From NCBI RefSeq assembly GCF_014189455.1, contig NZ_CP050296.1, positions 5,700,001 to 5,764,000 of the forward strand: a stretch of DNA of 64,000 nt, written 5' to 3'. Shown here one piece after another: positions 1 to 64,000 of this stretch. The stretch is from Mesorhizobium huakuii. GTDB taxonomy: Bacteria; Pseudomonadota; Alphaproteobacteria; Rhizobiales; Rhizobiaceae. Numbering within the stretch: position 1 is the stretch's first letter; every line of letters begins with the position of its first letter. Below the pieces are notes generated by a model that saw nothing but the letters and a program-made list of their open reading frames with translations, did not search any database and was not told the DNA's origin. The translations under genes and the position numbers were made by a program.

Positions 1-2097
<2,097 letters not shown>

Positions 2098-2126
2098 TAT
2101 TTGTTAAGGTTGCAGTGCACAAACGG

Positions 2127-2154
2127 AAAGCCGGGCCTCGCGCCCGGCTTTTTT
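2127..2154 (+). terminator. Rho-independent terminator of lon
   Basis: GC-rich stem AAGCCGGGC / GCCCGGCTT with a short CTC loop followed by a run of T, 30 bases after the lon stop codon. Confidence 0.85.
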
Positions 2155-2166
2155 CATGTGAAAAAC

Positions 2167-2186
2167 CCCGGATTTCCGGGCTTTTT
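2167..2186 (+). terminator. Second terminator-like hairpin after lon
   Basis: Six-base stem CCCGGA / TCCGGG with a TT loop followed by CTTTTT. It lies just downstream of the main terminator and may act as a backup. Confidence 0.45.
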
Positions 2187-2210
2187 CCGCTTTTTTCCTG
2201 CCTTTTCGAC

Positions 2211-2239
2211 TTGGTTGCGGGAACGCTTCTTTCTAAAGT
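2211..2239 (+). promoter_or_regulatory. Candidate promoter of hup
   Basis: TTGGTT (2211-2216) and TAAAGT (2234-2239) are separated by 17 bases and lie about 56 bases before the hup start. This is only a fair match to the alphaproteobacterial housekeeping consensus. Confidence 0.3.
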
Positions 2240-2294
2240 CCGTTTCCTGCCGGATGAGTCGTTAGTTCCGGTGTTCTCATGGAAGGGAATTTTT

Positions 2295-2567
2295 ATGAAC
2301 AAGAACGAACTGGTGTCCGCTGTCGCCGACGCCGCGAGCATTTCGAAGGGTGACGCGCAGTCGGCGGTCGATGCGGTATTTTCCGTGATCACCGGCGAAC
2401 TGAAGAAGGGCGGCGATGTCCGGCTTGTCGGCTTTGGCAATTTCACCGTGTCAAAGCGTGCGGCCTCGACCGGCCGCAACCCGCAGACCGGCGCCGAAGT
2501 GAAGATCCCGGCACGCACCGTGCCGAAGTTCTCGGCCGGCAAAGGCCTGAAGGACGCAGTCAACTAA
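2295..2567 (+). CDS. hup: HU family DNA-binding protein
   Basis: A 90-residue nucleoid protein that bends and compacts DNA as a dimer. It begins MNKNELVSAVAD and carries the HU signature GFGNFTVSKRAASTGRNPQT at about residues 46-65 (beta arm) and the C-terminal helix FSAGKGLKDAVN. The ATG at 2295 is preceded by GGAAGGGA and gives the canonical HU length; in-frame codons further upstream overlap lon and have no HU character. It is a monocistronic gene between two terminators, directly after lon as in many Rhizobiales. Confidence 0.97.
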   Translation: MNKNELVSAVADAASISKGDAQSAVDAVFSVITGELKKGGDVRLVGFGNFTVSKRAASTGRNPQTGAEVKIPARTVPKFSAGKGLKDAVN

Positions 2568-2594
2568 GCGCGTTTTTCTTTTTCAGAGAGACAG

Positions 2595-2618
2595 AAAAGC
2601 CGGGCTCGCCCGGCTTTT
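2595..2618 (+). terminator. Rho-independent terminator of hup
   Basis: Perfect stem AAAAGCCGGG / CCCGGCTTTT around a short CTCG loop, ending in T residues, 28 bases after the hup stop. It could serve both strands because the flanks are A- and T-rich. Confidence 0.85.
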
Positions 2619-2652
2619 CATTTTGCGCCTGCGGCGGTGAATGATCGCCGCG

Positions 2653-3675
2653 TTATGCGGTCGGCGCATCAGCGCGCATCAAGCCTTCCTTCTTGAGGTC
2701 GGCCCAGAGCGCCGCGGGCAGCTTCGCGTCGAGCAGTGACCGGTTGCTTTCGACCTCGCTTGGCCGCTGGCCGCCGGGGATCACCGAGACGACCGCCGGA
2801 TGCAGCGCCGGAAATTGCAGCGCGGCCTCGATCAGCCTGACACCATGGCGTTTGCAGACCGCCTCGATACCGGCGACCCGCTCGAGCACGTCCTTCGGTG
2901 CCTCGGAATAGTTGTAGTAGGCGCCGGGCTTCGGCCCTGTCGCCAGGATGCCGGAATTGTAGGGACCGCCCAGCACGATGCCGATGCCGCGCTTCTGGCA
3001 GAGCGGCAGAAAGGATGTCAGCGCCTCCTGTTCCAGCAGCGTGTAGCGCCCGGCAAGCAGGAACAGGTCGAAATCGCCGCGCTCGGCCAGGGTCTGGGCA
3101 ACCTGCCATTCGTTGATGCCGCCGCCGAACGCCTTGATCGCACCCTGGTCGCGCAGCGACAGCAGCCCGTAATAGCCCGAGCGCATGAATTCCTCGATGC
3201 GCTGGTCGGACGCCTCCTTGCTGCCATGGGTGAAGATGTCGACATCATGCACGAACAGGATGTCGATGCGGTCGACACCAAGCCGCTCGAGCGAGGCCTC
3301 GAATGAGCGCATCACGCCGTCATAGCTGTAGTCGTAGACCTCGCGCCGCGAAGGCGTGTCGAAGAACTTGCCGATGCCCGTGCGCTCTTCCGGCGGGCAG
3401 GCGCGCATGAGGCGACCGACCTTGCTCGACAGCACATAGTCGTCGCGCCTCTTGCCGCGCAGGAATGGGTTGAGTCGTGTTTCCGACAGGCCGAGCCCAT
3501 AGAGCGGCGCGGTGTCGTAATAGCGGCAGCCGGTCGCCCAGGCGGCGTCGAGCGTGGCATTGGCATCCTCGTCCGAAACGGCACGGTAGAGATTGCCGAG
3601 CGGTGCCGTGCCGAAGCCGAGTTCCGTAAAGGTGAGGCCGCCATTGCCGATGCGGTCGAAATGCCGTGTCTTCAT
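2653..3675 (-). CDS. Aldo/keto reductase, sugar 1-dehydrogenase-like
   Basis: A 340-residue NAD(P)-dependent TIM-barrel oxidoreductase. The AKR tetrad is visible: Asp and Tyr in YYDTAPLYG, Lys in SSKVGR and His in LFVHDVD; a C-terminal GGQRPSEVESN segment fits nucleotide binding. It most resembles the D-threo-aldose (L-fucose) 1-dehydrogenase / pyridoxal dehydrogenase branch of the family, though the exact substrate is inferred. I start at the ATG at 3675 (MKTRHFDRIG); an earlier in-frame start at 3774 would add 33 residues without AKR character. It is transcribed away from the SIS-creatininase pair and probably oxidises the sugar imported by the nearby ABC system. Confidence 0.85.
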   Translation of the reverse strand: MKTRHFDRIGNGGLTFTELGFGTAPLGNLYRAVSDEDANATLDAAWATGCRYYDTAPLYGLGLSETRLNPFLRGKRRDDYVLSSKVGRLMRACPPEERTGIGKFFDTPSRREVYDYSYDGVMRSFEASLERLGVDRIDILFVHDVDIFTHGSKEASDQRIEEFMRSGYYGLLSLRDQGAIKAFGGGINEWQVAQTLAERGDFDLFLLAGRYTLLEQEALTSFLPLCQKRGIGIVLGGPYNSGILATGPKPGAYYNYSEAPKDVLERVAGIEAVCKRHGVRLIEAALQFPALHPAVVSVIPGGQRPSEVESNRSLLDAKLPAALWADLKKEGLMRADAPTA

Positions 3676-3853
3676 GTCCTGCAGTTTTCCCGGGTTGATC
3701 TGTCTGAGCTGATTTGTCTGACATGACACTATCACGCCTGTGGCCCCGCAAAAGCGTTGCACAGCGTTGGACACGCATTTTCGCGATTGCTAGCATGAAC
3801 GAAATCAAGCTGTTCGTGGGAAATCGCAAGATGATTTCGAGGGCGGGTTTGCC

Positions 3854-4420
3854 GTGAGCGACCGGAGCGAAACCCTGTTCAAGACCGCGCTCGACGAACT
3901 GGGCGCCGTGCTGGCGCGGGTGGATGACAGCCAGATCGACGCCGCCTGCAAGCTGTTGGCCGAAGCCAGGCAGATCGTCGTCTATGGCTGCGGCCGCGAG
4001 GCCTTGCAGGTCAAGGGTTTCGCCATGCGGCTCTATCATCTCGGCCTGCCGGTCTCGGTGGTCGGCGACATGACCACGCCGCCCTTGGGGCCTGGTGATG
4101 TCTTCCTGGCCAGTTCCGGGCCGGGAGAGACCTCGACGGTGCTCACCTTGATGCGCGTCGCGCGCGACGCCAGCGCGACCAATCTGCTGCTGACCGCCCA
4201 GGCCGACGGCAGTGCGGCCAAACTGGCCGACACCACGCTGCTCATCCCGGCCCAAACCATGGCCAATGACCAGGGGTCGCAAAGGACATCGGTGCTGCCG
4301 ATGGGCTCGGTGTTCGAAGGCGCGCTGTTCCTGCTGTTCGAAGTGATGGTGCTGAAGCTCAAATCGCTGACCGGTGCGTCGTCCGAAGCCATGCGTGCCC
4401 GCCACACCAACATGGAATAG
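3854..4420 (+). CDS. SIS-domain sugar isomerase (6-phospho-3-hexuloisomerase-like)
   Basis: A 188-residue single SIS domain protein starting at GTG. SIS domains bind and isomerise phosphosugars. Glycine- and serine-rich ligand loops are visible (VVYGCGREALQVKGFAMRL and LASSGPGETSTVL), as is a C-terminal helical end as in HxlB-type isomerases. It ends three bases before the ATG of the creatininase-fold gene, so the two are co-translated. Its own substrate is not deducible. With the kinase at 11134 and the mutarotase at 10677 it suggests a ketose-phosphate intermediate. Confidence 0.8.
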   Translation: MSDRSETLFKTALDELGAVLARVDDSQIDAACKLLAEARQIVVYGCGREALQVKGFAMRLYHLGLPVSVVGDMTTPPLGPGDVFLASSGPGETSTVLTLMRVARDASATNLLLTAQADGSAAKLADTTLLIPAQTMANDQGSQRTSVLPMGSVFEGALFLLFEVMVLKLKSLTGASSEAMRARHTNME

Positions 4421-4423
4421 ATC

Positions 4424-5167
4424 ATGCGCTATGAGCTGATGCTGCCGCACCAGATCCGCAAGGCGATCGCGCAGAATTGGCCGGTCGCGCTGCCGCTCGG
4501 AGTGCTCGAATACCATGGCGAGCACATGGCCGTCGGCATGGACACGCTGGCCGTCATCAAGACGCTCGAACTGTTCGAGAAGGAGAGGGATGTCGTCATC
4601 CTGCCGCCCTTCTATTACGGCGCGGCGAGCTACGCAGTGGCGCCGCCGGAAGGCACAGGTTCCGTGCAGGTCGGCGGCAATCAGCTCGCGCCGTTCGGCG
4701 AGGAGCTGTTCTACAGCCTGCTGCGCATCGGCTTCCGCAACATCCACGCCATCATCCATCACCAGACGGAAAACTTCGCCGCCGGCATGCCGACCGATCT
4801 CGCCTTCAAGACCGCCGGCCGCCAGGCGATCTTCCGCTTCCTCGAGAAGCAGCGCGGCGAGGGCTGGTGGGGCTCGAAGGACATGGCCGACTATTATGCC
4901 GGTCATGCCGCCGGTGAAAATTTTTTCAACTGGGTGCAGGTGCATCCGCTGATGCCGGCCGCCATGAACGGCAAGTACCCGTTCGACCATGCCGGCATTG
5001 GAGAGACATCGCTGATGCTGGCGCTATGTCCGGAGGCTGTCGATGCCGTGCACTTCGCCGACAATACCGGCTGGTATACGGCTGATGCCAAGGACGCATC
5101 GGCTGAACTGGGGCAAAAGGGCGTCGCCATGATCATGGACCACCTGCGCGCGATCCTGAAGGCCTAA
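4424..5167 (+). CDS. Creatininase-family metal-dependent hydrolase
   Basis: A 247-residue protein of the creatininase fold, whose members hydrolyse cyclic amides and C-C or lactam-like bonds with two metals. The family signature is visible near the N-terminus as LGVLEYHGEHMAVGMDT (residues 25-41, ligands Glu29, His31 and Asp40). The usual NGHGGN motif is changed to IHHQTENFAAG, so this is a divergent subgroup and not a true creatininase. Known sugar-locus members include IolN of Thermotoga, a cyclitol-diketone hydrolase, so an analogous ring-opening role here is possible but inferred. It is coupled to the SIS gene and its end overlaps the convergent small membrane protein by four bases. Confidence 0.8.
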   Translation: MRYELMLPHQIRKAIAQNWPVALPLGVLEYHGEHMAVGMDTLAVIKTLELFEKERDVVILPPFYYGAASYAVAPPEGTGSVQVGGNQLAPFGEELFYSLLRIGFRNIHAIIHHQTENFAAGMPTDLAFKTAGRQAIFRFLEKQRGEGWWGSKDMADYYAGHAAGENFFNWVQVHPLMPAAMNGKYPFDHAGIGETSLMLALCPEAVDAVHFADNTGWYTADAKDASAELGQKGVAMIMDHLRAILKA

Positions 5168-5478
5168 CCCCGGCTTTTCAACCGCTCCGCCCGGTAGTCG
5201 GCGATCGACTTGTCCGGATCGCTCTTGGTGGCCACGGCCCAGATGAACATGCCGGCACCGGCTATCGCCAGGATGACGTAGAGGGCTATGCCAAGCGCCA
5301 GGTGATCGGCGTAAAAGCCCACCAGCGCCATGAGCAGGCCGCCGCAGACCATCGCCAGCACAAAGCCGGCGATGACGGCGCGACCCTGCCAGGCGATCGG
5401 CATGACACCCTTGCCATAGCGGTCGCGGCCGACATAACCGACACGGATGTTGCGTGCGAACCAGTATTGGTTCGTCAC
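5164..5478 (-). CDS. Small two-helix membrane protein linked to the ABC importer
   Basis: About 104 residues, starting at a GTG that overlaps the permease stop codon (GTGA), with an N-terminal soluble part (VTNQYWFARNIRVGYVG) and two hydrophobic helices, the second near residues 66-85, then a charged tail. It is the last gene of the importer operon. I do not recognise a named family; small membrane proteins at this place in CUT1 sugar operons are known from rhizobia but uncharacterised. An accessory role in transport is inference from coupling only. Confidence 0.7.
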   Translation of the reverse strand: MTNQYWFARNIRVGYVGRDRYGKGVMPIAWQGRAVIAGFVLAMVCGGLLMALVGFYADHLALGIALYVILAIAGAGMFIWAVATKSDPDKSIADYRAERLKSRG

Positions 5479-6392
5479 TTCACGGCTCCCGCGGTCATGC
5501 CCATGATCAGATAGCGTTCCAAAGCAATGCCGATGACCGCCAGCGGTGCAATCGCGGCGGTGGCAAGGGCTGCCATCGACCACCAGTTGATGCCTTGCGA
5601 GCCGGTCTGGCTCGCCACCATGACTGGAATGGTCTTGGCGTCGGTCGAGGTCAGAAGGGCGGCGAAGAAATACTCGTTCCAGCACAGCACCATCGCCAGG
5701 ATGAAGGCGGCGACCATGCCCGGCAGCGCGATCGGCATGACGATGCGGAAAAACGCGCCCCAGATCGACAGGCCGTCGACGAGGGCTGCTTCCTCCAGTT
5801 CGACCGGGATTGAGTTGAACTGGTCGCGCATGATCCAGATGACGATCGGCAGCACCATCAGCGTGTAGAGCAGGATCAGCCCGATGCGCGTGTCGAGCAG
5901 GCCGACTTCCCGGTAGAGCACCAGGAAGGGCAGGGCGAGCACCACGGGCGGTAGGATCAGCTGCGACAGGAAGAAGAAGGAGATGTCCTCGTTCTTGAAC
6001 CAGGCGAACTTGTAGCGGTAGCGCGTGAGGCCGTAGGCGGCGAGGCTGCCGATGACGATGGCGAGGCTCGACGCGCCGACCGAGGTGATGACCGAATTCA
6101 TGAAGCGCTTGAAGAACTCGTCGCGCACCGTCGAGGTCTCGAAGATCGAATCGGGCGAGAGGCCGAGCGATCGCCAGCCCTTCCAGTCCGGCTGGAAGTC
6201 GACGAAGGGAATCAGATGGCCTTGGGTGACGTCGACCGCCGATTTGAACGAGGTCGTTAGCGTCCAGTAGATCGGGAACAGGCAGATGAAAGCCCAGAAC
6301 ACGAGCGCGCCATAAATGAAGACGCGGCTGGTGATGAAGCTCGCCGGAGAGCGGATTTCGGAAACGGTGTATTCGGTGGTTTGAACGCTCAT
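5475..6392 (-). CDS. ABC sugar transporter permease, MalG type
   Basis: A 305-residue inner-membrane subunit of a CUT1 importer with about six transmembrane helices. The cytoplasmic EAA loop that docks the ATPase is visible as EAALVDGLSIWGAFFRIVMP, followed by PIALPGM. I start at the ATG at 6392 (MSVQTTEYTV), giving the usual MalG length; upstream in-frame sequence overlaps the MalF-type gene. It is the second permease after the gene ending at 6404, in one operon with the binding protein. Confidence 0.92.
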   Translation of the reverse strand: MSVQTTEYTVSEIRSPASFITSRVFIYGALVFWAFICLFPIYWTLTTSFKSAVDVTQGHLIPFVDFQPDWKGWRSLGLSPDSIFETSTVRDEFFKRFMNSVITSVGASSLAIVIGSLAAYGLTRYRYKFAWFKNEDISFFFLSQLILPPVVLALPFLVLYREVGLLDTRIGLILLYTLMVLPIVIWIMRDQFNSIPVELEEAALVDGLSIWGAFFRIVMPIALPGMVAAFILAMVLCWNEYFFAALLTSTDAKTIPVMVASQTGSQGINWWSMAALATAAIAPLAVIGIALERYLIMGMTAGAVK

Positions 6393-6403
6393 GATCCCAC
6401 CGC

Positions 6404-7525
6404 TCAGTTGACGTTGCGCACGAAGCGGTTGGCGAATTTCAGCAGCCAGGTCACGAACACGATGATGATGACCAGATAGGCCATCGCCAGCATGGTGCCA
6501 TAGCCGACATTGGAGCGGTCGCGGTATTCGCGGTAGATGAAGCTGGAGACGGAATCGGTGGCGCCACCAGGCCCACCCGAGGTCACCGTGATGATGATGT
6601 CGGCCAGCTTCAGCTTGAAGATGATGCGCAGGATGACCGCCGTCACCGACACCGGCAGCATCAGCGGAAAGGTGACCTGCCAGAAGGTCTGCCACGCATT
6701 GGCGCCGTCGACCCGTGCGGCTTCGAGGATCTCACGCGACATCGCCTGCAGGCCAGCGAGCAGCATGATCATCATGAACGGGATGAAGGTCCAGGCATCC
6801 AGCACCATGATCGAGATGCGAGCGATGATCGGATCCGAGAAGAAGGCCGGGTTTTCCCAGCCGAGATGGCGCGCCAGTGTCGCCGCCGGGCCGAAGCGAT
6901 ATTCCATCAGTGACTTGCCGACCATCCACGACACCGCGACCGGCGACAGCATCAGCGGCATCAGGAAGACGACACGGAAGAATTTACGCGCCCGGATCTG
7001 CGCGTTGAGCAGCAGCGCCAAGCCGAAGGCGATGACATATTCGACCAGCACCGCCAGCACATAGAGCACCATATTGAACAGCGCATTGCGGTAGTAGGGA
7101 TCTGCCAGCATCTGCCAGAAATTGTCGAGCCCGTTGAACCTGCGCCCGCTGAAGGAGGAGAGATTCCAGTCGGTCAGCGCGATGTAGAAACCGAACAGCG
7201 TCGGGAAGATCACCATGGCGATGGTGAAGAGCAGCGCCGGCAGCAGGAACAGCGCGCGCTGGCCGTCCTCGCCACGCGTCAGCACCTGGCCGATGCCGAG
7301 TGCCACGCCCCACAGCACATAGGCGTAGACCACGGGACGCCATGTCTCGAAGCCGATCGTGTCGACCTCGCTCTTGTAGAGGATCTGGACAAGGATCGTT
7401 GCCAGCAGGCCGAGCGTCGCAGCGGCCATCACCGCCCAGCCCAAGCGTTTGCGGCCTGGCGGTATCAGGTCGGATGGGACGGCGTTTGCCGGCCAATCCT
7501 TGGTGGGCAAAATCTGGTCAGCCAC
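6404..7525 (-). CDS. ABC sugar transporter permease, MalF type
   Basis: A 373-residue inner-membrane permease. It has a long N-terminal extension with several hydrophobic segments before the core domain and the EAA docking loop EAARVDGANAWQTFWQVTFP with PLMLP following. It pairs with the MalG-type gene 11 bases downstream to form the heterodimeric channel, and lies about 100 bases after the binding-protein gene. Confidence 0.92.
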   Translation of the reverse strand: MADQILPTKDWPANAVPSDLIPPGRKRLGWAVMAAATLGLLATILVQILYKSEVDTIGFETWRPVVYAYVLWGVALGIGQVLTRGEDGQRALFLLPALLFTIAMVIFPTLFGFYIALTDWNLSSFSGRRFNGLDNFWQMLADPYYRNALFNMVLYVLAVLVEYVIAFGLALLLNAQIRARKFFRVVFLMPLMLSPVAVSWMVGKSLMEYRFGPAATLARHLGWENPAFFSDPIIARISIMVLDAWTFIPFMMIMLLAGLQAMSREILEAARVDGANAWQTFWQVTFPLMLPVSVTAVILRIIFKLKLADIIITVTSGGPGGATDSVSSFIYREYRDRSNVGYGTMLAMAYLVIIIVFVTWLLKFANRFVRNVN

Positions 7526-7623
7526 GCGTCTCGTCCGGTTGCAGAAGGCACTTCGCGACCGGCGGCGCCGGTCAAGACAGGGTCCGGCGGCTTTCGTCGC
7601 CGGACCCCAGATTCACGCTACGA

Positions 7624-9291
7624 TCAGGCCAGGCCGAGCGAGGCCTTGTAGAGCTTGATCTGCTTTTCGCGGCCGATCTGATCGGTGAGCTTTTCCCAGG
7701 CCGCCGCGATGGCATCGGCGCCTTCCTGCGCCTTCATCTTGCCGGCGAAGGTGTTGGCCAGAATGTCCTCGGCGGCGGAATAGTACTGGAAGATGCCGGG
7801 GATGCGTGGCTCGATCGCCGCGTTCGGATGGTTGTAGCTGTCGCCTTCCGACTTCAGATACGAGGTGATGAAGGCCTCGTCGTAGCCGGCCGCCACCCAC
7901 TCCGGAATATCGAAATGCGAGTTGCGGTAGGGCTGGAAGCCGGACGGGTACATCGCCGTCCAGATCGACAGGTCCTTGCCGCCGAGATGGGCGGCTGCGG
8001 ACCAGGCCGCCTTTTTCTTCTTCTCGTCCTTGTCGACGCGGGCCATGACATAGACGCCCCAGCCGAGATAGGCGCAGTTCGGCGAATAGTTCGGCCCGCT
8101 GGCGAGCTTCTCCCACTTGCCGGTCTTGGAATTGTAGACGTCGTCCGAACCCGGCAGGATCGAGAAGCCGGTGACGTCGCCGATGACCGAGGAATCGTTG
8201 GTCTTGACGTTGGAGCCGATGTCGCCCCACCAGGGGATCATCGAACCCGTGCCGGCCAGGAACTGCTGGAAGCCAGTGGTGTTCGGGTCGGCGTTGATCT
8301 GGTCGGCCGGCTCGGAGGGCAGCGCGTCGATCACGTCCTGGATGGCACGCACCCAGGCCGGATTGTTGATGCGCGGCTTCATCGTGTCGGCGTCGAACAG
8401 CCATGCCTTGTCATCGGGATGCTTGGCATAGGCGGTGGCGCGGCTGCCGAGGAAGTAGAAGCCGAAACCGCCCCAGGGCTTGGGCGCATCGAGATAGCCA
8501 TAAACGTCCTGGCCCTTGAATTTCTTGCCCTTGAGGAATTTGGTCACGGCCTGCACCTGCTGCCAGGTCTTCGGCACGCCCCATTCTCCGGCCCCGCCGC
8601 CGTCCTTCCACTGCTTGGCGAGGTCGGCATCGGCGAACACGTCGGTGCGGTAGTTGAAGTTGTGCGTGTCGCCGTCGATGGTGACGCGATACTGCTTGCC
8701 GTCCCAGGTGCCGACCGGCGGCTTCAGATAATTGACCAGATCGTCGAAATCGATCTGCTTCTTGACCCAGTCGGGCATCTCGGAGGTCAGGCCCTTGCCG
8801 CAGACATCGCCTTCGAAGGGCGCACCCATCTCGATGATGTCGAAGTCGACGGTGCCGGTGGCGATCGACTGCTGCAGGCGGGCGTTGTAGTCGGCCTGCG
8901 CCAGGTCGATCCAGCTGATCTTGGCGCCGGTATAGGCCTCCCACGGCTTCAGGAAGCCGCGGAACAGCACATTGTGCAAGTTCTGGTTGTTGAGGCCCAT
9001 GAAGGTCAGCTCGACGCCGGCGAATTCGCCTTGCTTGACATTGGCCTTGGTCGCCTCGAGGCAGAGTTCGCCGACCTTCTGGAAATCGGCATCGGTCGGC
9101 TGGCCTTTGCCAACGCCCGGAATCTGCAGGATCTTCGAGCGCAGCTCGCTTGCCGCGGAGGCCGGGCGCGTGAAGGCACCGAGCCCGGCACCGGATGCCG
9201 CCGCGATCGCGGCCATGCTGGCCGCACCCTTCAATATGTCGCGACGCGTGGCGCCGGCACGGACCAGTTTATCGTAAAGACCTGTTCTCAT
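7624..9291 (-). CDS. ABC sugar transporter substrate-binding protein with Tat-like signal
   Basis: A 555-residue periplasmic solute-binding protein, unusually large for CUT1 (normally 400-450), matching the bigger family-1 binding proteins for oligosaccharides or polyols. The N-terminus has a twin-arginine type signal, ATRRDILKGAASMA, a hydrophobic core and a likely cleavage after RPASAA. It is the first gene of the leftward transport operon and is divergent from the ATPase gene. The substrate cannot be read from the sequence; the neighbouring mutarotase and kinase suggest a monosaccharide or polyol. Confidence 0.88.
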   Translation of the reverse strand: MRTGLYDKLVRAGATRRDILKGAASMAAIAAASGAGLGAFTRPASAASELRSKILQIPGVGKGQPTDADFQKVGELCLEATKANVKQGEFAGVELTFMGLNNQNLHNVLFRGFLKPWEAYTGAKISWIDLAQADYNARLQQSIATGTVDFDIIEMGAPFEGDVCGKGLTSEMPDWVKKQIDFDDLVNYLKPPVGTWDGKQYRVTIDGDTHNFNYRTDVFADADLAKQWKDGGGAGEWGVPKTWQQVQAVTKFLKGKKFKGQDVYGYLDAPKPWGGFGFYFLGSRATAYAKHPDDKAWLFDADTMKPRINNPAWVRAIQDVIDALPSEPADQINADPNTTGFQQFLAGTGSMIPWWGDIGSNVKTNDSSVIGDVTGFSILPGSDDVYNSKTGKWEKLASGPNYSPNCAYLGWGVYVMARVDKDEKKKKAAWSAAAHLGGKDLSIWTAMYPSGFQPYRNSHFDIPEWVAAGYDEAFITSYLKSEGDSYNHPNAAIEPRIPGIFQYYSAAEDILANTFAGKMKAQEGADAIAAAWEKLTDQIGREKQIKLYKASLGLA

Positions 9292-9578
9292 CGACTATTC
9301 CTCCCATAATCAGTGTGAATGGATGTGGCCGCCTGTCGGACGCTGAAGCACAACGATGCTCCCGGCTCGGATACGAATTAGGCAGGACCCCACCCTGCGT
9401 CGATTAAAGTCCCGATTGCGGATCGGTGCCGACATTTGGACCAGCGCCCGCCACTATTCTCACAACCAAACGCCGTGTCAACGAGGCTGGGTTTTTATCT
9501 ATAAGAGACCGACTTGCCCTGACAGGTCGCGTTGGTTAGCTTCTGCGCCTACGGCCAGTTGGAGCCGATGGGGGAGAT
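9292..9578. promoter_or_regulatory. Divergent control region of the sugar importer
   Basis: These 287 bases separate the leftward binding-protein operon from the rightward ATPase-mutarotase-kinase operon, so both promoters must lie here. I see no gene and no operator that I can name. GGGGGAGAT before 9579 is the ribosome site of the ATPase gene. Confidence 0.5.
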
Positions 9579-10634
<1,056 letters not shown>

Positions 10635-10676
10635 TCTCAACGTCTCTGATCTCAAACGCATTTCACGAGGACCATC

Positions 10677-11129
10677 ATGCTCAAAGGCATCAATCCGTTG
10701 CTCAATGCCGACGTGCTGCAGGCATTGCGGGCGATGGGCCATGGCGACGATCTGATCATCGCTGACACCAATTTCCCCTCCGATTCGGTGGCAAAGCAGA
10801 CCGTGCACGGCAAGCTCCTGCGCATCGACGCGCCGGCGGCGCAAGTGGTCAAGGCGGTGCTGTCGCTATACCCCCTGGATACATTCGTCGATGATTCGGC
10901 CGCGCGCATGGAAATCGTCGGCAAGCCGGACGAGATTCCGCCGGTGCAGAAGGAAGTGCAAAAGGAGATCGACAAGGCCGAAGGCAAGGCCTGGCCGATG
11001 ATTTCCGTCGAGCGCTACGCCTTCTACGAGCGCGCCAAACAGGCCTATTGCGTCATCCAGACCGGCGAGCGCCGCTTCTATGGCTGCTTCGCCTTCCGCA
11101 AGGGCGTCATCCCGCCGGACGCGGAGTAA
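10677..11129 (+). CDS. RbsD/FucU family sugar mutarotase
   Basis: A 150-residue cytosolic protein that interconverts sugar anomers. It starts MLKGINPLLNADVLQALRAM and has the FucU hallmarks MGHGDDLIIADTNFP (His and Asp of the active site) and ERYAFYERAKQAY near the C-terminus, which separates FucU from RbsD. This makes L-fucose-like or related 6-deoxy sugars, or anomers of similar geometry, likely substrates. It sits between the ATPase and the kinase, whose ATG is four bases past its stop. Confidence 0.9.
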   Translation: MLKGINPLLNADVLQALRAMGHGDDLIIADTNFPSDSVAKQTVHGKLLRIDAPAAQVVKAVLSLYPLDTFVDDSAARMEIVGKPDEIPPVQKEVQKEIDKAEGKAWPMISVERYAFYERAKQAYCVIQTGERRFYGCFAFRKGVIPPDAE

Positions 11130-11133
11130 CAGC

Positions 11134-12063
11134 ATGGCCTCCGGCAAGCCTGTCGTCATATTGGGCGTCTTCGTCGCCGACACCGCCTATCGCGCCGATC
11201 GCCAGCCGCGCATGGGCGAAACGATCCTCGGCAACTCTTTCAAGCTCGGGCCGGGCGGCAAGGGATCGAACCAGGCCGTGGCGGCCGGCAAGCTCGGCGC
11301 CGACACCACCTTCCTGACCCGGCTCGGTGTCGATGCCTTCGCCGACATGGCCAAGCGGACCTGGCAGGATGCCGGCGTCAAAAGCGCCGTCATCGACACG
11401 CCGGACAGTTATACGGGTGCCGCCTACATCTTCGTCGAGGAGGGCAGCGGCAACAACGCCATCATCGTCAGTCCTGGTGCGGCCATGCTGATCTCGCCGG
11501 CCGATATCGAGGCCAATGCCGCCCTGATTCGTGGCGCCGGCGTCTTCGTCACGCAGCTCGAGCAGCCGATCGATGCGGCGCTCAGGGCGCTGGAGATTGC
11601 GCGTGGGGCAGAGGTGACGACCATCCTCAACCCCGCTCCCGCGGCAAAGCTTCCCGATCGCATCTACACGCTCTGCGACTATCTCACGCCGAACGAGACC
11701 GAAACGGAGGAATTGACCGGACTGAAAGTCTCCTCGGTCGATGAGGCGCGCGCCGCCGCCGGCAAGCTGCTTGAAAAGGGCGTCGGCACCGTCATCGTCA
11801 CGCTCGGCGACAAGGGCGCGCTGCTGCACACGAAGGGCCGCTCCGAACATGTCCCCGCCATCAGCGCCGGGCCGGTGGTCGAAACCACCGGTGCGGGGGA
11901 TGCCTTCAATGGCGGCTTCGCCGCGGCTCTGTCGCGAGGCGTGGAGCCGCTGCAAGCGGTGCGCTTCGCCTGTGCCGTGGCTGGCATTTCGGTGACCAGG
12001 CCGGGCACGGCACCGTCGATGCCGACGCTGCAGGAGGTCGAGGCGCTGTTGGCGAGGGTTTGA
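11134..12063 (+). CDS. rbsK: Ribokinase-family sugar kinase
   Basis: A 309-residue PfkB-fold kinase. The N-terminal sugar-binding signature GPGGKGSNQAVAAGKLG (about residues 37-53) and the C-terminal catalytic motif ETTGAGDAFNGGFAAAL with Asp as base are both intact, as are the ribokinase-like segment LNPAPA and ALxxGV elements. I start at the ATG at 11134, four bases after the FucU stop and with the usual ribokinase N-terminus. It likely phosphorylates the mutarotated sugar. The precise substrate, ribose or another pentose/hexose, is not certain, so the symbol is by family. Confidence 0.87.
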   Translation: MASGKPVVILGVFVADTAYRADRQPRMGETILGNSFKLGPGGKGSNQAVAAGKLGADTTFLTRLGVDAFADMAKRTWQDAGVKSAVIDTPDSYTGAAYIFVEEGSGNNAIIVSPGAAMLISPADIEANAALIRGAGVFVTQLEQPIDAALRALEIARGAEVTTILNPAPAAKLPDRIYTLCDYLTPNETETEELTGLKVSSVDEARAAAGKLLEKGVGTVIVTLGDKGALLHTKGRSEHVPAISAGPVVETTGAGDAFNGGFAAALSRGVEPLQAVRFACAVAGISVTRPGTAPSMPTLQEVEALLARV

Positions 12064-12702
12064 GCGCGACAGCATCCCTTACCCTTACGGCTTCGCCAGT
12101 CTCGGTTGTTGTCGAGCCAATATGCAATCACGGCGGCCGAATTGGCGCGGGATGCCGAGCCGCCGTTTAGCGTCGAATGCCATTTCTGACGAGTCCACCC
12201 GTGATTTGCTCTCGGTCACGCTGGGCACGATGGTGTACCCATCTGCGATCAACTGCAGCCGCGTTTCCTCGAAGTGCCTTTGAGTTCTCGATGCGGCTTT
12301 GCAGGTAGCGCCGTCCATGCAGGCATTCCTTGCCCGGAATGCCAGAATACATCTCTGCGCTGATCATTCTGAGCGCGTCTTCGGAGATCTGCTTATCGGT
12401 GTCGTTAGACCCGCATCGCCTGCGTCGCGGCCAACAAGCCTGCCAAAAACCTCGCCGCCGCTGGTCCTTTCTGCGTGGCACATTAGCAACAGGTAATGTT
12501 AATCGGCAATCCGGTCTTGCGCCATTGGCGAAGGTGTCCCGTAATGGGTCATTGTATTTGGCGCCGCAATTGCATTGCCAGCAATGCCGCAGTCAACCAT
12601 CAACTCGGCAATCGGGGGGGCAATTGGGGGCCCCGCCGCTCCGTTCGCGGAGCGGCGGGCCTTTAACGGCCGAAAATCGCCAAAAACGTGGTACTGCACA
12701 AT
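12064..12702. other. 639-base gap without a convincing gene
   Basis: Open frames on both strands here have no recognisable domain and mutually overlap. On the minus strand 12085-12481 two frames give scraps such as QLIADGYTIVPSVTE, which look like a decayed gene but cannot be named. The right end holds a perfect GC hairpin (12632-12659). Confidence 0.5.
12632..12659 (+). terminator. GC hairpin, possible terminator
   Basis: A perfect 12-base stem CCCGCCGCTCCG / CGGAGCGGCGGG closed by a TTCG tetraloop, followed by CCTTTAA. Very stable, but the T tract is short, so a terminator role is only likely. Confidence 0.55.
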
Positions 12703-12981
12703 ATGTATTTTCCGCAATTTTTGGTGGGCATGTTCGCGACGTCGTTCACAGTGGCGATCTGGGCTGAGATAGAAACCGGCTCCATCTGGAAAGCGCTCGG
12801 CTGGGCTATTCTTGCGCTCATCATTCTTCAGGTGGGATACATCGGCCTGGTCCTCGGCCAGATCTTCAGACGGGGATCTAAGGGCGCAGCGGCGGACCTG
12901 GCATCGGCAAATTCCACGCCACCGCTCCGTGGCGAGTTGGGAAAAGTTCGGCAGGGATGGAATCGAGCGCGTCCGCGGTAG
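12703..12981 (+). CDS. SyrA-like exopolysaccharide production repressor protein
   Basis: A 92-residue small inner-membrane protein. The start MYFPQFLVGMF, the two hydrophobic helices (about residues 5-22 and 33-53) and the VGYIGLVL stretch followed by basic residues match the rhizobial SyrA/ExoX-type family annotated as exopolysaccharide production repressors. The ATG at 12703 is chosen because the family begins with MYFPQF; a GTG at 12688 is possible. The C-terminal third, after FRRGSKG, is longer than usual and of low complexity, perhaps a readthrough into non-homologous DNA. It stands alone between a hairpin and tRNA-Asp. Confidence 0.68.
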   Translation: MYFPQFLVGMFATSFTVAIWAEIETGSIWKALGWAILALIILQVGYIGLVLGQIFRRGSKGAAADLASANSTPPLRGELGKVRQGWNRARPR

Positions 12982-13080
12982 TCGGTTCGAGCTCGCGCCG
13001 AAACGTGCCGACCGGGGTACAGCTGCCCCGCACATGCGAGAAGAGATTTTGACATCCAACGTCGACATTTCTCCGAAAGC

Positions 13081-13099
13081 CAAGGGTTTGAAACCCTTG
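13081..13099 (-). terminator. Hairpin downstream of tRNA-Asp
   Basis: Inverted repeat CAAGGGTTT / AAACCCTTG with a one-base loop, directly past the 3' end of the minus-strand tRNA. On that strand it is followed by GGCTTTC. Probably ends the tRNA transcript. Confidence 0.5.
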
Positions 13100-13106
13100 A
13101 GAGAAA

Positions 13107-13183
13107 TGGCGCGAGTGACGGGGCTCGAACCCGCGACCTCCGGCGTGACAGGCCGGCACTCTAACCAACTGAGCTACACCCGC
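13107..13183 (-). tRNA. tRNA-Asp (anticodon GTC)
   Basis: A 77-base cloverleaf. Acceptor GCGGGTG pairs with CACTCGC, the discriminator is G73 and CCA is encoded. The D arm contains AGCTCAGTTGGTTAGAG, the anticodon stem CCGGC/GCCGG encloses CTGTCAC with GTC, and the T arm has GGTTCGAGC. G73 is the identity base expected for aspartate. Confidence 0.97.
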
Positions 13184-13400
13184 GCATTGACGAGCACGTG
13201 TCAGCCGTGTTCGTCGTTGGGCCGCTGGATAAGGGGTTCGCCACCGGGTGTCAAGCGCACCAAACCATCATAACAGCAAACTGGAGAAGGTTTTTTGACA
13301 GCCGGCGTTTTGTTCACAAATCCGGCCGGCGAACAGGGCGTCGCCTGTTCATTTGGCCTTGCGAAGCCGGTCCCGACCGCTTAAAGGTCCGCGCCGGAGC

Positions 13401-13476
<76 letters not shown>

Positions 13477-13486
13477 CTTTTCTTGA

Positions 13487-13699
13487 ATGAATTCAACGGT
13501 GTCTGCCGGTCCTCTCAGGCCGGTGCGCCGCGTTGCGCCCGGCTCAGCGCCGAAGGGGATGAAGCGGCCGGCGACGCAGTGGCTGAAGCCGGGCATCATC
13601 GGTCGGGTGAAGCACTTGCGCGGCGAGGACGATTTGCGGCACGCTTCGCTGCAGGATTTCCGGGAGGAGAACCATGCCTATACGGACAAGGGCGAATGA
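13487..13699 (+). pseudogene. Remnant resembling the C-terminal tail of an ATP-dependent DNA ligase
   Basis: The frame encodes WLKPGIIGRVKHLRGEDD and LRHASLQDFREE, which resembles the OB-fold end of LigD/LigC-type ligases (a conserved W-x-P-x-L pattern then L-R-H-A/P-x-x-x-x-x-R-E/D). The nucleotidyltransferase core with its KxDG lysine is absent and there is only tRNA-Val upstream, so it is at most a fragment. The stop lies inside the next gene. The first 30 or so codons have no ligase character. Confidence 0.45.
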
Positions 13700-13883
13700 G
13701 ACCGGCATTTTCGATCCATCAGAGTTGGCTTTGCTCGGCAGGGTCTTTGAGCATTTGAAGCTTCAAGACCAGTCGCCGGAAGCGCGAGACGCCATCGCAT
13801 CCCGCATCATCGCCAACTACATGGCCGGCATCAAAGACGAGGCTGAACTTGTCTCGCTTTCAAAACAGCCCTTGGGGCGCTAG
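13674..13883 (+). CDS. Conserved small hypothetical protein
   Basis: A 69-residue soluble protein with GAGGAG just upstream of its ATG. The pattern IFDPSELALLGRVFEHL followed by EARDAIASRIIANYMAG and a KDEAEL tail is typical of a common short rhizobial family of unknown function; the fold is probably all-helical. It overlaps the end of the ligase-like remnant by 26 bases. No function can be assigned. Confidence 0.6.
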   Translation: MPIRTRANETGIFDPSELALLGRVFEHLKLQDQSPEARDAIASRIIANYMAGIKDEAELVSLSKQPLGR

Positions 13884-13896
13884 CGGGAGGAAGACG

Positions 13897-14209
13897 GTGG
13901 CAGTCGCTAAGAAGGATCAGGAGCGCGCCAATTACGCTTGGATCTATGGCGCACAGGCGTGCAAGGACGGCAAGGAACGCGCCGTGCCGCCTTTCTGGCA
14001 GGAGAATGCCGACGCCTGGCTGCATCGCAGCGGAAGCGCTCCACAAGAGCATCGTGAAGCCGCTCATGTCGCCACACTGCGACCAGTACCGGGCAACGCG
14101 TGTCCTGCATGAGACACTGTTGAAGGCCGTGCGGGAAGTGACCGGGAAGGAAGTCGAGTTCATCCAGTGGAACACCACAGGACCGGTGCGGCTCCCTGCG
14201 GCTGGGTAG
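13897..14209 (+). pseudogene. Frameshifted hypothetical gene
   Basis: Starting at a GTG, the first frame (VAVAKKDQERANYAWIYGAQ to FWQENADAWLHRSG) passes near 14025-14035 to the next frame (EALHKSIVKPLMSPHCDQY to VEFIQWNTTGPVRLPAAG). Joining them gives about 103 residues of sensible, non-repetitive composition, with the Trp- and His-containing segments continuing smoothly. No family is recognised. It follows the previous gene by 13 bases and may be co-transcribed. Bases 14210-14364 hold nothing I can name. Confidence 0.4.
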
Positions 14210-14364
14210 CCCAATAGGCGCCATCGCGGAAGGTGTTCAGACCGGCCCCATTTGGTGGTGTCAGAAGATAGATTTCTTCCTGCAGCTTCCTGCTCTTGTC
14301 GAAGCCATAGCGCGCGATAATTCCCTTGAAGGCGTGGGCGTTTCCCTCTCCACAGGAGCCGACC

Positions 14365-14796
14365 ATGAAACACCAGACACTCGACCAACTGCATGCGGTC
14401 GCCAAGATTGAATCTTCGGCTGCATATTCGGCAATGACACGGAACCAGCGTATCGAGCGTTGGGCCGAACTTCTCGAACAACATCCTGACCGGTGCCTTG
14501 CGGCGTTTGCAGGGACCGAATATTTGCGCCTGGAGGAACGTACCGGGGTGCGTGGGGAAGGATCACCAATCGCTGTTGCCTTCGCAGACCCGGTGCTGCG
14601 CGCGTCGGGCCTGAAAGATGACACGTATGGCGAGGCAAGGCGCTTTTTCGAACTGAGCGACTGGCAACTCCATGAGATCGTCTGCGATTGCCATGCCGGC
14701 GCTACCATGAAAGCGGGTTGGGCTGCCGCGCGAGTCCGCACAACAGTTGGAGGGAATGGGTTCTTTGCCTGGTTGAGGCAAAGGATCATGTACTGA
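14365..14796 (+). CDS. Hypothetical protein
   Basis: A 143-residue soluble protein whose ATG at 14365 follows a clear CAGGAG site. It starts MKHQTLDQLHAVAKIESSAA and contains MTRNQRIERWAELLEQHP, a HEIVCDCHAGATM segment with two Cys and two His, and a basic, aromatic end. The amino-acid composition looks real. I do not recognise a family with a known function. Bases 14797-15026 after it contain no gene. Confidence 0.6.
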   Translation: MKHQTLDQLHAVAKIESSAAYSAMTRNQRIERWAELLEQHPDRCLAAFAGTEYLRLEERTGVRGEGSPIAVAFADPVLRASGLKDDTYGEARRFFELSDWQLHEIVCDCHAGATMKAGWAAARVRTTVGGNGFFAWLRQRIMY

Positions 14797-15026
14797 GTTG
14801 GCCGGCTGGAGGTGACGGTCATTGCGTGTCTGTGACCGTGATACGATCCCCTTCGGTCGCCGGCTCCAGCGGCACGCCCGCAACGTCTCGGAACATCCGC
14901 ACGGAGGCCATCAAGGCCGGCTTTGCGAACCTACCTGAGTTCAAAGCCGGTAAGCGGTGGAACCGAGTCAGTCTGATCACGTTTTTCCGGAAGGTCACGC
15001 TGAATGACCTGATTATGGAGGAAACA

Positions 15027-15302
15027 ATGATCAAGACGCTCACAACGGGCGCGATGGCGCTCGCAATCATGGCTGGTTCGGCTCTGGCTGGCAGTACATC
15101 CGCGCTCGACGACCCGGCAAAGATGTCGCCGTTCTTCACCGATGCCGGCATGAAAACTCTGAAGACGGAAAAGGATTTCAAGACCGCATGGATGGCCATG
15201 AAACCCGATGAACAGAAGGCGGTGTTGAAGGACTGCGGCGACACCACACTCAACAAGTCGCATGCGGATTTCTGCGCTATGGCAAAGATGATGGGCGGCT
15301 GA
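15027..15302 (+). CDS. Small secreted hypothetical protein
   Basis: A 91-residue protein with a Sec signal (MIKTLTTGAMALAIMAGSAL, cleavage after ALA) and TGGAGGA before the ATG at 15027. The mature part is about 70 residues with two Cys (KDCGDTT and DFCAMAKMM) that could form one disulfide. Periplasmic location is inferred. No known family was recognised. Confidence 0.65.
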   Translation: MIKTLTTGAMALAIMAGSALAGSTSALDDPAKMSPFFTDAGMKTLKTEKDFKTAWMAMKPDEQKAVLKDCGDTTLNKSHADFCAMAKMMGG

Positions 15303-15428
15303 ATATAGGCCTAGCATCGAAGGCGGAAACGCCTCCGAATTAATTGCTAAATCCGGCGCCAACTCGCAGGGGAAGGCGCCGGCCGAGCGCAATATGACCG
15401 CCCAACAAGGTGAGTAGTACGGATAGGT

Positions 15429-15660
15429 CTAGTTCACCGTCATCTGCTTGCGCCATTCCCAAGGCCGGTCGAACGATCCAGCCCAGGCCGCGCTTGGCTG
15501 TCCTGGCTTCTGTTTCAGCCCTGGCATAGAAGCCGGCGCTGTACTTCGGCCAGTCGACCGCATAGCCCTGCCTGACCATCCATTCCCCGATATCGACACC
15601 GCCAGCCGTGCAGACGGCCACCATGTGTCTAAAACGGTCGCGGTCGGCTGAACAAGGATG
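15429..15660 (-). pseudogene. Thermonuclease (SNase-like) C-terminal remnant, frameshifted
   Basis: The minus strand encodes a recognisable SNase end: MVAVCTAGGVDIGEWMVRQG, then KYSAGFYARAETEARTAKRG, and in another frame AGSFDRPWEWRKQMTVN at the stop. Comparison with family members suggests one base is missing near 15478-15485. The N-terminal half of the domain, with the first catalytic Arg and the Asp calcium ligands, is not present upstream. This is therefore a fragment and probably inactive. Confidence 0.6.
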
Positions 15661-15836
15661 CGGTTCTTGGGAAGCAATCGAAGATCTGCGTCGACAGCCG
15701 CCGTCCGAGGAGGAAGCCACGTCTGGCCCGGAGGCGCTTGACGAGACTTTTGTAAGCAGGTTTGAACGATATGCGGCCAGTGCGACAACCGACGAATTGC
15801 GTGAAAAATGGGGGAGAGTTTCCGGGAGGCAGGACA

Positions 15837-16658
15837 ATGACCAGGCATCCAGGGCGCTTGCTGCTGCAGCTGGTGATTGCATTGGCAATCACCGTTACCG
15901 TGCGCTTCGCCTATGCGGGGGATGTTGGCGACGGCGTGGACCAGCCCGCCGCCAAGGCCGCCTTGCTCAAGGCCTATCCCGGGCTGTTCACCATCTCGGG
16001 CAATGTCCTGACCTGGACCGACGGCACCACGATGGTGTGGGACGACGGCAATACGCGCGACGCCGACGCGCTGCTGGAGAGCCCCGACATCGAGGACATG
16101 TTTCGCTATGTCTATCCCACGGCAAGTGCTGGCGCGCTGGTCCCGGCGGAGGACTTCGATCCCGGCCGTATCCGCAACGAAGCCTTCTTCGAGAAGCTCT
16201 ACGGTGCAAGTGCCGCGGAAGTGGGCAAGCACATCGCCAACGTCAAATGGCTTCCGAAACTCGGCAAGACGACTGTGCAGGTCACCAGGGTTTTTGGCAT
16301 CGACGACCGGCTGGGCAAGGTTTCCGATGCCCTTGAGGTCATGCCTGCGGAGCTAAGCCGTTACGGGCTCAAGCCCGGAGGCGGCTTTGTCTGGCGGTCC
16401 ATCGCCGGCACAGATCGGTTGAGCGTCCACTCTTTCGGCGCAGCCTTCGATATCAATGTCGGGTTCTCCGATTACTGGTACAACAACAGAAACAAAGCCG
16501 ACCCCAAGGCACACATTCCCTTCAAGAATCGCATTCCGCTCTCGATCGTCGAACTGTTCGAGAAGAACGGCTTCATCTGGGGCGGCCGCTGGTATCACTA
16601 TGACACCATGCATTTCGAATACCGGCCCGAATTGCTGTTGTACAAGAAACCCGGCTGA
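15837..16658 (+). CDS. M15 family D-alanyl-D-alanine carboxypeptidase-like metallopeptidase
   Basis: A 273-residue exported zinc peptidase. There is a signal peptide at 1-27 (LLLQLVIALAITVTV, cleavage near AYA), and the M15 zinc motifs are visible: SVHSFGAAFDIN (His and Asp ligands) and GGRWYHYDTMHFEYRPEL (catalytic Asp/Glu and His). The enzyme probably trims peptidoglycan peptides or degrades peptide cross-links in the periplasm. The ATG at 15837 follows GGGAGGCAGG. It stands alone, with no operon partner. Confidence 0.85.
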   Translation: MTRHPGRLLLQLVIALAITVTVRFAYAGDVGDGVDQPAAKAALLKAYPGLFTISGNVLTWTDGTTMVWDDGNTRDADALLESPDIEDMFRYVYPTASAGALVPAEDFDPGRIRNEAFFEKLYGASAAEVGKHIANVKWLPKLGKTTVQVTRVFGIDDRLGKVSDALEVMPAELSRYGLKPGGGFVWRSIAGTDRLSVHSFGAAFDINVGFSDYWYNNRNKADPKAHIPFKNRIPLSIVELFEKNGFIWGGRWYHYDTMHFEYRPELLLYKKPG

Positions 16659-16723
16659 TCAGACGTCGGCGGCCGCCAGCCGTGAGGCGCGTTTGGTCGA
16701 CCGAACATGCCGGCATATAAGCA

Positions 16724-16954
16724 TCAATAACGAAGCCCCAGATTTGTGGCGCATTGCTGGCCGCTAGCAATCGCCGCACCGCAAGCCCTGCGAAGGTCGG
16801 CACGGATGTTTTCGGAGTTCAACAACTCGGCCGCTTCCGGATAACCCTCAGCCAGCAACGCTGTAACGATCTCGGCTGGACACTGGTGAATACCACCCTC
16901 TGCCAAAGCATGAGCCCGCTGGTAGATATGATCGGTTCTGATTTCATCGGCCAT
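16724..16954 (-). CDS. Small conserved hypothetical protein
   Basis: A 76-residue soluble protein with a strong AGGGAGGGA ribosome site before its ATG. It reads MADEIRTDHIYQRAHALAEG, then PAEIVTALLAEGYPEAAELL, DLRRAC and a short tail. This helix-rich pattern resembles short rhizobial proteins of unknown function. It lies alone between the M15 peptidase and the SDR gene. Bases 16955-17091 show nothing else. Confidence 0.6.
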   Translation of the reverse strand: MADEIRTDHIYQRAHALAEGGIHQCPAEIVTALLAEGYPEAAELLNSENIRADLRRACGAAIASGQQCATNLGLRY

Positions 16955-17091
16955 TCTCAGATCCCTCCCTTGATCAGCACTTTACAAACAACCCTTGAGG
17001 GGTGCTTACGTTCCATACAACCTATAAGGGAGTGTTTGCCGGCCGATCTGCCGAGCGCCGGATCAGCCTGTTCGTGGCCGTGAAGCAAGGA

Positions 17092-17862
17092 TCACGGCGG
17101 CACCATCCGGAAATCCTTGCCTTCGGGCAGCAATTGCCCGCCATCGACGACGATGGTCGTGCCGGTGATGTAGCTGGCGTCGTCCGAGGCGAGGAACAGG
17201 AAGGCATTGGCGACGTCGCGCGGGCTGCCGAGCCGGCCGAGCGGAATGGAATCCTCCATGTTCTTGATGTAGGCGGCGCCGCGGTGTTGCTGGATGGCCT
17301 CGGTGAGGATGTTGCCGGGCTCGACGCCGTTGACGGTGATGCCGTAACCGGAGAATTCGAGCGCGGCCGAACGGATGAAGCCGTTGATGCCGGCCTTGGT
17401 CGCCGAATAATGGCCGTGGCCGGGGCTGGTGACATGCGGTCCGGTGATTGAGGAGGTGTAGAGCATGCGCCCGAAGCGCTGCCCCTTCATCGGCACCAGC
17501 GCGGCGCGGGTGGCGTTGAAGGTGCCGCGCAGATTGACCGCCATGACGCGGTCCCAGTCGTCGGTGCTGGTGTTCTCGATCAATTGCCAGGGATAGATGC
17601 CGGCATTCTGCACGATGATGTCGAGGCGGCCGTGATGCTTCAGCGCCAATGCCACCGCGGCCTCGGCGTCGCGCATTTGCGAGATGTCGGTGCCGATGAA
17701 GGGGACGCCGATTTCGTTGGCGGTCGCTTGCCCGGCCTCGGCATCGGTGTCGGCGAGCACCAGCCTTGCACCTTCTTCGGCGAAGCGCAGTGCGGTGCCT
17801 TTGCCGATGCCGCTTGCGCTGCCGATGATCAGCGCCACCTTGTCGTTTAGCCGTCCAGCCAT
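17092..17862 (-). CDS. SDR family NAD(P)-dependent dehydrogenase
   Basis: A 256-residue classical short-chain dehydrogenase. The Rossmann motif GSASGIGKG (about residues 13-21), NAG in IIVQNAGIY, and the catalytic Ser, Tyr and Lys in TSSITG and YSATKAG are intact. The C-terminus has the ITGTTIVVDGG signature. It is the last gene of the CUT2 sugar operon, 13 bases after the permease stop, so it probably oxidises the imported sugar or polyol; the substrate is not deducible. Confidence 0.92.
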   Translation of the reverse strand: MAGRLNDKVALIIGSASGIGKGTALRFAEEGARLVLADTDAEAGQATANEIGVPFIGTDISQMRDAEAAVALALKHHGRLDIIVQNAGIYPWQLIENTSTDDWDRVMAVNLRGTFNATRAALVPMKGQRFGRMLYTSSITGPHVTSPGHGHYSATKAGINGFIRSAALEFSGYGITVNGVEPGNILTEAIQQHRGAAYIKNMEDSIPLGRLGSPRDVANAFLFLASDDASYITGTTIVVDGGQLLPEGKDFRMVPP

Positions 17863-17875
17863 GCGAACCGTCCTG

Positions 17876-18892
17876 TCATGCGAGTCTTTGACGAATGGTT
17901 TGTTTGAAGGCGTCGAGCAGCACGGCGGCCAGCACCAGCAGGCCGTGGATGACCTGGGTGAAGTTGGCGGGCAGACCCATCAGATTGATCGCCGTGTTGA
18001 TGGCCGAGAGCAGCAGCACGCCGGCATAGACGCCGGGCAGGGTGCCGACGCCGCCCTTCAGGCTGACGCCGCCGATGACGACCGCGGCGAAGGCGTTGAA
18101 CAGCAGGCCGACGCCGAGATTGGCGGTGGCGCCCGAGGTGCGGATCGCCAGCAGCCAGCCGGCAAGGCCGGCAATGGCGCCGGCCAGCACGAAAGCGATG
18201 ATGAGGTTGCGGTTCACGCGGATGCCGGCGCGGAAGGTCGCCGTCTCGTTGCCGCCGATCATCACCAAGTGCCGGCCAAACGGTGTCTTGGCCATGATCA
18301 GCGAGAAGACGACGAAACAGGCGATGGCGATCCAGGCGGTTAGCGGCAGGCCGATCAGCCGCTGGATGCCGAACCAGCGGATGGCTGGCGCCAGATCCTG
18401 CGCCGAGCGGCCGCCCGAAATGACCAGCACCAGGCCGCGCACCCAGATGTAGGACGCCAGGGTGATGATGAAGGCGCTCATCTTGATCTTGACGACCAGA
18501 AACCCGTTGAAGGCGCCGATCAGGCCGCCGACGGCCAGCGCCAGCAGCAGCGAAACCGGCACCATCAGCCATTCCGGGTGTAGTTGCACGCCGAGCCCGA
18601 TGCCTGACGAGCAAAAGAGGATACCGACCGCCATGGCGCTGAGCGCCGCCACCGATTCGACCGAGAGGTCCATATGGCCGGCGATGATGACCAGCGCCAG
18701 GCCGATCGACATGACGCCGAGCACGCTCGATGCCTCGATGATGTTGGCGAAGATGCCGAGCTGGAAATAGTTCGGGATGAAGATGGAAAAGACCACCAGC
18801 ACGAAGACCAGCATGAACCAGACGAGGTTGTCGAGGACGAACTCCAGGGCTTGGCGGGTGCGAGGGTTCATGGGCTGATCCGGCTGGCGCAT
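17876..18892 (-). CDS. CUT2 sugar ABC transporter permease, RbsC type
   Basis: A 338-residue inner-membrane permease with eight to ten hydrophobic helices. The diagnostic GATANLGVGLLFNAFAAVVIGG and SLKGGVGTLPGVYAGVLLL stretches of RbsC/FrcC-like permeases are visible. As one polypeptide it would homodimerise in the membrane. The gene is downstream of the binding-protein gene across about 100 bases. Confidence 0.92.
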   Translation of the reverse strand: MRQPDQPMNPRTRQALEFVLDNLVWFMLVFVLVVFSIFIPNYFQLGIFANIIEASSVLGVMSIGLALVIIAGHMDLSVESVAALSAMAVGILFCSSGIGLGVQLHPEWLMVPVSLLLALAVGGLIGAFNGFLVVKIKMSAFIITLASYIWVRGLVLVISGGRSAQDLAPAIRWFGIQRLIGLPLTAWIAIACFVVFSLIMAKTPFGRHLVMIGGNETATFRAGIRVNRNLIIAFVLAGAIAGLAGWLLAIRTSGATANLGVGLLFNAFAAVVIGGVSLKGGVGTLPGVYAGVLLLSAINTAINLMGLPANFTQVIHGLLVLAAVLLDAFKQTIRQRLA

Positions 18893-18991
18893 GCCTCCGA
18901 AAATCAGTTCGATTTTCGGACGAGGCGCGGATTGGAATTGCGGAGGATTGGCTCCGGGCCGAGAAGGCCCGGAGCGTTTCAGGCGACGTGC

Positions 18992-20031
18992 CTATTCGAC
19001 GGATTTGACTTTGTCCGTCGGTGCCTTCTGGTTGCCCCAGAAGGCCGGATTGTCGACGTTTTCCTTGGTGATGGCCGCACCCGGGATCTTGATGTTCGGA
19101 CCCCAGGCTTCCTTGGTGACGGTCGATTTCAAGCCGAGCACGTCATAGTCGCCGGGCTTGATCTCCTGCTTCTTGACGATCTTGTCCATGAACATGGCGA
19201 CGGCCGCGCCTGCGCGTAGAGCGGCTGCTCGACTTCGACGTTGAGCCAGCCCTTGCGGATCAGGTCGAGGCCGACCGGCGCACCGTTCGAGCTCATCAGC
19301 ATGACGTCGCCCGGCTTCTTGCCGGCGGCCTCGAGCGAGGCGACGGCGGCGACCGAGAGATGCGCGGCATGGCTGAAGATCAGGTCGATGTCGGGGTTGG
19401 CCAGCATCTGGTCGGCGACGATGGTGCCGGCGTTGCTCGCTTCCCACTGCATGGCCGGAAGCGAGATGATCTTGACGTCCGGGAACGCCTTCATCTTCTC
19501 CTCAAAGCCCTTCTGGATGTCGAGCGTGTAGGGATCGCCAGGATCGCCGAGCACCTGCAGGACCTTGCCTTTCACCGAGCCGTTCTTGGCTTTCAGCAGC
19601 TTTTCCGCCTGGTCGGCGGCGATATGGCCGATCTCGATGGTACCCGCCACCGAGGTGAAATCGGAAGGAGTCGAGGTGATCTGGCGGTCGAACTCGACCA
19701 CCGGAATGCCGGCGCCGCGCGCCGCCTCGATCGACGGCTTCAGCGCATTGAAATCGACCGCCGCCAGGATGATCGCCGCCGGCTTCAGCGCGATGACGTC
19801 GTTCATCTGCGATTGCTGCGCGTCGGTCTTGTTGTCGGCGTTCAGCGTCTTAATGTCGTAGCCGACCTGTTTCAGGAACAGCTCCAGCGCGGTCACCGAG
19901 CCGGTCTGGAACTCGTCCAGCAGTGTCGGCACCATATAGTAGACGGTCCCCTTGGACTGGGCGAATGCCGGCGTGAGCGTGGCAAAGGCCAGTGCCAGGA
20001 TACCGAAGACAGCAAGAAGTATTCGCTTCAT
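18992..20031 (-). CDS. CUT2 sugar-binding protein, RbsB type, frameshifted
   Basis: A periplasmic solute-binding protein of about 345 residues with a Sec signal ([19 protein letters not shown], cleavage near AFA) and the periplasmic-binding-protein type I elements [12 protein letters not shown] and [10 protein letters not shown]. The frame breaks near 19200-19210: after [13 protein letters not shown] the correct continuation [14 protein letters not shown], ending TDKVKSVE at 18992, is one base off, consistent with a missing G or C in a GCGCGG stretch. Both halves are intact, so the gene is probably functional and the indel technical. Confidence 0.9.
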
Positions 20032-20070
20032 GTCGTTCGCTCCTCTAGCGCCGGACCCCTCTTTTGCCCC

Positions 20071-20835
20071 TCAGCCCGCCGGTCCGGCACCGGCGAGCGT
20101 CTCCCCGGTGATCATGTTGATCACCGCATCGGGACTTGTTTTGTTTCTGGCGACATCGCCCGCCACGACGCCTTGCCGGATCACCACGATCCGGTCGGCG
20201 ACCTGAAAGGCCTGCTGCATGATGTGGGTGATGATGACGACGCCGATGCCCTGGCTGGCCACCTGGCGGATCATGTCGAGACCGCGCCGCGTCTGCTCGA
20301 CGCCCAGCGCCGCGAACGGCTCGTCGAGCAGCACCAGCTTGCCGCCCCAATGCACGAAGCGGTTGAGCTCGATGGCCTGGCGCTGGCCGCCCGAGAGATG
20401 CTCGACATTGGTGCGCAGCGACGGAATGCGGGTGCCGGCGCTGGCCAGCGCCTTGCCGACGACGGCTTCCATGGCGCGCTCGTCGAGCACGGGAATGCCG
20501 AGCACCTTCCTGGTGATCTCGCGGCCCATGAAGAAGTTCGCCACCACGTCCACATTGGTGCAGAGCGACAGGTCCTGGTAGACGGTTTCGATGCCCGCCG
20601 CCTTGGCCTCGGCCGGCGACCTGGCCAGAAACTCCTTGCCCTCGAACAGCATGCGGCCCGAAGTCGGCTCCAGCCCGCCGGCGATGATCTTGACCAGCGT
20701 GGATTTGCCGGCGCCGTTGTCGCCCAGCAATGCCACGACCTCGCCCTTGCCTATGGAAAAACTGATCCCTTTCAGCGCTTCGATGGCGCCATAGTTCTTG
20801 GTGACGTTTTCCAGCACCAGCAGCGGTTCGCTCAT
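20071..20835 (-). CDS. CUT2 sugar ABC transporter ATPase, single-domain (FrcA-like)
   Basis: A 254-residue ATPase with one nucleotide-binding domain, unlike the double-domain RbsA, as in the rhizobial FrcA family. Walker A GDNGAGKST, signature LSGGQRQAIEL, Walker B KLVLLDEPFAAL and switch His in IITHIM are visible. The ATG overlaps the regulator stop by four bases. It supplies energy to the RbsC-type permease. Confidence 0.92.
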   Translation of the reverse strand: MSEPLLVLENVTKNYGAIEALKGISFSIGKGEVVALLGDNGAGKSTLVKIIAGGLEPTSGRMLFEGKEFLARSPAEAKAAGIETVYQDLSLCTNVDVVANFFMGREITRKVLGIPVLDERAMEAVVGKALASAGTRIPSLRTNVEHLSGGQRQAIELNRFVHWGGKLVLLDEPFAALGVEQTRRGLDMIRQVASQGIGVVIITHIMQQAFQVADRIVVIRQGVVAGDVARNKTSPDAVINMITGETLAGAGPAG

Positions 20836-21998
20836 GCCGCAATCTCCTTGGCTGTCAGAAGATCGCGGCCGCGTTCGCGCTCTGCAGCGAACATCTGGCC
20901 GAAGCGCGGCGACAGCACGCCCGAAACCGCCAGGGCGGCGGCGCCACGCAACACCGAATGTTGCCCGCCGCGCGCGACCATGACCCGGGGCGTCGTTCGG
21001 TCTTTGCGTGCCGAGACGGAGTTGTGCAGGCCGCCGGTCGAACCAGCCAGCCGTTCGAGCAGGTCGGTGGACGCCAGCCCGCCGAGGATGACCGTTTCAG
21101 GGTCGAACAGGTTTTCGATGACGGCGATGGCATTGTGAAAGATCGGCGCGACTTCCGCGACCCAATCGGCCTCTGTGCCGTTCCAGCGCCGGAGCGCCTC
21201 GAGCGAGAGGTATCTTTCGAGGCAACCCCGGTTGCCGCAGGGACAAGCCTCGCCGCCGGGAACGACAGGGATGTGCCCGACCTCGCCGGCATTTCCCCAG
21301 GCGCCACGCTGCACGCTGCCGTCATGGACCATGACGCCGCCAAGACCGACGCCGAAATAGAGATAGTAATATTCGGAGAATTGGGCGCCGAGGCCGTAGA
21401 GCCGCTCACCCATGGCCGCCGCCGCCATGTCGGTCTCGAAGAAGGCCGGCAGTCCGGTCGAGGCCGCCAGCCGTTCGCGCAGCGCCACATCCTTCCAGCC
21501 GGTCATGGTGGTCGGGCCGACAAAACTCATGGATTCGACACCGAACGGCCCGGGCAGGGCGAGGCCAACCCCAAGCACCCGCCCGCCAGCCCGCAATCCG
21601 GTCAATTCAGACACCATCGCGCCGATCAGCTCGAAGGCGTGGTCGGGCGTTGCGTTCGGCGCCTCGCGGTAGGCGCTCTCGATCACGTCGCCGCTCAGAT
21701 TGATCAAAGCGGCATTGATGCCGAGCGGGGTGATGTGGATGCCGACGGCATAGCCGCCCTCGGGATTGATCCGCAGCGTCGCCGGTGGCAGGCCGCGCCC
21801 CTTGGGTTCTTCGCGTACGGAGAGGATGTAGCCCTGTTCCTCCAGTTCGCGAACGATGGTCGATACGGTCTGGACGGTGAGGCCGACGCGGCTGGCGATC
21901 TCGCCGCGGGCGATCGGCCCATGCAGGCGGATGGACTCCAGCACGATGCGCCGGTTGTACGGCCGCCCGAACTCCTGATTGGTCCCCCGCAATGCCAT
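20832..21998 (-). CDS. ROK family transcriptional regulator
   Basis: A 388-residue NagC/XylR-like regulator with an N-terminal winged helix (GEIASRVGLTVQTVSTIVRE, about residues 32-51) and a ROK sugar-binding domain. The zinc motif CPCGNRGCLE is intact near residue 250. It is the first gene of the sugar operon and is coupled to the ATPase, so it probably represses its own operon until a sugar or sugar-phosphate binds. The catalytic Asp region of ROK kinases cannot be confirmed. Confidence 0.92.
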   Translation of the reverse strand: MALRGTNQEFGRPYNRRIVLESIRLHGPIARGEIASRVGLTVQTVSTIVRELEEQGYILSVREEPKGRGLPPATLRINPEGGYAVGIHITPLGINAALINLSGDVIESAYREAPNATPDHAFELIGAMVSELTGLRAGGRVLGVGLALPGPFGVESMSFVGPTTMTGWKDVALRERLAASTGLPAFFETDMAAAAMGERLYGLGAQFSEYYYLYFGVGLGGVMVHDGSVQRGAWGNAGEVGHIPVVPGGEACPCGNRGCLERYLSLEALRRWNGTEADWVAEVAPIFHNAIAVIENLFDPETVILGGLASTDLLERLAGSTGGLHNSVSARKDRTTPRVMVARGGQHSVLRGAAALAVSGVLSPRFGQMFAAERERGRDLLTAKEIAA

Positions 21999-22216
21999 GC
22001 CTTGCGCTCCCGGTTGACGCTAGGTTCGCATCAAAGATTTATTCAGTCAAATGGAATTCAAAAATAAATTGAAAGGCAGCGCCTACCCAAGGAAGGCTGC
22101 AAGCCGCGCCCGGCTTAGGACCTGTTTACCTGTCGCCCTTGGCCGATTGCCGCCATAACGAAACCGCTTCAATGGTGGGCAAGCCTCGCAACCGTTGAAC
22201 ACAGCATGGAGTAGAG

Positions 22217-23395
22217 ATGATCGAACTGCCGTTTGCCCGCGACGAGTACCAGCAGCGGCTACGCAAGATCCGCGCCGAGATGGCGAAGCGCGGTCTCGAA
22301 CTCCTTATCGTCAACGACGTCGCCAACCAGCACTACATCACCGGCTATGATGGCTGGTCGTTCTACACGCCGCAGGTGGTGCTGGTTCCCTTGGAGGAGG
22401 TCGAGCCGGTCTGGATCGGGCGCGCCATGGATGCGGCCGGCGGTCTGCTGACGGCCTGGATGAAGCCCGAGAATGTCGTTGGCTTCCCGGAGGATCACGT
22501 TCAGCGCGCCGACCGCCACCCCATGGACTGGATCGCGAGCTGGATCGTCGCCAAAGGATGGGGAAACAGGCATATCGGCATCGAACTCGAAGCCTATTAT
22601 TTCTCGCCGAAAGCGCATGCCCGCCTTGTCGCCGGCCTTCCCAACGCGAAATGGCACGACGCCGATCTGCTGGTGAACTGGATCCGCGCGGTCAAATCGA
22701 CACCAGAAATCGCCTATCTGCGCAAGGCTTCGACCTTGGCCGAAGCGGCGGTGGCGCGGGCCTACGAGGTGATCGCGCCTGGCGTGCGCGAATGCGATGC
22801 TATCGCTTCCATCCAGGCGGCGCAGATCGCCGGCAGCCCTGACTTCGCCGGTGACATCACGGCACTTCCGCCGACAATCCTCGGTGGCGAGAATGCTTCG
22901 GCCCCGCACATCATGTGGAGCGATCGGCGGTTCGGGGACAACGAGACGATTGCGCTGGAACTCGCCGGCGTCTGTCGCCGCTATGCCGCGGGGTTGGCGA
23001 GAACGATGCAGCTTGGCAAGACGCCGACGCGTGTCGCGGATACGGCGAAGGCGGTGATCGAGGGCATGGACGCGGTGCTCGATGCGGTCAGGCCGGGAAC
23101 GACGGCCGAGGCGGTCGAAGCTGCATGGCGCAAGGTCATTCAGCGCTACGGACTGAAGAAGGAGTCACGCATCGGCTATTCCATTGGCGTCGCCTATCCG
23201 CCGGACTGGGGCGAACATACGATCAGCCTCAGGCCGGGTGACAAGACGGTGCTTCAGCCCGGCAACGTAATCCATTCTATCCTCGGCATGTGGATGGACG
23301 GCTGGGGCATCGAGGTCAGCGAGACCATTCTGGTCACTGAAACCGGCCATGAGACCCTGACGAAGTTCCCGCGAGAGATTCATGTCAAATCCTGA
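22217..23395 (+). CDS. M24 family hydrolase, ectoine hydrolase (DoeA/EutD)-like
   Basis: A 392-residue pita-bread-fold protein. ITGYDGWSFYTPQVVLVP, HPMDWIASWIV and IGVAYPPDWGEHTISLRPGD closely follow the DoeA/EutD branch, which opens the ectoine ring, and not the Xaa-Pro aminopeptidases. The canonical dinuclear-metal ligand set of M24 peptidases is not obvious, as in that branch. The gene overlaps the next M20 gene by 14 bases, a pair that would hydrolyse a cyclic amidine to an N-acyl product and deacylate it. Ectoine as substrate is inference; the usual ehu transporter and transaminase genes are absent. Confidence 0.82.
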   Translation: MIELPFARDEYQQRLRKIRAEMAKRGLELLIVNDVANQHYITGYDGWSFYTPQVVLVPLEEVEPVWIGRAMDAAGGLLTAWMKPENVVGFPEDHVQRADRHPMDWIASWIVAKGWGNRHIGIELEAYYFSPKAHARLVAGLPNAKWHDADLLVNWIRAVKSTPEIAYLRKASTLAEAAVARAYEVIAPGVRECDAIASIQAAQIAGSPDFAGDITALPPTILGGENASAPHIMWSDRRFGDNETIALELAGVCRRYAAGLARTMQLGKTPTRVADTAKAVIEGMDAVLDAVRPGTTAEAVEAAWRKVIQRYGLKKESRIGYSIGVAYPPDWGEHTISLRPGDKTVLQPGNVIHSILGMWMDGWGIEVSETILVTETGHETLTKFPREIHVKS

Positions 23396-24621
23396 TGGTT
23401 CGGCCATGGCAGGCGGTGCTGCGAGTCCCGGTGCAGTCGATATCGACTCTGCAATTCTCGACCAGATGATCGAGATCCGGCGCCATTTGCACCGCAATCC
23501 GGAACTGTCGAACCGCGAGCAAAACACACAACGCTATCTCAGGCAGATGCTGGCCGGCGAGGGAATCGCCGACATTCGCGACGTCGCGGGCTTTGGCCTT
23601 GCCGTCGATATCGTTGGCACCGGCAAGCCTTCGAACCGAAAGATTGCCATTCGCGCCGACATCGATGCGTTGCCCATCGAGGAAGAGTCCGGCGTCGACT
23701 ATGCCTCGGCCAATCCCGGCGTCATGCATGCCTGCGGTCACGATGCCCACGCCTCGATGGGCTTCGCGGTTGCCGCGCATCTGCAGAGATCAAGGGCCGA
23801 TTTTGGCGGGACGGTCCGCCTGATCTTCCAGCCGGCCGAAGAGGACTCGCCCTCGGGCGGCAAACGTGTGGTGGAAGAGGGGCTGCTCGACGATATCGAT
23901 GCCGCAATCTGCCTTCACGTCGATCCGTATACGCCGTCCGGCAAGATCGCGGTCCGTTCAGGTCCTTACACTCTGGCATGCGATACGTTCGATGCAATTG
24001 TCATCGGCGAGGCCGCCCACGCGGCCAAACCCTATGAGGGCATCGATGCGATTGCCGTGGCCTGCTCCATGGTCGGCGAATTGCAGAAGATCGTCTCGCG
24101 CGAGATCGACCCCCTATGATCCCCTGGTCATTTCAGTCACCGGCATCAATGGCGGCAGCGCCTACAATGTGATCGCCGGCAAAGTGGCTCTGAAAGGCAC
24201 CATCCGCAGCGGCAGTGACGCGACCCGAGAGCGGGCCTGGCGCCGCGTTCGCGAAATCCTGGAGGGCATGGCGGCGAGCCACGGCGCCAATGTGCAACTC
24301 GATATTCACAAGGGCGAGCCGGGTGTCGTCAACGACGGCGGGATGGCGGAACTGATCGCCGCCAGCGGCAGGTCCTGCATCGGCGCCGACAATGTTCTCA
24401 ACACACCCGGATGGACCATTGCCGACGATTTTGGCTACTACAGCGAGAAGCGCCCATCGGTCTACTTCCGCCTTGGCATCCGCAACGAGGCGGTCGGATC
24501 GGTCTTTCCGCTTCACCATCCCAAATTTCGCGTCGACGAGGCCGCCTTGAAAATCGGCGCGGCCACGCTGGTTGCGGCGGCAACCGGATTTCTGTCGGCG
24601 CAGCCGGAAAATACCGACTGA
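23382..24621 (+). CDS. M20 family N-acyl amino acid amidohydrolase, frameshifted
   Basis: A cytosolic zinc amidohydrolase of about 412 residues. The metal motifs MHACGHDAHASMG and FQPAEED are intact, as are VTGINGGSAYNVIAG of the dimerisation domain and PLHHPKF at the C-terminus. The frame breaks at 24109-24116: five C occur where four give SREIDPYDPLVISVTG, so the upstream frame stops at 24119 and the rest lies one base over. Removing one C restores the whole enzyme. It starts inside the M24 gene and probably removes the acyl group from the M24 product. Confidence 0.9.
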
Positions 24622-24679
24622 TCAAAGCGATCCAAAGATCGGCTCGTGCACGGCTTGCACGAGCCGGTGACATGCTTGT

Positions 24680-25435
24680 TTAGTATTTGATGACCTGGCG
24701 CTCGACCAACACCACGGCACAGAACAGCACGATCGACAGACAGGACGACAGCACGATCGCCGCGTAAAGCCGGTCCGACTGGTAGTTGAAGCTCGCCTGG
24801 ATGATCAGCGCGCCGAGGCCCTTGTCCGAGCCGATCCATTCGCCAACGATGGCGCCGATGACCGCCGTCGCCGAGGCGATCCTGAGCGAGGAGAACAGCA
24901 TCGGCAGCGCGCGGGGCAGGCGCAGGCTCCAGAAAATCTCCGAACGGGTCGCCGACAGGACACGGAACAGCTCGTGCTCATTGTCGCTGGCCGAATCCAG
25001 GCCGCGGATCATGTTCACCAGCGTCGGGAAGAAGCAGATCACCGCCGCGATGACGATCTTCGGCGTCATGCCGAGCCCGAAGATCAGGATGATGATCGGC
25101 GACAACGCCAGGATCGGAATCGTGTTGAAGAACAGCACGATCGGAAAATAGGTGGCCTGCAGGATGCGGTTGTGCACGAACAGGACCGCCAGCAGCACGG
25201 CGGCAAGATTGCCGATGACGAAGCCGGCCAGCGCCTCGATCAGCGTCGGCCTGAGATTGTCCATAAGCAGCGCGAAATTCTTCTGGAAGACGCCGAAGAT
25301 TGCGGTCGGGGTCGGCACGATATAGGCCGGCACGCCGAGCAGCGGCAGCAGATACTGCCAGGCGAGAAGCAGTGACGCCGCGCCGAGAACGGGCAGGGCT
25401 ATTGCCATTTGTGGCGAGAGCGGTGCGGGCCTCAT
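24680..25435 (-). CDS. ABC transporter permease, SsuC/TauC/NMT1-transport type
   Basis: A 251-residue inner-membrane permease of about six helices belonging to the nitrate/sulfonate/pyrimidine class. The EAA-like docking region is LRLPRALPMLFSSLRIASAT, followed by GAIVGEWIGSDKGLGALI, which is characteristic of this class. It overlaps the ATPase stop by four bases and ends the six-gene minus-strand operon. Confidence 0.92.
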   Translation of the reverse strand: MRPAPLSPQMAIALPVLGAASLLLAWQYLLPLLGVPAYIVPTPTAIFGVFQKNFALLMDNLRPTLIEALAGFVIGNLAAVLLAVLFVHNRILQATYFPIVLFFNTIPILALSPIIILIFGLGMTPKIVIAAVICFFPTLVNMIRGLDSASDNEHELFRVLSATRSEIFWSLRLPRALPMLFSSLRIASATAVIGAIVGEWIGSDKGLGALIIQASFNYQSDRLYAAIVLSSCLSIVLFCAVVLVERQVIKY

Positions 25436-26205
25436 GATGCCTGCTCCAGCGCGGTCCGCAGCTCCGCCATGGCGGCGACGATTGCCGGGTCTTCGCGCGT
25501 GCAGCGGTTGCCGTCCTGCTTGAGCGGCCGCAGGTCCAAATCCCTAACCAGCCGCCCCGGATTGGCGGCCAGAACGATAACCCGTTCGCCGAGATAGGCG
25601 GCTTCGGCGATCGAATGGGTGACGAACAGGATCGTCGTGCCCGTGCGCCGCCACAGGTTTAGCAACTCGTCGTTGAGCCGGTCGCGGGTGATCTCGTCCA
25701 GCGCCCCAAACGGTTCATCCATCAGCAGCAGCTTCGGCTGACCCAGCAAGGCGCGGGCAATCGCCACACGCTGGCGCTGGCCGCCGGAGAGTTGATGCGG
25801 CAGGCGCTCGCCGAAGCCGGCCAACCCCATCAGCTCCAGCAACTCCTCGCTGCGGTCCTCGATCTTGCGGGTCAGGCTGCCCTGCCCGACGCCAAGCGGC
25901 AGGCGCACATTGTCGCGCACCGTGCGCCAGGGCAGCAGGGTCGAATCCTGGAAGACGAAGCCGACATCGCGGCGCGAGCGCACCGCATGCGGCGTGTCGC
26001 CAAGCACGCTGATTGTGCCGCCGAGCGGGTCGAGCAGGTCGGCGACCACGCGCAGCAAGGTCGACTTGCCGCAGCCGGACGGCCCAAGGATCGACAGGAA
26101 GGAGCCGGCCTCGACGCTGAGGTCGAGGCCGGAAAGCACCTTGACGGCCGCCTGGCGGCCGCCATAGCCGACATCCAGCCTGCTGGCTTCGATCGCGTTC
26201 GCCAT
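25432..26205 (-). CDS. ABC transporter ATPase, SsuB/TauB type
   Basis: A 257-residue cytoplasmic ATPase. Walker [11 protein letters not shown]-loop VFQDSTLLPWRTV, signature [14 protein letters not shown], Walker B LLLMDEPFGALD and the switch His (VTHSI) are all visible, with the short C-terminus of this subfamily. I start at the ATG at 26205, which overlaps the binding-protein stop as ATGA; in-frame codons further upstream lie inside the binding-protein gene. Confidence 0.94.
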   Translation of the reverse strand: MANAIEASRLDVGYGGRQAAVKVLSGLDLSVEAGSFLSILGPSGCGKSTLLRVVADLLDPLGGTISVLGDTPHAVRSRRDVGFVFQDSTLLPWRTVRDNVRLPLGVGQGSLTRKIEDRSEELLELMGLAGFGERLPHQLSGGQRQRVAIARALLGQPKLLLMDEPFGALDEITRDRLNDELLNLWRRTGTTILFVTHSIAEAAYLGERVIVLAANPGRLVRDLDLRPLKQDGNRCTREDPAIVAAMAELRTALEQAS

Positions 26206-27251
26206 CAGGCGGCGGGCGCGTCGAGCTTCGGCCGGTCGGCAGCCGAAAGTTCGAGGATCTTGGTGGTGTAGACGTCGGCCGCCTTCGGACGTCCGTTCGG
26301 GTACTGACCGACCTTGTCGAGCAGCGCCAGCTGCTCTTCGATCGAGGCGGGGTCGAACGTGCCCCAGCCGTCCTTGGCCGTCGCGCCGTCGAAGGACAGT
26401 TTCAGAACCAGGTTGACGGTCTTCTCTTCCCAGCCGAGGTCCATTTCGGGGTAGGCGGCGACCATCTTCTTCACCGCCTCCTGCGGGTTGGCATGCACCC
26501 AACCCCAGCCCTTGGCGACCGCGCCGATGAATTTGGCCAGCGTGCCCGGGTCCTTTTCGATCGCCGCGTCGGTGGCGAAATAGACATCGGCATAGGAATT
26601 CAGGCCGAGGTCGCGCACCAGAAGGTCGATGCGGTCGTCGCCGACGACGCTGAGCGCCTGCGTGTTGGTGATCCAGCCGCCGATGGCGTCGACATCGCCA
26701 CGCACCAGCGGCCCCTTGTCGAAGCCGACATTGATGACGGTGAGGTCGGACGCGCTCATGCCGTTCTTGGCCAGGATCTCGTCCATGACGAAACGCGCCG
26801 TCGGCTGGATGCCGATCTTCTTGCCCTTGAGGTCGGCCACGCCCTTGATTGGATTCGAGGCCTTTGAGGTGAGCGCGTAGGGGCCGGTGCGGAAGCCGCA
26901 GGCGATGATCTTCACCGGCACGCCGCTGGCGCGTGCGGCAAACAGCTGTGGCGTTTCGGAGAATTGGCCAAGCTGGGCCGCGCCCGAAATCACCGGCGGC
27001 ACAGTCGAGGCGTTCGGACCGCCCGGGCTGAATTCCACCTCGAGCCCGGCATCCTTGAAATAGCCATTGGCGACAGCGATGATGTCGCCGATCTGGCCGT
27101 TGGACATCAGCCAGTCAAACTGGATGACGACCTTGCCGGCGGCCTTCGCACCCGGCGTCAGCACCAGCTGCATTCCGCCCGATGCCACGGCAACTGCCGC
27201 CAGACCGGACTTCATGAAGCTGCGGCGGTTCATGTCGTAATTCCCATTCAT
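26205..27251 (-). CDS. NMT1/SsuA-like ABC substrate-binding protein
   Basis: A periplasmic binding protein of about 348 residues. The Tat-type signal NRRSFMKSGLAAVAVASGG has a cleavage site near AKA. The mature part has FDWLMSNGQIGDIIAVANGY and FSPGGPNASTVP, typical of the NMT1/ThiY and sulfonate-binding families whose ligands are pyrimidines, sulfonates or aromatic amines. The ATG at 27251 has AGGAG seven bases upstream; 27269 and 27233 are alternatives. The ligand is unknown and is probably the substrate of the M24-M20 pair. Confidence 0.9.
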   Translation of the reverse strand: MNGNYDMNRRSFMKSGLAAVAVASGGMQLVLTPGAKAAGKVVIQFDWLMSNGQIGDIIAVANGYFKDAGLEVEFSPGGPNASTVPPVISGAAQLGQFSETPQLFAARASGVPVKIIACGFRTGPYALTSKASNPIKGVADLKGKKIGIQPTARFVMDEILAKNGMSASDLTVINVGFDKGPLVRGDVDAIGGWITNTQALSVVGDDRIDLLVRDLGLNSYADVYFATDAAIEKDPGTLAKFIGAVAKGWGWVHANPQEAVKKMVAAYPEMDLGWEEKTVNLVLKLSFDGATAKDGWGTFDPASIEEQLALLDKVGQYPNGRPKAADVYTTKILELSAADRPKLDAPAA

Positions 27252-27316
27252 TTTTCGCTCCTGTTGCAAGACTGTCTCGTCTCTTCATTGCGCGCCGTTC
27301 CCTTGGCGCGGGTCGT

Positions 27317-27760
27317 CTACGGCTGTTCGTCGTGGTAGTCGCCGGGGCCGCCGTCGAGCCAGGCGTAGAGTTCCCAAAGCGTGTCGTCCGGGTCGGTGAA
27401 ATAGGCGCAGCGCGCATTCCAGACGTAGTTTTCGGGCGGGCCGTAGAACGGCACGCCCTTTGCCATCAGCTCGGCATACAGCCGGTCGATCTCGTCGGGC
27501 GCGTCGAGCTGGACGGCGACGCAGACCTTGTGCGCATGGCGCGGCGACTTCAGCTTGGAGACGCCGGCATGCTGGCCGATATGGTCGATCTCCCAGGCCG
27601 CCAGCGTCACGCCCTCGCTGTGGAAGTCGGCGAAACCCTCGGCGCGGCGTCGCAAGCGGAAGCCGAGCTTGTCGACATAGAACTCCACCGTCCGCTCGAT
27701 ATTCTCGACGAGAAGGCAGACGTCGGAGATGCGGGTGATGCTGGCGACAACCATGCTCAT
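27317..27760 (-). CDS. VOC/glyoxalase family protein
   Basis: A 147-residue vicinal-oxygen-chelate protein with two beta-alpha-beta-beta-beta modules. Metal-site candidates are His in EIDHIGQHAG and HAHKVC, and Glu in DDTLWELYAW. Members act as lyases, isomerases, or dioxygenases on small metabolites. The start overlaps the GntR stop codon as ATGA. Its role in this operon is unknown; a dioxygenase or isomerase step in the degradation route is plausible. Confidence 0.8.
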   Translation of the reverse strand: MSMVVASITRISDVCLLVENIERTVEFYVDKLGFRLRRRAEGFADFHSEGVTLAAWEIDHIGQHAGVSKLKSPRHAHKVCVAVQLDAPDEIDRLYAELMAKGVPFYGPPENYVWNARCAYFTDPDDTLWELYAWLDGGPGDYHDEQP

Positions 27761-28500
27761 TTCCCGCCGCCGGTGCGTTCGCCGCGAGCAGACGGCAGCT
27801 TGACGCCGACACGGTTGGCCGCGCCGATGATGTGCGCGCGCATCGCGGCCTCGGCTTTTGCCGGGTCGCCGGCGACCAGCGCCTCGTAGATACGCACGTG
27901 TTCGCCGACATTGACTTCCACCAGGTCATGCAGGGGGTTGGTTTGCCGGGCGTAATAGATCGAGCGGCGGATCTGTTCGCAGACGAAGGAAATGAAGGTG
28001 TGGATGTAGCTGTTGCCGGTCGCCCGGGCGATCTCGCGGTGAAACAGCAGATCGGCGTCGATGCTGCCGTCTTCCCAGCGCTCCTCGCCGCTCATCCGGT
28101 CGAGCGCGGCCTTGATGGCATCGAGATGCTCCTGCTCGCGGCGTTCGGCGGCAAGGGCGGCGGATTCCGCCTCGAGGATACAGCGCAGCTCGAACAGCCG
28201 CTCCATGTTCTGCCCCTCCTTCAGCGTCTCGCGGTCGATGCGGATCGCCGCGCGCTGCTCCGGCGCCAGGACGAAGGAGCCGATGCCTTGCCGCGCCTCC
28301 ACCATGCCGTCGGCACGCAATTGGGCGATCGCCTCGCGCACGACGTTGCGGCTGACGCCGAATTTTTCCGAAAGTTGCTGCTCCGTCGGTAAGAGGCTGC
28401 CCGGATTGAGGTCGCCGGACTCGATCTCGCGGCTGAGGAACGCCGCGACCCGATGCGGCAATGCCTCGACAGTGCCGATGGCGGCCAGTCTTTGTTTCAT
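27757..28500 (-). CDS. GntR/FadR family (FCD) transcriptional regulator
   Basis: A 247-residue regulator. The N-terminal winged helix spans about residues 15-75 (LLPTEQQLSEKFGVSRNVVR then AIAQLRADGMVEARQGIGSF), followed by an all-helical FCD ligand domain with the metal-binding His in FHREIARATGN and GEHVRIYEAL. The ATG overlaps the FAD-oxidase stop as ATGA. It presumably controls its own operon in response to a carboxylate. A dyad-like stretch near 29960-29990 in front of the operon is a possible but unproven target. Confidence 0.9.
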   Translation of the reverse strand: MKQRLAAIGTVEALPHRVAAFLSREIESGDLNPGSLLPTEQQLSEKFGVSRNVVREAIAQLRADGMVEARQGIGSFVLAPEQRAAIRIDRETLKEGQNMERLFELRCILEAESAALAAERREQEHLDAIKAALDRMSGEERWEDGSIDADLLFHREIARATGNSYIHTFISFVCEQIRRSIYYARQTNPLHDLVEVNVGEHVRIYEALVAGDPAKAEAAMRAHIIGAANRVGVKLPSARGERTGGGK

Positions 28501-29937
28501 GAAAAAGTCTCCGTCGCGGGAAAGAGGCAGCCGGGATTCATCAGCCTGTTCGGATCGAGCGCATCTTTCAGCGTGCTGACCAGTCGGCGCTGGACTGGTG
28601 ACAATCCAGCCCAATAGACGCGTTGGCGCGTGCGTCCGATGCCGTGCTCGGCGCTGATCGAGCCGCCGAGCGCATTGGTGATGTCGTAGAGCCCGGCGGT
28701 GATGGCCGCGCCCCTGGCGCGGGCGTCGAGCTCGGCCAGCTCGAGCGGCGGCAGGACGTTGAAATGGATGTTGCCGTCGCCGGCATGACCATAGGCCTGG
28801 GAAGTCCACCCCGGATGCTGCAGTGCGATAAGATCGCGGGCCTGGGCGATCAGCGCGGGAATGTCGGAGATGCGCACCGACAGGTCGGTGCGCACGTGGT
28901 AGCCGCGCTTGGCCTGACCCTCGACCAGCCCCTCGCGAATGGCCCAGAACGCTCTGGCCTGTGCGCCGCTTTCGGCCAGAACGGCGTCAATGATGAGTTG
29001 TTTTTTCCATTGTGCCGGCGAGGAAACTCACCAGCAGGCTGCGTAAATCGATAGCCGCACTCGACGACAATTCGATCAGCACATGGACCGGCGCATCCAC
29101 CGGCGTGACGATGTTCGGGTCGACGAGCCGCGCCAGCTCCATGCATTCCGCGCCGATGATCTCGAAGGCGGATATCAGGTCGGAGCATTCGCGCCGGGCT
29201 TGCCTGAACAGTGTGATTGCGGCCTCGAATGAGGGAAGGCCCAGATAGGCGGTTTCGACCCTGCCGGGTTTCGGAAACAGTTTGACCTCGACGCCGGTGA
29301 TGATGCCAAGCGTGCCTTCGGCGCCGATGAAGAACTGCTTCAGGTCATAGCCGCGATTGTCCTTGCGCAGGCCGGAAAAGCCGCTCCACAATTCGCCATC
29401 CGGCAGCACGACTTCCAGCCCGACGATGAGGTCGCGGGCCATGCCGTAGCGCAGCACGTTGACGCCGCCGGCGTTGCTCGCGGCATTGCCGCCGATCTGG
29501 CAGCTGCCTTGCGCGCCGAGCGCCAGCGGAAACAGGCAGTCCTGCTCGTCTGCCGCATCCTTGATGTTTTGCAGGATGCAACCGGCATCCGCCTGCAGCA
29601 TGAAATTGTCGGAGTCGACAGAGCGGATCCTGTTCAACCGCTCCAGGCTGATCACCACCGCGCCGTGCGCCGTGCCGATGTCGATCGCGCCCGCCACAAG
29701 CCCGGTGTTGCCGCCCTGCGGGATCATCGCCAGCCCAAGCGTGCCGCACAGCCGCACCGCGGCCTGAACCTCGGCGACCGACGCCGGTTTCAGCACGGCA
29801 AGGGCGCCGCCACGATGATCGCCGGACCAGTCCACGAGGTATTTCGCCATGTCGGCCGCATCAGCAGCCACGCCGCCTTGCCCCAGGACATGCTCCAAGG
29901 CAGCGAGAACGTCAGGCGAGATGCCGTGAATGGTCAT
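28497..29937 (-). CDS. FAD-binding oxidase (GlcD/D-lactate dehydrogenase type), frameshifted
   Basis: About 480 residues: an N-terminal PCMH FAD domain (PQGGNTGLVAGA, then GAQGSCQIGGNAASNAGG around residues 150-170) and the FAD-oxidase C domain (YGHAGDGNIHFNVLP, GGSISAEHGIG with the His-Glu motif). The frame breaks at 29001-29006: a run of six T (six A on the coding strand) where five give AGTMEKQLIIDAVL. Removing one base joins both domains. Enzymes of this family oxidise D-2-hydroxyacids. I start at ATG 29937; a start at 29982 is less likely. Confidence 0.9.
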
Positions 29938-30214
29938 TATCGGGTCGGCACTGATGTTGTGGCGTATGGTTATACATATCATCCTACAACTGGAATTGTG
30001 TCAACACCGGCAGGGGCGAACCGCCGTGGACAAGTCGCTTGCCAGCACGTTGGGATGAGGTGCTGGCTAGGTCGCTGCTCAGAGAGGAGCCGAAGCGGTC
30101 GGCTGACAGTCGAGGCCAACACGGACAGCGATCACCCAGATCCGGATTGCCTGCAGAGCAGGGCAGATTTGGTTCGAGAGGTATTGATGCCGATCAGGTC
30201 AGGGCTGGCGCAGC

Positions 30215-31519
30215 TCAGAGGTATTGGGCGACCTTCTTGCCGACGGTGAGGAAGCGCAAGGGGTCGATCGCTTCGCCATTATGGCGCACTTCATAATGCA
30301 GATGCGGGCCGGTCGATCGACCGCTGCTCCCGGTCTTGCCGATGACGGCGCCGGCGTCCAGTTTCTCGCCAACAGTCACGTCGATTTCGCTGAGATGCCC
30401 GTAACGGGTCGCAAAGCCGTTGCCGTGATCGACCTCGACCATACGGCCATAGCCGCCGTTCCAGCCGGCCTTGGTGACGATGCCGGGTGCCGTCACCTTG
30501 GCTTCCATGCCGATCGGCGCCCTGAAATCCATGCCGGAATGCAGCGCCGCGGTGCCGAGGATAGGGTCGGTGCGCACGCCGAATGGGCTGGTGACGGAAT
30601 GGCCGGGGGCGGGGTTGGCAAGCGGCAGCTGGCGCGCTTCCTTCTTGAGATGGTCGAGCGTGTCCAGCGCTTCGTCCAGTTCCTTGACCTTGCTGTCGAA
30701 CATCATCGAACTGTTGAGCGGGATAAGCGGTCCGCCGACATCGCTCTCGTTCTTGCCGAAATCGCTGTCGACCGGCAAGCCGGCCGCTTGAAGTGCCTGG
30801 GTGATCGCGTCGGCGCTCTTGTAGGCATTGTCGGCGAGCGTATTGATGCGGCTAAGCTGCTCGCTCTCGATGGATTTCAGCGACTGGTTGATGGAGACGA
30901 ACAGTTTGTCGGCACGATCGGCGGCTGAATCATTGGGCAGCGGCTCCGAGCGGGTCGACCACAAGGAGAACGGCCTGGTGTCGGCAGCGCCGAGGTCGGC
31001 GCTCAGGCTGGCCACTGCGTAGTTTTGCGCGGGCTTGGTGATGCTGCCGGTCACCTCGGCATGCTTGTCAGGCTTGGCAGCGGCTGCCGGATCTTCGGCT
31101 GGCGCCGTTCCGACATCATTTTCGGCGCGTTCAAGCAGCGGGCCGAGACGGCCGTGACGCTGGCTAAGCTGCGTCTGGCGTTCAATCAGTTCGCTGACCT
31201 TGTTTTCCATCAATTGCTGGTCGAGCAACTGGCGGCTGGTGATGCGGTCGACCTGGGCGCGAAGTGCTGAAATGCGGTCTTCGTAGGCCTGCTGCATGCG
31301 CGCCTGGCGCGCGGTGGTGGCGCCGATCAGGTCGTCGCGCAAAACGAGATAGGACGTAGCCAGGAGGTAGCCGATGGCAATGGCGGCTAGGGCTGAGCCG
31401 ATGAATGCCGCGAGCCAGGGCCGGATCGTGAAGTGCCTGATCTCATTGCCGCGGGCGATGATGACCGTGTGGGGTTCCTTGCGCCTGCCGAAGACTGCGG
31501 ACTGACCGGTTGCGTTCAC
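30215..31519 (-). CDS. M23 family peptidoglycan endopeptidase with coiled coil
   Basis: A 434-residue membrane-anchored protein. There is one transmembrane helix near residues 33-56, then a long coiled coil (to about residue 130), a variable segment, and a LytM domain (about residues 320-425). The zinc ligands are visible in HSGMDFRAP and GRSTGPHLHYEV. This EnvC/MepM-like layout suggests murein hydrolysis or amidase activation at the inner membrane. It is divergent from the sterol-desaturase-like gene across a 295-base gap. Confidence 0.9.
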   Translation of the reverse strand: MNATGQSAVFGRRKEPHTVIIARGNEIRHFTIRPWLAAFIGSALAAIAIGYLLATSYLVLRDDLIGATTARQARMQQAYEDRISALRAQVDRITSRQLLDQQLMENKVSELIERQTQLSQRHGRLGPLLERAENDVGTAPAEDPAAAAKPDKHAEVTGSITKPAQNYAVASLSADLGAADTRPFSLWSTRSEPLPNDSAADRADKLFVSINQSLKSIESEQLSRINTLADNAYKSADAITQALQAAGLPVDSDFGKNESDVGGPLIPLNSSMMFDSKVKELDEALDTLDHLKKEARQLPLANPAPGHSVTSPFGVRTDPILGTAALHSGMDFRAPIGMEAKVTAPGIVTKAGWNGGYGRMVEVDHGNGFATRYGHLSEIDVTVGEKLDAGAVIGKTGSSGRSTGPHLHYEVRHNGEAIDPLRFLTVGKKVAQYL

Positions 31520-31814
31520 GGGACCAAGCTTTCGTTTACGACACCACGACTGCTTGATTACACATTATTAGGGTTAACAAAGGCTTGCCGGGTTACCTGC
31601 GCGACGAAGAATGCACGTGGCGCGGGCTAAAGGTTGCATGAAAACGGGCAAGGAAGCGTGCGCAACGCCACGAAATCATTGGCGATGAGCACCAATCTGC
31701 TGGCAGCAGAACGGCCTGTCGCCGTCGGATTAAGGTCTAGGTTTCCTTAACTGTCTTCGATTGCGTTTAATTGACGGTTTTCGATTAAAAGCGTGGCGGG
31801 GTTTGGGATTCATT
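31520..31814. promoter_or_regulatory. Divergent intergenic region, no gene seen
   Basis: These 295 bases separate the M23 peptidase from the sterol-desaturase-like gene. They are AT-richer than the flanks and so probably hold both promoters. I recognise no operator. Confidence 0.45.
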
Positions 31815-32825
31815 ATGGCGGCAGCAATGCTGAGCGACCTGGTTGGCAAGATCCTCGACAAGTTGTCGGGCGCCAGTCTGCTGGCGACCGGGCTTTTGCT
31901 GATGACTGCCCTTGTCAGCGCGCTCGTGGCCTATTGGCGCACGGTCGAGGAGAAGAGCTGGAAGGAGTTCTTCGAGTTCGTCGTTCCGCACGAGGTCATC
32001 ACCCATCCGTCGGCGAAGGCCGATTTGCTGTTCTGGGTCACGAAGAAGGCGCTGATGCCCTTCCTGATGCTGCCCGCCGGAATTGTCTTCGTCACGGCGG
32101 TGGGCTACGCCACCAATTGGCTGTTTTCGACACTTTTCCAGTTCCAGCCGCCGCTGGTCGAGGGACCGGCAGGGCCGGTGACGGTGCTGGTCTTCACCAT
32201 CACCATGCTGCTCGCCTACGACATTTCCTATTATCTCTATCACGTTGCCCAGCATCGCTATCCCGTACTTTGGGAATTGCACAAGGTGCATCACTCGGCC
32301 GAGGTGATGGTCGGCATCACCAAGGACCGCGTCCACCCGCTCGACGAGCTGATGAATCGAGCCTGGGACGGCGTCATCGTGGGCGTCTGCTTCGGCATCT
32401 GGTCGCTGATTTCGCTGAACCTCGTCGAACTGACCGTCTTTGGCGTCAACGTCTATGTCATGCGTAACATCCTGATGATGGATTTCGTCAGGCACACGCA
32501 CTTCAAGATCTCGTTCGGCCCGCTCAACAATGTGGTCCTGTGTCCGCATTGGCACCAGCTGCATCACAGCACCGATCCACGCCACTACGACAAGAATTTC
32601 GGCCTGCTCTTCTCGTTCTGGGACCGGCTCTTCGGAACTTTGTGCGTGCCGAAGCCCGACGAGGACTTCAAGTTCGGGCTGGTCGACCGCGATGTGCGCG
32701 ACTACCAGTCGCTCGCCGGCCTCTATGTCATGCCGCTGAAGCGGATGTGGAGGCACATCGCCAGACGCATCCGGCTCGGAAAGCCACGGACCTCACGATC
32801 ATCGGAGGAAGGGACACGGCCATGA
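31815..32825 (+). CDS. Sterol desaturase / fatty acid hydroxylase family protein
   Basis: A 336-residue integral-membrane di-iron protein with several hydrophobic helices at the N-terminus and a central core. The eight-histidine pattern is visible as HVAQH, ELHKVHH, VRHTH and HWHQLHH. Bacterial members hydroxylate or desaturate lipids, and hopanoid- or ornithine-lipid-modifying enzymes are known in related bacteria. I take the ATG at 31815, as upstream in-frame codons overlap AT-rich non-coding DNA. The stop overlaps the next start as ATGA. Confidence 0.85.
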   Translation: MAAAMLSDLVGKILDKLSGASLLATGLLLMTALVSALVAYWRTVEEKSWKEFFEFVVPHEVITHPSAKADLLFWVTKKALMPFLMLPAGIVFVTAVGYATNWLFSTLFQFQPPLVEGPAGPVTVLVFTITMLLAYDISYYLYHVAQHRYPVLWELHKVHHSAEVMVGITKDRVHPLDELMNRAWDGVIVGVCFGIWSLISLNLVELTVFGVNVYVMRNILMMDFVRHTHFKISFGPLNNVVLCPHWHQLHHSTDPRHYDKNFGLLFSFWDRLFGTLCVPKPDEDFKFGLVDRDVRDYQSLAGLYVMPLKRMWRHIARRIRLGKPRTSRSSEEGTRP

Positions 32826-33964
32826 ACGCTCCCTTCGTGCTCGCCATCCCGCGGACACGCACCTTTGAAGTTGTGACATCGGCGGAACGCCTGGCCGAGA
32901 TCGCACCGGCCTGGACCGTGCTCTGGCGGCGAGCCGGCGGGCTTGTCTTCCAGCACCCGGACTGGATCGCGGCCTGGTGGCGCACCACCCCGCATCAGGA
33001 GCGACGCACGCTCAGGATCGGGCTTGCCTGGAACGGCGACCGGCTCGATGGCGTGATAGCGCTCGCTACTTTCAAGCGCTCCGGCATCCGCATACTCGAA
33101 TGGGCGGCGAAGGATCACAGCGACTATGGCGATGCGCTGGTTGCGCCCGACAGCGATCCGCAGGCGATCGCCCGCCTCTGGCAGCATGTTTTTGACCAGG
33201 GCGGCTTTGACCTGATCTATCTCAACCGTCTTCTGCCGGATGCCAGTGTTCGTGGCCTCCTGGACCCGGCCTATGGCAAGGCGCTTCGGCCCAACCACCG
33301 CAGTGAAATCAGCTACCGTGTCGCGGGTCCCTGGCAGAGTGGGGCGGAATGGTTCGAGACGCTGTCCAAGAAGGCCCGGCAAAACTACCGTCGTGGCCGC
33401 AAGTTCATGGAGGAAGGCGGTGCATTGCGTTTCCGCCTGCTGGATACGGACGAGCCGCGCGAACCGGTGCTTGCGCGGGTCGCGGCGCTGAAGCGCGTCT
33501 GGCTCGTCCGGCATGGCCGCGTTTCGGACCTGTTCGACAAGGGCTCGCCCGTTCTCGCCGCGCTTATTTCGGTGCTGGCCGAGCTCGGGCTGTTGCGCAT
33601 CTTCGTGCTGGAGCTTGACGACACGATCGTCGCCGTCTCCATCAATTTCGAGCAGCACGGCACGATGATGGCTTTCGTCACCACCTATGATCCCGAATAT
33701 GAGCGCGCCTCGCCGGGTATGGTGCTGATGATGGATTATATCCAGTGGTCGCTCGACCGTGGCCTTGCCAAAGTTGATTTTCTCTGCGGCGGCGAGGATT
33801 TCAAGCGGCGCTTCGCCACCCAATCCGTCACGCTGTCGTCGATGATCGGCGCGCGTGGCCTGCGCGGTCATCTCGCCGCGCTGGCCGATCGTGTGAGCCA
33901 TGTTGCGAAATCCTGGCGAGCGCAGCGGCAGCCGAAGCCGAAGGCAGAAACACCCGACGAGTAA
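32822..33964 (+). CDS. GNAT acyltransferase of the CelD/FemAB-like type
   Basis: A 380-residue cytosolic protein with a tandem GNAT-like layout (N-terminal domain ending near residue 160, acetyltransferase_6 core with SKKARQNYRRGRKFMEEGGA and VSINFEQHGTMMAFVTTYDP). Such proteins modify polysaccharides or lipids in cellulose/exopolysaccharide operons. Its start overlaps the desaturase stop (ATGA), so the two are translationally coupled and may act on the same envelope lipid. The acyl group is unknown. Confidence 0.85.
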   Translation: MNAPFVLAIPRTRTFEVVTSAERLAEIAPAWTVLWRRAGGLVFQHPDWIAAWWRTTPHQERRTLRIGLAWNGDRLDGVIALATFKRSGIRILEWAAKDHSDYGDALVAPDSDPQAIARLWQHVFDQGGFDLIYLNRLLPDASVRGLLDPAYGKALRPNHRSEISYRVAGPWQSGAEWFETLSKKARQNYRRGRKFMEEGGALRFRLLDTDEPREPVLARVAALKRVWLVRHGRVSDLFDKGSPVLAALISVLAELGLLRIFVLELDDTIVAVSINFEQHGTMMAFVTTYDPEYERASPGMVLMMDYIQWSLDRGLAKVDFLCGGEDFKRRFATQSVTLSSMIGARGLRGHLAALADRVSHVAKSWRAQRQPKPKAETPDE

Positions 33965-34002
33965 GGACGCCTCATTTCGGCGCGACCGGAATTGCGCGAC
34001 GC

Positions 34003-34470
34003 TCAAAGCGCGCGAACGGCCTCCAGCACCTCTTCCGCGTGGCCCTTGACCCGGACCTTGCGCCAGATCCTGGCGATCCGCCCGTCACGGCCGATGAGGA
34101 ACGTCGCCCGCTCAACGCCCATGTATTTGCGGCCATACATCGATTTTTCGACCCACAGATGGTAGGCCTCGATCACCTTGCGCTCCTCGTCGGCGGCGAG
34201 GTCGATGGTGAGGCTGTATTTCGATTTGAACTTGTCGTGCTTCTTGACGTTGTCGGGGGACAGACCGATCACGACGGCGCCGGCCTTCTCGAATTCGGGT
34301 TTCAGTTGCGAAAAGCTGATTGCCTCTTGCGTACAGCTCGTCGTGTCGTCCTGCGGATAGAAGTAGAGGACGACGGGTTTGCCGGACGAGGACGAAAGGC
34401 TTAGAGACCCGCCACCATCCCGGGGCAGGTCGAACTGCGGTGCGGGATCGCCCACGTCGAGGTCAGCCAT
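34003..34470 (-). CDS. bcp: Peroxiredoxin, Bcp/PrxQ type
   Basis: A 155-residue thiol peroxidase. The peroxidatic Cys is in DDTTSCTQEA, preceded by YFYPQ; the active-site Thr and the Arg (ERATFLIGRDGRI) are conserved. A resolving Cys five residues after the first is absent (CTQEAISFSQ), so it is a one-Cys or atypical type and needs an external thiol. I start at ATG 34470 (MADLDVGDPAPQF), upstream of the conserved PAPQFDLP. Confidence 0.9.
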   Translation of the reverse strand: MADLDVGDPAPQFDLPRDGGGSLSLSSSSGKPVVLYFYPQDDTTSCTQEAISFSQLKPEFEKAGAVVIGLSPDNVKKHDKFKSKYSLTIDLAADEERKVIEAYHLWVEKSMYGRKYMGVERATFLIGRDGRIARIWRKVRVKGHAEEVLEAVRAL

Positions 34471-34565
34471 ATCGATGCCCTTGTTTGAGGTTACGCGCGA
34501 AGCCACACCGATATAGTGTCGACCGGGGATTCGTCCACGAGCGAATTTGTACAACGGAAGATTGC

Positions 34566-37500
34566 GTGGATCAGGAGCAACCGCAGCACGAGAAGATCAG
34601 GTTCAGGCGTGACGAGATCACCGACCTGGGCGCCCTGCCGTCCGCGTGCCGCGTTCCACCGCTCGGTCAGGCGTCGATCGGCCGCGGCTTCCGCATCCTG
34701 TCGCGCGTGTTTGCCGGCGTGGTCGCGTTCATGCTGCTGGCCGCGATGGCCATCTATCTCATCGGCCTTTCCGGCATCGGGTCGGACCGGCTGCGCATCG
34801 AGGCGGAAACCGCCATCGAGAAACTCGCCGGCGTCGATGTCCATGTCGCGGTCGGGCCGGCCCGCATCACGCTCGACAGTTCGAGCTTCGTCGCGCTCCA
34901 GGTGAGCGATGTCAGTCTGGAGACCAGCGACGGCAAGCCCATGGCCGATGCCGGCCGTGTGCGCTTCGGCGTCCGCCTGATACCGCTGCTTTGGGGTGAC
35001 GTGCGGCTGACCAGTGCCAGGATCTCCGATGCCCACATCGTCACGGCGGCGATGCCGTCCGGCGGCGACTGGACGGCCGAATTGCGCAATGAGGACGGCC
35101 TTGTCGATCCAGAGAAACTGTCCGCCGCGGTGTTCGGCAACATTCATCGTGCGCTCGACGCCGTGCGGGAAGATTCGCTGCGCCGGATCGACCTCAGCAA
35201 TGTCGAATTCGTGCTGCCCGAAACCGGAGCCATCAAACGGATCAAGATCGCCGACGCCAGCGTCGTACAGTCGGGGCCGGGCGGCATGGCGTTTTCCTCC
35301 GAGGCGGATGTCGATGGCAGAAAGGTCACCCTTGCCGCTACCGCGACCCGCGATATCGCGGCGCACCGCGTGACGGCGCTGAATGCAAGCATCGATCTGG
35401 CGGCTGACGAAACCGCGGCCGGTGCCGGGAAGTTGGGTGCGGTCGCATTGAAGCTGACAGGATCGGAAGGAGCCGGCACCACGGCGTCACGGCTGACGGC
35501 CGCCCTGTCGTCGACGGGTTCCGTGCTCGATCTTGGCACGCGCGGCTTGCTGCCGGCCGATTTCGACGTCGATGCGACGCTTGTCGACGGCAGCAACAAG
35601 ATCCAGGTGGACAAGCTGCTTCTGAAAACCGGTCGGTCTTCTTTCGATTTCGCCGGCTCGATCGGACCCAAGCCTTCGACCGGCGCTGCCGGTGAGGAGC
35701 CTGCTTATCGCTATGACCTGACCAGCGACGGGTCCACCCTGGCGCCATCGGAATCGCCCGAGCCCGCGCTGACCTTCCTCGCCCGCATTGCCGGCGTCTA
35801 TCAGACCAGAAGCCATAAATTGGTGGCTGAGCAGATAGCGGTTCGGTCCGCCGCTGCCGGCGAGGTGCTCGGCACCGCGGCTGTGGCTTTCGTTGACGGC
35901 AAGGCCCCCGGGATCAATCTGGCGCTCAACGTGCATGACATGCCGGTCTCGCACGTCAAACAGCTATGGCCGTGGTTTTCGGCACGTAATGCGCGGCTCT
36001 GGGTGCTGAACAATTTGTTCGGCGGCCGCGTCGTCGACGCCAATCTTCAGTTCCAGGTCGTGCCGGATCGCCTCGGCAACGGCGTGCCGCTGTCGGTCGA
36101 CGAGGTGTTCGGCCGCTTCCAGATCGAAGGGTCGCGTTTTGACACCGCCGGCCGCATTCCGCCGATACGCGACGCGGTCGGCGTCGTCGCCTTCCACGGC
36201 AATGACGTCGATGTTTCGCTCTCCTCGGGCACCGTCTTCATGCCCAGCGGCCGCACCGTGGCGGCCAGCAACGGCACACTGAGCGTCAAGGCGGCGAACC
36301 ACCCGCCGGTCATCGGCGCACTCGACATCGATGTGGAGGGGGAGGCGCCGGCTGTCGCCGAACTCGCCTCCTACGAACCGATCAATGCCATGCGCCATGT
36401 CGGCTTCCTGCCGGAGGATCTGTCCGGCAGCGTTACCGGCCATGTCAAAGCTGACATTCCGTTGCAGTCCGGCGTCGACACCTCGAAACTCGACTGGCTG
36501 GTGTCGCTCGACTATACCGGCCTGTCGCTGGCCAAGCCATTCGATGGACAGACCGTGACCGATGCCGACGGCTCGATCACAGTCGATCCCGAAAAGGCAG
36601 TGATCTCCGCCAAGGCATCGCTGAACGGCATTCCGGCCGAACTCGATCTTGTCGAGCCGCTGGCGGATGATGGGCCGGCGCGCAGCCGCAAGGTGGCGCT
36701 TGTGCTCGACGACAAGATCCGCGCCGCCGCCATGCCCGGCCTGACGCCGCTTCTGGGCGGAACGGTGAAGGTCGCGATCGACAAGAGCGGCAGCGGCAAC
36801 CAGAACGTCTCGGCCGACCTGACCAATGCCAGGCTGGACATTCCCTGGGCCGGCTGGAGCAAGGGGGCAGGGGTTCCAGCCAACGTCACCTTCGTCATGA
36901 CCAAGGCCGGCGACACCACGACACTGTCCGATTTCGACCTTGATGGCAAAACATTCTCCATCGAGGGCAGCATCGTGCTGGTCAACGGCGCCCTGTCGTC
37001 GGCCAAATTCAGCAAGGTCACTCTGAACCGGGGTGACGATGTCGCGATTTCGGTGAAGCGATCGGGCAAGGGTTATGCGGTCGACATCAATGGCAACGCA
37101 CTCGACGCCCGTTCGCTCATCAAGCAGTTCACGTCCGATGTGGACACCGCAACCAAGACGACCGGAACAGACAACATTTCGGTCAGCGCCGACGTCGAGC
37201 AGCTCACCGGCTTCCACGATGAGCAGCTGTCCAATTTGAAGCTCGACTACAGCGCTGCGGGTTCAAGGGTGAACGGGCTGAAGGTCAGCGCCACGGCAAG
37301 CTCGGGCGCTGCCATCACCATCAGCAACACCACAGGCGGTGGCCAGCGTTCGCTCAACGTGCAGTCAGCGGACGCCGGCGCGATCCTGAGGTTCCTCAAT
37401 GTCTACGAGCATATGGAAGGCGGCTCGATCACGCTGGCGCTCACGGGGGCCGGCGACGGGCCGATGAAGGGCAAGGTCGACACCAGCAATTTCTTCATCG

Positions 37501-37943
37501 TCAACGAACCAAAACTCGCCTCCATCGTCTCGACCACGCCGGCCGGCGACAACCGCAGCCTCAACCAGGCGGTCAAGGGCAATCTCGACACGTCGCGGGT
37601 GAAGTTCGAGCGCGGCTATGCCGAGATCGAGAAAGGCAGCGGCTATCTGAAGCTGGCCAATGGCGTGCTGCGCGGCCCGCGCATCGGCACGACGTTCCAG
37701 GGCATCCTCTACGATCAGAACAACAATATGGACATGACCGGCACCTTCATGCCGGTCTACGGCCTCAACCGCATCTTCGGCGAACTGCCGATCGTCGGCG
37801 CGCTTCTCGGCAACGGCCGCGACCGCGGCCTGATCGGCGTCACCTATAGGCTGAGGGGCAATGCCAACAAGCCGGTGCTCGACATCAACCCGCTGTCGGT
37901 GATCGCGCCGGGCATATTCAGGTCGATCTTCGAGTATCGGTAA
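34566..37943 (+). CDS. YhdP/AsmA-like giant envelope protein (DUF3971)
   Basis: About 1125 residues, with one transmembrane helix near residues 45-70 (VFAGVVAFMLLAAMAIYLI) followed by a long periplasmic region rich in beta strands. The C-terminal AsmA_2-like segment is marked by MDMTGTFMPVYGLNRIFGEL and VIAPGIFRSIFEYR. Members of the TamB/YhdP/AsmA group bridge the two membranes and move phospholipids. I use the GTG at 34566, preceded by GGAAG, since the protein then begins just before the helix. It is divergent from bcp across 95 bases. Confidence 0.88.
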   Translation: MDQEQPQHEKIRFRRDEITDLGALPSACRVPPLGQASIGRGFRILSRVFAGVVAFMLLAAMAIYLIGLSGIGSDRLRIEAETAIEKLAGVDVHVAVGPARITLDSSSFVALQVSDVSLETSDGKPMADAGRVRFGVRLIPLLWGDVRLTSARISDAHIVTAAMPSGGDWTAELRNEDGLVDPEKLSAAVFGNIHRALDAVREDSLRRIDLSNVEFVLPETGAIKRIKIADASVVQSGPGGMAFSSEADVDGRKVTLAATATRDIAAHRVTALNASIDLAADETAAGAGKLGAVALKLTGSEGAGTTASRLTAALSSTGSVLDLGTRGLLPADFDVDATLVDGSNKIQVDKLLLKTGRSSFDFAGSIGPKPSTGAAGEEPAYRYDLTSDGSTLAPSESPEPALTFLARIAGVYQTRSHKLVAEQIAVRSAAAGEVLGTAAVAFVDGKAPGINLALNVHDMPVSHVKQLWPWFSARNARLWVLNNLFGGRVVDANLQFQVVPDRLGNGVPLSVDEVFGRFQIEGSRFDTAGRIPPIRDAVGVVAFHGNDVDVSLSSGTVFMPSGRTVAASNGTLSVKAANHPPVIGALDIDVEGEAPAVAELASYEPINAMRHVGFLPEDLSGSVTGHVKADIPLQSGVDTSKLDWLVSLDYTGLSLAKPFDGQTVTDADGSITVDPEKAVISAKASLNGIPAELDLVEPLADDGPARSRKVALVLDDKIRAAAMPGLTPLLGGTVKVAIDKSGSGNQNVSADLTNARLDIPWAGWSKGAGVPANVTFVMTKAGDTTTLSDFDLDGKTFSIEGSIVLVNGALSSAKFSKVTLNRGDDVAISVKRSGKGYAVDINGNALDARSLIKQFTSDVDTATKTTGTDNISVSADVEQLTGFHDEQLSNLKLDYSAAGSRVNGLKVSATASSGAAITISNTTGGGQRSLNVQSADAGAILRFLNVYEHMEGGSITLALTGAGDGPMKGKVDTSNFFIVNEPKLASIVSTTPAGDNRSLNQAVKGNLDTSRVKFERGYAEIEKGSGYLKLANGVLRGPRIGTTFQGILYDQNNNMDMTGTFMPVYGLNRIFGELPIVGALLGNGRDRGLIGVTYRLRGNANKPVLDINPLSVIAPGIFRSIFEYR

Positions 37944-38058
37944 ACCTGCCATGTGCCGCCAAAACCCACGCCAGGTTCCAGCCTTGATGTCGCACCATCG
38001 GCCAATCACGGGCTTGGGACTTGCAAAAGCCATGCTTTGCCGTCAGCCTGAGTGGGCT

Positions 38059-38442
38059 ATGGCTCGGCTTTCGCCAAAACATCTTTTGGTCATGCTGCTC
38101 GCGGTCTTCCTGACTGCGGGGTTCAGCCTGTCCGCTGCCCAGGCCAGCATCATGTCAGTCCGCATGGCGGGCGCAATGGCGATGCCAGGCGATACGGGCA
38201 TGGGCAAAATGGCCGAGACACCCATGAAGGGCGATTGCAACGCCTGCCTGAAGGACACGAGCGATAAAGGCGGGCCGATGCAGTGTCCGCCGATCTGCAT
38301 AGCGCCAGCGCTTGCCCTGCTGCCGCAGGATTTCAGGGTAACGCCGGTTCCTTCGATGCAGCAGCCATCGGCCTTGGCCACCCCGTTCCTTCACGGGCGA
38401 AGTTCTCTGCCCGATCCTTACCCTCCCAGACCCAGCGCCTGA
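38059..38442 (+). CDS. Small secreted Met/Cys-containing protein of the copper module
   Basis: A 127-residue protein with a Sec signal (LLVMLLAVFLTAGFSL, cleavage near AQA). The mature part is rich in Met (SVRMAGAMAMPGDTGMGKMAE) and carries a CNAC pair and QCPPIC. Such Met-rich and C-x2-C segments suggest copper binding or metal sensing. It precedes the multicopper oxidase by 135 bases. I do not recognise a named family. The upstream in-frame ATG at 38032 is an alternative start. Confidence 0.65.
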   Translation: MARLSPKHLLVMLLAVFLTAGFSLSAAQASIMSVRMAGAMAMPGDTGMGKMAETPMKGDCNACLKDTSDKGGPMQCPPICIAPALALLPQDFRVTPVPSMQQPSALATPFLHGRSSLPDPYPPRPSA

Positions 38443-38577
38443 CGCCGTTTCAGCCGAATCACGGCTGATTCCCGGCGCCTGATCGCCCGCGCGCATCGTT
38501 GCGCCGTGGGCGCGCATGCCAATCCAGGTCGATGCCGGCATGCCCGCCATCGATCGAGATCGCAAAGGGTCAGAAGG

Positions 38578-40015
38578 GTGAACTCCGATTTCAAATACCA
38601 CATTTCGCGCCGAGACCTTCTCGTCGCGGGGGGCGGGGCTTGCCGTGTCCGCTTCGCTGCCTCCCGCACGCGCCTCCACCGTCGACGAACGCTCAATCAA
38701 GATCGCGCCGGGCCAAACGCGGCTCGGCGGCAGTGACGGTCCATCAACTGCTGTCTGGGCCTACAACAGCGCCGTTCCCGGTCCGACGCTGCGCCTGCGG
38801 CAAGGGCGGTCGGTCCGTATCACCGTCGAGAACGGGTTGGACGAAGACACGACCGTCCACTGGCACGGCATCCGCCTGCCGAACGCCATGGACGGCGTTC
38901 CAGGCCTGACCCAGCCACCCATCAAACCGGGCGAGACATTCGTCTACGAATTCACGCCGCCCGATGCCGGGACCTTCTGGTATCACCCCCACACGGACAG
39001 CCTGGTGCAGCTCGGCCGCGGGCTCGCTGGACCGCTCATTGTCGACGAAGCGGAGCCCGTCCTCGTCGATCGTGATCTTTTATGGCTGCTGCAGGACTGG
39101 CGGCTCGCCGCCGACGGGCAGATCGCCGGCGGCTTCGGCGGCGCGATGGATGCGTCGATGTCCGGCCGCGTCGGCAATGCCGTCACCATCAATGGTAGGG
39201 CTCCAGCCGAACTCGGCGTGAGAGCCGGCGAGCGTGTCAGGCTGCGGCTCGTCAATGCCGCGCTTGCCCGCATGATGGCACTGCGCTTTGAAGGTCACCG
39301 GCCGGTCGTCGTCGCCATCGACGGCCAGCCCTGCGACCCGCATGAACCGGAGAACGGCCGTCTGCTGTTGGCGCCGGCCATGCGCATCGACATCGTGCTC
39401 GACATGCAGGGCGACCCCGGCAGCCGGCATGCTGTAATCGACGACTTTTATGACGGGCTTGCCTATACGCTGACCAACCTTGTCTATGACAAGGTGTCTC
39501 CGCTCCGTGCGCATCCGCTCGATGCGTCTGTCGGCCTGCCGCGAAATCCGTTGCCCGAGCCGGACCTGGCGAACGCCATGCGCCAGGAGATCGTGCTGCA
39601 GGGCGGCATGATGGGCGGCGGCAAGCTCGCCGGCGTCGGCGGCATGCCGGGCATGGGAATGCCCGGCATGAACGGTGGCGCCGCCTGGGCGATCAACGGC
39701 ATGTCGATGACCGGCGACGGCGATGCCGGCATGACGCCACAGTTCATGCTCGAGCGGGGCGCCTCTTGCCACCTCACCATGCGCAACGAAACCGCCTGGT
39801 GGCATCCCATGCATATCCACGGCTTCAGCCTGTCGGTGCTGTCGCGCAACGGCGCGCCGACGCCGCACCGGCAGTGGCAGGACACGGTGCTGATGGCCCC
39901 AAAGGATGTGATCGAATGCGCCTTCGTCGCCGACAATCCCGGAGACTGGATGCTGCACTGCCATGTCGCCGACCACCAGATGGCCGGCCTGATGACCGTG
40001 TTCCGCGTGAAATAA
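38578..40015 (+). CDS. Multicopper oxidase (CopA/CueO type), frameshifted near its start
   Basis: A periplasmic Cu(I) oxidase of about 478 residues. The copper sites are visible as TVHWHG, FWYHPHTD, HPMHIHGF and LHCHVADHQM (the Met is the type 1 axial ligand). A Met-rich insert, GGMPGMGMPGMNGG, is characteristic of CueO/CopA. The Tat signal ISRRDLLVAGGG begins at GTG 38578 but the mature frame is one base off; the GGGG at 38635-38638 should be GGG to give GGGLAVSASLPPARAS. With that single correction the gene is complete. Confidence 0.92.
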
Positions 40016-40046
40016 ATTTGAACCAAACCATCAAAGGAGAACTGCA

Positions 40047-40487
40047 ATGAAGCTGACCTATCGCCTCGCCGCCCTTGCCGTGTTGATCTCAACCCCAATG
40101 CCCGCATTCGCGGCGACGATCGACGCCGTGATGTATAAGAACCCGAGCTGCAGCTGCTGCGAGACGTACGCAGCCTATCTCGAACGGAACGGCTTCAAGG
40201 TCGACATCAAGCCGACCAACGATCTGTCTCAGGTGAGTGCCAGACTTGGCGTTCCGGCCGATCTCGAAGGCTGCCATTCCGTCGTCGTCGGTGGCTACGT
40301 GGTCGACGGCTTCGTACCTGTCGACGTGGTCAAGAAGATGCTCGCCGAGCACCCCGCCATTACCGGCATCGCGATGGCCGGCATGCCGATGGGGTCGCCA
40401 GGGATGGGCGGCCAGAAAACCGAGAGCTGGAAGATTTACGCCTTCACCAGGGATGGCAAGGCGCCGACCGTCTACGCGACGGAGTAA
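40047..40487 (+). CDS. DUF411 periplasmic metal-binding protein, copy 1
   Basis: A 146-residue protein with a Sec signal (LAALAVLISTPMPAFA) and the DUF411 motif KNPSCSCCETYAAYL, then DLEGCHSVVVGGYVVDGFVP. The CxCC thiols and Met-rich tail (MAGMPMGSPGMGG) suggest Cu(I) binding. DUF411 members are frequent next to multicopper oxidases. It follows the oxidase by 31 bases and is the first of a tandem pair. Confidence 0.88.
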   Translation: MKLTYRLAALAVLISTPMPAFAATIDAVMYKNPSCSCCETYAAYLERNGFKVDIKPTNDLSQVSARLGVPADLEGCHSVVVGGYVVDGFVPVDVVKKMLAEHPAITGIAMAGMPMGSPGMGGQKTESWKIYAFTRDGKAPTVYATE

Positions 40488-40520
40488 CGGCCTGAATTTC
40501 TGCAACTAATGGAGATTTCA

Positions 40521-40961
40521 ATGAAGCTGACCTACCGCCTCGCTGCTCTTGCCGCACTGATCGCAACACCGCTGCCCGCATTCGCGGCGACCATCAATGC
40601 GGTGATGTACAAGAACCCGCAATGCAGCTGCTGTGAATCCTATGCCAACTACCTGGAGCACAACGGCTTCAAGGTCGAGATCAAGCCGGTCAACAACCTT
40701 TCGCAGATCAGCAGCGATGCCGGCGTGCCCGCCGACCTCGAAGGCTGCCACACGCTGATGGTCGACGGCTATGTCGTCGACGGCCTGGTGCCGGTCGAGA
40801 TCGTCAAGAAGCTGCTCACGGAACGTCCCGCCATATCAGGCATTACGCTGGCCGGCATGCCGGCGGGCGCACCCGGCATGGGCGGTGAAAAAAGCGAGAC
40901 CTGGACGATCTACGCCTTCACCAAGGACGGCAAGGCGCCGACCGTCTACGCCACGGAGTAA
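40521..40961 (+). CDS. DUF411 periplasmic metal-binding protein, copy 2
   Basis: A 146-residue paralogue of the preceding gene, roughly three quarters identical by eye, sharing the signal, KNPQCSCCESYANYL, DLEGCH, and the tail KAPTVYATE. The ATG at 40521 has GGAG before it; an in-frame ATG at 40509 overlaps that site. The Met-rich motif is weaker here (MAGMPAG becomes LAGMPAGAPGMGG). Tandem duplication by unequal crossing-over is the simplest origin. Confidence 0.88.
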   Translation: MKLTYRLAALAALIATPLPAFAATINAVMYKNPQCSCCESYANYLEHNGFKVEIKPVNNLSQISSDAGVPADLEGCHTLMVDGYVVDGLVPVEIVKKLLTERPAISGITLAGMPAGAPGMGGEKSETWTIYAFTKDGKAPTVYATE

Positions 40962-40967
40962 GCACCC

Positions 40968-41501
40968 GTGAACAAAAGCAAACAGGCCATCATGCTGATC
41001 GGCTTGCTGCTGGCGATTCCGCTGCCCACCAGGGCGGCGGAGGCGCCGCAGAATCTTGCCGTTCTGGAAGCGCCTGCAGCGGTGCCGGCGATCAGCTTCA
41101 TGGATGCCGCCGGCCAGCCGAAAACGCTCGCCGATTATTCCGGCAAGGTGGTGTTGCTCAACATCTGGGCGACATGGTGCGCGCCTTGCCGCAAGGAGAT
41201 GCCGACGCTCGACCGGCTGCAGGCCAAGCTCGGCGGGCCGGACTTCGAGGTCGTCGCGTTGTCCATGGACCAAAAAGGCCCGGACGCCGTGAAGAAATTC
41301 TATGCCGATATCGGCATTACACACCTTGACCTGAACATCGACATTTCGGCCAAGACCATCTTCGCGCTCGGCGCGGTTGGCCTGCCGACGACCCTGTTGA
41401 TCAATCGTGACGGCAAGGAAATCGGCCGGCTGATCGGCCCGGCCGATTGGGATGCACCCGACATGGTCGACTTCATCCGCGGCCGTATCGCCGCCAAATG
41501 A
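40968..41501 (+). CDS. TlpA/ResA-like periplasmic thioredoxin
   Basis: A 177-residue thiol-disulfide oxidoreductase with a signal peptide (IMLIGLLLAIPLPTRA) and a TlpA fold. The redox motif is WCAPC in NIWATWCAPCRKEMP; the cis-Pro is in GLPTTLLI. It starts at GTG seven bases after the second DUF411 stop and is likely to keep DUF411 or oxidase thiols reduced for copper loading. Confidence 0.9.
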   Translation: MNKSKQAIMLIGLLLAIPLPTRAAEAPQNLAVLEAPAAVPAISFMDAAGQPKTLADYSGKVVLLNIWATWCAPCRKEMPTLDRLQAKLGGPDFEVVALSMDQKGPDAVKKFYADIGITHLDLNIDISAKTIFALGAVGLPTTLLINRDGKEIGRLIGPADWDAPDMVDFIRGRIAAK

Positions 41502-41514
41502 GAAAGGAAATGAC

Positions 41515-41934
41515 ATGAGCACCACTGAACTGACCCAGGCCGGCGAGACTTCGTCGCGCCGCGACTTCCTCCCGGCGGTTCGCCCCTATCTCCGTGGTCG
41601 GCGTGGCCTGATCGCGGCCGGCGCGGTCATCGTTGCCGCCGGCCTTGCCTTCAAATGGTCATGGCTGGTCGCCGCAGGCATCGCGCCGGTGCTGCTCAGC
41701 CTGCTGCCCTGCCTCGCAATGTGCGCGCTTGGCCTGTGCATGAACCGGATAGCAGGCGGATCGTCCGGCAGACAGCAATCAGCAACCGATCTCGGAGTTC
41801 CGACTGACGACGGGCCGACGGCCACAAGGCTGACGGCCTCTAACTTGGTAGGACCGATCAGCGCGGGCGATGCACGCTGCTGCCAAAGTGTTCGATCTGA
41901 TCACCGATCGTCGAATGTAGGAGTGAAGCAGTGA
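41515..41934 (+). CDS. Small membrane protein with Cys-rich end
   Basis: A 139-residue protein: a charged N-terminus, one or two hydrophobic helices (RGLIAAGAVIVAAGLAF and WLVAAGIAPVLLSLL), then PCLAMCALGLCM and a polar tail with a terminal CC. Proteins with this LLPCxxMCALxLCM pattern occur in heavy-metal loci. The last residues, after about position 90, show no clear homology and may be variable. The next gene's GTG overlaps its stop. Confidence 0.65.
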   Translation: MSTTELTQAGETSSRRDFLPAVRPYLRGRRGLIAAGAVIVAAGLAFKWSWLVAAGIAPVLLSLLPCLAMCALGLCMNRIAGGSSGRQQSATDLGVPTDDGPTATRLTASNLVGPISAGDARCCQSVRSDHRSSNVGVKQ

Positions 41935-42392
41935 GAACCATCTACGCAACTGTCATGCTGGCCCTTGGTCTGCTGAACGTCGGCGATGCCGTCGCCGCGT
42001 CGAACCAGATCGTGGTCGAAAAGGCTTGGGCGCGGGCAACACCCAATATGGCGGTCACCGGCGGAGGCTATCTTACGGTGACAAATCGCGGCCCCGGTGA
42101 AGATCGTCTGCTGACCGTGACGAGTCCAGTCGCCGAGAAAATTCAGTTTCACGCCATGGCCGTCGATGATGGCGTGGCGAAGATGACCCGGCTTTTGGCT
42201 ATCGAGTTACATCCCGGCGTCCCGGTCATCTTCAAGCCTGGCGGCATCCACATGATGCTGCTTGGGCTGAAGCACCAACTCAAGGAGGGTGAGACCGTGC
42301 CGCTCACCCTGACGTTCGAGAAAGCCGACGCGATCGAAGTGGATGCCCAGGTGTTGGGGATCGGTGCGACGGCGCAACTTGGCGGACAATGA
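41931..42392 (+). CDS. Periplasmic copper chaperone PCu(A)C
   Basis: A 153-residue exported protein, starting at GTG overlapping the previous stop. The signal peptide (YATVMLALGLLNVGDAVA) precedes a PCu(A)C domain with the Cu(I) ligands in FHAMAVDDGVAKM and HMM at the end of the long loop, the H-x-M / M / H-x-M pattern of the family. It hands copper to oxidases or cytochrome oxidase CuA in other bacteria. Confidence 0.92.
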   Translation: MRTIYATVMLALGLLNVGDAVAASNQIVVEKAWARATPNMAVTGGGYLTVTNRGPGEDRLLTVTSPVAEKIQFHAMAVDDGVAKMTRLLAIELHPGVPVIFKPGGIHMMLLGLKHQLKEGETVPLTLTFEKADAIEVDAQVLGIGATAQLGGQ

Positions 42393-42414
42393 GCCCTTAC
42401 AAGGAGAAACACCT

Positions 42415-43200
42415 ATGATTACCAGACAAGCGCATCGGTGTGGCTGGCTGGCTCGCAGGCTCCTGCTTGCCGGCCTGACTGGATGGCTTCTGCTCAATCC
42501 AAGCTTTCAGGGCGCCCGAGGGATGGCGTTCGCGGCCGGCGAAATGTCCCAGGACCAGCTCGACCAGAGGATACACGACTACATACTGGCACATCCGGAA
42601 GTTCTCGTGCAGGCCCTGCAAAGCCTGGACGAGCGCCAGCGCGAAGCAGAGGCAGCCCAGGCGAAGCAGGTGCTCAAGGCGCGCGCCGACGACATCTTCC
42701 GCGACAAGCAGAACCCTATCGGCGGCAACCCTGACGGCAATGTCACGCTGGTCGAATTCTTCGACTATAATTGCCCCTATTGCCGGGTGATGGCGCCGAT
42801 CATGGATCAGGCCGTCGCTGGCGATCCCCAGCTCAAAATCGTCTACAAGGAGTTCCCCATACTCGGCCCGGACTCCCTGTTCGCGGCCAAGGCAGCGCTA
42901 GCGGCCGAACGCCAGGGCAAATATCAGGAATTCCACAAGGCGCTTTATGCGTCCCGAACAAGAGTGACAGAAGCGGTCGTGCTCAGGATCGCTGGTGAGG
43001 CTGGGCTCGATGTCGAGCGGATGAAGAGCGATATGCAGCAGTCCGACATCCAGGCATTGATCGATCGCAACACGGACCTGGCACAGGCGCTGAAGATCAC
43101 GGGAACGCCAGGCTTCGTCGTTGGCGATCAGATTTTTCCGGGTGCGACCGATCTTGAGACGATGAAGAAGTTGATCAGGCAAGCAAGGGCCGGCAAATGA
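42415..43200 (+). CDS. DsbA/Com1-like thiol-disulfide oxidoreductase
   Basis: A 261-residue periplasmic protein with a signal anchor (RLLLAGLTGWLLLNPSFQG), an N-terminal helical extension rich in Gln, and a DsbA fold. The active motif is CPYC in FFDYNCPYCRVMAP; cis-Pro is in ITGTPGFVVG. The ATG at 42415 follows AAGGAG. Its last codon overlaps the next start as ATGA. The extension resembles the suppressor-of-copper-sensitivity ScsC type. Confidence 0.9.
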   Translation: MITRQAHRCGWLARRLLLAGLTGWLLLNPSFQGARGMAFAAGEMSQDQLDQRIHDYILAHPEVLVQALQSLDERQREAEAAQAKQVLKARADDIFRDKQNPIGGNPDGNVTLVEFFDYNCPYCRVMAPIMDQAVAGDPQLKIVYKEFPILGPDSLFAAKAALAAERQGKYQEFHKALYASRTRVTEAVVLRIAGEAGLDVERMKSDMQQSDIQALIDRNTDLAQALKITGTPGFVVGDQIFPGATDLETMKKLIRQARAGK

Positions 43201-43754
43201 CCAACACCCCTAACCGGCGCACCATCGTTCTTGGCGTGTTTAGCGTCGCTACGGCTGCGGGCTTTCTAACGCAACCCGATTTGGCAATCGCCGCCGACGA
43301 TCCGGAATTGGCCAAGCGGTTCAAGGAGCTCAGCCAGAACGGCAACAGCACCTGCTCGGCCAAATTCACGGAGTCGATCGCGACCATGCCGGCGGTGTCG
43401 CGGATCACGGGCTCATGTTGCAGCCCGATGGAAATGAAACGCTATGTCGAGCAGGTGAGGGGGCTCGCCAAGTATCGCGCCATCCCGATGATCCCCGGCG
43501 ATCCGTACGACATAGCGGCGGCGACAGCGCAGCGGATGATGCCCTACTACGATCTGAAGCTCACCGGCGACGAGCAGAAGGCCTATGACTTCGCGATGGC
43601 CAATTCCGAGGAGAAGGGCCCCTGCTGCTGTCCATGCTGGCGCTGGAAGGTGTATGGCGGACTGGCGAAATACCTGCTCCACGAGCACGGCTTCACCGGC
43701 GAGCAGATCGTCGACGTGTGGAACCTTTCCGATGGCTGCGGCGGGGGGATGTAA
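43197..43754 (+). CDS. Unrecognised Cys-rich exported protein
   Basis: A 185-residue protein with a Tat-like signal (NRRTIVLGVFSVATAAGF, cleavage near AIA). The mature part has eight Cys: C53, C74, C75, C143, C144, C145, C147 and C181, with ITGSCCSPME and GPCCCPCWRW as the densest sites. It overlaps the DsbA-like gene as ATGA, so its thiols are probably that enzyme's substrates. It does not look like a known copper chaperone. Metal storage, sensing or sulfide handling are possible; none is shown. Confidence 0.75.
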   Translation: MTNTPNRRTIVLGVFSVATAAGFLTQPDLAIAADDPELAKRFKELSQNGNSTCSAKFTESIATMPAVSRITGSCCSPMEMKRYVEQVRGLAKYRAIPMIPGDPYDIAAATAQRMMPYYDLKLTGDEQKAYDFAMANSEEKGPCCCPCWRWKVYGGLAKYLLHEHGFTGEQIVDVWNLSDGCGGGM

Positions 43755-43833
43755 GACTGGGTTGACGGCGACCTACTCACCGCGCAATTGCCAGTCGGCA
43801 CCAGCGAAGTCGCGCTTTAGCCGGCCTTGGAGG

Positions 43834-43960
43834 ATGATGGCCATGATGGGGGGTTCAGGTAGCATGGGGATGATGGGCGGTATGGCCCTCATCTGGGTCC
43901 TGGTGTTGGGTCGCCCTTCTGCTCGCGATCGCGGCGCTCGTCAAATATCTGCGAACCTGA
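43834..43960 (+). CDS. Small Met-rich membrane protein, frameshifted
   Basis: About 41 residues when one G is removed from the run at 43908-43910: MMAMMGGSGSMGMMGGMA, then IWVLVLVALLLAIAALVKYL and RT. The GGAGG site upstream and the length of 127 bases (3n+1) fit a small gene with one inserted base. Met-rich starts of this kind accompany metal loci. The alternative frame runs on to a different, unlikely end. Confidence 0.55.
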
Positions 43961-43982
43961 TCGGATTGGCAGGGTGCAAGTG

Positions 43983-44215
43983 ATGACGCAGCTCACATCC
44001 ACCCTTACCTGTCCGCATTGCGGATTTCGGGCTTGTGAAACTATGCCGCGCGACGCCTGCCAGTTCTTCTACGAGTGCAGGGGTGCGCGACGCTGCTTCG
44101 GCCAAAGGCAGGGGATTGTTGCGTTTTCTGCTCCTTTGGAGATGTGCCGTGCCCACCGGTCCAGGAGGCGCGGGGACGGCTCGCATCCCGTGGCGACGGA
44201 GATTGTCGCGGCTGA
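43983..44215 (+). CDS. Cys-rich zinc-ribbon-like small protein (GDCC family), frameshifted
   Basis: About 77 residues if one G is restored at 44080-44083: LTCPHCGFRACETMP, DACQFFYECRG, then GDCCVFCSFGDVPCPP. This matches the small GDCCVxCSYG proteins found beside metal-resistance genes. The four CxxC-like pairs would bind zinc or another metal. The length of 233 bases (3n+2) fits one missing base. ATG 43983 is chosen over GTG 43974. Confidence 0.6.
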
Positions 44216-44345
44216 CGACGTCCTCCGGCGAAGTTAGCGCGACGCCGGCCTTACGCTTGCGGAATCCTCTGCAGTTTATCTGCGGTAGTGCTAATATATG
44301 ATGGTCATGCACTTTCGTGCGTGACCATCATCTAGGGAGGATGCG

Positions 44346-44768
44346 ATGAAAACCATGAATCGCAGGTCTGCAATAGCTCTCGGTGTGACTGCCGCCGCGG
44401 TATCGCCTTTGTTCACCCTGGCAGCATCTGCAAAGACCAAGAAGTACGGCCCGAAGGATGGCAAGGAGATTGCGCCCGGTGTTAGAGTGGTTGAGGTCGG
44501 CACCGGCAATTCCGACATTCCCGCCTATAAGAGCATCTCGATTGTCGATGTGGTCTTTCAGCCCGGAGCACACGCGCCTCAAACCGTGATGGACAACGAC
44601 ATGGTATGCACCATTACTTCCGGCGCATTCACCATCAAGAAAGCGGACAAGGAATTCAAGCTCAAGGTGGGTGACGTATACACCTGCTCCAAGGGCAAGA
44701 CCGATGAGGCGACGAATACAAGCAAGGAGGTCGGGGTGCATCGCATCGCCATGCTGATACCTGCCTAG
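44346..44768 (+). CDS. Exported cupin-like protein
   Basis: A 140-residue protein with a Tat-type signal (NRRSAIALGVTAAAVSPL) and a short beta-barrel of cupin type; segments such as VVFQPGAHAPQTVMDND and ITSGAFTIKKADKEFKLKVG suit the two cupin motifs, though only one His is visible in the first. It is separated from the previous gene by 130 bases. Two in-frame Met are possible (44346 or 44355). Metal or small-molecule binding is inferred, function unknown. Confidence 0.7.
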   Translation: MKTMNRRSAIALGVTAAAVSPLFTLAASAKTKKYGPKDGKEIAPGVRVVEVGTGNSDIPAYKSISIVDVVFQPGAHAPQTVMDNDMVCTITSGAFTIKKADKEFKLKVGDVYTCSKGKTDEATNTSKEVGVHRIAMLIPA

Positions 44769-44870
44769 AGCAATTCCAGGAAAAGTGTGAAACGGTTTTC
44801 CGTCCGGAATTGCGTCAAAACAAGGAGATAGAGCGGTTCGCCGTTTCTGTGAAACGGTGAAACGCCCTAA
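44767..44870. repeat. Mesorhizobium-type palindromic intergenic repeat
   Basis: Two hairpin units: GCAATTCC paired with GGAATTGC (44770-44813), then an imperfect dyad (GCGGTTCGCCGTTTC with GAAACGGTGAAACGC). This composite belongs to the RIME-like intergenic repeats of rhizobia. It starts in the stop codon of the cupin-like gene. Confidence 0.7.
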
Positions 44871-45005
44871 GGAATCCCCGGCCGGATGATCGGTCGCGTC
44901 ACATCCGGCCGCCGCCTTCAAGTAAGTACGCTCCGGTCAGGTTCGCGAACCCCTGGAAGCTTTTGCGATTGCGAATGATCCGAATGCCGCACTCCTGACA
45001 GATGG

Positions 45006-46259
45006 TCAGCTCGGCCGGACCAGCACGTGTTTCTTCTTGCCGAGCGAGAGCTTCACGACACCTTCCGGACTCAGATCCTGAAGCGTGACCATGCGACGGT
45101 CGTCGCTGACCGACTGGTCGTTGATGCGCACCGCGCCGCCCTGGATGTGCCGCCGCGCCTCGCCGTTGGACGATGCCAGCCCGGCAGTGACCAGCAGCGA
45201 CAGGATGCCGACGCCGGCCTCAAGCGCTGCCTTGTCGGCCCCGACGGTCGGCAATGTATCGGCGAGCGCCCCTTCCTCGAAGGTCTTGCGCGCGGTTTCC
45301 TCGGCCTGGTTCGCGGCCTCGCGGCCATGGACGATCGCCGTCGTTTCCGTGGCCAGGATCTTCTTGGCCTCATTGATTTCGGAGCCGCCAAGGGCAGCAA
45401 GGCGCGCGATCTCATCTAGGGGCAGGCGGGTGAATATCTTCAGGAAGCGCTCGACATCGGCGTCCTCGGTGTTTCGCCAGTACTGCCAGAAATCATAGGG
45501 CGAGAAGAGGTCGCCGTTGAGCCAGACCGCACCTTTCGCCGACTTGCCCATCTTGGCGCCGGATGATGTCGTGAGCAGCGGCGTGGTCAGGGCGTAAAGC
45601 TGCGGCGTGCCCATGCGGTGGCCGAGATCGACGCCATTGATGATGTTGCCCCACTGGTCCGACCCGCCCATCTGCAGGCGGCAGTTCTGGCGCCGCGCGA
45701 GCTCGACGAAATCGTAGCCCTGCAGGATCATGTAGTTGAATTCGAGGAACGACAGCGACTGCTCGCGGTCGAGGCGCAACTTGACGCTGTCGAAGGTCAG
45801 CATGCGGTTGACGGAGAAATGCCGGCCGACGTCGCGCAGGAACTCGACATAGTTGAGCTTCATCAGCCAGTCGGCGTTGTTGACCATGATGGCGTCGCTC
45901 GGGCCGTCGCCGAACCGCAGGATGCGGCCGAAGATGCGCTTGATGCCTTCGATGTTGGTGGCGATCGCTTCGGGCGTCAAAAGGCTGCGCTGGTCGTCGC
46001 GGAAGGACGGGTCGCCGATCATCGACGTGCCGCCGCCCATCAGCGCGATCGGCCGGTGTCCGGTTTCCTGCAGCCAGTAAAGCATGGTCGCGGAGATCAA
46101 ATTGCCGATATGCAGGCTGGTGGCGGTGGCGTCATAGCCGACATAGGCGGTGACCGTTTCCTTGGCGAAAAGCTGGTCGAGGCCGGTCTCATCCGAAATC
46201 TGGTGGATGAAGCCGCGCTCGCTCATCGTGCGCAGGAAATCGGATTTGAAGGCAGGCAT
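45006..46259 (-). CDS. tyrS: Tyrosyl-tRNA synthetase
   Basis: A 417-residue class I synthetase that charges tRNA-Tyr. The HIGH motif is HIGN (TSLHIGNL, about residue 48) and the KMSKS loop is KMGKS ([11 protein letters not shown]). The tyrosine-binding segment YDFVELARR and the C-terminal S4 RNA-binding domain ([19 protein letters not shown]) are intact. Full-length single gene. Confidence 0.97.
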
Positions 46260-46326
46260 ATTTTGTTTCCCGAAAGCGTCCAGCCGGTCTGATGCGGCCT
46301 ATATGAAGGCGCGCGTTTAGCATCCA

Positions 46327-46423
46327 AGCGCGATCAGCAAAAGTGGAATCCGGTTTTGCGGCAGATCGCGCTTCAATCAGGAACTCGCGATCAGCAAAAG
46401 TGGAATCCGATTTTGCGTCAGAT
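46327..46423. repeat. Two-unit direct repeat in the tyrS upstream gap
   Basis: A 38-base unit starting CGCGATCAGCAAAAGTGG at 46329 is repeated at 46386 with two mismatches. The first copy is flanked by AAGCGCGATC and GATCGCGCTT, making a hairpin with an inner GCAAAA/TTTTGC stem. It fills most of the 335-base gap between tyrS and the GT2 gene, where no gene is seen. Confidence 0.75.
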
Positions 46424-46628
46424 TGGCTATGCGCCAAAGGATCACGAGATGTCCTGACGATCACCCGTTGCTGAAACGGTGCGACGAGCCGTCCGGCACG
46501 AATGCTTGCTTCATCGTTTCGGCTGGCGTAATGAGGCGCCGCGCCAAAGGTTCTTGCAGCCCACGACCTCGAGCGGCACCGCACGGCATCCAATAATGCC
46601 ATATTCGACGACAGAGCCCCGACGCGAC

Positions 46629-47362
46629 ATGCCGGACGCATTGATATCCATCGTCATTCCTTGCAGGAACGAGGCGGCAAACCTGCCGCTCTTGATCGAC
46701 GAGATCGAGGCGGCGATGGCCGGGCGCGACTTCGAACTGATCATCGTCAATGACGGCTCGACCGACGAGACAGCCGCCGTGCTGACCGAGCAGGCGGCAC
46801 TTCGCACCTTTCCGGTGCGCGAATTGCGGCATCAGAAATCCGCCGGCCAGAGCCTTTCGGTGCGTTCGGGCGCCTGGGCAGCCCGCGGCGGCATCGTCGC
46901 CACGATCGACGGCGACGGCCAGAACGATCCGCAATATATTCCCGTGCTGGTCGACGCCTTGCGGCAGGCCGGCCCCGATTTCGGCGCCGCCCAGGGCAGC
47001 GCCTCAAGCGCCGCGACAGCAAGGTCAAGCAGCTGGCGTCTCGCTTCGCCAACTGGCTGAGAAACGCCATCCTGCATGACGAGACGCGCGACACCGGCTG
47101 CGGCCTGAAGGCGGTCCACACCGATATCCTGCGCAAACTGCCGTTTTTCGACGGCACCCACCGCTTCGTCCCGGCCCTGGTCATCCAAGAAGGCTATCGC
47201 GTCGTGCATTGCGACGTCGTCGACCGCTCGCGCCGCCACGGCAAGTCGAATTACGGCATTTTCGACCGCGGCCTGCAGGGCGCGCTCGATCTCGGTGGTG
47301 TCTGGTGGCTGCGCCGCAGGCGCCGCAGAATGCCAAAAGTAGAGGAAATCAAGCGTGTTTAA
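46629..47362 (+). CDS. Family 2 glycosyltransferase (RgtE/ArnC-like), frameshifted
   Basis: About 244 residues. The nucleotide-sugar motifs are VNDGSTDETAAVL and ATIDGDGQNDPQ. The acceptor part continues in the next frame as LKRRDSKVKQLASRFANWL, GYRVVHCDVVDRSR and DLGGVWWLRRRR. One C is missing near 46994-46998 (CAGGGCAG for CAGGGCCAG). The enzyme would make a polyprenyl-phosphate sugar; unlike ArnC it has no C-terminal membrane helices. Starts at 46596 or 46629 both possible. Confidence 0.85.
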
Positions 47363-47687
47363 CGTGCTTCAGGAACTGGGGACCTGGCTTCACCAGGTTT
47401 TCATCAAGCAATTCGATGCGTGGATCCTGCTCGGCTTCGTTGCGCAGTTCTTCTTCACCATGCGCTTTGTCGTGCAGTGGCTGGCCTCGGAAAAGGCCAA
47501 GCGCAGCGTCGTGCCGGTAGCCTTCTGGTTCTTCTCGCTGTTCGGCGGCGGCCTGCTCTTGATCTATGCCATCCAGCGCCAGGATCCGGTGTTCATCGCC
47601 GGCCAGGCCATGGGCATGTTCATCTACATCAGAAATCTCTGGCTGATCGCCAATGAGCGCAAGGCGGCGATGACCAAGGTCGACTGA
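47355..47687 (+). CDS. Lipid-A-disaccharide synthase N-terminal-like membrane protein (RgtF-like)
   Basis: A 110-residue protein with three membrane helices and the conserved QFFFTMRFVVQWLASEKAKR segment of the LpxB-N (LABN) family. It starts at GTG within the end of the GT2 gene. Small LABN proteins next to GT2 and GT39 genes act with polyprenyl-sugar transferases; RgtF in Rhizobium is the likely analogue. Confidence 0.85.
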   Translation: MFNVLQELGTWLHQVFIKQFDAWILLGFVAQFFFTMRFVVQWLASEKAKRSVVPVAFWFFSLFGGGLLLIYAIQRQDPVFIAGQAMGMFIYIRNLWLIANERKAAMTKVD

Positions 47688-47728
47688 GCGGCCCGCCACA
47701 TCAAGAAAATGATCAGAGAGGCTCAAGC

Positions 47729-49378
47729 ATGGCGTTGAACAGGAATTACATCCTTCTCTTCCTGTTCAGCTTGGTGATGACGGTTTCGGGGCTGGCATCG
47801 CTGCCGCCGATCGACCGTGACGAGTCGCGCTTCGTCCAGGCCACCAAGCAGATGGCGGAGAGCGGCGACTATGTCGACATCCGCTTTCAGGACGCCTCGC
47901 GCTACCAGAAGCCGGTCGGCATCTATTGGCTGCAATCAGCGGCCGTTACGCTGAGCGGCAAGGGCGCCGAAGCGCCGATCTGGGTCTATCGCACGATCTC
48001 GGCGCTGGGCATTGCCATTGCCGTGCTGGCGATCGCCTGGACGGGGACCAATCTTTTCGGCGCCAATGCCGGCATCGCCGCCGGCCTGGTGATGGCGGCG
48101 ATCTTCGCCACGGCCTTCGAGGGCCGCGACGCCAAGACCGATGCGATGCTGCTGGCCTGCTGCGTGGCGGCGCAAGGCGCGCTGGCGCAGATCTATCTGG
48201 CGTCGCGCCGCAATGAGCCGGTCGCCGGCCATCTCTGGTGGATTTTCTGGATCGCGCAAGGCGCGGCGATCCTGATCAAAGGCCCAATTGCGCCGCTGTT
48301 GTCAGCGCTGACCATCGCGGTGCTGTTTGCCTTCGAGCGTGACGGGCGCTGGCTGTCGAAGCTCAGGATCGGGCGCGGCCTGCTACTGGTCGTGGTGATT
48401 GCGCTGCCCTGGCTCGCCGCGATCACCTGGAAAAGCCATGGCGCTTTCCTGCAGCAGGCCGTCGGCAAGGACATGCTTGGCAAGGTCGCCTCGGGTGAGG
48501 AATCGCACGGCCTGCCACCCGGCTTCTACATGCTGACCTATTCGCTGTTCATGTGGCCGTTCGGCCTGATCGCGGTCGGCGCTGGCCTGCAGGCTCTCAA
48601 CCGCATGCGCGACGACGTCAGGCTGCGCTTCTGCCTCGCCTGGTACATCCCGTTCTGGCTGGTGTTCGAGCTCATCCCGACCAAGCTGCCGCATTATGTC
48701 CTGCCGGCCTATCCCGGCATGGCGCTGCTGATCGGCTGGCTGCTGACGTTGCAGCCGGAGGATGCCAATGCGCCGCTCAAACGCTGGCAGCAATGGCTGT
48801 GGTGGTCGACCGCATTTGGCCTGGTCGTGGTCAGCCTTGGCCTGGCGGCCGTCTGCATTGGAGCGCCGATCTATCTCACCCACACTTTCTCCTGGTGGAG
48901 CATTCCGGCGGCCGCCGCCGCACTGGGCACGGGCTACTTCGCTTTTTCGCGGCAGTTGCAGGTGCCGCTGCCCCGCATCGGAGCCACCGCCGCCTGTGCC
49001 GGCATCACCTATGCCTTGCTGTTCGGCGTCATCGCGCCGTCGCTGAAGCCGATCTGGCTGAGCCCGGCGATCAAGCAGGCGGTGCTTGCCAACAAACCTT
49101 GCGACAACACGGTGCTGGCCTCGGCGCGGTTTCAGGAGCCGAGCCTGGTGTTCCTGGTCGGCACCAAAACGGTGCTGACCGATGTCGGCGGCGTGGCGCA
49201 ACATCTGCTTGCCGATCCGGCCTGCGCCTTGGGCCTGGCGCCGATCGAGGACGAGCAGAAGCTGAACGGCATGCTGTCGGCGCAAGGCAAATCGGTGAAC
49301 CGCGTCGCCGAGATCGACGGCCTCAACTATTCGTCGGGAGACAAATTGTCGCTCGGCCTCTATCGTGTGGCCCCATGA
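47729..49378 (+). CDS. GT39-family glycosyltransferase (ArnT/Rgt-like)
   Basis: A 549-residue inner-membrane enzyme with about a dozen helices. The GT39 first periplasmic loop PIDRDESRFVQATKQM, with the Asp-Glu that binds the lipid donor, lies near residue 30, and RYQKPVGIYWLQ follows. ArnT-like enzymes transfer sugars to lipid A. Rhizobial RgtA-D move galacturonic acid from dodecaprenyl phosphate onto core or lipid A. It follows the LABN gene by 41 bases. Confidence 0.9.
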   Translation: MALNRNYILLFLFSLVMTVSGLASLPPIDRDESRFVQATKQMAESGDYVDIRFQDASRYQKPVGIYWLQSAAVTLSGKGAEAPIWVYRTISALGIAIAVLAIAWTGTNLFGANAGIAAGLVMAAIFATAFEGRDAKTDAMLLACCVAAQGALAQIYLASRRNEPVAGHLWWIFWIAQGAAILIKGPIAPLLSALTIAVLFAFERDGRWLSKLRIGRGLLLVVVIALPWLAAITWKSHGAFLQQAVGKDMLGKVASGEESHGLPPGFYMLTYSLFMWPFGLIAVGAGLQALNRMRDDVRLRFCLAWYIPFWLVFELIPTKLPHYVLPAYPGMALLIGWLLTLQPEDANAPLKRWQQWLWWSTAFGLVVVSLGLAAVCIGAPIYLTHTFSWWSIPAAAAALGTGYFAFSRQLQVPLPRIGATAACAGITYALLFGVIAPSLKPIWLSPAIKQAVLANKPCDNTVLASARFQEPSLVFLVGTKTVLTDVGGVAQHLLADPACALGLAPIEDEQKLNGMLSAQGKSVNRVAEIDGLNYSSGDKLSLGLYRVAP

Positions 49379-49423
49379 CGGCTCGTCGATGCCCATGACG
49401 GCAACAATGGGGTCGAATTCCCA

Positions 49424-50239
49424 ATGCTCGTAAAATCGCGCCCTTCCGTTTCCAGTCGGCTCCTTGGGGTAGGGCGTCGATCCCTGAGCAATTTTCGCGA
49501 CACCTCGCAGATCATCAGAAGGCGCTTTGCGGTTCGTCCCGCGCGTTATCCCAACGTCGCATGGCCGGTTTGGGGCCTGGTCTGGCTGTTGCTGACGGCG
49601 GCGGCATTCGTTCGCCTCGACACACCCGCAGGGATGGTTCATGGCCAATGGTCGGGAGCCAGGCTTGCCGAATTCCTGACCCAGTTCGCTCTCGGCGGCT
49701 GGTACCTGATCCCGTCAGCGCTGTTGCTCGTCGCGGCCAATCTGATCGATTGGCGCAGCCTTTCGCGGCGACGACTGATGCTCGCCTACAACTGGACCTG
49801 TCTGGCATTTCTGGTGCTGAGCTCCGTCGGCCTGTCCGGCCTGCTGGTCAACGTCCTGAAATATGCGATCGGCCGAGCCCGCCCGCTCTACTTCCAGGAT
49901 TTTGGTGTGCTCGCGCTGCATCCCTTCGCCTTTGACGCGCGCTTCGCCGGTTTTCCGTCCGGCCATGCCACGACGATGGGGGCGGTGTTCGGCGTTCTCC
50001 TGCTTTTGTTTCCGCGACGCTGGACCATCGCCTTGGCGATCACCGCCTGTCTCGCCTCAACCAGGGTTTTCGTCGGCGCGCACTATCCGAGCGACACCGT
50101 CGCCGGCTTCGGCCTTGGCTGTGCGTTTGCGCTCGTCTGCGGGCTGGTCTTTGCCCGGCTCGGCTTCATCTTCCGTCCGACGCCGTCAGGATTGCCGGTC
50201 CGCAAGGCATCGTTCCGGCTGATTGCTCCGGAAAGATAG
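49424..50239 (+). CDS. PAP2-family lipid phosphatase (LpxE/LpxF-like candidate)
   Basis: A 271-residue protein with six hydrophobic helices. The three PAP2 motifs are visible: KYAIGRARP, PSGHATT and STRVFVGAHYPSD. Periplasmic enzymes of this family remove lipid A phosphates in rhizobia (LpxE, LpxF) or recycle undecaprenyl pyrophosphate. Position next to the GT39 gene favours lipid A. The N-terminal 40 residues are basic and not homologous. Confidence 0.88.
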   Translation: MLVKSRPSVSSRLLGVGRRSLSNFRDTSQIIRRRFAVRPARYPNVAWPVWGLVWLLLTAAAFVRLDTPAGMVHGQWSGARLAEFLTQFALGGWYLIPSALLLVAANLIDWRSLSRRRLMLAYNWTCLAFLVLSSVGLSGLLVNVLKYAIGRARPLYFQDFGVLALHPFAFDARFAGFPSGHATTMGAVFGVLLLLFPRRWTIALAITACLASTRVFVGAHYPSDTVAGFGLGCAFALVCGLVFARLGFIFRPTPSGLPVRKASFRLIAPER

Positions 50240-50251
50240 ATCGAAGCCGGA

Positions 50252-50902
50252 TTAATTGCTGTCCAGGCCGCCGTAAGACCGTACCAGGCGGACCATGTCT
50301 GATGAATTGGCGGTCTCGCTTTCAAGACCGTGCGCCACGCCGACGCGGTCGGCGACGGGACGGTTCTGGCTGACCTTCCACTTACCATGGATCTCGTTGA
50401 TCTCGATTTCCAGCCCGATGATGCCCTTGATCTGCGACTGGATGAAGGGCGGCGGTGCATCGGTCACCGCCCAGGGGCCTCGCGGGGGGCCTTCCTGCGA
50501 TAGGGTCAGGTCGGCGATCTGCTGCGCCAGCCAGTCCTGATCGTCGATTACCTTGGCCGTGCCGCGCACCTGCACGATGGCATAGTTCCAGGTCGGCACG
50601 ACCTTGCCGGTCTCGCGCTTGGTTTCGTACCAGGACGGCGTCACATAGGCGTCGGTGCCCTGGAAGACGATCAGCACGGGTGATGACGGGTTTTCCGCGA
50701 TAAGTTTCCAGTGTGGGTTGGCCTTGGCCAGGTGGGCGCGCAGCTTGCCGTTCGGCGACGCCCCGGCGTCGAGCAAAAACGGAATGGCGTCGGCGACCGG
50801 GCCGTCAGGCCCGTTCGAGATCAGTGTGCCGAGCGGATGCAACTGGATCAGTCCGTGCAGGACATCAGGCCGCGTTTCCTGGAAATGGGGAGGCTCGTAC
50901 AT
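50252..50902 (-). CDS. paiB: FMN-binding negative regulator, PaiB family
   Basis: A 216-residue split-barrel FMN protein. It begins MYEPPHFQETRPDVLHGLIQ, a PaiB signature, and has IQSQIKGIIGLEIEINEIHG near the C-terminus. In Bacillus PaiB affects gene expression; in proteobacteria the role is unclear. It is transcribed away from the PAP2 gene, with convergent ends 13 bases apart. Confidence 0.9.
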   Translation of the reverse strand: MYEPPHFQETRPDVLHGLIQLHPLGTLISNGPDGPVADAIPFLLDAGASPNGKLRAHLAKANPHWKLIAENPSSPVLIVFQGTDAYVTPSWYETKRETGKVVPTWNYAIVQVRGTAKVIDDQDWLAQQIADLTLSQEGPPRGPWAVTDAPPPFIQSQIKGIIGLEIEINEIHGKWKVSQNRPVADRVGVAHGLESETANSSDMVRLVRSYGGLDSN

Positions 50903-50924
50903 CGGCGCTGGCGCCTTTCCCTAT

Positions 50925-51600
50925 CTATCTCAGCCGTTTCGGCCGCGGATCGGACAATTCGCCCGCCAGCCGGCGGTCGAGATAGTCCGCGCATTCTTCG
51001 ATCAACAGATCGGCGTCGTTGGCGAAAAAGTGGTTGGCGCCGGGCAAGGTCTTCTGGGTGATGGTTATGCCCTTTTGCGTGTGCAGCTTGTCGACCAGGC
51101 CTTGTACATCCTTAGGCGGCGCCACCTTTGTCGGCATCGCCATGGATGATCAGGCCCGATGACGGGCAGGGCGCTAGGAACGAGAAATCATAGGTGTTGG
51201 GCTGCGGTGCGATCGAGATGAAGCCTTCGATCTCGGGCCGGCGCATCAGGAGCTGCATGCCGATCCACGAACCAAAGGAATAGCCGGCGACCCAGCAGCT
51301 CTTGGAATCCGGATGCAGCGACTGGACCCAGTCGAGTGCTGCCGCCGCATCCGACAATTCGCCCGTGCCGTGGTCGAATTCGCCCTGGCTGCGGCCGATG
51401 CCGCGGAAATTGAAGCGCAGCGTGGTGAAATCGCGCTTCTGGAACATATAGAAGAGGTCGTAGACGATCTTGTTGTTCATCGTGCCGCCAAACTGCGGAT
51501 GCGGATGCAAGACAATGGCAATTGGCGCGCTCTTTTCCTTGGAGGGCTGGTAGCGTCCCTCCAGGCGACCGGCCGGACCGGTGAAAATGACCTCAGGCAT
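50925..51600 (-). CDS. Alpha/beta hydrolase, frameshifted
   Basis: About 224 residues. The hydrolase elements are LHPHPQFGGTMNN (oxyanion region), AGYSFGSWIG (nucleophile Ser in GYSFG), and after the shift HFF near the end with the His in PGANHFFAN. At 51127-51129 there are three T (AAA on the coding strand) where two restore SGLIIHGDADKVAPPKDV. This type, close to KANL3/Tex30-like hydrolases, has no known substrate. The end lies 22 bases from PaiB on the same strand. Confidence 0.88.
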
Positions 51601-51838
51601 GAAATACTCCACTTGGTATACGAATGCGCGGCGCCCGGAACGTGTCTTCCTCTGGCCTTGACGCAGGGCGAGCGTCTTCTTAGAAGCTAGTTTAGAACTG
51701 TTCAAAACTGAGTGGCCAGACGTCGAGCCCGGCCACCCGCGCCGCAAGCCGCGTAAATAGGACGGCTCGCCTTGGAATTTCAAGGAAATAACGCCATACG
51801 ACAACCGAATGGCTTCTGACGGGATCAACTGGACGAAA

Positions 51839-53016
51839 ATGGCCGCAAAACGCGCCTATCTCGACTATAATGCCAGTGCGCCGCTGCTCCCAGCGGCACG
51901 CGAGGCTATGGTTGCGGCGCTTGACGTGACCGCCAACCCGTCATCGGTTCATGCCGAAGGCCGCGCCGCGCGCCGCCTGATCGAGACGGCAAGGCGCGAG
52001 GTTGCGGCACTGGTCAATGCCAGGCCCGAACATGTCGTGTTCACCTCCGGTGCGACCGAAGCCGCCTCGACGCTGCTTTCACCCGACTGGCAGATGGGGC
52101 GCGGCAGCGTGCGCATGAGCCGGCTTTACGTCAGCGAGGCCGATCATCCCTGCCTGTTGAATGGCGGGCGCTTTCCGGCAGCGCAGGTGACGCGCATCGG
52201 CGTCGATGCCGATGGCATTGCCGACCTTGCCGCCTTGGCGCGGCACTCGGCGATCACGACAAGGCCGATGGCCTGCCGCTGGTGGCGATTCACGCCGCCA
52301 ACAACGAGACCGGCGTGATCCAGCCGATCGATCTGATCGCGGCGATCGTCAAGGCTGCGGGCGGCATCCTTGTCGTCGATGCGGTTCAGGCCGCCGGCCG
52401 TGTTTCAATCGACATGTCAGCGGGTTACGCCGACTATTTGATTCTGTCTTCGCACAAGATCGGTGGTCCCAAGGGCATCGGCGCCATTGTCGCCGCCGCC
52501 GATCTGATGATGCCGAAGCCCCTGATCAATGGCGGCGGCCAGGAAAAGGGCCATCGTGGTGGCACCGAAAACCTCGCCGCCATATCAGGCTTTGGTGCTG
52601 CCGCGCGCGAAGCGCTCGCCGGACTGCCGGCGATCGATGCGGTGCGCCAGCGCCGCGACGAGATCGAGGCCATCGTGAAAATGCTGGTCCCGGACGCGGA
52701 AATCTTTGGAACCGGCGCGCCAAGGCTTGCCAACACGGCATTCTTCGCTATTGCGGGCGTCAAAGCCGAAACCGCGCAGATCGCCTTTGATCTGGCCGGT
52801 GTGGCGCTGTCGGCTGGCTCTGCCTGTTCGTCGGGCAAGGTCGGGCCGAGCCACGTGCTGAAAGCCATGGGTTATGGCGACAGTCTTGGCGCCTTGCGCG
52901 TGTCGATCGGTGCTGCGACCGGCGCTGAGGACATCGAGTTGTTCCGCACTGCGCTGGCGGGCATTGCCGCACGGCAAGCCGCCAGGGAAAAGGCGGATAG
53001 AGAAGAAGCCGCGTAG
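51839..53016 (+). CDS. Cysteine desulfurase (NifS/IscS type), frameshifted
   Basis: A pyridoxal-phosphate enzyme of about 393 residues that takes sulfur from cysteine for Fe-S clusters. The PLP Lys is in LSSHKIGGPKG and the catalytic Cys in SAGSACSSGKVGPSHVLKAM. The frame breaks near 52238-52243: one base restores LAALGDHDKADGLPLVAIHA from LARHSAITT. It opens the suf operon region and is distinct from the SufS at 56999, so two desulfurases are present. An alternative start is 51809. Confidence 0.93.
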
Positions 53017-53202
53017 CGGTTGGACGATTTTGGGCCTTTCGGCCTGGTAGAGCCGTGCGTTTCATGCTGGCCGGGTGAATTTCCGGTCGAGGCGCACTAT
53101 ATGGAACTTACGCTGCCGCGAGCGCTTCTTCGGCGTTCATTTCGGCGGTGCCATAGTTTGAAAACTGTCGGGCCTTGACCCCGGCGTGGATGGAGAACGC
53201 AT

Positions 53203-54716
<1,514 letters not shown>

Positions 54717-54720
<4 letters not shown>

Positions 54721-54914
54721 CAAAGGCGCGCAAAGGCGAACCCGCAGAAAAACATGTCTATCTGCGGGATCGAGTGGATAACTGGGAAGCGGGCCTGGGC
54801 CTCGCATTCTGGCTGTGCGCGACAGGAATAGCGCTGCTTGCCGCGGCCTACTCGCCGGATGGCTTTTGGCAGGGGCTTTTGGAAACCTTGAAGCAGTTGT
54901 TGAATCGAGTTTAG
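54717..54914 (+). CDS. Small membrane protein between sufB and sufC
   Basis: A 65-residue protein starting at GTG inside the sufB stop (GTGA), so translationally coupled. A charged N-terminus ([17 protein letters not shown]) is followed by one hydrophobic helix ([18 protein letters not shown]) and an amphipathic end. Its place between core suf genes is unusual. The function is unknown. Confidence 0.65.
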
Positions 54915-54941
54915 CCAGGCAGACGGCTACTGATAGGACGA

Positions 54942-55703
54942 ATGGAAATGCTTGAAATCAGAAACCTCCATGCCCGCATCGTCGATGACGGCACCGAAAT
55001 CATCCGCGGCCTGAACCTGACGGTCAAAGCCGGCGAGGTCGCCGCGATCATGGGCCCGAATGGGTCGGGCAAATCGACGCTGTCCTATATCCTGGCCGGC
55101 CGCGAGGACTATGAGGTCACCGAAGGCGACATCCTCTACAACGGCCAGTCGATCCTCGAAATGGATCCGGCCGAGCGCGCCACATCAGGCATCTTCCTCG
55201 CCTTCCAGTACCCGATGGAGATACCGGGCGTGGCGACCATGGAATTCCTGAAAGTGGCGATGAACGAGCAGCGCAAGGCGCGCGGCGAGGAGCCGCTGAA
55301 GATCCCGGAATTCCTCAAGCGGGTGAAGGAAGCCGCAGCCTCGCTCAGCATGGACATGGCGATGCTGAAGCGGCCGCTCAATGTCGGCTTCTCCGGCGGC
55401 GAGAAGAAGCGCGCCGAGATTTTGCAGATGAAGCTCCTGGAGCCGAAGCTCTGCGTGCTCGACGAGACCGATTCCGGCCTCGACATCGATGCGCTGAAGA
55501 TCGTTTCGGACGGCGTCAACGCGCTGCGCGCGCCGGACCGGGCTTTCCTGGTCATCACCCATTACCAGCGGCTGCTCGAACACATCGTACCCGACAGCGT
55601 GCACGTGCTCTACAAGGGCCAGGTCATCAAGTCCGGCGACAAGTCGCTGGCGCTCGACCTCGAAGCCAATGGCTATGCCGGCGTGATCGGCGAAGCCGCG
55701 TGA
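54942..55703 (+). CDS. sufC: Fe-S cluster assembly ATPase SufC
   Basis: A 253-residue ABC-type ATPase of the SufBCD complex. Walker A is GPNGSGKST, the signature FSGGEKKRAEILQM, Walker B LCVLDETDSGLD and the switch His VITHYQ. It drives conformational change in SufB-SufD and is cytosolic. Two codons before its usual MLEIRN start are in-frame, giving MEMLEIRN. Confidence 0.97.
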   Translation: MEMLEIRNLHARIVDDGTEIIRGLNLTVKAGEVAAIMGPNGSGKSTLSYILAGREDYEVTEGDILYNGQSILEMDPAERATSGIFLAFQYPMEIPGVATMEFLKVAMNEQRKARGEEPLKIPEFLKRVKEAAASLSMDMAMLKRPLNVGFSGGEKKRAEILQMKLLEPKLCVLDETDSGLDIDALKIVSDGVNALRAPDRAFLVITHYQRLLEHIVPDSVHVLYKGQVIKSGDKSLALDLEANGYAGVIGEAA

Positions 55704-55704
55704 G

Positions 55705-56997
55705 ATGCCAGAAGGCAAGGTCAAACTGATGAATATGCACACACAACCGCAGCGGACACCGGCCGAAACGGCGTTGATCGACGCGTTCGGCGACCGGCTG
55801 TCGCTGCTGCCGGGCGACGGCGCGGTGATGCTGAAGCGCGACGACGCGATCGAAGCGATCAAGCACGGCCTGCCGACGCGACGCATTGAATCCTGGCACT
55901 ACACAGACTTGCGCCGGCTGTTAAATGCCGTGCCGGACTTCGACCCGGCTGCGGCGGCAAAAGCCGTTGCACCGATCGTCGAAGGTTCCGCGGTGTTGGC
56001 GGTCCTGAACGGCAAGTCCGACGCGAAGACGCCGGCCGTCGAAGGCGTCACCGTCCAGCGCCTGTCGGAAAAGCTGACCGACGGCAGCATTGCGCCGGGC
56101 CTCGATCCCTATGGCAGCGACGATGCGATCGGTGCGCTGAACACGGCTTTCGTTGCCGATGGCTACTTTGTCGATATCGCCGACGGCGTCGAACTGGAAA
56201 AGCCGATCGAACTGCAGAATGTGCAGGCCGGCGGCCAGACCCATGTGCGCTTGCCGGTTCGCGTTGGCGCCGGCGCCAAGGCCGTGATCGTCGAGCGTCA
56301 GGCGGGTGACGGCGCCGCTCTGGTCAGTTCCGTCAGCCAGCTCGTGCTCGGCGAGGGTGCCGAGGTGACGTGGCTGATCGTCCAGGAGCAGTCGGAGACG
56401 GCGACGCATCTGGCGCAGTTCAAGGCCCATATCGGCAAGAATGCGAAACTGACGCTGTTCGTCATGAACGCCGGCGGCAAGCTTGTGCGCCAGGAGATCA
56501 TGGTCAGGACGACGGGCGAAGGCGCCGACTTCAAGCTGCGCGGCATCAACCTTCTGGCTGGCGATACCCACTCCGACGTGACGATGGTGCTCGACCACGC
56601 CGTGCCGCACACGACGTCCACCGAGGTCGTCCGCAATGTGGTGACGGGCAAGGCGCGCGGCGTCTTCCAGGGCCGCATCAACGTCCACCAATATGCGCAG
56701 AAGACCAACGCCAAGATGGCGTGCAACACCCTGCTTTTGTCGGACGATGGCGAGTTCTCGACCAAGCCGGAACTCGAAATCTTCGCCGACGACGTCGTCT
56801 GCGGCCACGGCGCGACGGTCACCGAGATCGACCACGACCATCTGTTCTACCTGATGGCGCGCGGTGTCGACGAGAAGACCGCGCGGGGATTGCTGGTCAA
56901 AGCCTTCGTCGCCGAGGTGATCGAGGAACTGGACGACGAGACGATTGTCGAGGCGCTGGAAGCGAGACTTGACGACTGGTTTGTGACGCACGGGTGA
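55705..56997 (+). CDS. sufD: Fe-S cluster assembly protein SufD
   Basis: A 430-residue paralogue of SufB, sharing VVRNVVTGKARGVFQGRIN, CNTLLLSDDGEFSTKPEL and the GARGLLVKAFV-like C-terminus (ARGLLVKAFVAEVI). It completes the SufBC2D scaffold. The start at 55705, one base after the sufC stop, adds seven residues to MNMHTQPQ; the internal Met at 55729 is an alternative. Confidence 0.95.
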   Translation: MPEGKVKLMNMHTQPQRTPAETALIDAFGDRLSLLPGDGAVMLKRDDAIEAIKHGLPTRRIESWHYTDLRRLLNAVPDFDPAAAAKAVAPIVEGSAVLAVLNGKSDAKTPAVEGVTVQRLSEKLTDGSIAPGLDPYGSDDAIGALNTAFVADGYFVDIADGVELEKPIELQNVQAGGQTHVRLPVRVGAGAKAVIVERQAGDGAALVSSVSQLVLGEGAEVTWLIVQEQSETATHLAQFKAHIGKNAKLTLFVMNAGGKLVRQEIMVRTTGEGADFKLRGINLLAGDTHSDVTMVLDHAVPHTTSTEVVRNVVTGKARGVFQGRINVHQYAQKTNAKMACNTLLLSDDGEFSTKPELEIFADDVVCGHGATVTEIDHDHLFYLMARGVDEKTARGLLVKAFVAEVIEELDDETIVEALEARLDDWFVTHG

Positions 56998-56998
56998 A

Positions 56999-58246
56999 AT
57001 GATGAACGCTCCAGGCAAGATCGGAGATTTCTACGACGTCGAGGCGATCCGCCGCGACTTCCCGATCCTGTCGCGCGAAGTCTACGGCAAGCCACTGGTC
57101 TATCTCGACAATGGCGCCTCGGCGCAGAAGCCGCAGGTGGTGCTGGATACGATTCAGCATGCCTATTCTCAGGAATACGCCAACGTCCATCGCGGCCTGC
57201 ATTTCCTGTCCAACGCCGCGACCGACGCCTATGAAAAGGCCCGCGAGACGGTGCGCCGTTTCCTCAATGCACCCAGCACCGACAACATCGTCTTCACCTC
57301 GAATACGACCTCGGCGATCAACACGGTCGCCTATGGCTATGGCATGCCCAATATCGGCGAGGGCGACGAGATCGTGCTGTCGATCATGGAGCACCACTCC
57401 AACATCGTGCCCTGGCATTTCATCCGCGAGCGGCAGGGCGCCAAGCTGGTCTGGGTGCCGGTCGACGACCTCGGTGTCTTCCACATCGAGGAATTCGAGA
57501 AGCGGCTGACCGACCGCACCAAGCTCGTCGCCATCACGCAGATGTCGAATGCGCTGGGCACGGTGACGCCGATCAAGGAGATCGTGCGCATTGCGCATGC
57601 GCGTGGAATTCCGGTGCTGGTCGACGGCAGCCAGAGCGCCGTGCACATGCCCATCGACGTCCAGGACCTCGACTGCGACTTCTTCGTCTTCACCGGTCAC
57701 AAGGTCTACGGGCCTTCGGGCATCGGCGTGCTCTACGGCAAGAAGGACATTCTCGCCGGCATGCGCCCCTTCATGGGTGGCGGCGAGATGATCGAGGAGG
57801 TGACGGAAGACATCGTCACCTACAATGAGCCGCCGCATCGTTTTGAAGCCGGCACGCCGCCGATCGTCCAGGCGATCGGGCTGGGTGCTGCCCTCGACTA
57901 CATGGAAAAGATCGGCCGCGAGCGCATCGCGGCGCATGAGGAAGACCTCAAGACCTACGCGCATGAGCGGCTGCGCGCCATCAACTCGCTGCGCATCTTT
58001 GGTGATGCCCCTGGCAAGGGTGCAATCATCTCCTTCGAACTGCAAGGCATTCATGCCCATGACGTGTCGATGGTGATAGACAGGCAGGGCGTGGCGGTCC
58101 GCGCCGGCACCCATTGTGCCCAGCCGCTGTTGAAACGCTTTGGCGTAACCTCCACATGCAGGGCATCGTTCGGCATGTATAATACCAGGGCCGAAGTCGA
58201 CGCTTTGGCCGAGGCGCTTGAAAAAGCGCGCAAATTCTTCGGATGA
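56999..58246 (+). CDS. sufS: Cysteine desulfurase SufS
   Basis: A 415-residue group II PLP desulfurase supplying sulfur to SufBCD. PLP Lys in FTGHKVYGPSG, His in SIMEHHSNIVPW, and catalytic Cys in STCRASFGMYNT, all conserved. It starts at ATGATG two bases beyond sufD and ends 21 bases before sufT. Confidence 0.96.
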   Translation: MMNAPGKIGDFYDVEAIRRDFPILSREVYGKPLVYLDNGASAQKPQVVLDTIQHAYSQEYANVHRGLHFLSNAATDAYEKARETVRRFLNAPSTDNIVFTSNTTSAINTVAYGYGMPNIGEGDEIVLSIMEHHSNIVPWHFIRERQGAKLVWVPVDDLGVFHIEEFEKRLTDRTKLVAITQMSNALGTVTPIKEIVRIAHARGIPVLVDGSQSAVHMPIDVQDLDCDFFVFTGHKVYGPSGIGVLYGKKDILAGMRPFMGGGEMIEEVTEDIVTYNEPPHRFEAGTPPIVQAIGLGAALDYMEKIGRERIAAHEEDLKTYAHERLRAINSLRIFGDAPGKGAIISFELQGIHAHDVSMVIDRQGVAVRAGTHCAQPLLKRFGVTSTCRASFGMYNTRAEVDALAEALEKARKFFG

Positions 58247-58267
58247 CGAGCTTTTTGGGTGACGATC

Positions 58268-58660
58268 ATGGATGACGCGAGCATCGCTGCCGAGACCACT
58301 CCGGAAAACGCCGTCAATAGCGTCGTTTCCGCCTCGGCCATTCCCGCCGACGAACTGGCGCGGCTGACCGACGACATCGTCTCGGCGCTCAAGACGGTCT
58401 ACGATCCGGAAATTCCGGCCGACATCTACGAGCTCGGCCTCGTCTACAAGATCGACATCGAGGACGACCGCTCGGTCAAGATCGACATGACTCTGACCGC
58501 CCCGGGTTGCCCGGTGGCCGGCGAGATGCCTGGCTGGGTGGAGAACGCTGTCGGCGCCGTCGAAGGCGTGTCCGGCGTCGAGGTCAACATGACCTTCGAT
58601 CCGCCCTGGTCGCCCGACCGCATGTCGGAAGAGGCGCAGGTGGCGGTGGGCTGGTACTAA
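58268..58660 (+). CDS. sufT: SUF system Fe-S assembly protein SufT (DUF59)
   Basis: A 130-residue protein with a DUF59/MIP18 domain (ALKTVYDPEIPADIYELGLV then MTLTAPGCPVAGEMP with its Cys). SufT takes part in Fe-S maturation. The first 30 residues are Ala- and Ser-rich. GTG 58259 is an alternative start. Confidence 0.92.
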   Translation: MDDASIAAETTPENAVNSVVSASAIPADELARLTDDIVSALKTVYDPEIPADIYELGLVYKIDIEDDRSVKIDMTLTAPGCPVAGEMPGWVENAVGAVEGVSGVEVNMTFDPPWSPDRMSEEAQVAVGWY

Positions 58661-58740
58661 TGCATGTCGCCCAAAAGTGACCTCGGTTTTGGGGCAACGA
58701 CATGCATAAAACAAAAACCTAAAGCGCGTCACGCTTTAGG
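58660..58740. repeat. Mesorhizobium-type palindromic repeat after sufT
   Basis: ATGCATGTCG pairs with CGACATGCAT (58660-58707), with an inner CCCAAAA/TTTTGGG stem; a second hairpin CCTAAAGCG/CGCTTTAGG follows (58718-58740). This composite, found many times in rhizobial genomes, begins in the sufT stop codon and may end transcription before sufA. Confidence 0.75.
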
Positions 58741-58844
58741 CAGGTCGAGCCTGGTACACTTGCGCCAGTGGTAAAACTTCACCATTTTAGGTGAGGAATC
58801 ATTCGGCAGGCCTTGAACCTGCATGGAATGGAGAAGGAAAGAGG

Positions 58845-59224
58845 ATGGGACGCTTTGCCGTCATCACGATGACCGAAAAGGCCGCCGACCGGGTGCGCGA
58901 GATCGTTGCCACCCGCGACAACGCGCATGGCATTCGTCTCGGCGTCAAAAGGGCGGCTGCGCCGGCATGGAATACACGGTCGATCTGGTGACCGAGCCCA
59001 ACACCAAGGACGACCACATCGAGCGCGACGGCGCCCATGTCTATGTCGCGCCGGAGGCTGCGCTTTTCCTGTTCGGCACCGAGATGGATTTCGAGCAGAC
59101 GACGCTGCGCACCGGCTTCACCTTCCACAACCCGAACCAGAGCTCGGCCTGCGGCTGCGGCGAATCGGTCGAACTGAAGCCGGCCGACCTCAAGGCGCTG
59201 GCAGAGGCACGCGCCTCAGCCTGA
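58845..59224 (+). CDS. sufA: Fe-S cluster carrier SufA/IscA, frameshifted
   Basis: An A-type carrier of about 127 residues. The three cluster Cys are in KGGCAGMEYTV and SACGCGESV. A strong GAAAGAGG precedes the ATG. At 58947-58950 four A stand where five give LGVKKGGCAGMEY; restoring one A rejoins the frames. It lies apart from sufT by the repeat. Confidence 0.92.
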
Positions 59225-59226
59225 TC

Positions 59227-59390
59227 TTCCTTCTCCCCGTTCACGGGGAGGTGAGGAATGGTCCGCGCAGCGGACGAAAAGCCAATTGCTTGGCTTTTCG
59301 AATGGCGAACGGCCGAAGTGACGGATGAGGGGCAGCGCCAGCCTCTGAAATACCCGTTCTGCCCCCGTAACGGCGCGAAGAACGCTACTT
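59227..59390. repeat. Intergenic repeat with inverted units
   Basis: Contains CCCCGTTCACGGGG, a second dyad AAAAGCCAATTGCTTGGCTTTT-like (59277-59299), and a GATGAGGGGC unit as in common rhizobial intergenic repeats. It separates sufA from the convergent GFA gene; no protein is evident. Confidence 0.6.
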
Positions 59391-59882
59391 CACCCACATG
59401 CCCGTACGCTTGTGCCAGTCCGCGATCGATTCCTCGGGATAGACATCGAACGCCTTGTCACCCTTGCTGATATCGGGCTCGACCCAGCTCGCCTTGTATT
59501 TCAGCATCAGATGCACCTTTTCCGGCGGCTTCGGCAGCTCGCTGTCGATGGCCGAGGCGAAGGGGTGCACCAGCTCCGGCCAGGTCGGATCGTAGAGCCA
59601 CAGCGCCGAACCGCATTTCTTGCAGAAATTGCGCTCGCCGGTAGAAATCTCGCAGTTTGGATGCTCGTCATCGTCGATCTCGGCGCGATAGACGCCAAGG
59701 CTCCTCTTGCCCCTGATGTTCAGCGTTTCGTAATCGGCGCCGAGATTGATGGCGAAACCGCCGCCGCCCTGTTGCTTGCGGCAGATCGAGCAGTAGCACA
59801 GCATAAACGGCACGGGCGTGTGGCTTTCCACCTCGAAACGCACGGCGTTGCAGCGGCAGGACCCCTTGAGCAGAAGCGGCAT
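59385..59882 (-). CDS. GFA family (glutathione-dependent formaldehyde-activating-like) protein
   Basis: A 165-residue zinc protein. The GFA Cys pairs are visible: SCRCNAVRF, LCYCSICRKQ and FCKKCGSALW, the eight-Cys layout binding two zincs. Few members of this family act on formaldehyde; most are uncharacterised. The start follows no strong neighbour gene and it stands alone. Confidence 0.88.
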   Translation of the reverse strand: MPLLLKGSCRCNAVRFEVESHTPVPFMLCYCSICRKQQGGGGFAINLGADYETLNIRGKRSLGVYRAEIDDDEHPNCEISTGERNFCKKCGSALWLYDPTWPELVHPFASAIDSELPKPPEKVHLMLKYKASWVEPDISKGDKAFDVYPEESIADWHKRTGMWVK

Positions 59883-59972
59883 GACAAAAACTCCGACGGA
59901 AATGTTCTCAACCTGTCAGCATGATCTCGGCTGCGCGATGACAATGTCAAATGCCGATGACATGATCGCGGC

Positions 59973-60296
59973 ATGGACAATGAACGCATCGCCGAACTGT
60001 TCGAAGGGTTAGGCCCGATCAGCATCCGCAGACTATTCGGCGGCAAGGGCATCTATTTCGACGGCGTCATCGTCGCCATCGTGCTGCGCGGCGAATTGCT
60101 GCTGAAGGCCGACGAGCAAAGCGTGCCCGACTTCGAGGCCGCCGGCTGCAAGCAGTGGACTTATACCGGTACACGGCGCGGCAAGCTGGTGGCCATGCCG
60201 TATTGGAGCATTCCCGACAACGCGTTCGACGATCCCGACGAAATGACGGTCTGGGCACGCCGTGCCTATGAGGCGGGGCGAAGGGCTGGGAAGTAA
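59973..60296 (+). CDS. TfoX/Sxy N-terminal domain protein
   Basis: A 107-residue soluble protein with the TfoX N-domain signature (RRLFGGKGIYFDGVIVAIV, LLLKAD and MPYWSIPDNAFDDPDEM). Only the N-terminal domain is present; the competence-regulator C-domain is missing, as in many alphaproteobacterial homologues. The role is unknown. Its stop abuts the convergent psuG stop without a gap. Confidence 0.88.
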   Translation: MDNERIAELFEGLGPISIRRLFGGKGIYFDGVIVAIVLRGELLLKADEQSVPDFEAAGCKQWTYTGTRRGKLVAMPYWSIPDNAFDDPDEMTVWARRAYEAGRRAGK

Positions 60297-61215
60297 CTAC
60301 AACGCCTTGGCGATCTCGGCCGCCAGCCGTGCATTGTTTTCGACCAGCGCGATGTTGGTCTTCAGGCTGCGGCCGCCGGTCAACTCCAGGATTTTTCCCA
60401 GCAGGAACGGCGTCACCGCCTTGCCGGTCACGTTGAGCGCCTCGGCGGCCTTCTGCGCGGCCTCGATATAGCCTGCCATCTCCTCGGCCGGGATTTCGTG
60501 GGTTTCCGGCACCGGATTGGCGACCAGCACACCGCCGCCGAGACCCAGCGCAGCCCTAGTCTGGTAGAAATGCGCGATCTCTTCAGGCGTGTGCAAGGTC
60601 AGCGGCGCGCGGAACGGCGACTGCCGCGACCAGAAGGCGGGCATGGTCTCGCAGCCATGTCCAATCACCGGCACGCCGCGCGTTTCCAGCACTTCGAGCG
60701 TTTTTTCGATGTCGAGAATGGCCTTGGCGCCGGCCGAGACGACGATGACCGGTGTACGCGCCAATTCGTCGAGATCGGCGGAAATATCAAAGCTCTTTTC
60801 GGCGCCCTTGTGCACGCCGCCAATGCCGCCGGTGGCGAACACCTTTATCCCGGCCATTTCAGCCGCGATCATCGTGGCGGCGACGGTCGTGCCGCCGGTG
60901 CGTCCTTGAGCGACGGCGAAGCCGAGGTCGGCGCGCGACAGCTTCATGGCGTCACCGGTCATGGCCAGCGATTCGCGCTCGCCATCGGAAAGGCCGATCT
61001 TGATGCGGCCGCCAACCACGGCGATCGTCGCCGGCACGGCGCCGCCGTCGCTGATGATCTTCTCGACATTCGCCGCCATGGCGCCATTGTCGGGGTAGGG
61101 CATGCCATGGGTGATGATGGTGCTTTCCAGCGCCACCACCGGCCGTCCGGCGGCCAGGGCCTGCGCCACCGGCGCGTGGATGTCGATGAAGGGGCGGGCG
61201 GTCTCAGGGGGTCAT
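60297..61215 (-). CDS. psuG: Pseudouridine-5'-phosphate glycosidase, frameshifted at its start
   Basis: A roughly 305-residue enzyme cleaving pseudouridine 5'-phosphate to uracil and ribose 5-phosphate. LESTIITHGMPYP, GRTGGTTVAATM, GIGGVHKGAE and VIGHGCETMPAFWS are family landmarks. The natural start is probably ATG 61215 (MTPETARPFIDIHAP); five C instead of four at 61207-61211 put it out of frame. The GTG at 61169 would lose about 15 residues. It is downstream of psuK. Confidence 0.92.
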
Positions 61216-61292
61216 CTCGAATCTCCAATCCGCAGTGTGTCGCATCCATCAGGACACGTAGCCTTCGCTGCGGCGTTATGAATTTGCCGGTC

Positions 61293-62237
61293 TCATGCCA
61301 CTTCCCTGGCTTCCGGCACAAGAGCCAGAGCATCCGCAAAGGCCGCAGCGGTGAAATCGGGAACGGCGTCGGCGCTTTCTATGGCCAGCGTCGCCGCCGC
61401 AACGCCCTCGCGCAAGGCCTGGCGCAAAGGCAGGCCGCGCAGCAGGGCCGCGATCGTCGCGCCCGCCAGTGCATCGCCGGCGCCGGTGACGTCAGCGATT
61501 TTTCTCGGAGCAGGTGGCATGATCGTAAAGGCGCCTGTTTCATCGAAGCCCAGCACCGGCGCGCTGCCCGCCGTGACGACGCCGCTGGCGAGGCCGCTGC
61601 ATCGCAACCCATCGATGACATCCCGCTCGGCGGCATCTGCATGGACGCCGGCCAGCGCGACGGCCTCGCGCCGGTTCATGAAGACCAGCGCCAGCGCGCC
61701 GAACACCGGTATTAGCCGCACCACCTTGGCCGGCGAAATGGCAATGGCATAGACCGGCTTGCTGGCGGCGAGCGAAACCAGCCGTTCCAGTGCCGAAGAC
61801 GGCAGATTGGCGTCACACAGGATGGCATCGGCGGCGGCGACCGCCTCGCGGACCTTGGAGCGCCGCATCTGCTTGGGGAATGCCAGGTCATAGAGCGCCA
61901 TGTCGGCAAAGCCGACGATCAATTCGCCCTCGCGATCGATCAACGCCGTGTAGCTCGGTGTCGTGCGGTCGAGGAAGACTGCCGACAGATCGGCGATCCC
62001 AGCCTCGGCGACAGCGCGGGAAACGGTATCGCCCGCGGCATCGCCGCCCCGCATCGAAAGCAGCGAAGCGGAGACGCCGCGCCGCACCGTGCTGCGCAGC
62101 GCGTTGAAGACGCCGCCGCCGACATCTTCGCGCATCGTACCGGGATTGGACGCGGCCGGCACATAAGCGCCGGACACCTGGCCACGCCGGTCGATATGGG
62201 CGCCGCCCACGGCCAGTATTTTTGCGGATTTCACCAT
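61293..62237 (-). CDS. psuK: Pseudouridine kinase, PfkB family
   Basis: A 314-residue PfkB-fold kinase converting pseudouridine to its 5'-phosphate. The sugar-site segment GGGVFNALRS and the catalytic DVTGAGDALAGA are intact. Start at ATG 62237 (MVKSAKILAVGG), giving the usual N-terminus GGAHIDRRG of PsuK-like kinases. Together with psuG it forms a two-gene pathway recycling pseudouridine from RNA. Confidence 0.88.
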   Translation of the reverse strand: MVKSAKILAVGGAHIDRRGQVSGAYVPAASNPGTMREDVGGGVFNALRSTVRRGVSASLLSMRGGDAAGDTVSRAVAEAGIADLSAVFLDRTTPSYTALIDREGELIVGFADMALYDLAFPKQMRRSKVREAVAAADAILCDANLPSSALERLVSLAASKPVYAIAISPAKVVRLIPVFGALALVFMNRREAVALAGVHADAAERDVIDGLRCSGLASGVVTAGSAPVLGFDETGAFTIMPPAPRKIADVTGAGDALAGATIAALLRGLPLRQALREGVAAATLAIESADAVPDFTAAAFADALALVPEAREVA

Positions 62238-62445
62238 GCCGGCGATATGCCCTTTGTTATTCCTGCCGCGCAAGCGCTAGGCTGCAAGATGGAGTTTTCG
62301 CACGCAAGGCAGCGATTCGGCGAACCGAAACAGCGGGACCGCCTGGCCCAATGCGGGATGCGTTCCTGTTCGATCTCTTGGTACGAAAAAGAACAAATCC
62401 GGATATCATTTGTTTTTCAGATATTTGATCCCTCTTGCCAAACGA

Positions 62446-62460
62446 GAACAAAAAAGGTAC
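62446..62460 (+). promoter_or_regulatory. Candidate LexA (SOS) box of recA
   Basis: GAAC-N7-GTAC at 62446-62460 is close to the alphaproteobacterial SOS consensus GAAC-N7-GAAC (one mismatch in the second half). It lies 58 bases before the recA ATG in an AT-rich stretch. Confidence 0.45.
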
Positions 62461-62518
62461 AAAATGGCAGGGATTACGGATTGTCCGGCCTTCATTGACG
62501 ACCAAGGGGTGATGTATC

Positions 62519-63616
<1,098 letters not shown>

Positions 63617-63692
63617 GCTACGGTCAGAGTTCGGCCATAAAGTCGGCCTATGCCCTGATGCTTAAGTAACCGAGTACTGTAGTACCGCGTTC

Positions 63693-63724
63693 AAAACCGC
63701 CGGCCTTCGCGCCGGCGGTTTTCG
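63693..63724 (+). terminator. recA terminator
   Basis: Stem AAAACCGCCGGC / GCCGGCGGTTTT with a CTTCGC loop followed by TCG and a T-rich stretch, 76 bases after recA. Confidence 0.85.
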
Positions 63725-63807
63725 TTTTGTGCGGCGTGAAGCCAGCCTGACAGCTCCTCGGTTGGCCCAATTCCGTGTTTCTGGACAGGCTGGGGCGTGC
63801 CCGCTAA

Positions 63808-64000
<193 letters not shown>

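Follow-up and report, generated by a model that had tools for sequence, protein, structure and literature searches.

A block of about ten genes in Mesorhizobium huakuii with a probable role in extracytoplasmic copper handling

The cutFOG operon of Rhodobacter capsulatus encodes, in this order, a small exported protein with CXXXC and PP motifs (CutF), a Tat-exported multicopper oxidase (CutO) whose ribosome-binding site is hidden by structure, and a CopG-like C-X-C-C protein (CutG), which has been modelled on 6WIS. Maturation of CutO depends on the CopA efflux pathway (PMC8456105). According to the CutF paper, plain sequence similarity finds CutF relatives poorly; the published filters ask for a putative signal peptide and fewer than 150 aa (2023) or 170 aa (2021), and 31 Rhizobiales cases of CutF-like genes adjoining CutO-cluster genes have been published. 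CutF-like leader peptides have also been described upstream of a copper oxidase in Xanthomonas (copL) and of a TonB-like transporter in Bordetella (CruR) (PMC9973294). Within Mesorhizobium, an RNA-seq study of 2013 listed nine consecutive genes of strain STM 4661 (MESS4v1_360046-360054) as co-induced, with log2 rises of 0.82-1.33 under Zn and 1.59-2.27 under Cd, copper not being among the treatments in those tables; its passages on these genes neither propose nor name a system (PMC3668242).

The window studied here is a 64-kb stretch from the genome of M. huakuii, a soil bacterium whose genus nodulates legumes. Within it, a block of about ten genes, flanked by an AsmA-like gene and tyrS, appears to serve copper handling outside the cytoplasm. 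All named genes lie on the + strand within 38059-44768, and from the multicopper oxidase (MCO) gene through the gene for a protein with eight cysteines (eight-Cys) the gaps are -4 to 33 nt. The original prediction, which held that the genes run in one direction with short gaps, is thus borne out over this stretch, whereas between cutF and the MCO gene there is a structured spacer instead.

Just ahead of the block, a conserved promoter-like element, CTTGC-(A/C)AA...TT...CAGCCT (38020-38049, + strand), ends 9 nt before the ATG of the cutF-like gene. The pattern gave 32 matches in 32 of 80 sequences, all on the + strand, against 0.0 expected from 20 mononucleotide shuffles. Its single match in the M. 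huakuii genome is the one upstream of cutF; across the genus it occurs in 12 of 61 genomes, each of them one of the 15 that have the eight-Cys gene. This conservation suggests a module-specific promoter just before cutF. Scans with consensus models returned one promoter (1.9 expected) and six terminators (4.9 expected) and were given no weight. The first gene (38059-38442), predicted earlier as a Met-rich protein, encodes 127 aa with a hydrophobic N-terminus (KD 2.44, with AxA), CPPIC and a C-terminal DPYPPRPSA, and so falls within the published length and signal peptide filters, the signal being judged by hydropathy. Among its homologues, CXXXC occurs in 40 of 41 and PP within the 15 C-terminal residues in 41 of 41, in agreement with the published criteria, as is the neighbouring MCO gene. 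Since similarity searches perform poorly for this family, the gene was assigned to CutF by its features, its position and the RNA structure.

The spacer between cutF and the MCO gene measures 135 nt (94-150 nt in relatives), longer than most published CutF-type spacers, which are mostly below 100 nt. The last cutF codons (38418-38433), encoding P-Y-P-P-R-P, are predicted to pair with 38567-38581 as a lid over the oxidase start site. In an alignment-free test, at least four expected pairs between the cutF 3' codons and the MCO start region were found in 40 of 40 spacers (range 4.8-18.3), a level that 211 of 800 dinucleotide shuffles also reach; the median z over the spacers was -3.4, and that of the window -4.4. 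Two covarying hairpins lie on the + strand of the spacer, one immediately 3' of the cutF stop codon (38443-38477) and one at 38529-38553. Of their 18 pairs, six show changes in both partners (the shuffles average 2.8, and 2 of 500 reach six), and the covariation score topped all 500 column shuffles, which related sequences may exceed without any structure. Slid controls scored lower by every measure, in a comparison that favours the tested structure on cells paired because it was derived from the window sequence. We used these two approaches because RNAalifold on an uncurated MAFFT alignment gave a weak consensus (-6.95 kcal/mol, 17 pairs) that lacked the long-range helix. A search against Rfam returned no match in the spacer and two sub-threshold matches elsewhere. 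For this spacer, the prediction is a cutFOG-type mRNA fold that covers the ribosome-binding site of the oxidase gene. Taken together, the CutF features, the spacer structure and a match of DUF411 to CopG, given below, indicate that the head of the block is a cutFOG-type operon.

The MCO gene (38578-40015) has its GTG start inside the paired region and encodes a Tat-like signal, as CutO is Tat-exported; its frame is broken near 38.63 kb, Pfam Cu-oxidase, Cu-oxidase_2 and Cu-oxidase_3 matched on the piece 38645-40012, and the RR motif is present in the copy of M. carmichaelinearum L010. Two DUF411 genes follow, the first (40047-40487) matching CopG (6wis, E 5.7e-23) and the second (40521-40961) being a tandem copy with 79% DNA identity to the first in two stretches; both translations contain CSCC, a C-X-C-C motif. 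Downstream are genes for a TlpA-like periplasmic thioredoxin with WCAPC (40968-41501) and a membrane protein of an unnamed family, MemP (41515-41934), which has hydrophobic stretches, LLPCLAMCALGLCM and 698 homologues, with C66, C70 and C75 invariant among 14 aligned sequences. The next gene (41931-42392) encodes a PCu(A)C copper chaperone (PF04314, 115.5 bits, cut-off 29.4), and many relatives have SCO1 at the same position. The PCu(A)C motif is HX10MX21HXM, which was found by eye in the translation. An ScsC-like DsbA with CPYC (42415-43200) carries an ScsC_N domain (38.7 bits, cut-off 25.8) and a DSBA domain. Relative to cutFOG as described, the block thus has at least six further co-directional genes and a duplicated DUF411. 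It resembles the Scs (suppressor of copper sensitivity) system in that an ScsC_N-bearing DsbA-like protein stands beside a TlpA-like thioredoxin, but it has no ScsB/DsbD-type reductase, the sole DsbD_TM match of the genome being at C1:6786592, about 1 Mb away.

The eight-Cys protein (43197-43754) has a Tat-like signal and belongs to an unnamed family, for which we built a profile and an alignment. Its eight cysteines do not vary across the 47 aligned sequences, archaeal members among them. The window protein matched no Pfam or NCBIfam family at E 10, other members gave scattered weak family matches (each in 1-4 of the 47), and the profile matched no PDB sequence at E 1. Csp copper storage proteins are likewise Cys-rich and some are Tat-exported, but searches of Pfam, NCBIfam and PDB sequences gave nothing that would place the eight-Cys profile among them. 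Viral carriage was rejected, none of 109 pattern matches in a viral collection being related to the profile. Cluster 8 of the neighbour clustering was rejected as a relative of the family; it mixes a membrane protein with a separate Cys protein family. Copper-type neighbours, including CopA, CsoR, cupredoxins and MCO, were found in 8 of 14 candidate-phylum loci and 7 of 9 archaeal loci. CutF was found in none of these 14 or 9 loci, so a CutF-type sensor fits only part of the eight-Cys family.

Beyond the eight-Cys gene lie the regions of a short Met-rich single-TM peptide (43835-43972) and of a GDCCVxC zinc-ribbon-like protein (43980-44230), both + strand and both frame-broken in the assembly. 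The uninterrupted L010 copy of the latter scored 102.9 bits against NF041374 (cut-off 40); it lacks a hydrophobic N-terminus, so the GDCC protein is probably not exported and looks cytosolic, at variance with the predicted module of up to eleven exported or membrane proteins. Profile searches otherwise bore out the predicted families (MCO, two DUF411 copies, TlpA-like thioredoxin, PCu(A)C and ScsC-like DsbA, with GDCCVxC on the L010 copy). The exported cupin-like protein (44346-44768) is the exception, with matches to two cupin families, both under cut-off. A palindrome with 15-nt arms (44298-44331) precedes its gene, and similar palindromes, scored by eye, occur in the 15 loci with a cupin match, some of which have the cupin at a distance from the block or in the opposite orientation; the cupin is therefore probably its own transcription unit rather than part of one module.

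To place the block among relatives, we examined 79 loci retrieved with the eight-Cys profile as the only bait. The order CutF-MCO-DUF411-TlpA-ScsC-eight-Cys on a single strand was found in 36 of them, which exceeds chance, and the block is not unique to the window. CutF precedes MCO in 38 loci; at least one of eight copper-linked families occurs in 65, and none in 14. Beside the same core, relatives carry CcdA, SCO1, CusAB-type RND pumps or CopA. The block is accessory, the eight-Cys gene being present in 15 of 61 genomes of the genus. In Sinorhizobium a shorter form is found on a plasmid: accessoryA of strain KH35c has the order MCO-DUF411-SCO-DsbA-CcdA-eight-Cys, and pSinB of Sinorhizobium M14, whose metal modules are described in general terms (PMC6115938), has eight-Cys with TlpA, SCO, DsbA and CcdA; these Sinorhizobium blocks differ in being plasmid-borne with CusA/CzcA RND pumps. 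The nine STM 4661 genes (PMC3668242) follow the module order as MCO, two exported proteins with a predicted metal-binding domain, CycY, thioredoxin, unknown, oxidoreductase, PDI-like and CcdA fragment. This correspondence is drawn from order, names and locus L027 of STM 2683, homologues being given for seven of the nine genes; an oxidoreductase, SCO1 in L027, stands where the window has PCu(A)C. The claim that the assembled system is new and its parts known only separately was therefore too strong, given the known cutFOG head and the 2013 listing, although the titles and abstract openings returned by searches of an open-access collection contained no description of the assembled block as a system.

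As predicted, no copper ATPase or CueR profile match lies within the window: the genome has five and seven such matches, respectively, all elsewhere, of which three Cu P1B-ATPases and one CueR exceed the cut-off. This does not imply a module confined to the space beyond the cytosol, given these genes elsewhere, the dependence of CutO on CopA (PMC8456105) and the cytosolic-looking GDCC protein. CueR-type control at the block was rejected, as three CueR-like dyad patterns gave no match upstream of cutF in 41 sequences and the sole CueR above cut-off is about 2 Mb away. A MerR-family gene lies within the fetched flanks of 10 of 32 Mesorhizobium loci. CutF-type translational sensing is a candidate explanation for the missing local regulator, and unlinked or nearby transcriptional control may also operate.

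We consider it probable that the genes form an enlarged operon of the cutFOG type that deals with copper in the cell envelope. A periplasmic copper and thiol module, as predicted, is the reading that fits best, and the original interpretation as a whole is partly supported. The joint induction of the nine STM 4661 genes counts in favour of the operon; on the other side stand expression data that cover Zn and Cd but not copper, and the absence of the STM 2683 homologues from that strain's regulated genes. In such an operon, the transcript would start at the putative promoter before cutF, and the codons for P-Y-P-P-R-P would double as the strand hiding the oxidase start. By analogy with R. capsulatus, copper bound to the CXXXC of nascent CutF would slow its export and hold the ribosome on the proline codons, and the held ribosome would open the structure and let oxidase translation start, so that CutF would act in cis on oxidase synthesis. 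Oxidation of Cu(I) would fall to the exported oxidase, with PCu(A)C and the two CopG-like DUF411 proteins as copper carriers. The Cys proteins would have their thiol state controlled by TlpA and the ScsC-like DsbA, and eight-Cys may be a thiolate Cu(I) sink or relay. A broader proposal, which we advance tentatively and hold somewhat doubtful, is that eight-Cys represents an undescribed secreted Cu(I)-thiolate family that spans rhizobia, further bacteria (candidate phyla among them) and archaea, with its cysteines kept reduced and loaded by neighbouring DsbA/TlpA/CcdA and copper chaperones, and that the whole rhizobial unit is switched on by a nascent-chain copper sensor whose stalling codons serve as the lid.

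The same genes could instead serve mainly to build copper enzymes, detoxification not being the chief role; TlpA and DsbA, together with PCu(A)C or SCO1, would form a metallation line that delivers copper either to cytochrome oxidase, at CuA, or to the oxidase itself. TlpA, ScoI and PcuC cooperate in Bradyrhizobium, which counts for this reading, as does the presence of SCO1 in 39, PCu(A)C in 4 and TlpA in 47 of the 79 loci; nevertheless, another SCO1 lies in the genome far from the window, the block is accessory, some relatives adjoin RND genes (6 of 79) or CopA (18 of 79), and the matching STM 4661 genes are induced by Zn and Cd, so we regard it as unlikely. That same induction is what speaks for a general thiol or sulfide sequestration unit for soft metals (Cd, Zn), with copper not the main ligand, a role that the STM 4661 table suggests for the thiol genes in it. 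Set against it are the copper families MCO, CopG-like and PCu(A)C, the copper-type neighbours in candidate-phylum and archaeal loci, and the absence of the STM 2683 homologues from the STM 2683 table of regulated genes (PMC3668242), and we give it very little credence.

All the listed genes are present, but MCO, the Met-rich TM peptide and GDCC are frame-broken relative to L010, where their frames are uninterrupted, as would be seen if real mutations in the strain marked a decaying island. Flanking genes beyond the block, namely those for a family-2 glycosyltransferase, an alpha/beta hydrolase and a class-V aminotransferase, are likewise truncated or split when set against L010, which makes assembly error likelier than decay, and identity to L010 is 95.8% and 98.8% in the aligned pieces holding the block versus 96.3% in the right flank; decay thus strikes us as improbable.

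If the reading as an enlarged cutFOG-type operon is right, then some rhizobia possess a transferable unit for copper that can do without a dedicated DNA-binding regulator nearby. It would present the CutF mechanism in compact form, whereby the proline codons on which the ribosome presumably stalls are the very bases that hide the start of the next gene. Through its neighbourhood, an orphan family with eight invariant cysteines that has no matching Pfam entry and ranges from rhizobia to archaea is also tied to copper handling.

The source genome of M. huakuii measures 8.45 Mb in 4 contigs, of which C1:5700001-5764000 is the window. Twelve gene regions lie on the plus strand, bounded by a gene for an AsmA-like protein, which ends at 37943, and by tyrS, whose stop side is at 45006 on the minus strand; both were named from reading their translations. 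Pfam and NCBIfam confirmed a multicopper oxidase (MCO), two DUF411 proteins, a TlpA-like thioredoxin, a PCu(A)C protein, and a DsbA with an ScsC N-terminal domain, and from the oxidase onwards the genes are spaced by 31, 33, 6, 13, −4, 22, and −4 nt, up to the gene of an unnamed eight-cysteine (eight-Cys) protein (43197..43754). The original prediction of named families in one direction with short gaps is borne out from the oxidase to the eight-Cys gene (−4 to 33 nt). The GDCCVxC family was confirmed using the uninterrupted copy of M. carmichaelinearum ICMP 18942 (locus L010), and the Pfam matches of the cupin are below cut-off. The DUF411 genes are a tandem duplication, with 79% identity across one stretch of 240 nt and another of 193 nt.

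In the window, the frames of the oxidase (near 38.63 kb), a Met-rich TM peptide (Met-TM), and the GDCC gene are changed; in L010 all three are uninterrupted, and its copy of the block occupies the corresponding site. The aligned pieces of the two are 95.8% and 98.8% identical, and the right flank is 96.3% identical. Indels relative to L010 also occur outside the block, in three flanking genes: a family-2 glycosyltransferase (46479-47060; 193 aa versus 294 aa in L010), an alpha/beta hydrolase (50925-51828; split versus 300 aa in L010), and a class-V aminotransferase (51809-52318; 169 aa versus 397 aa in L010). Because flanking genes outside the block are also shortened or split, sequencing error appears likelier than decay as the cause of the broken frames. 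The truncated and split flanking genes are themselves a hint of indel errors in the assembly.

The first protein of the block (38059..38442) is CutF-like, with an export signal by hydropathy, a CPPIC motif, and the C-terminal end DPYPPRPSA. Among 41 CutF homologues (39 of the 79 loci retrieved with an eight-Cys profile, plus locus L107 and the window), CXXXC occurs in 40 and PP within the last 15 residues in all 41. These features define CutF-like proteins in the published account, which gives 31 Rhizobiales cases of CutF-like genes near CutO-cluster genes (PMC8456105). DUF411 copy 1 matches CopG (6wis/6wje, 5.7e-23), and the CopG structure it matches served as the modelling template for CutG (PMC8456105). 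The cutFOG operon of Rhodobacter capsulatus (CutF, the oxidase CutO, and CutG) and the block head have the CutF marks and a CopG-like DUF411 in common; judged from sequence, the head is a cutFOG-type operon.

In R. capsulatus, copper binding to CutF slows its cotranslational export by way of a stalling-like motif at the C-terminus and allows the stem-loop that covers the ribosome-binding site of cutO to unfold (PMC9973294). The window spacer between cutF and the oxidase folds with a z of −4.4 against 200 shuffles, and its minimum-energy fold pairs the P-Y-P-P-R-P codons (38418-38433) with 38567-38581, a region containing AAGGG and the GTG start (38578). Across 40 spacers, which include Sinorhizobium and Rhizobium loci with sequence differences in both pairing strands, the median z is −3.4, and at least 4 expected pairs (4.8-18.3), a threshold of our own choice, join the last cutF codons to the oxidase start region, approximate in position in a few rows, in 40/40 spacers versus 211/800 dinucleotide shuffles. 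The consensus structure computed by RNAalifold (−6.95 kcal/mol, 17 pairs) lacks the long-range helix, and the spacer has no Rfam match. Covariation was measured for two spacer hairpins on a 32-row alignment, with more distant rows left out. In these hairpins, 94.7% of 571 cells are paired, a percentage favoured by drawing the structure from the window sequence. Two-sided changes occur in 6/18 pairs (shuffle mean 2.8, reached by 2/500 shuffles) and the covariation score is 0.177 versus 0.124 (0/500 shuffles), contrasts that kinship of the rows can inflate. Slid control structures gave at most 56.7% paired cells and at most 3 pairs with two-sided changes. Of the hairpin measures, the two-sided changes carry more weight.

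With a loose anchor, 36 of the 41 upstream regions have a promoter-like element, CTTGC(A/C)AA...TT...CAGCCT, right ahead of the start of cutF. A tighter pattern has a single match in each of 32 of 80 sequences (the window and the 79 loci), always oriented like the block; 20 mononucleotide shuffles gave an expectation of 0.0. Among 61 genomes of the genus, the exact pattern occurs in 12, and all 12 belong to the 15 that carry the eight-Cys gene, three of which lack an exact site; the pattern read backwards matched 2 genomes. Of the 13 exact sites, 12 share contig and strand with the eight-Cys gene and precede it by about 4.4-8.8 kb; the 13th is in a fragmented genome, where site and gene are on separate contigs. 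The source genome has a single site, whose final hexamer ends 9 nt ahead of the cutF ATG; a leaderless or very short-leader transcript is therefore likely, provided that this ATG is the true start.

At least 79 loci were retrieved from the genome collection with the eight-Cys profile. The order CutF, MCO, DUF411, TlpA, ScsC, eight-Cys on a single strand recurs in 36 of the 79 listed, with CutF ahead of MCO in 38 and ScsC ahead of eight-Cys in 49. Neighbours were counted anywhere in the retrieved flanks (tblastn E 1e-3 or cluster membership, all 79 loci as denominator); the counts are lower bounds given short contigs and missed ORFs, and clusters may merge families, as one did. They are ScsC-like 52, TlpA 47, MCO 46, DUF411 43, CutF 40, SCO1 39, MemP (the unnamed membrane protein at 41515..41934) 29, CcdA 23, CopA 18, cupin 15, MerR 14, cupredoxin 12, Met-TM 11, CsoR 10, GDCC 9, RND 6, and PCu(A)C 4; GDCC and Met-TM are variable riders. 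Of the 79 listed, 65 have one or more of eight copper-linked families (32/32 Mesorhizobium-titled, 8/14 candidate-phylum, 7/9 archaeal, and 18/24 other loci; binning errors are possible at MAG loci), and CutF is found in 0/23 candidate-phylum and archaeal loci. Pfam on one representative per cluster, for several clusters, gave SCO1-SenC, DsbD_TM, ACR_tran with a CusB-type adaptor, E1-E2 ATPase, metal-sensitive repressor, and MerR. PCu(A)C sits between MemP and ScsC in the window and L010, a position held by SCO1 in many relatives; the only SCO1 match and the only DsbD_TM match of the source genome are both outside the block.

The eight-Cys family numbers 1423 homologues at E 1e-3 or better, and none of the 120 listed has a precomputed Pfam domain. 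With the threshold relaxed to E 10, neither Pfam nor NCBIfam matches the window protein. Matches of other members are weak and scattered, the best of them (0.00016, one member) being to an opacity-associated protein model, and no PDB sequence matches the profile. C53, C74, C75, C143, C144, C145, C147, C181, M78, and W148 are invariant in 47/47 aligned bacterial and archaeal sequences. With script-chosen start codons, a Tat-like RR pair lies near the N-terminus in 37 of the 79 loci listed and in 0 candidate-phylum and archaeal loci. From its cysteines and gene neighbourhood, we infer a thiolate copper role for the protein. In candidate-phylum bacteria, in archaea, and in one Hyphomicrobiales MAG, the eight-Cys gene has a further unnamed Cys family nearby, with the motif YRPCC-DN...FPDCNHG and a C-terminal Cys (L057:9060-9953, L062:8946-9839, L044:18767-19696, L082:3644-4648, L083:1583-2674, and L085:5060-6046); the one member tested has no Pfam match.

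The 61 genus genomes were searched with TyrS, and the best 30 matches, including the window's own, were taken as loci. Among the 29 others, matched AsmA and TyrS ends are at most 134 nt apart in 21 and 728-751 nt apart in 2, an AsmA match was not found in 6, and none has block genes in its 1.5-kb flanks. Similarity to the closest relative by TyrS within this set (98%) resumes at window positions 37944 and 45012. Of 31 block-bearing loci checked, 6 have the block at the AsmA-tyrS site; in the remaining 25, an AsmA or TyrS match was not found in the DNA examined. The AsmA-tyrS gap (37944-45011) is a recurrent insertion place, with block versions in the window, L010, L011, L015, L016, L019, and L036. 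The eight-Cys gene is carried by 15 of the 61 genus genomes and by 13 of 72,556 plasmid records; 8 of these plasmids are predicted to be conjugative, and in 2 (Burkholderia, Paraburkholderia) the match spans only 28% of the query. Plasmid accessoryA of S. meliloti KH35c has, in order, RND adaptor, CusA/CzcA, hypothetical (CutF-like), MCO, DUF411, SCO, DsbA, CcdA, and a hypothetical overlying the eight-Cys match. By these comparisons, the block reads as inserted and recurrent.

The cupin had been counted as a module member, which the comparison does not support. By eye, a palindrome and an AT-rich stretch lie upstream of it in the 15 loci shown, including those where the cupin is distant from the block or reversed to it. 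Because its own palindrome persists there, the cupin is probably separate from the block. In the window, the near-perfect palindrome (15-nt arms, 44298-44331) lies between the AT-rich stretch and the cupin ATG and looks like an operator or mRNA hairpin. After the cupin (44767-44815), Rfam gave a sub-threshold match to the Brucella sRNA CI408 (24.4 bits vs gathering 398), which may reflect an intergenic repeat common to both. Near the tyrS start (46335-46420), a short sequence around GATCAGCAAAAGTGGAATCCG was seen twice by eye and looks like a dispersed intergenic repeat.

The published expression tables examined cover Zn and Cd treatments, copper not being among them (PMC3668242). In Mesorhizobium STM 4661, nine consecutive genes, MESS4v1_360046-360054, are up with Zn (log2 0.82-1.33) and Cd (1.59-2.27), and induction tends to fall towards the 3' end (PMC3668242). 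Their names and STM 2683 homologues (given for 7/9) agree with the gene order of L027, the STM 2683 locus; from names and order in these tables, we identify them as the probable block counterpart. The STM 2683 homologues are missing from that strain's regulated-gene table, which lists the nearby genes 730254 and 730256 (Cd) and 730267-730269 (Zn) (PMC3668242).

The block had been proposed as a new assembled system. The block is real, although neither unique nor wholly new, with a cutFOG-type head and an order that recurs in 36/79 loci. Within the parts of the literature examined, an orphan eight-Cys family tied to a CutF-headed operon, a start-hiding strand within the PP codons, and a module-specific promoter are undescribed. 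Collectively, these results indicate that the block is a copper operon of the cell envelope, enlarged, mobile, and with CutF at its head.
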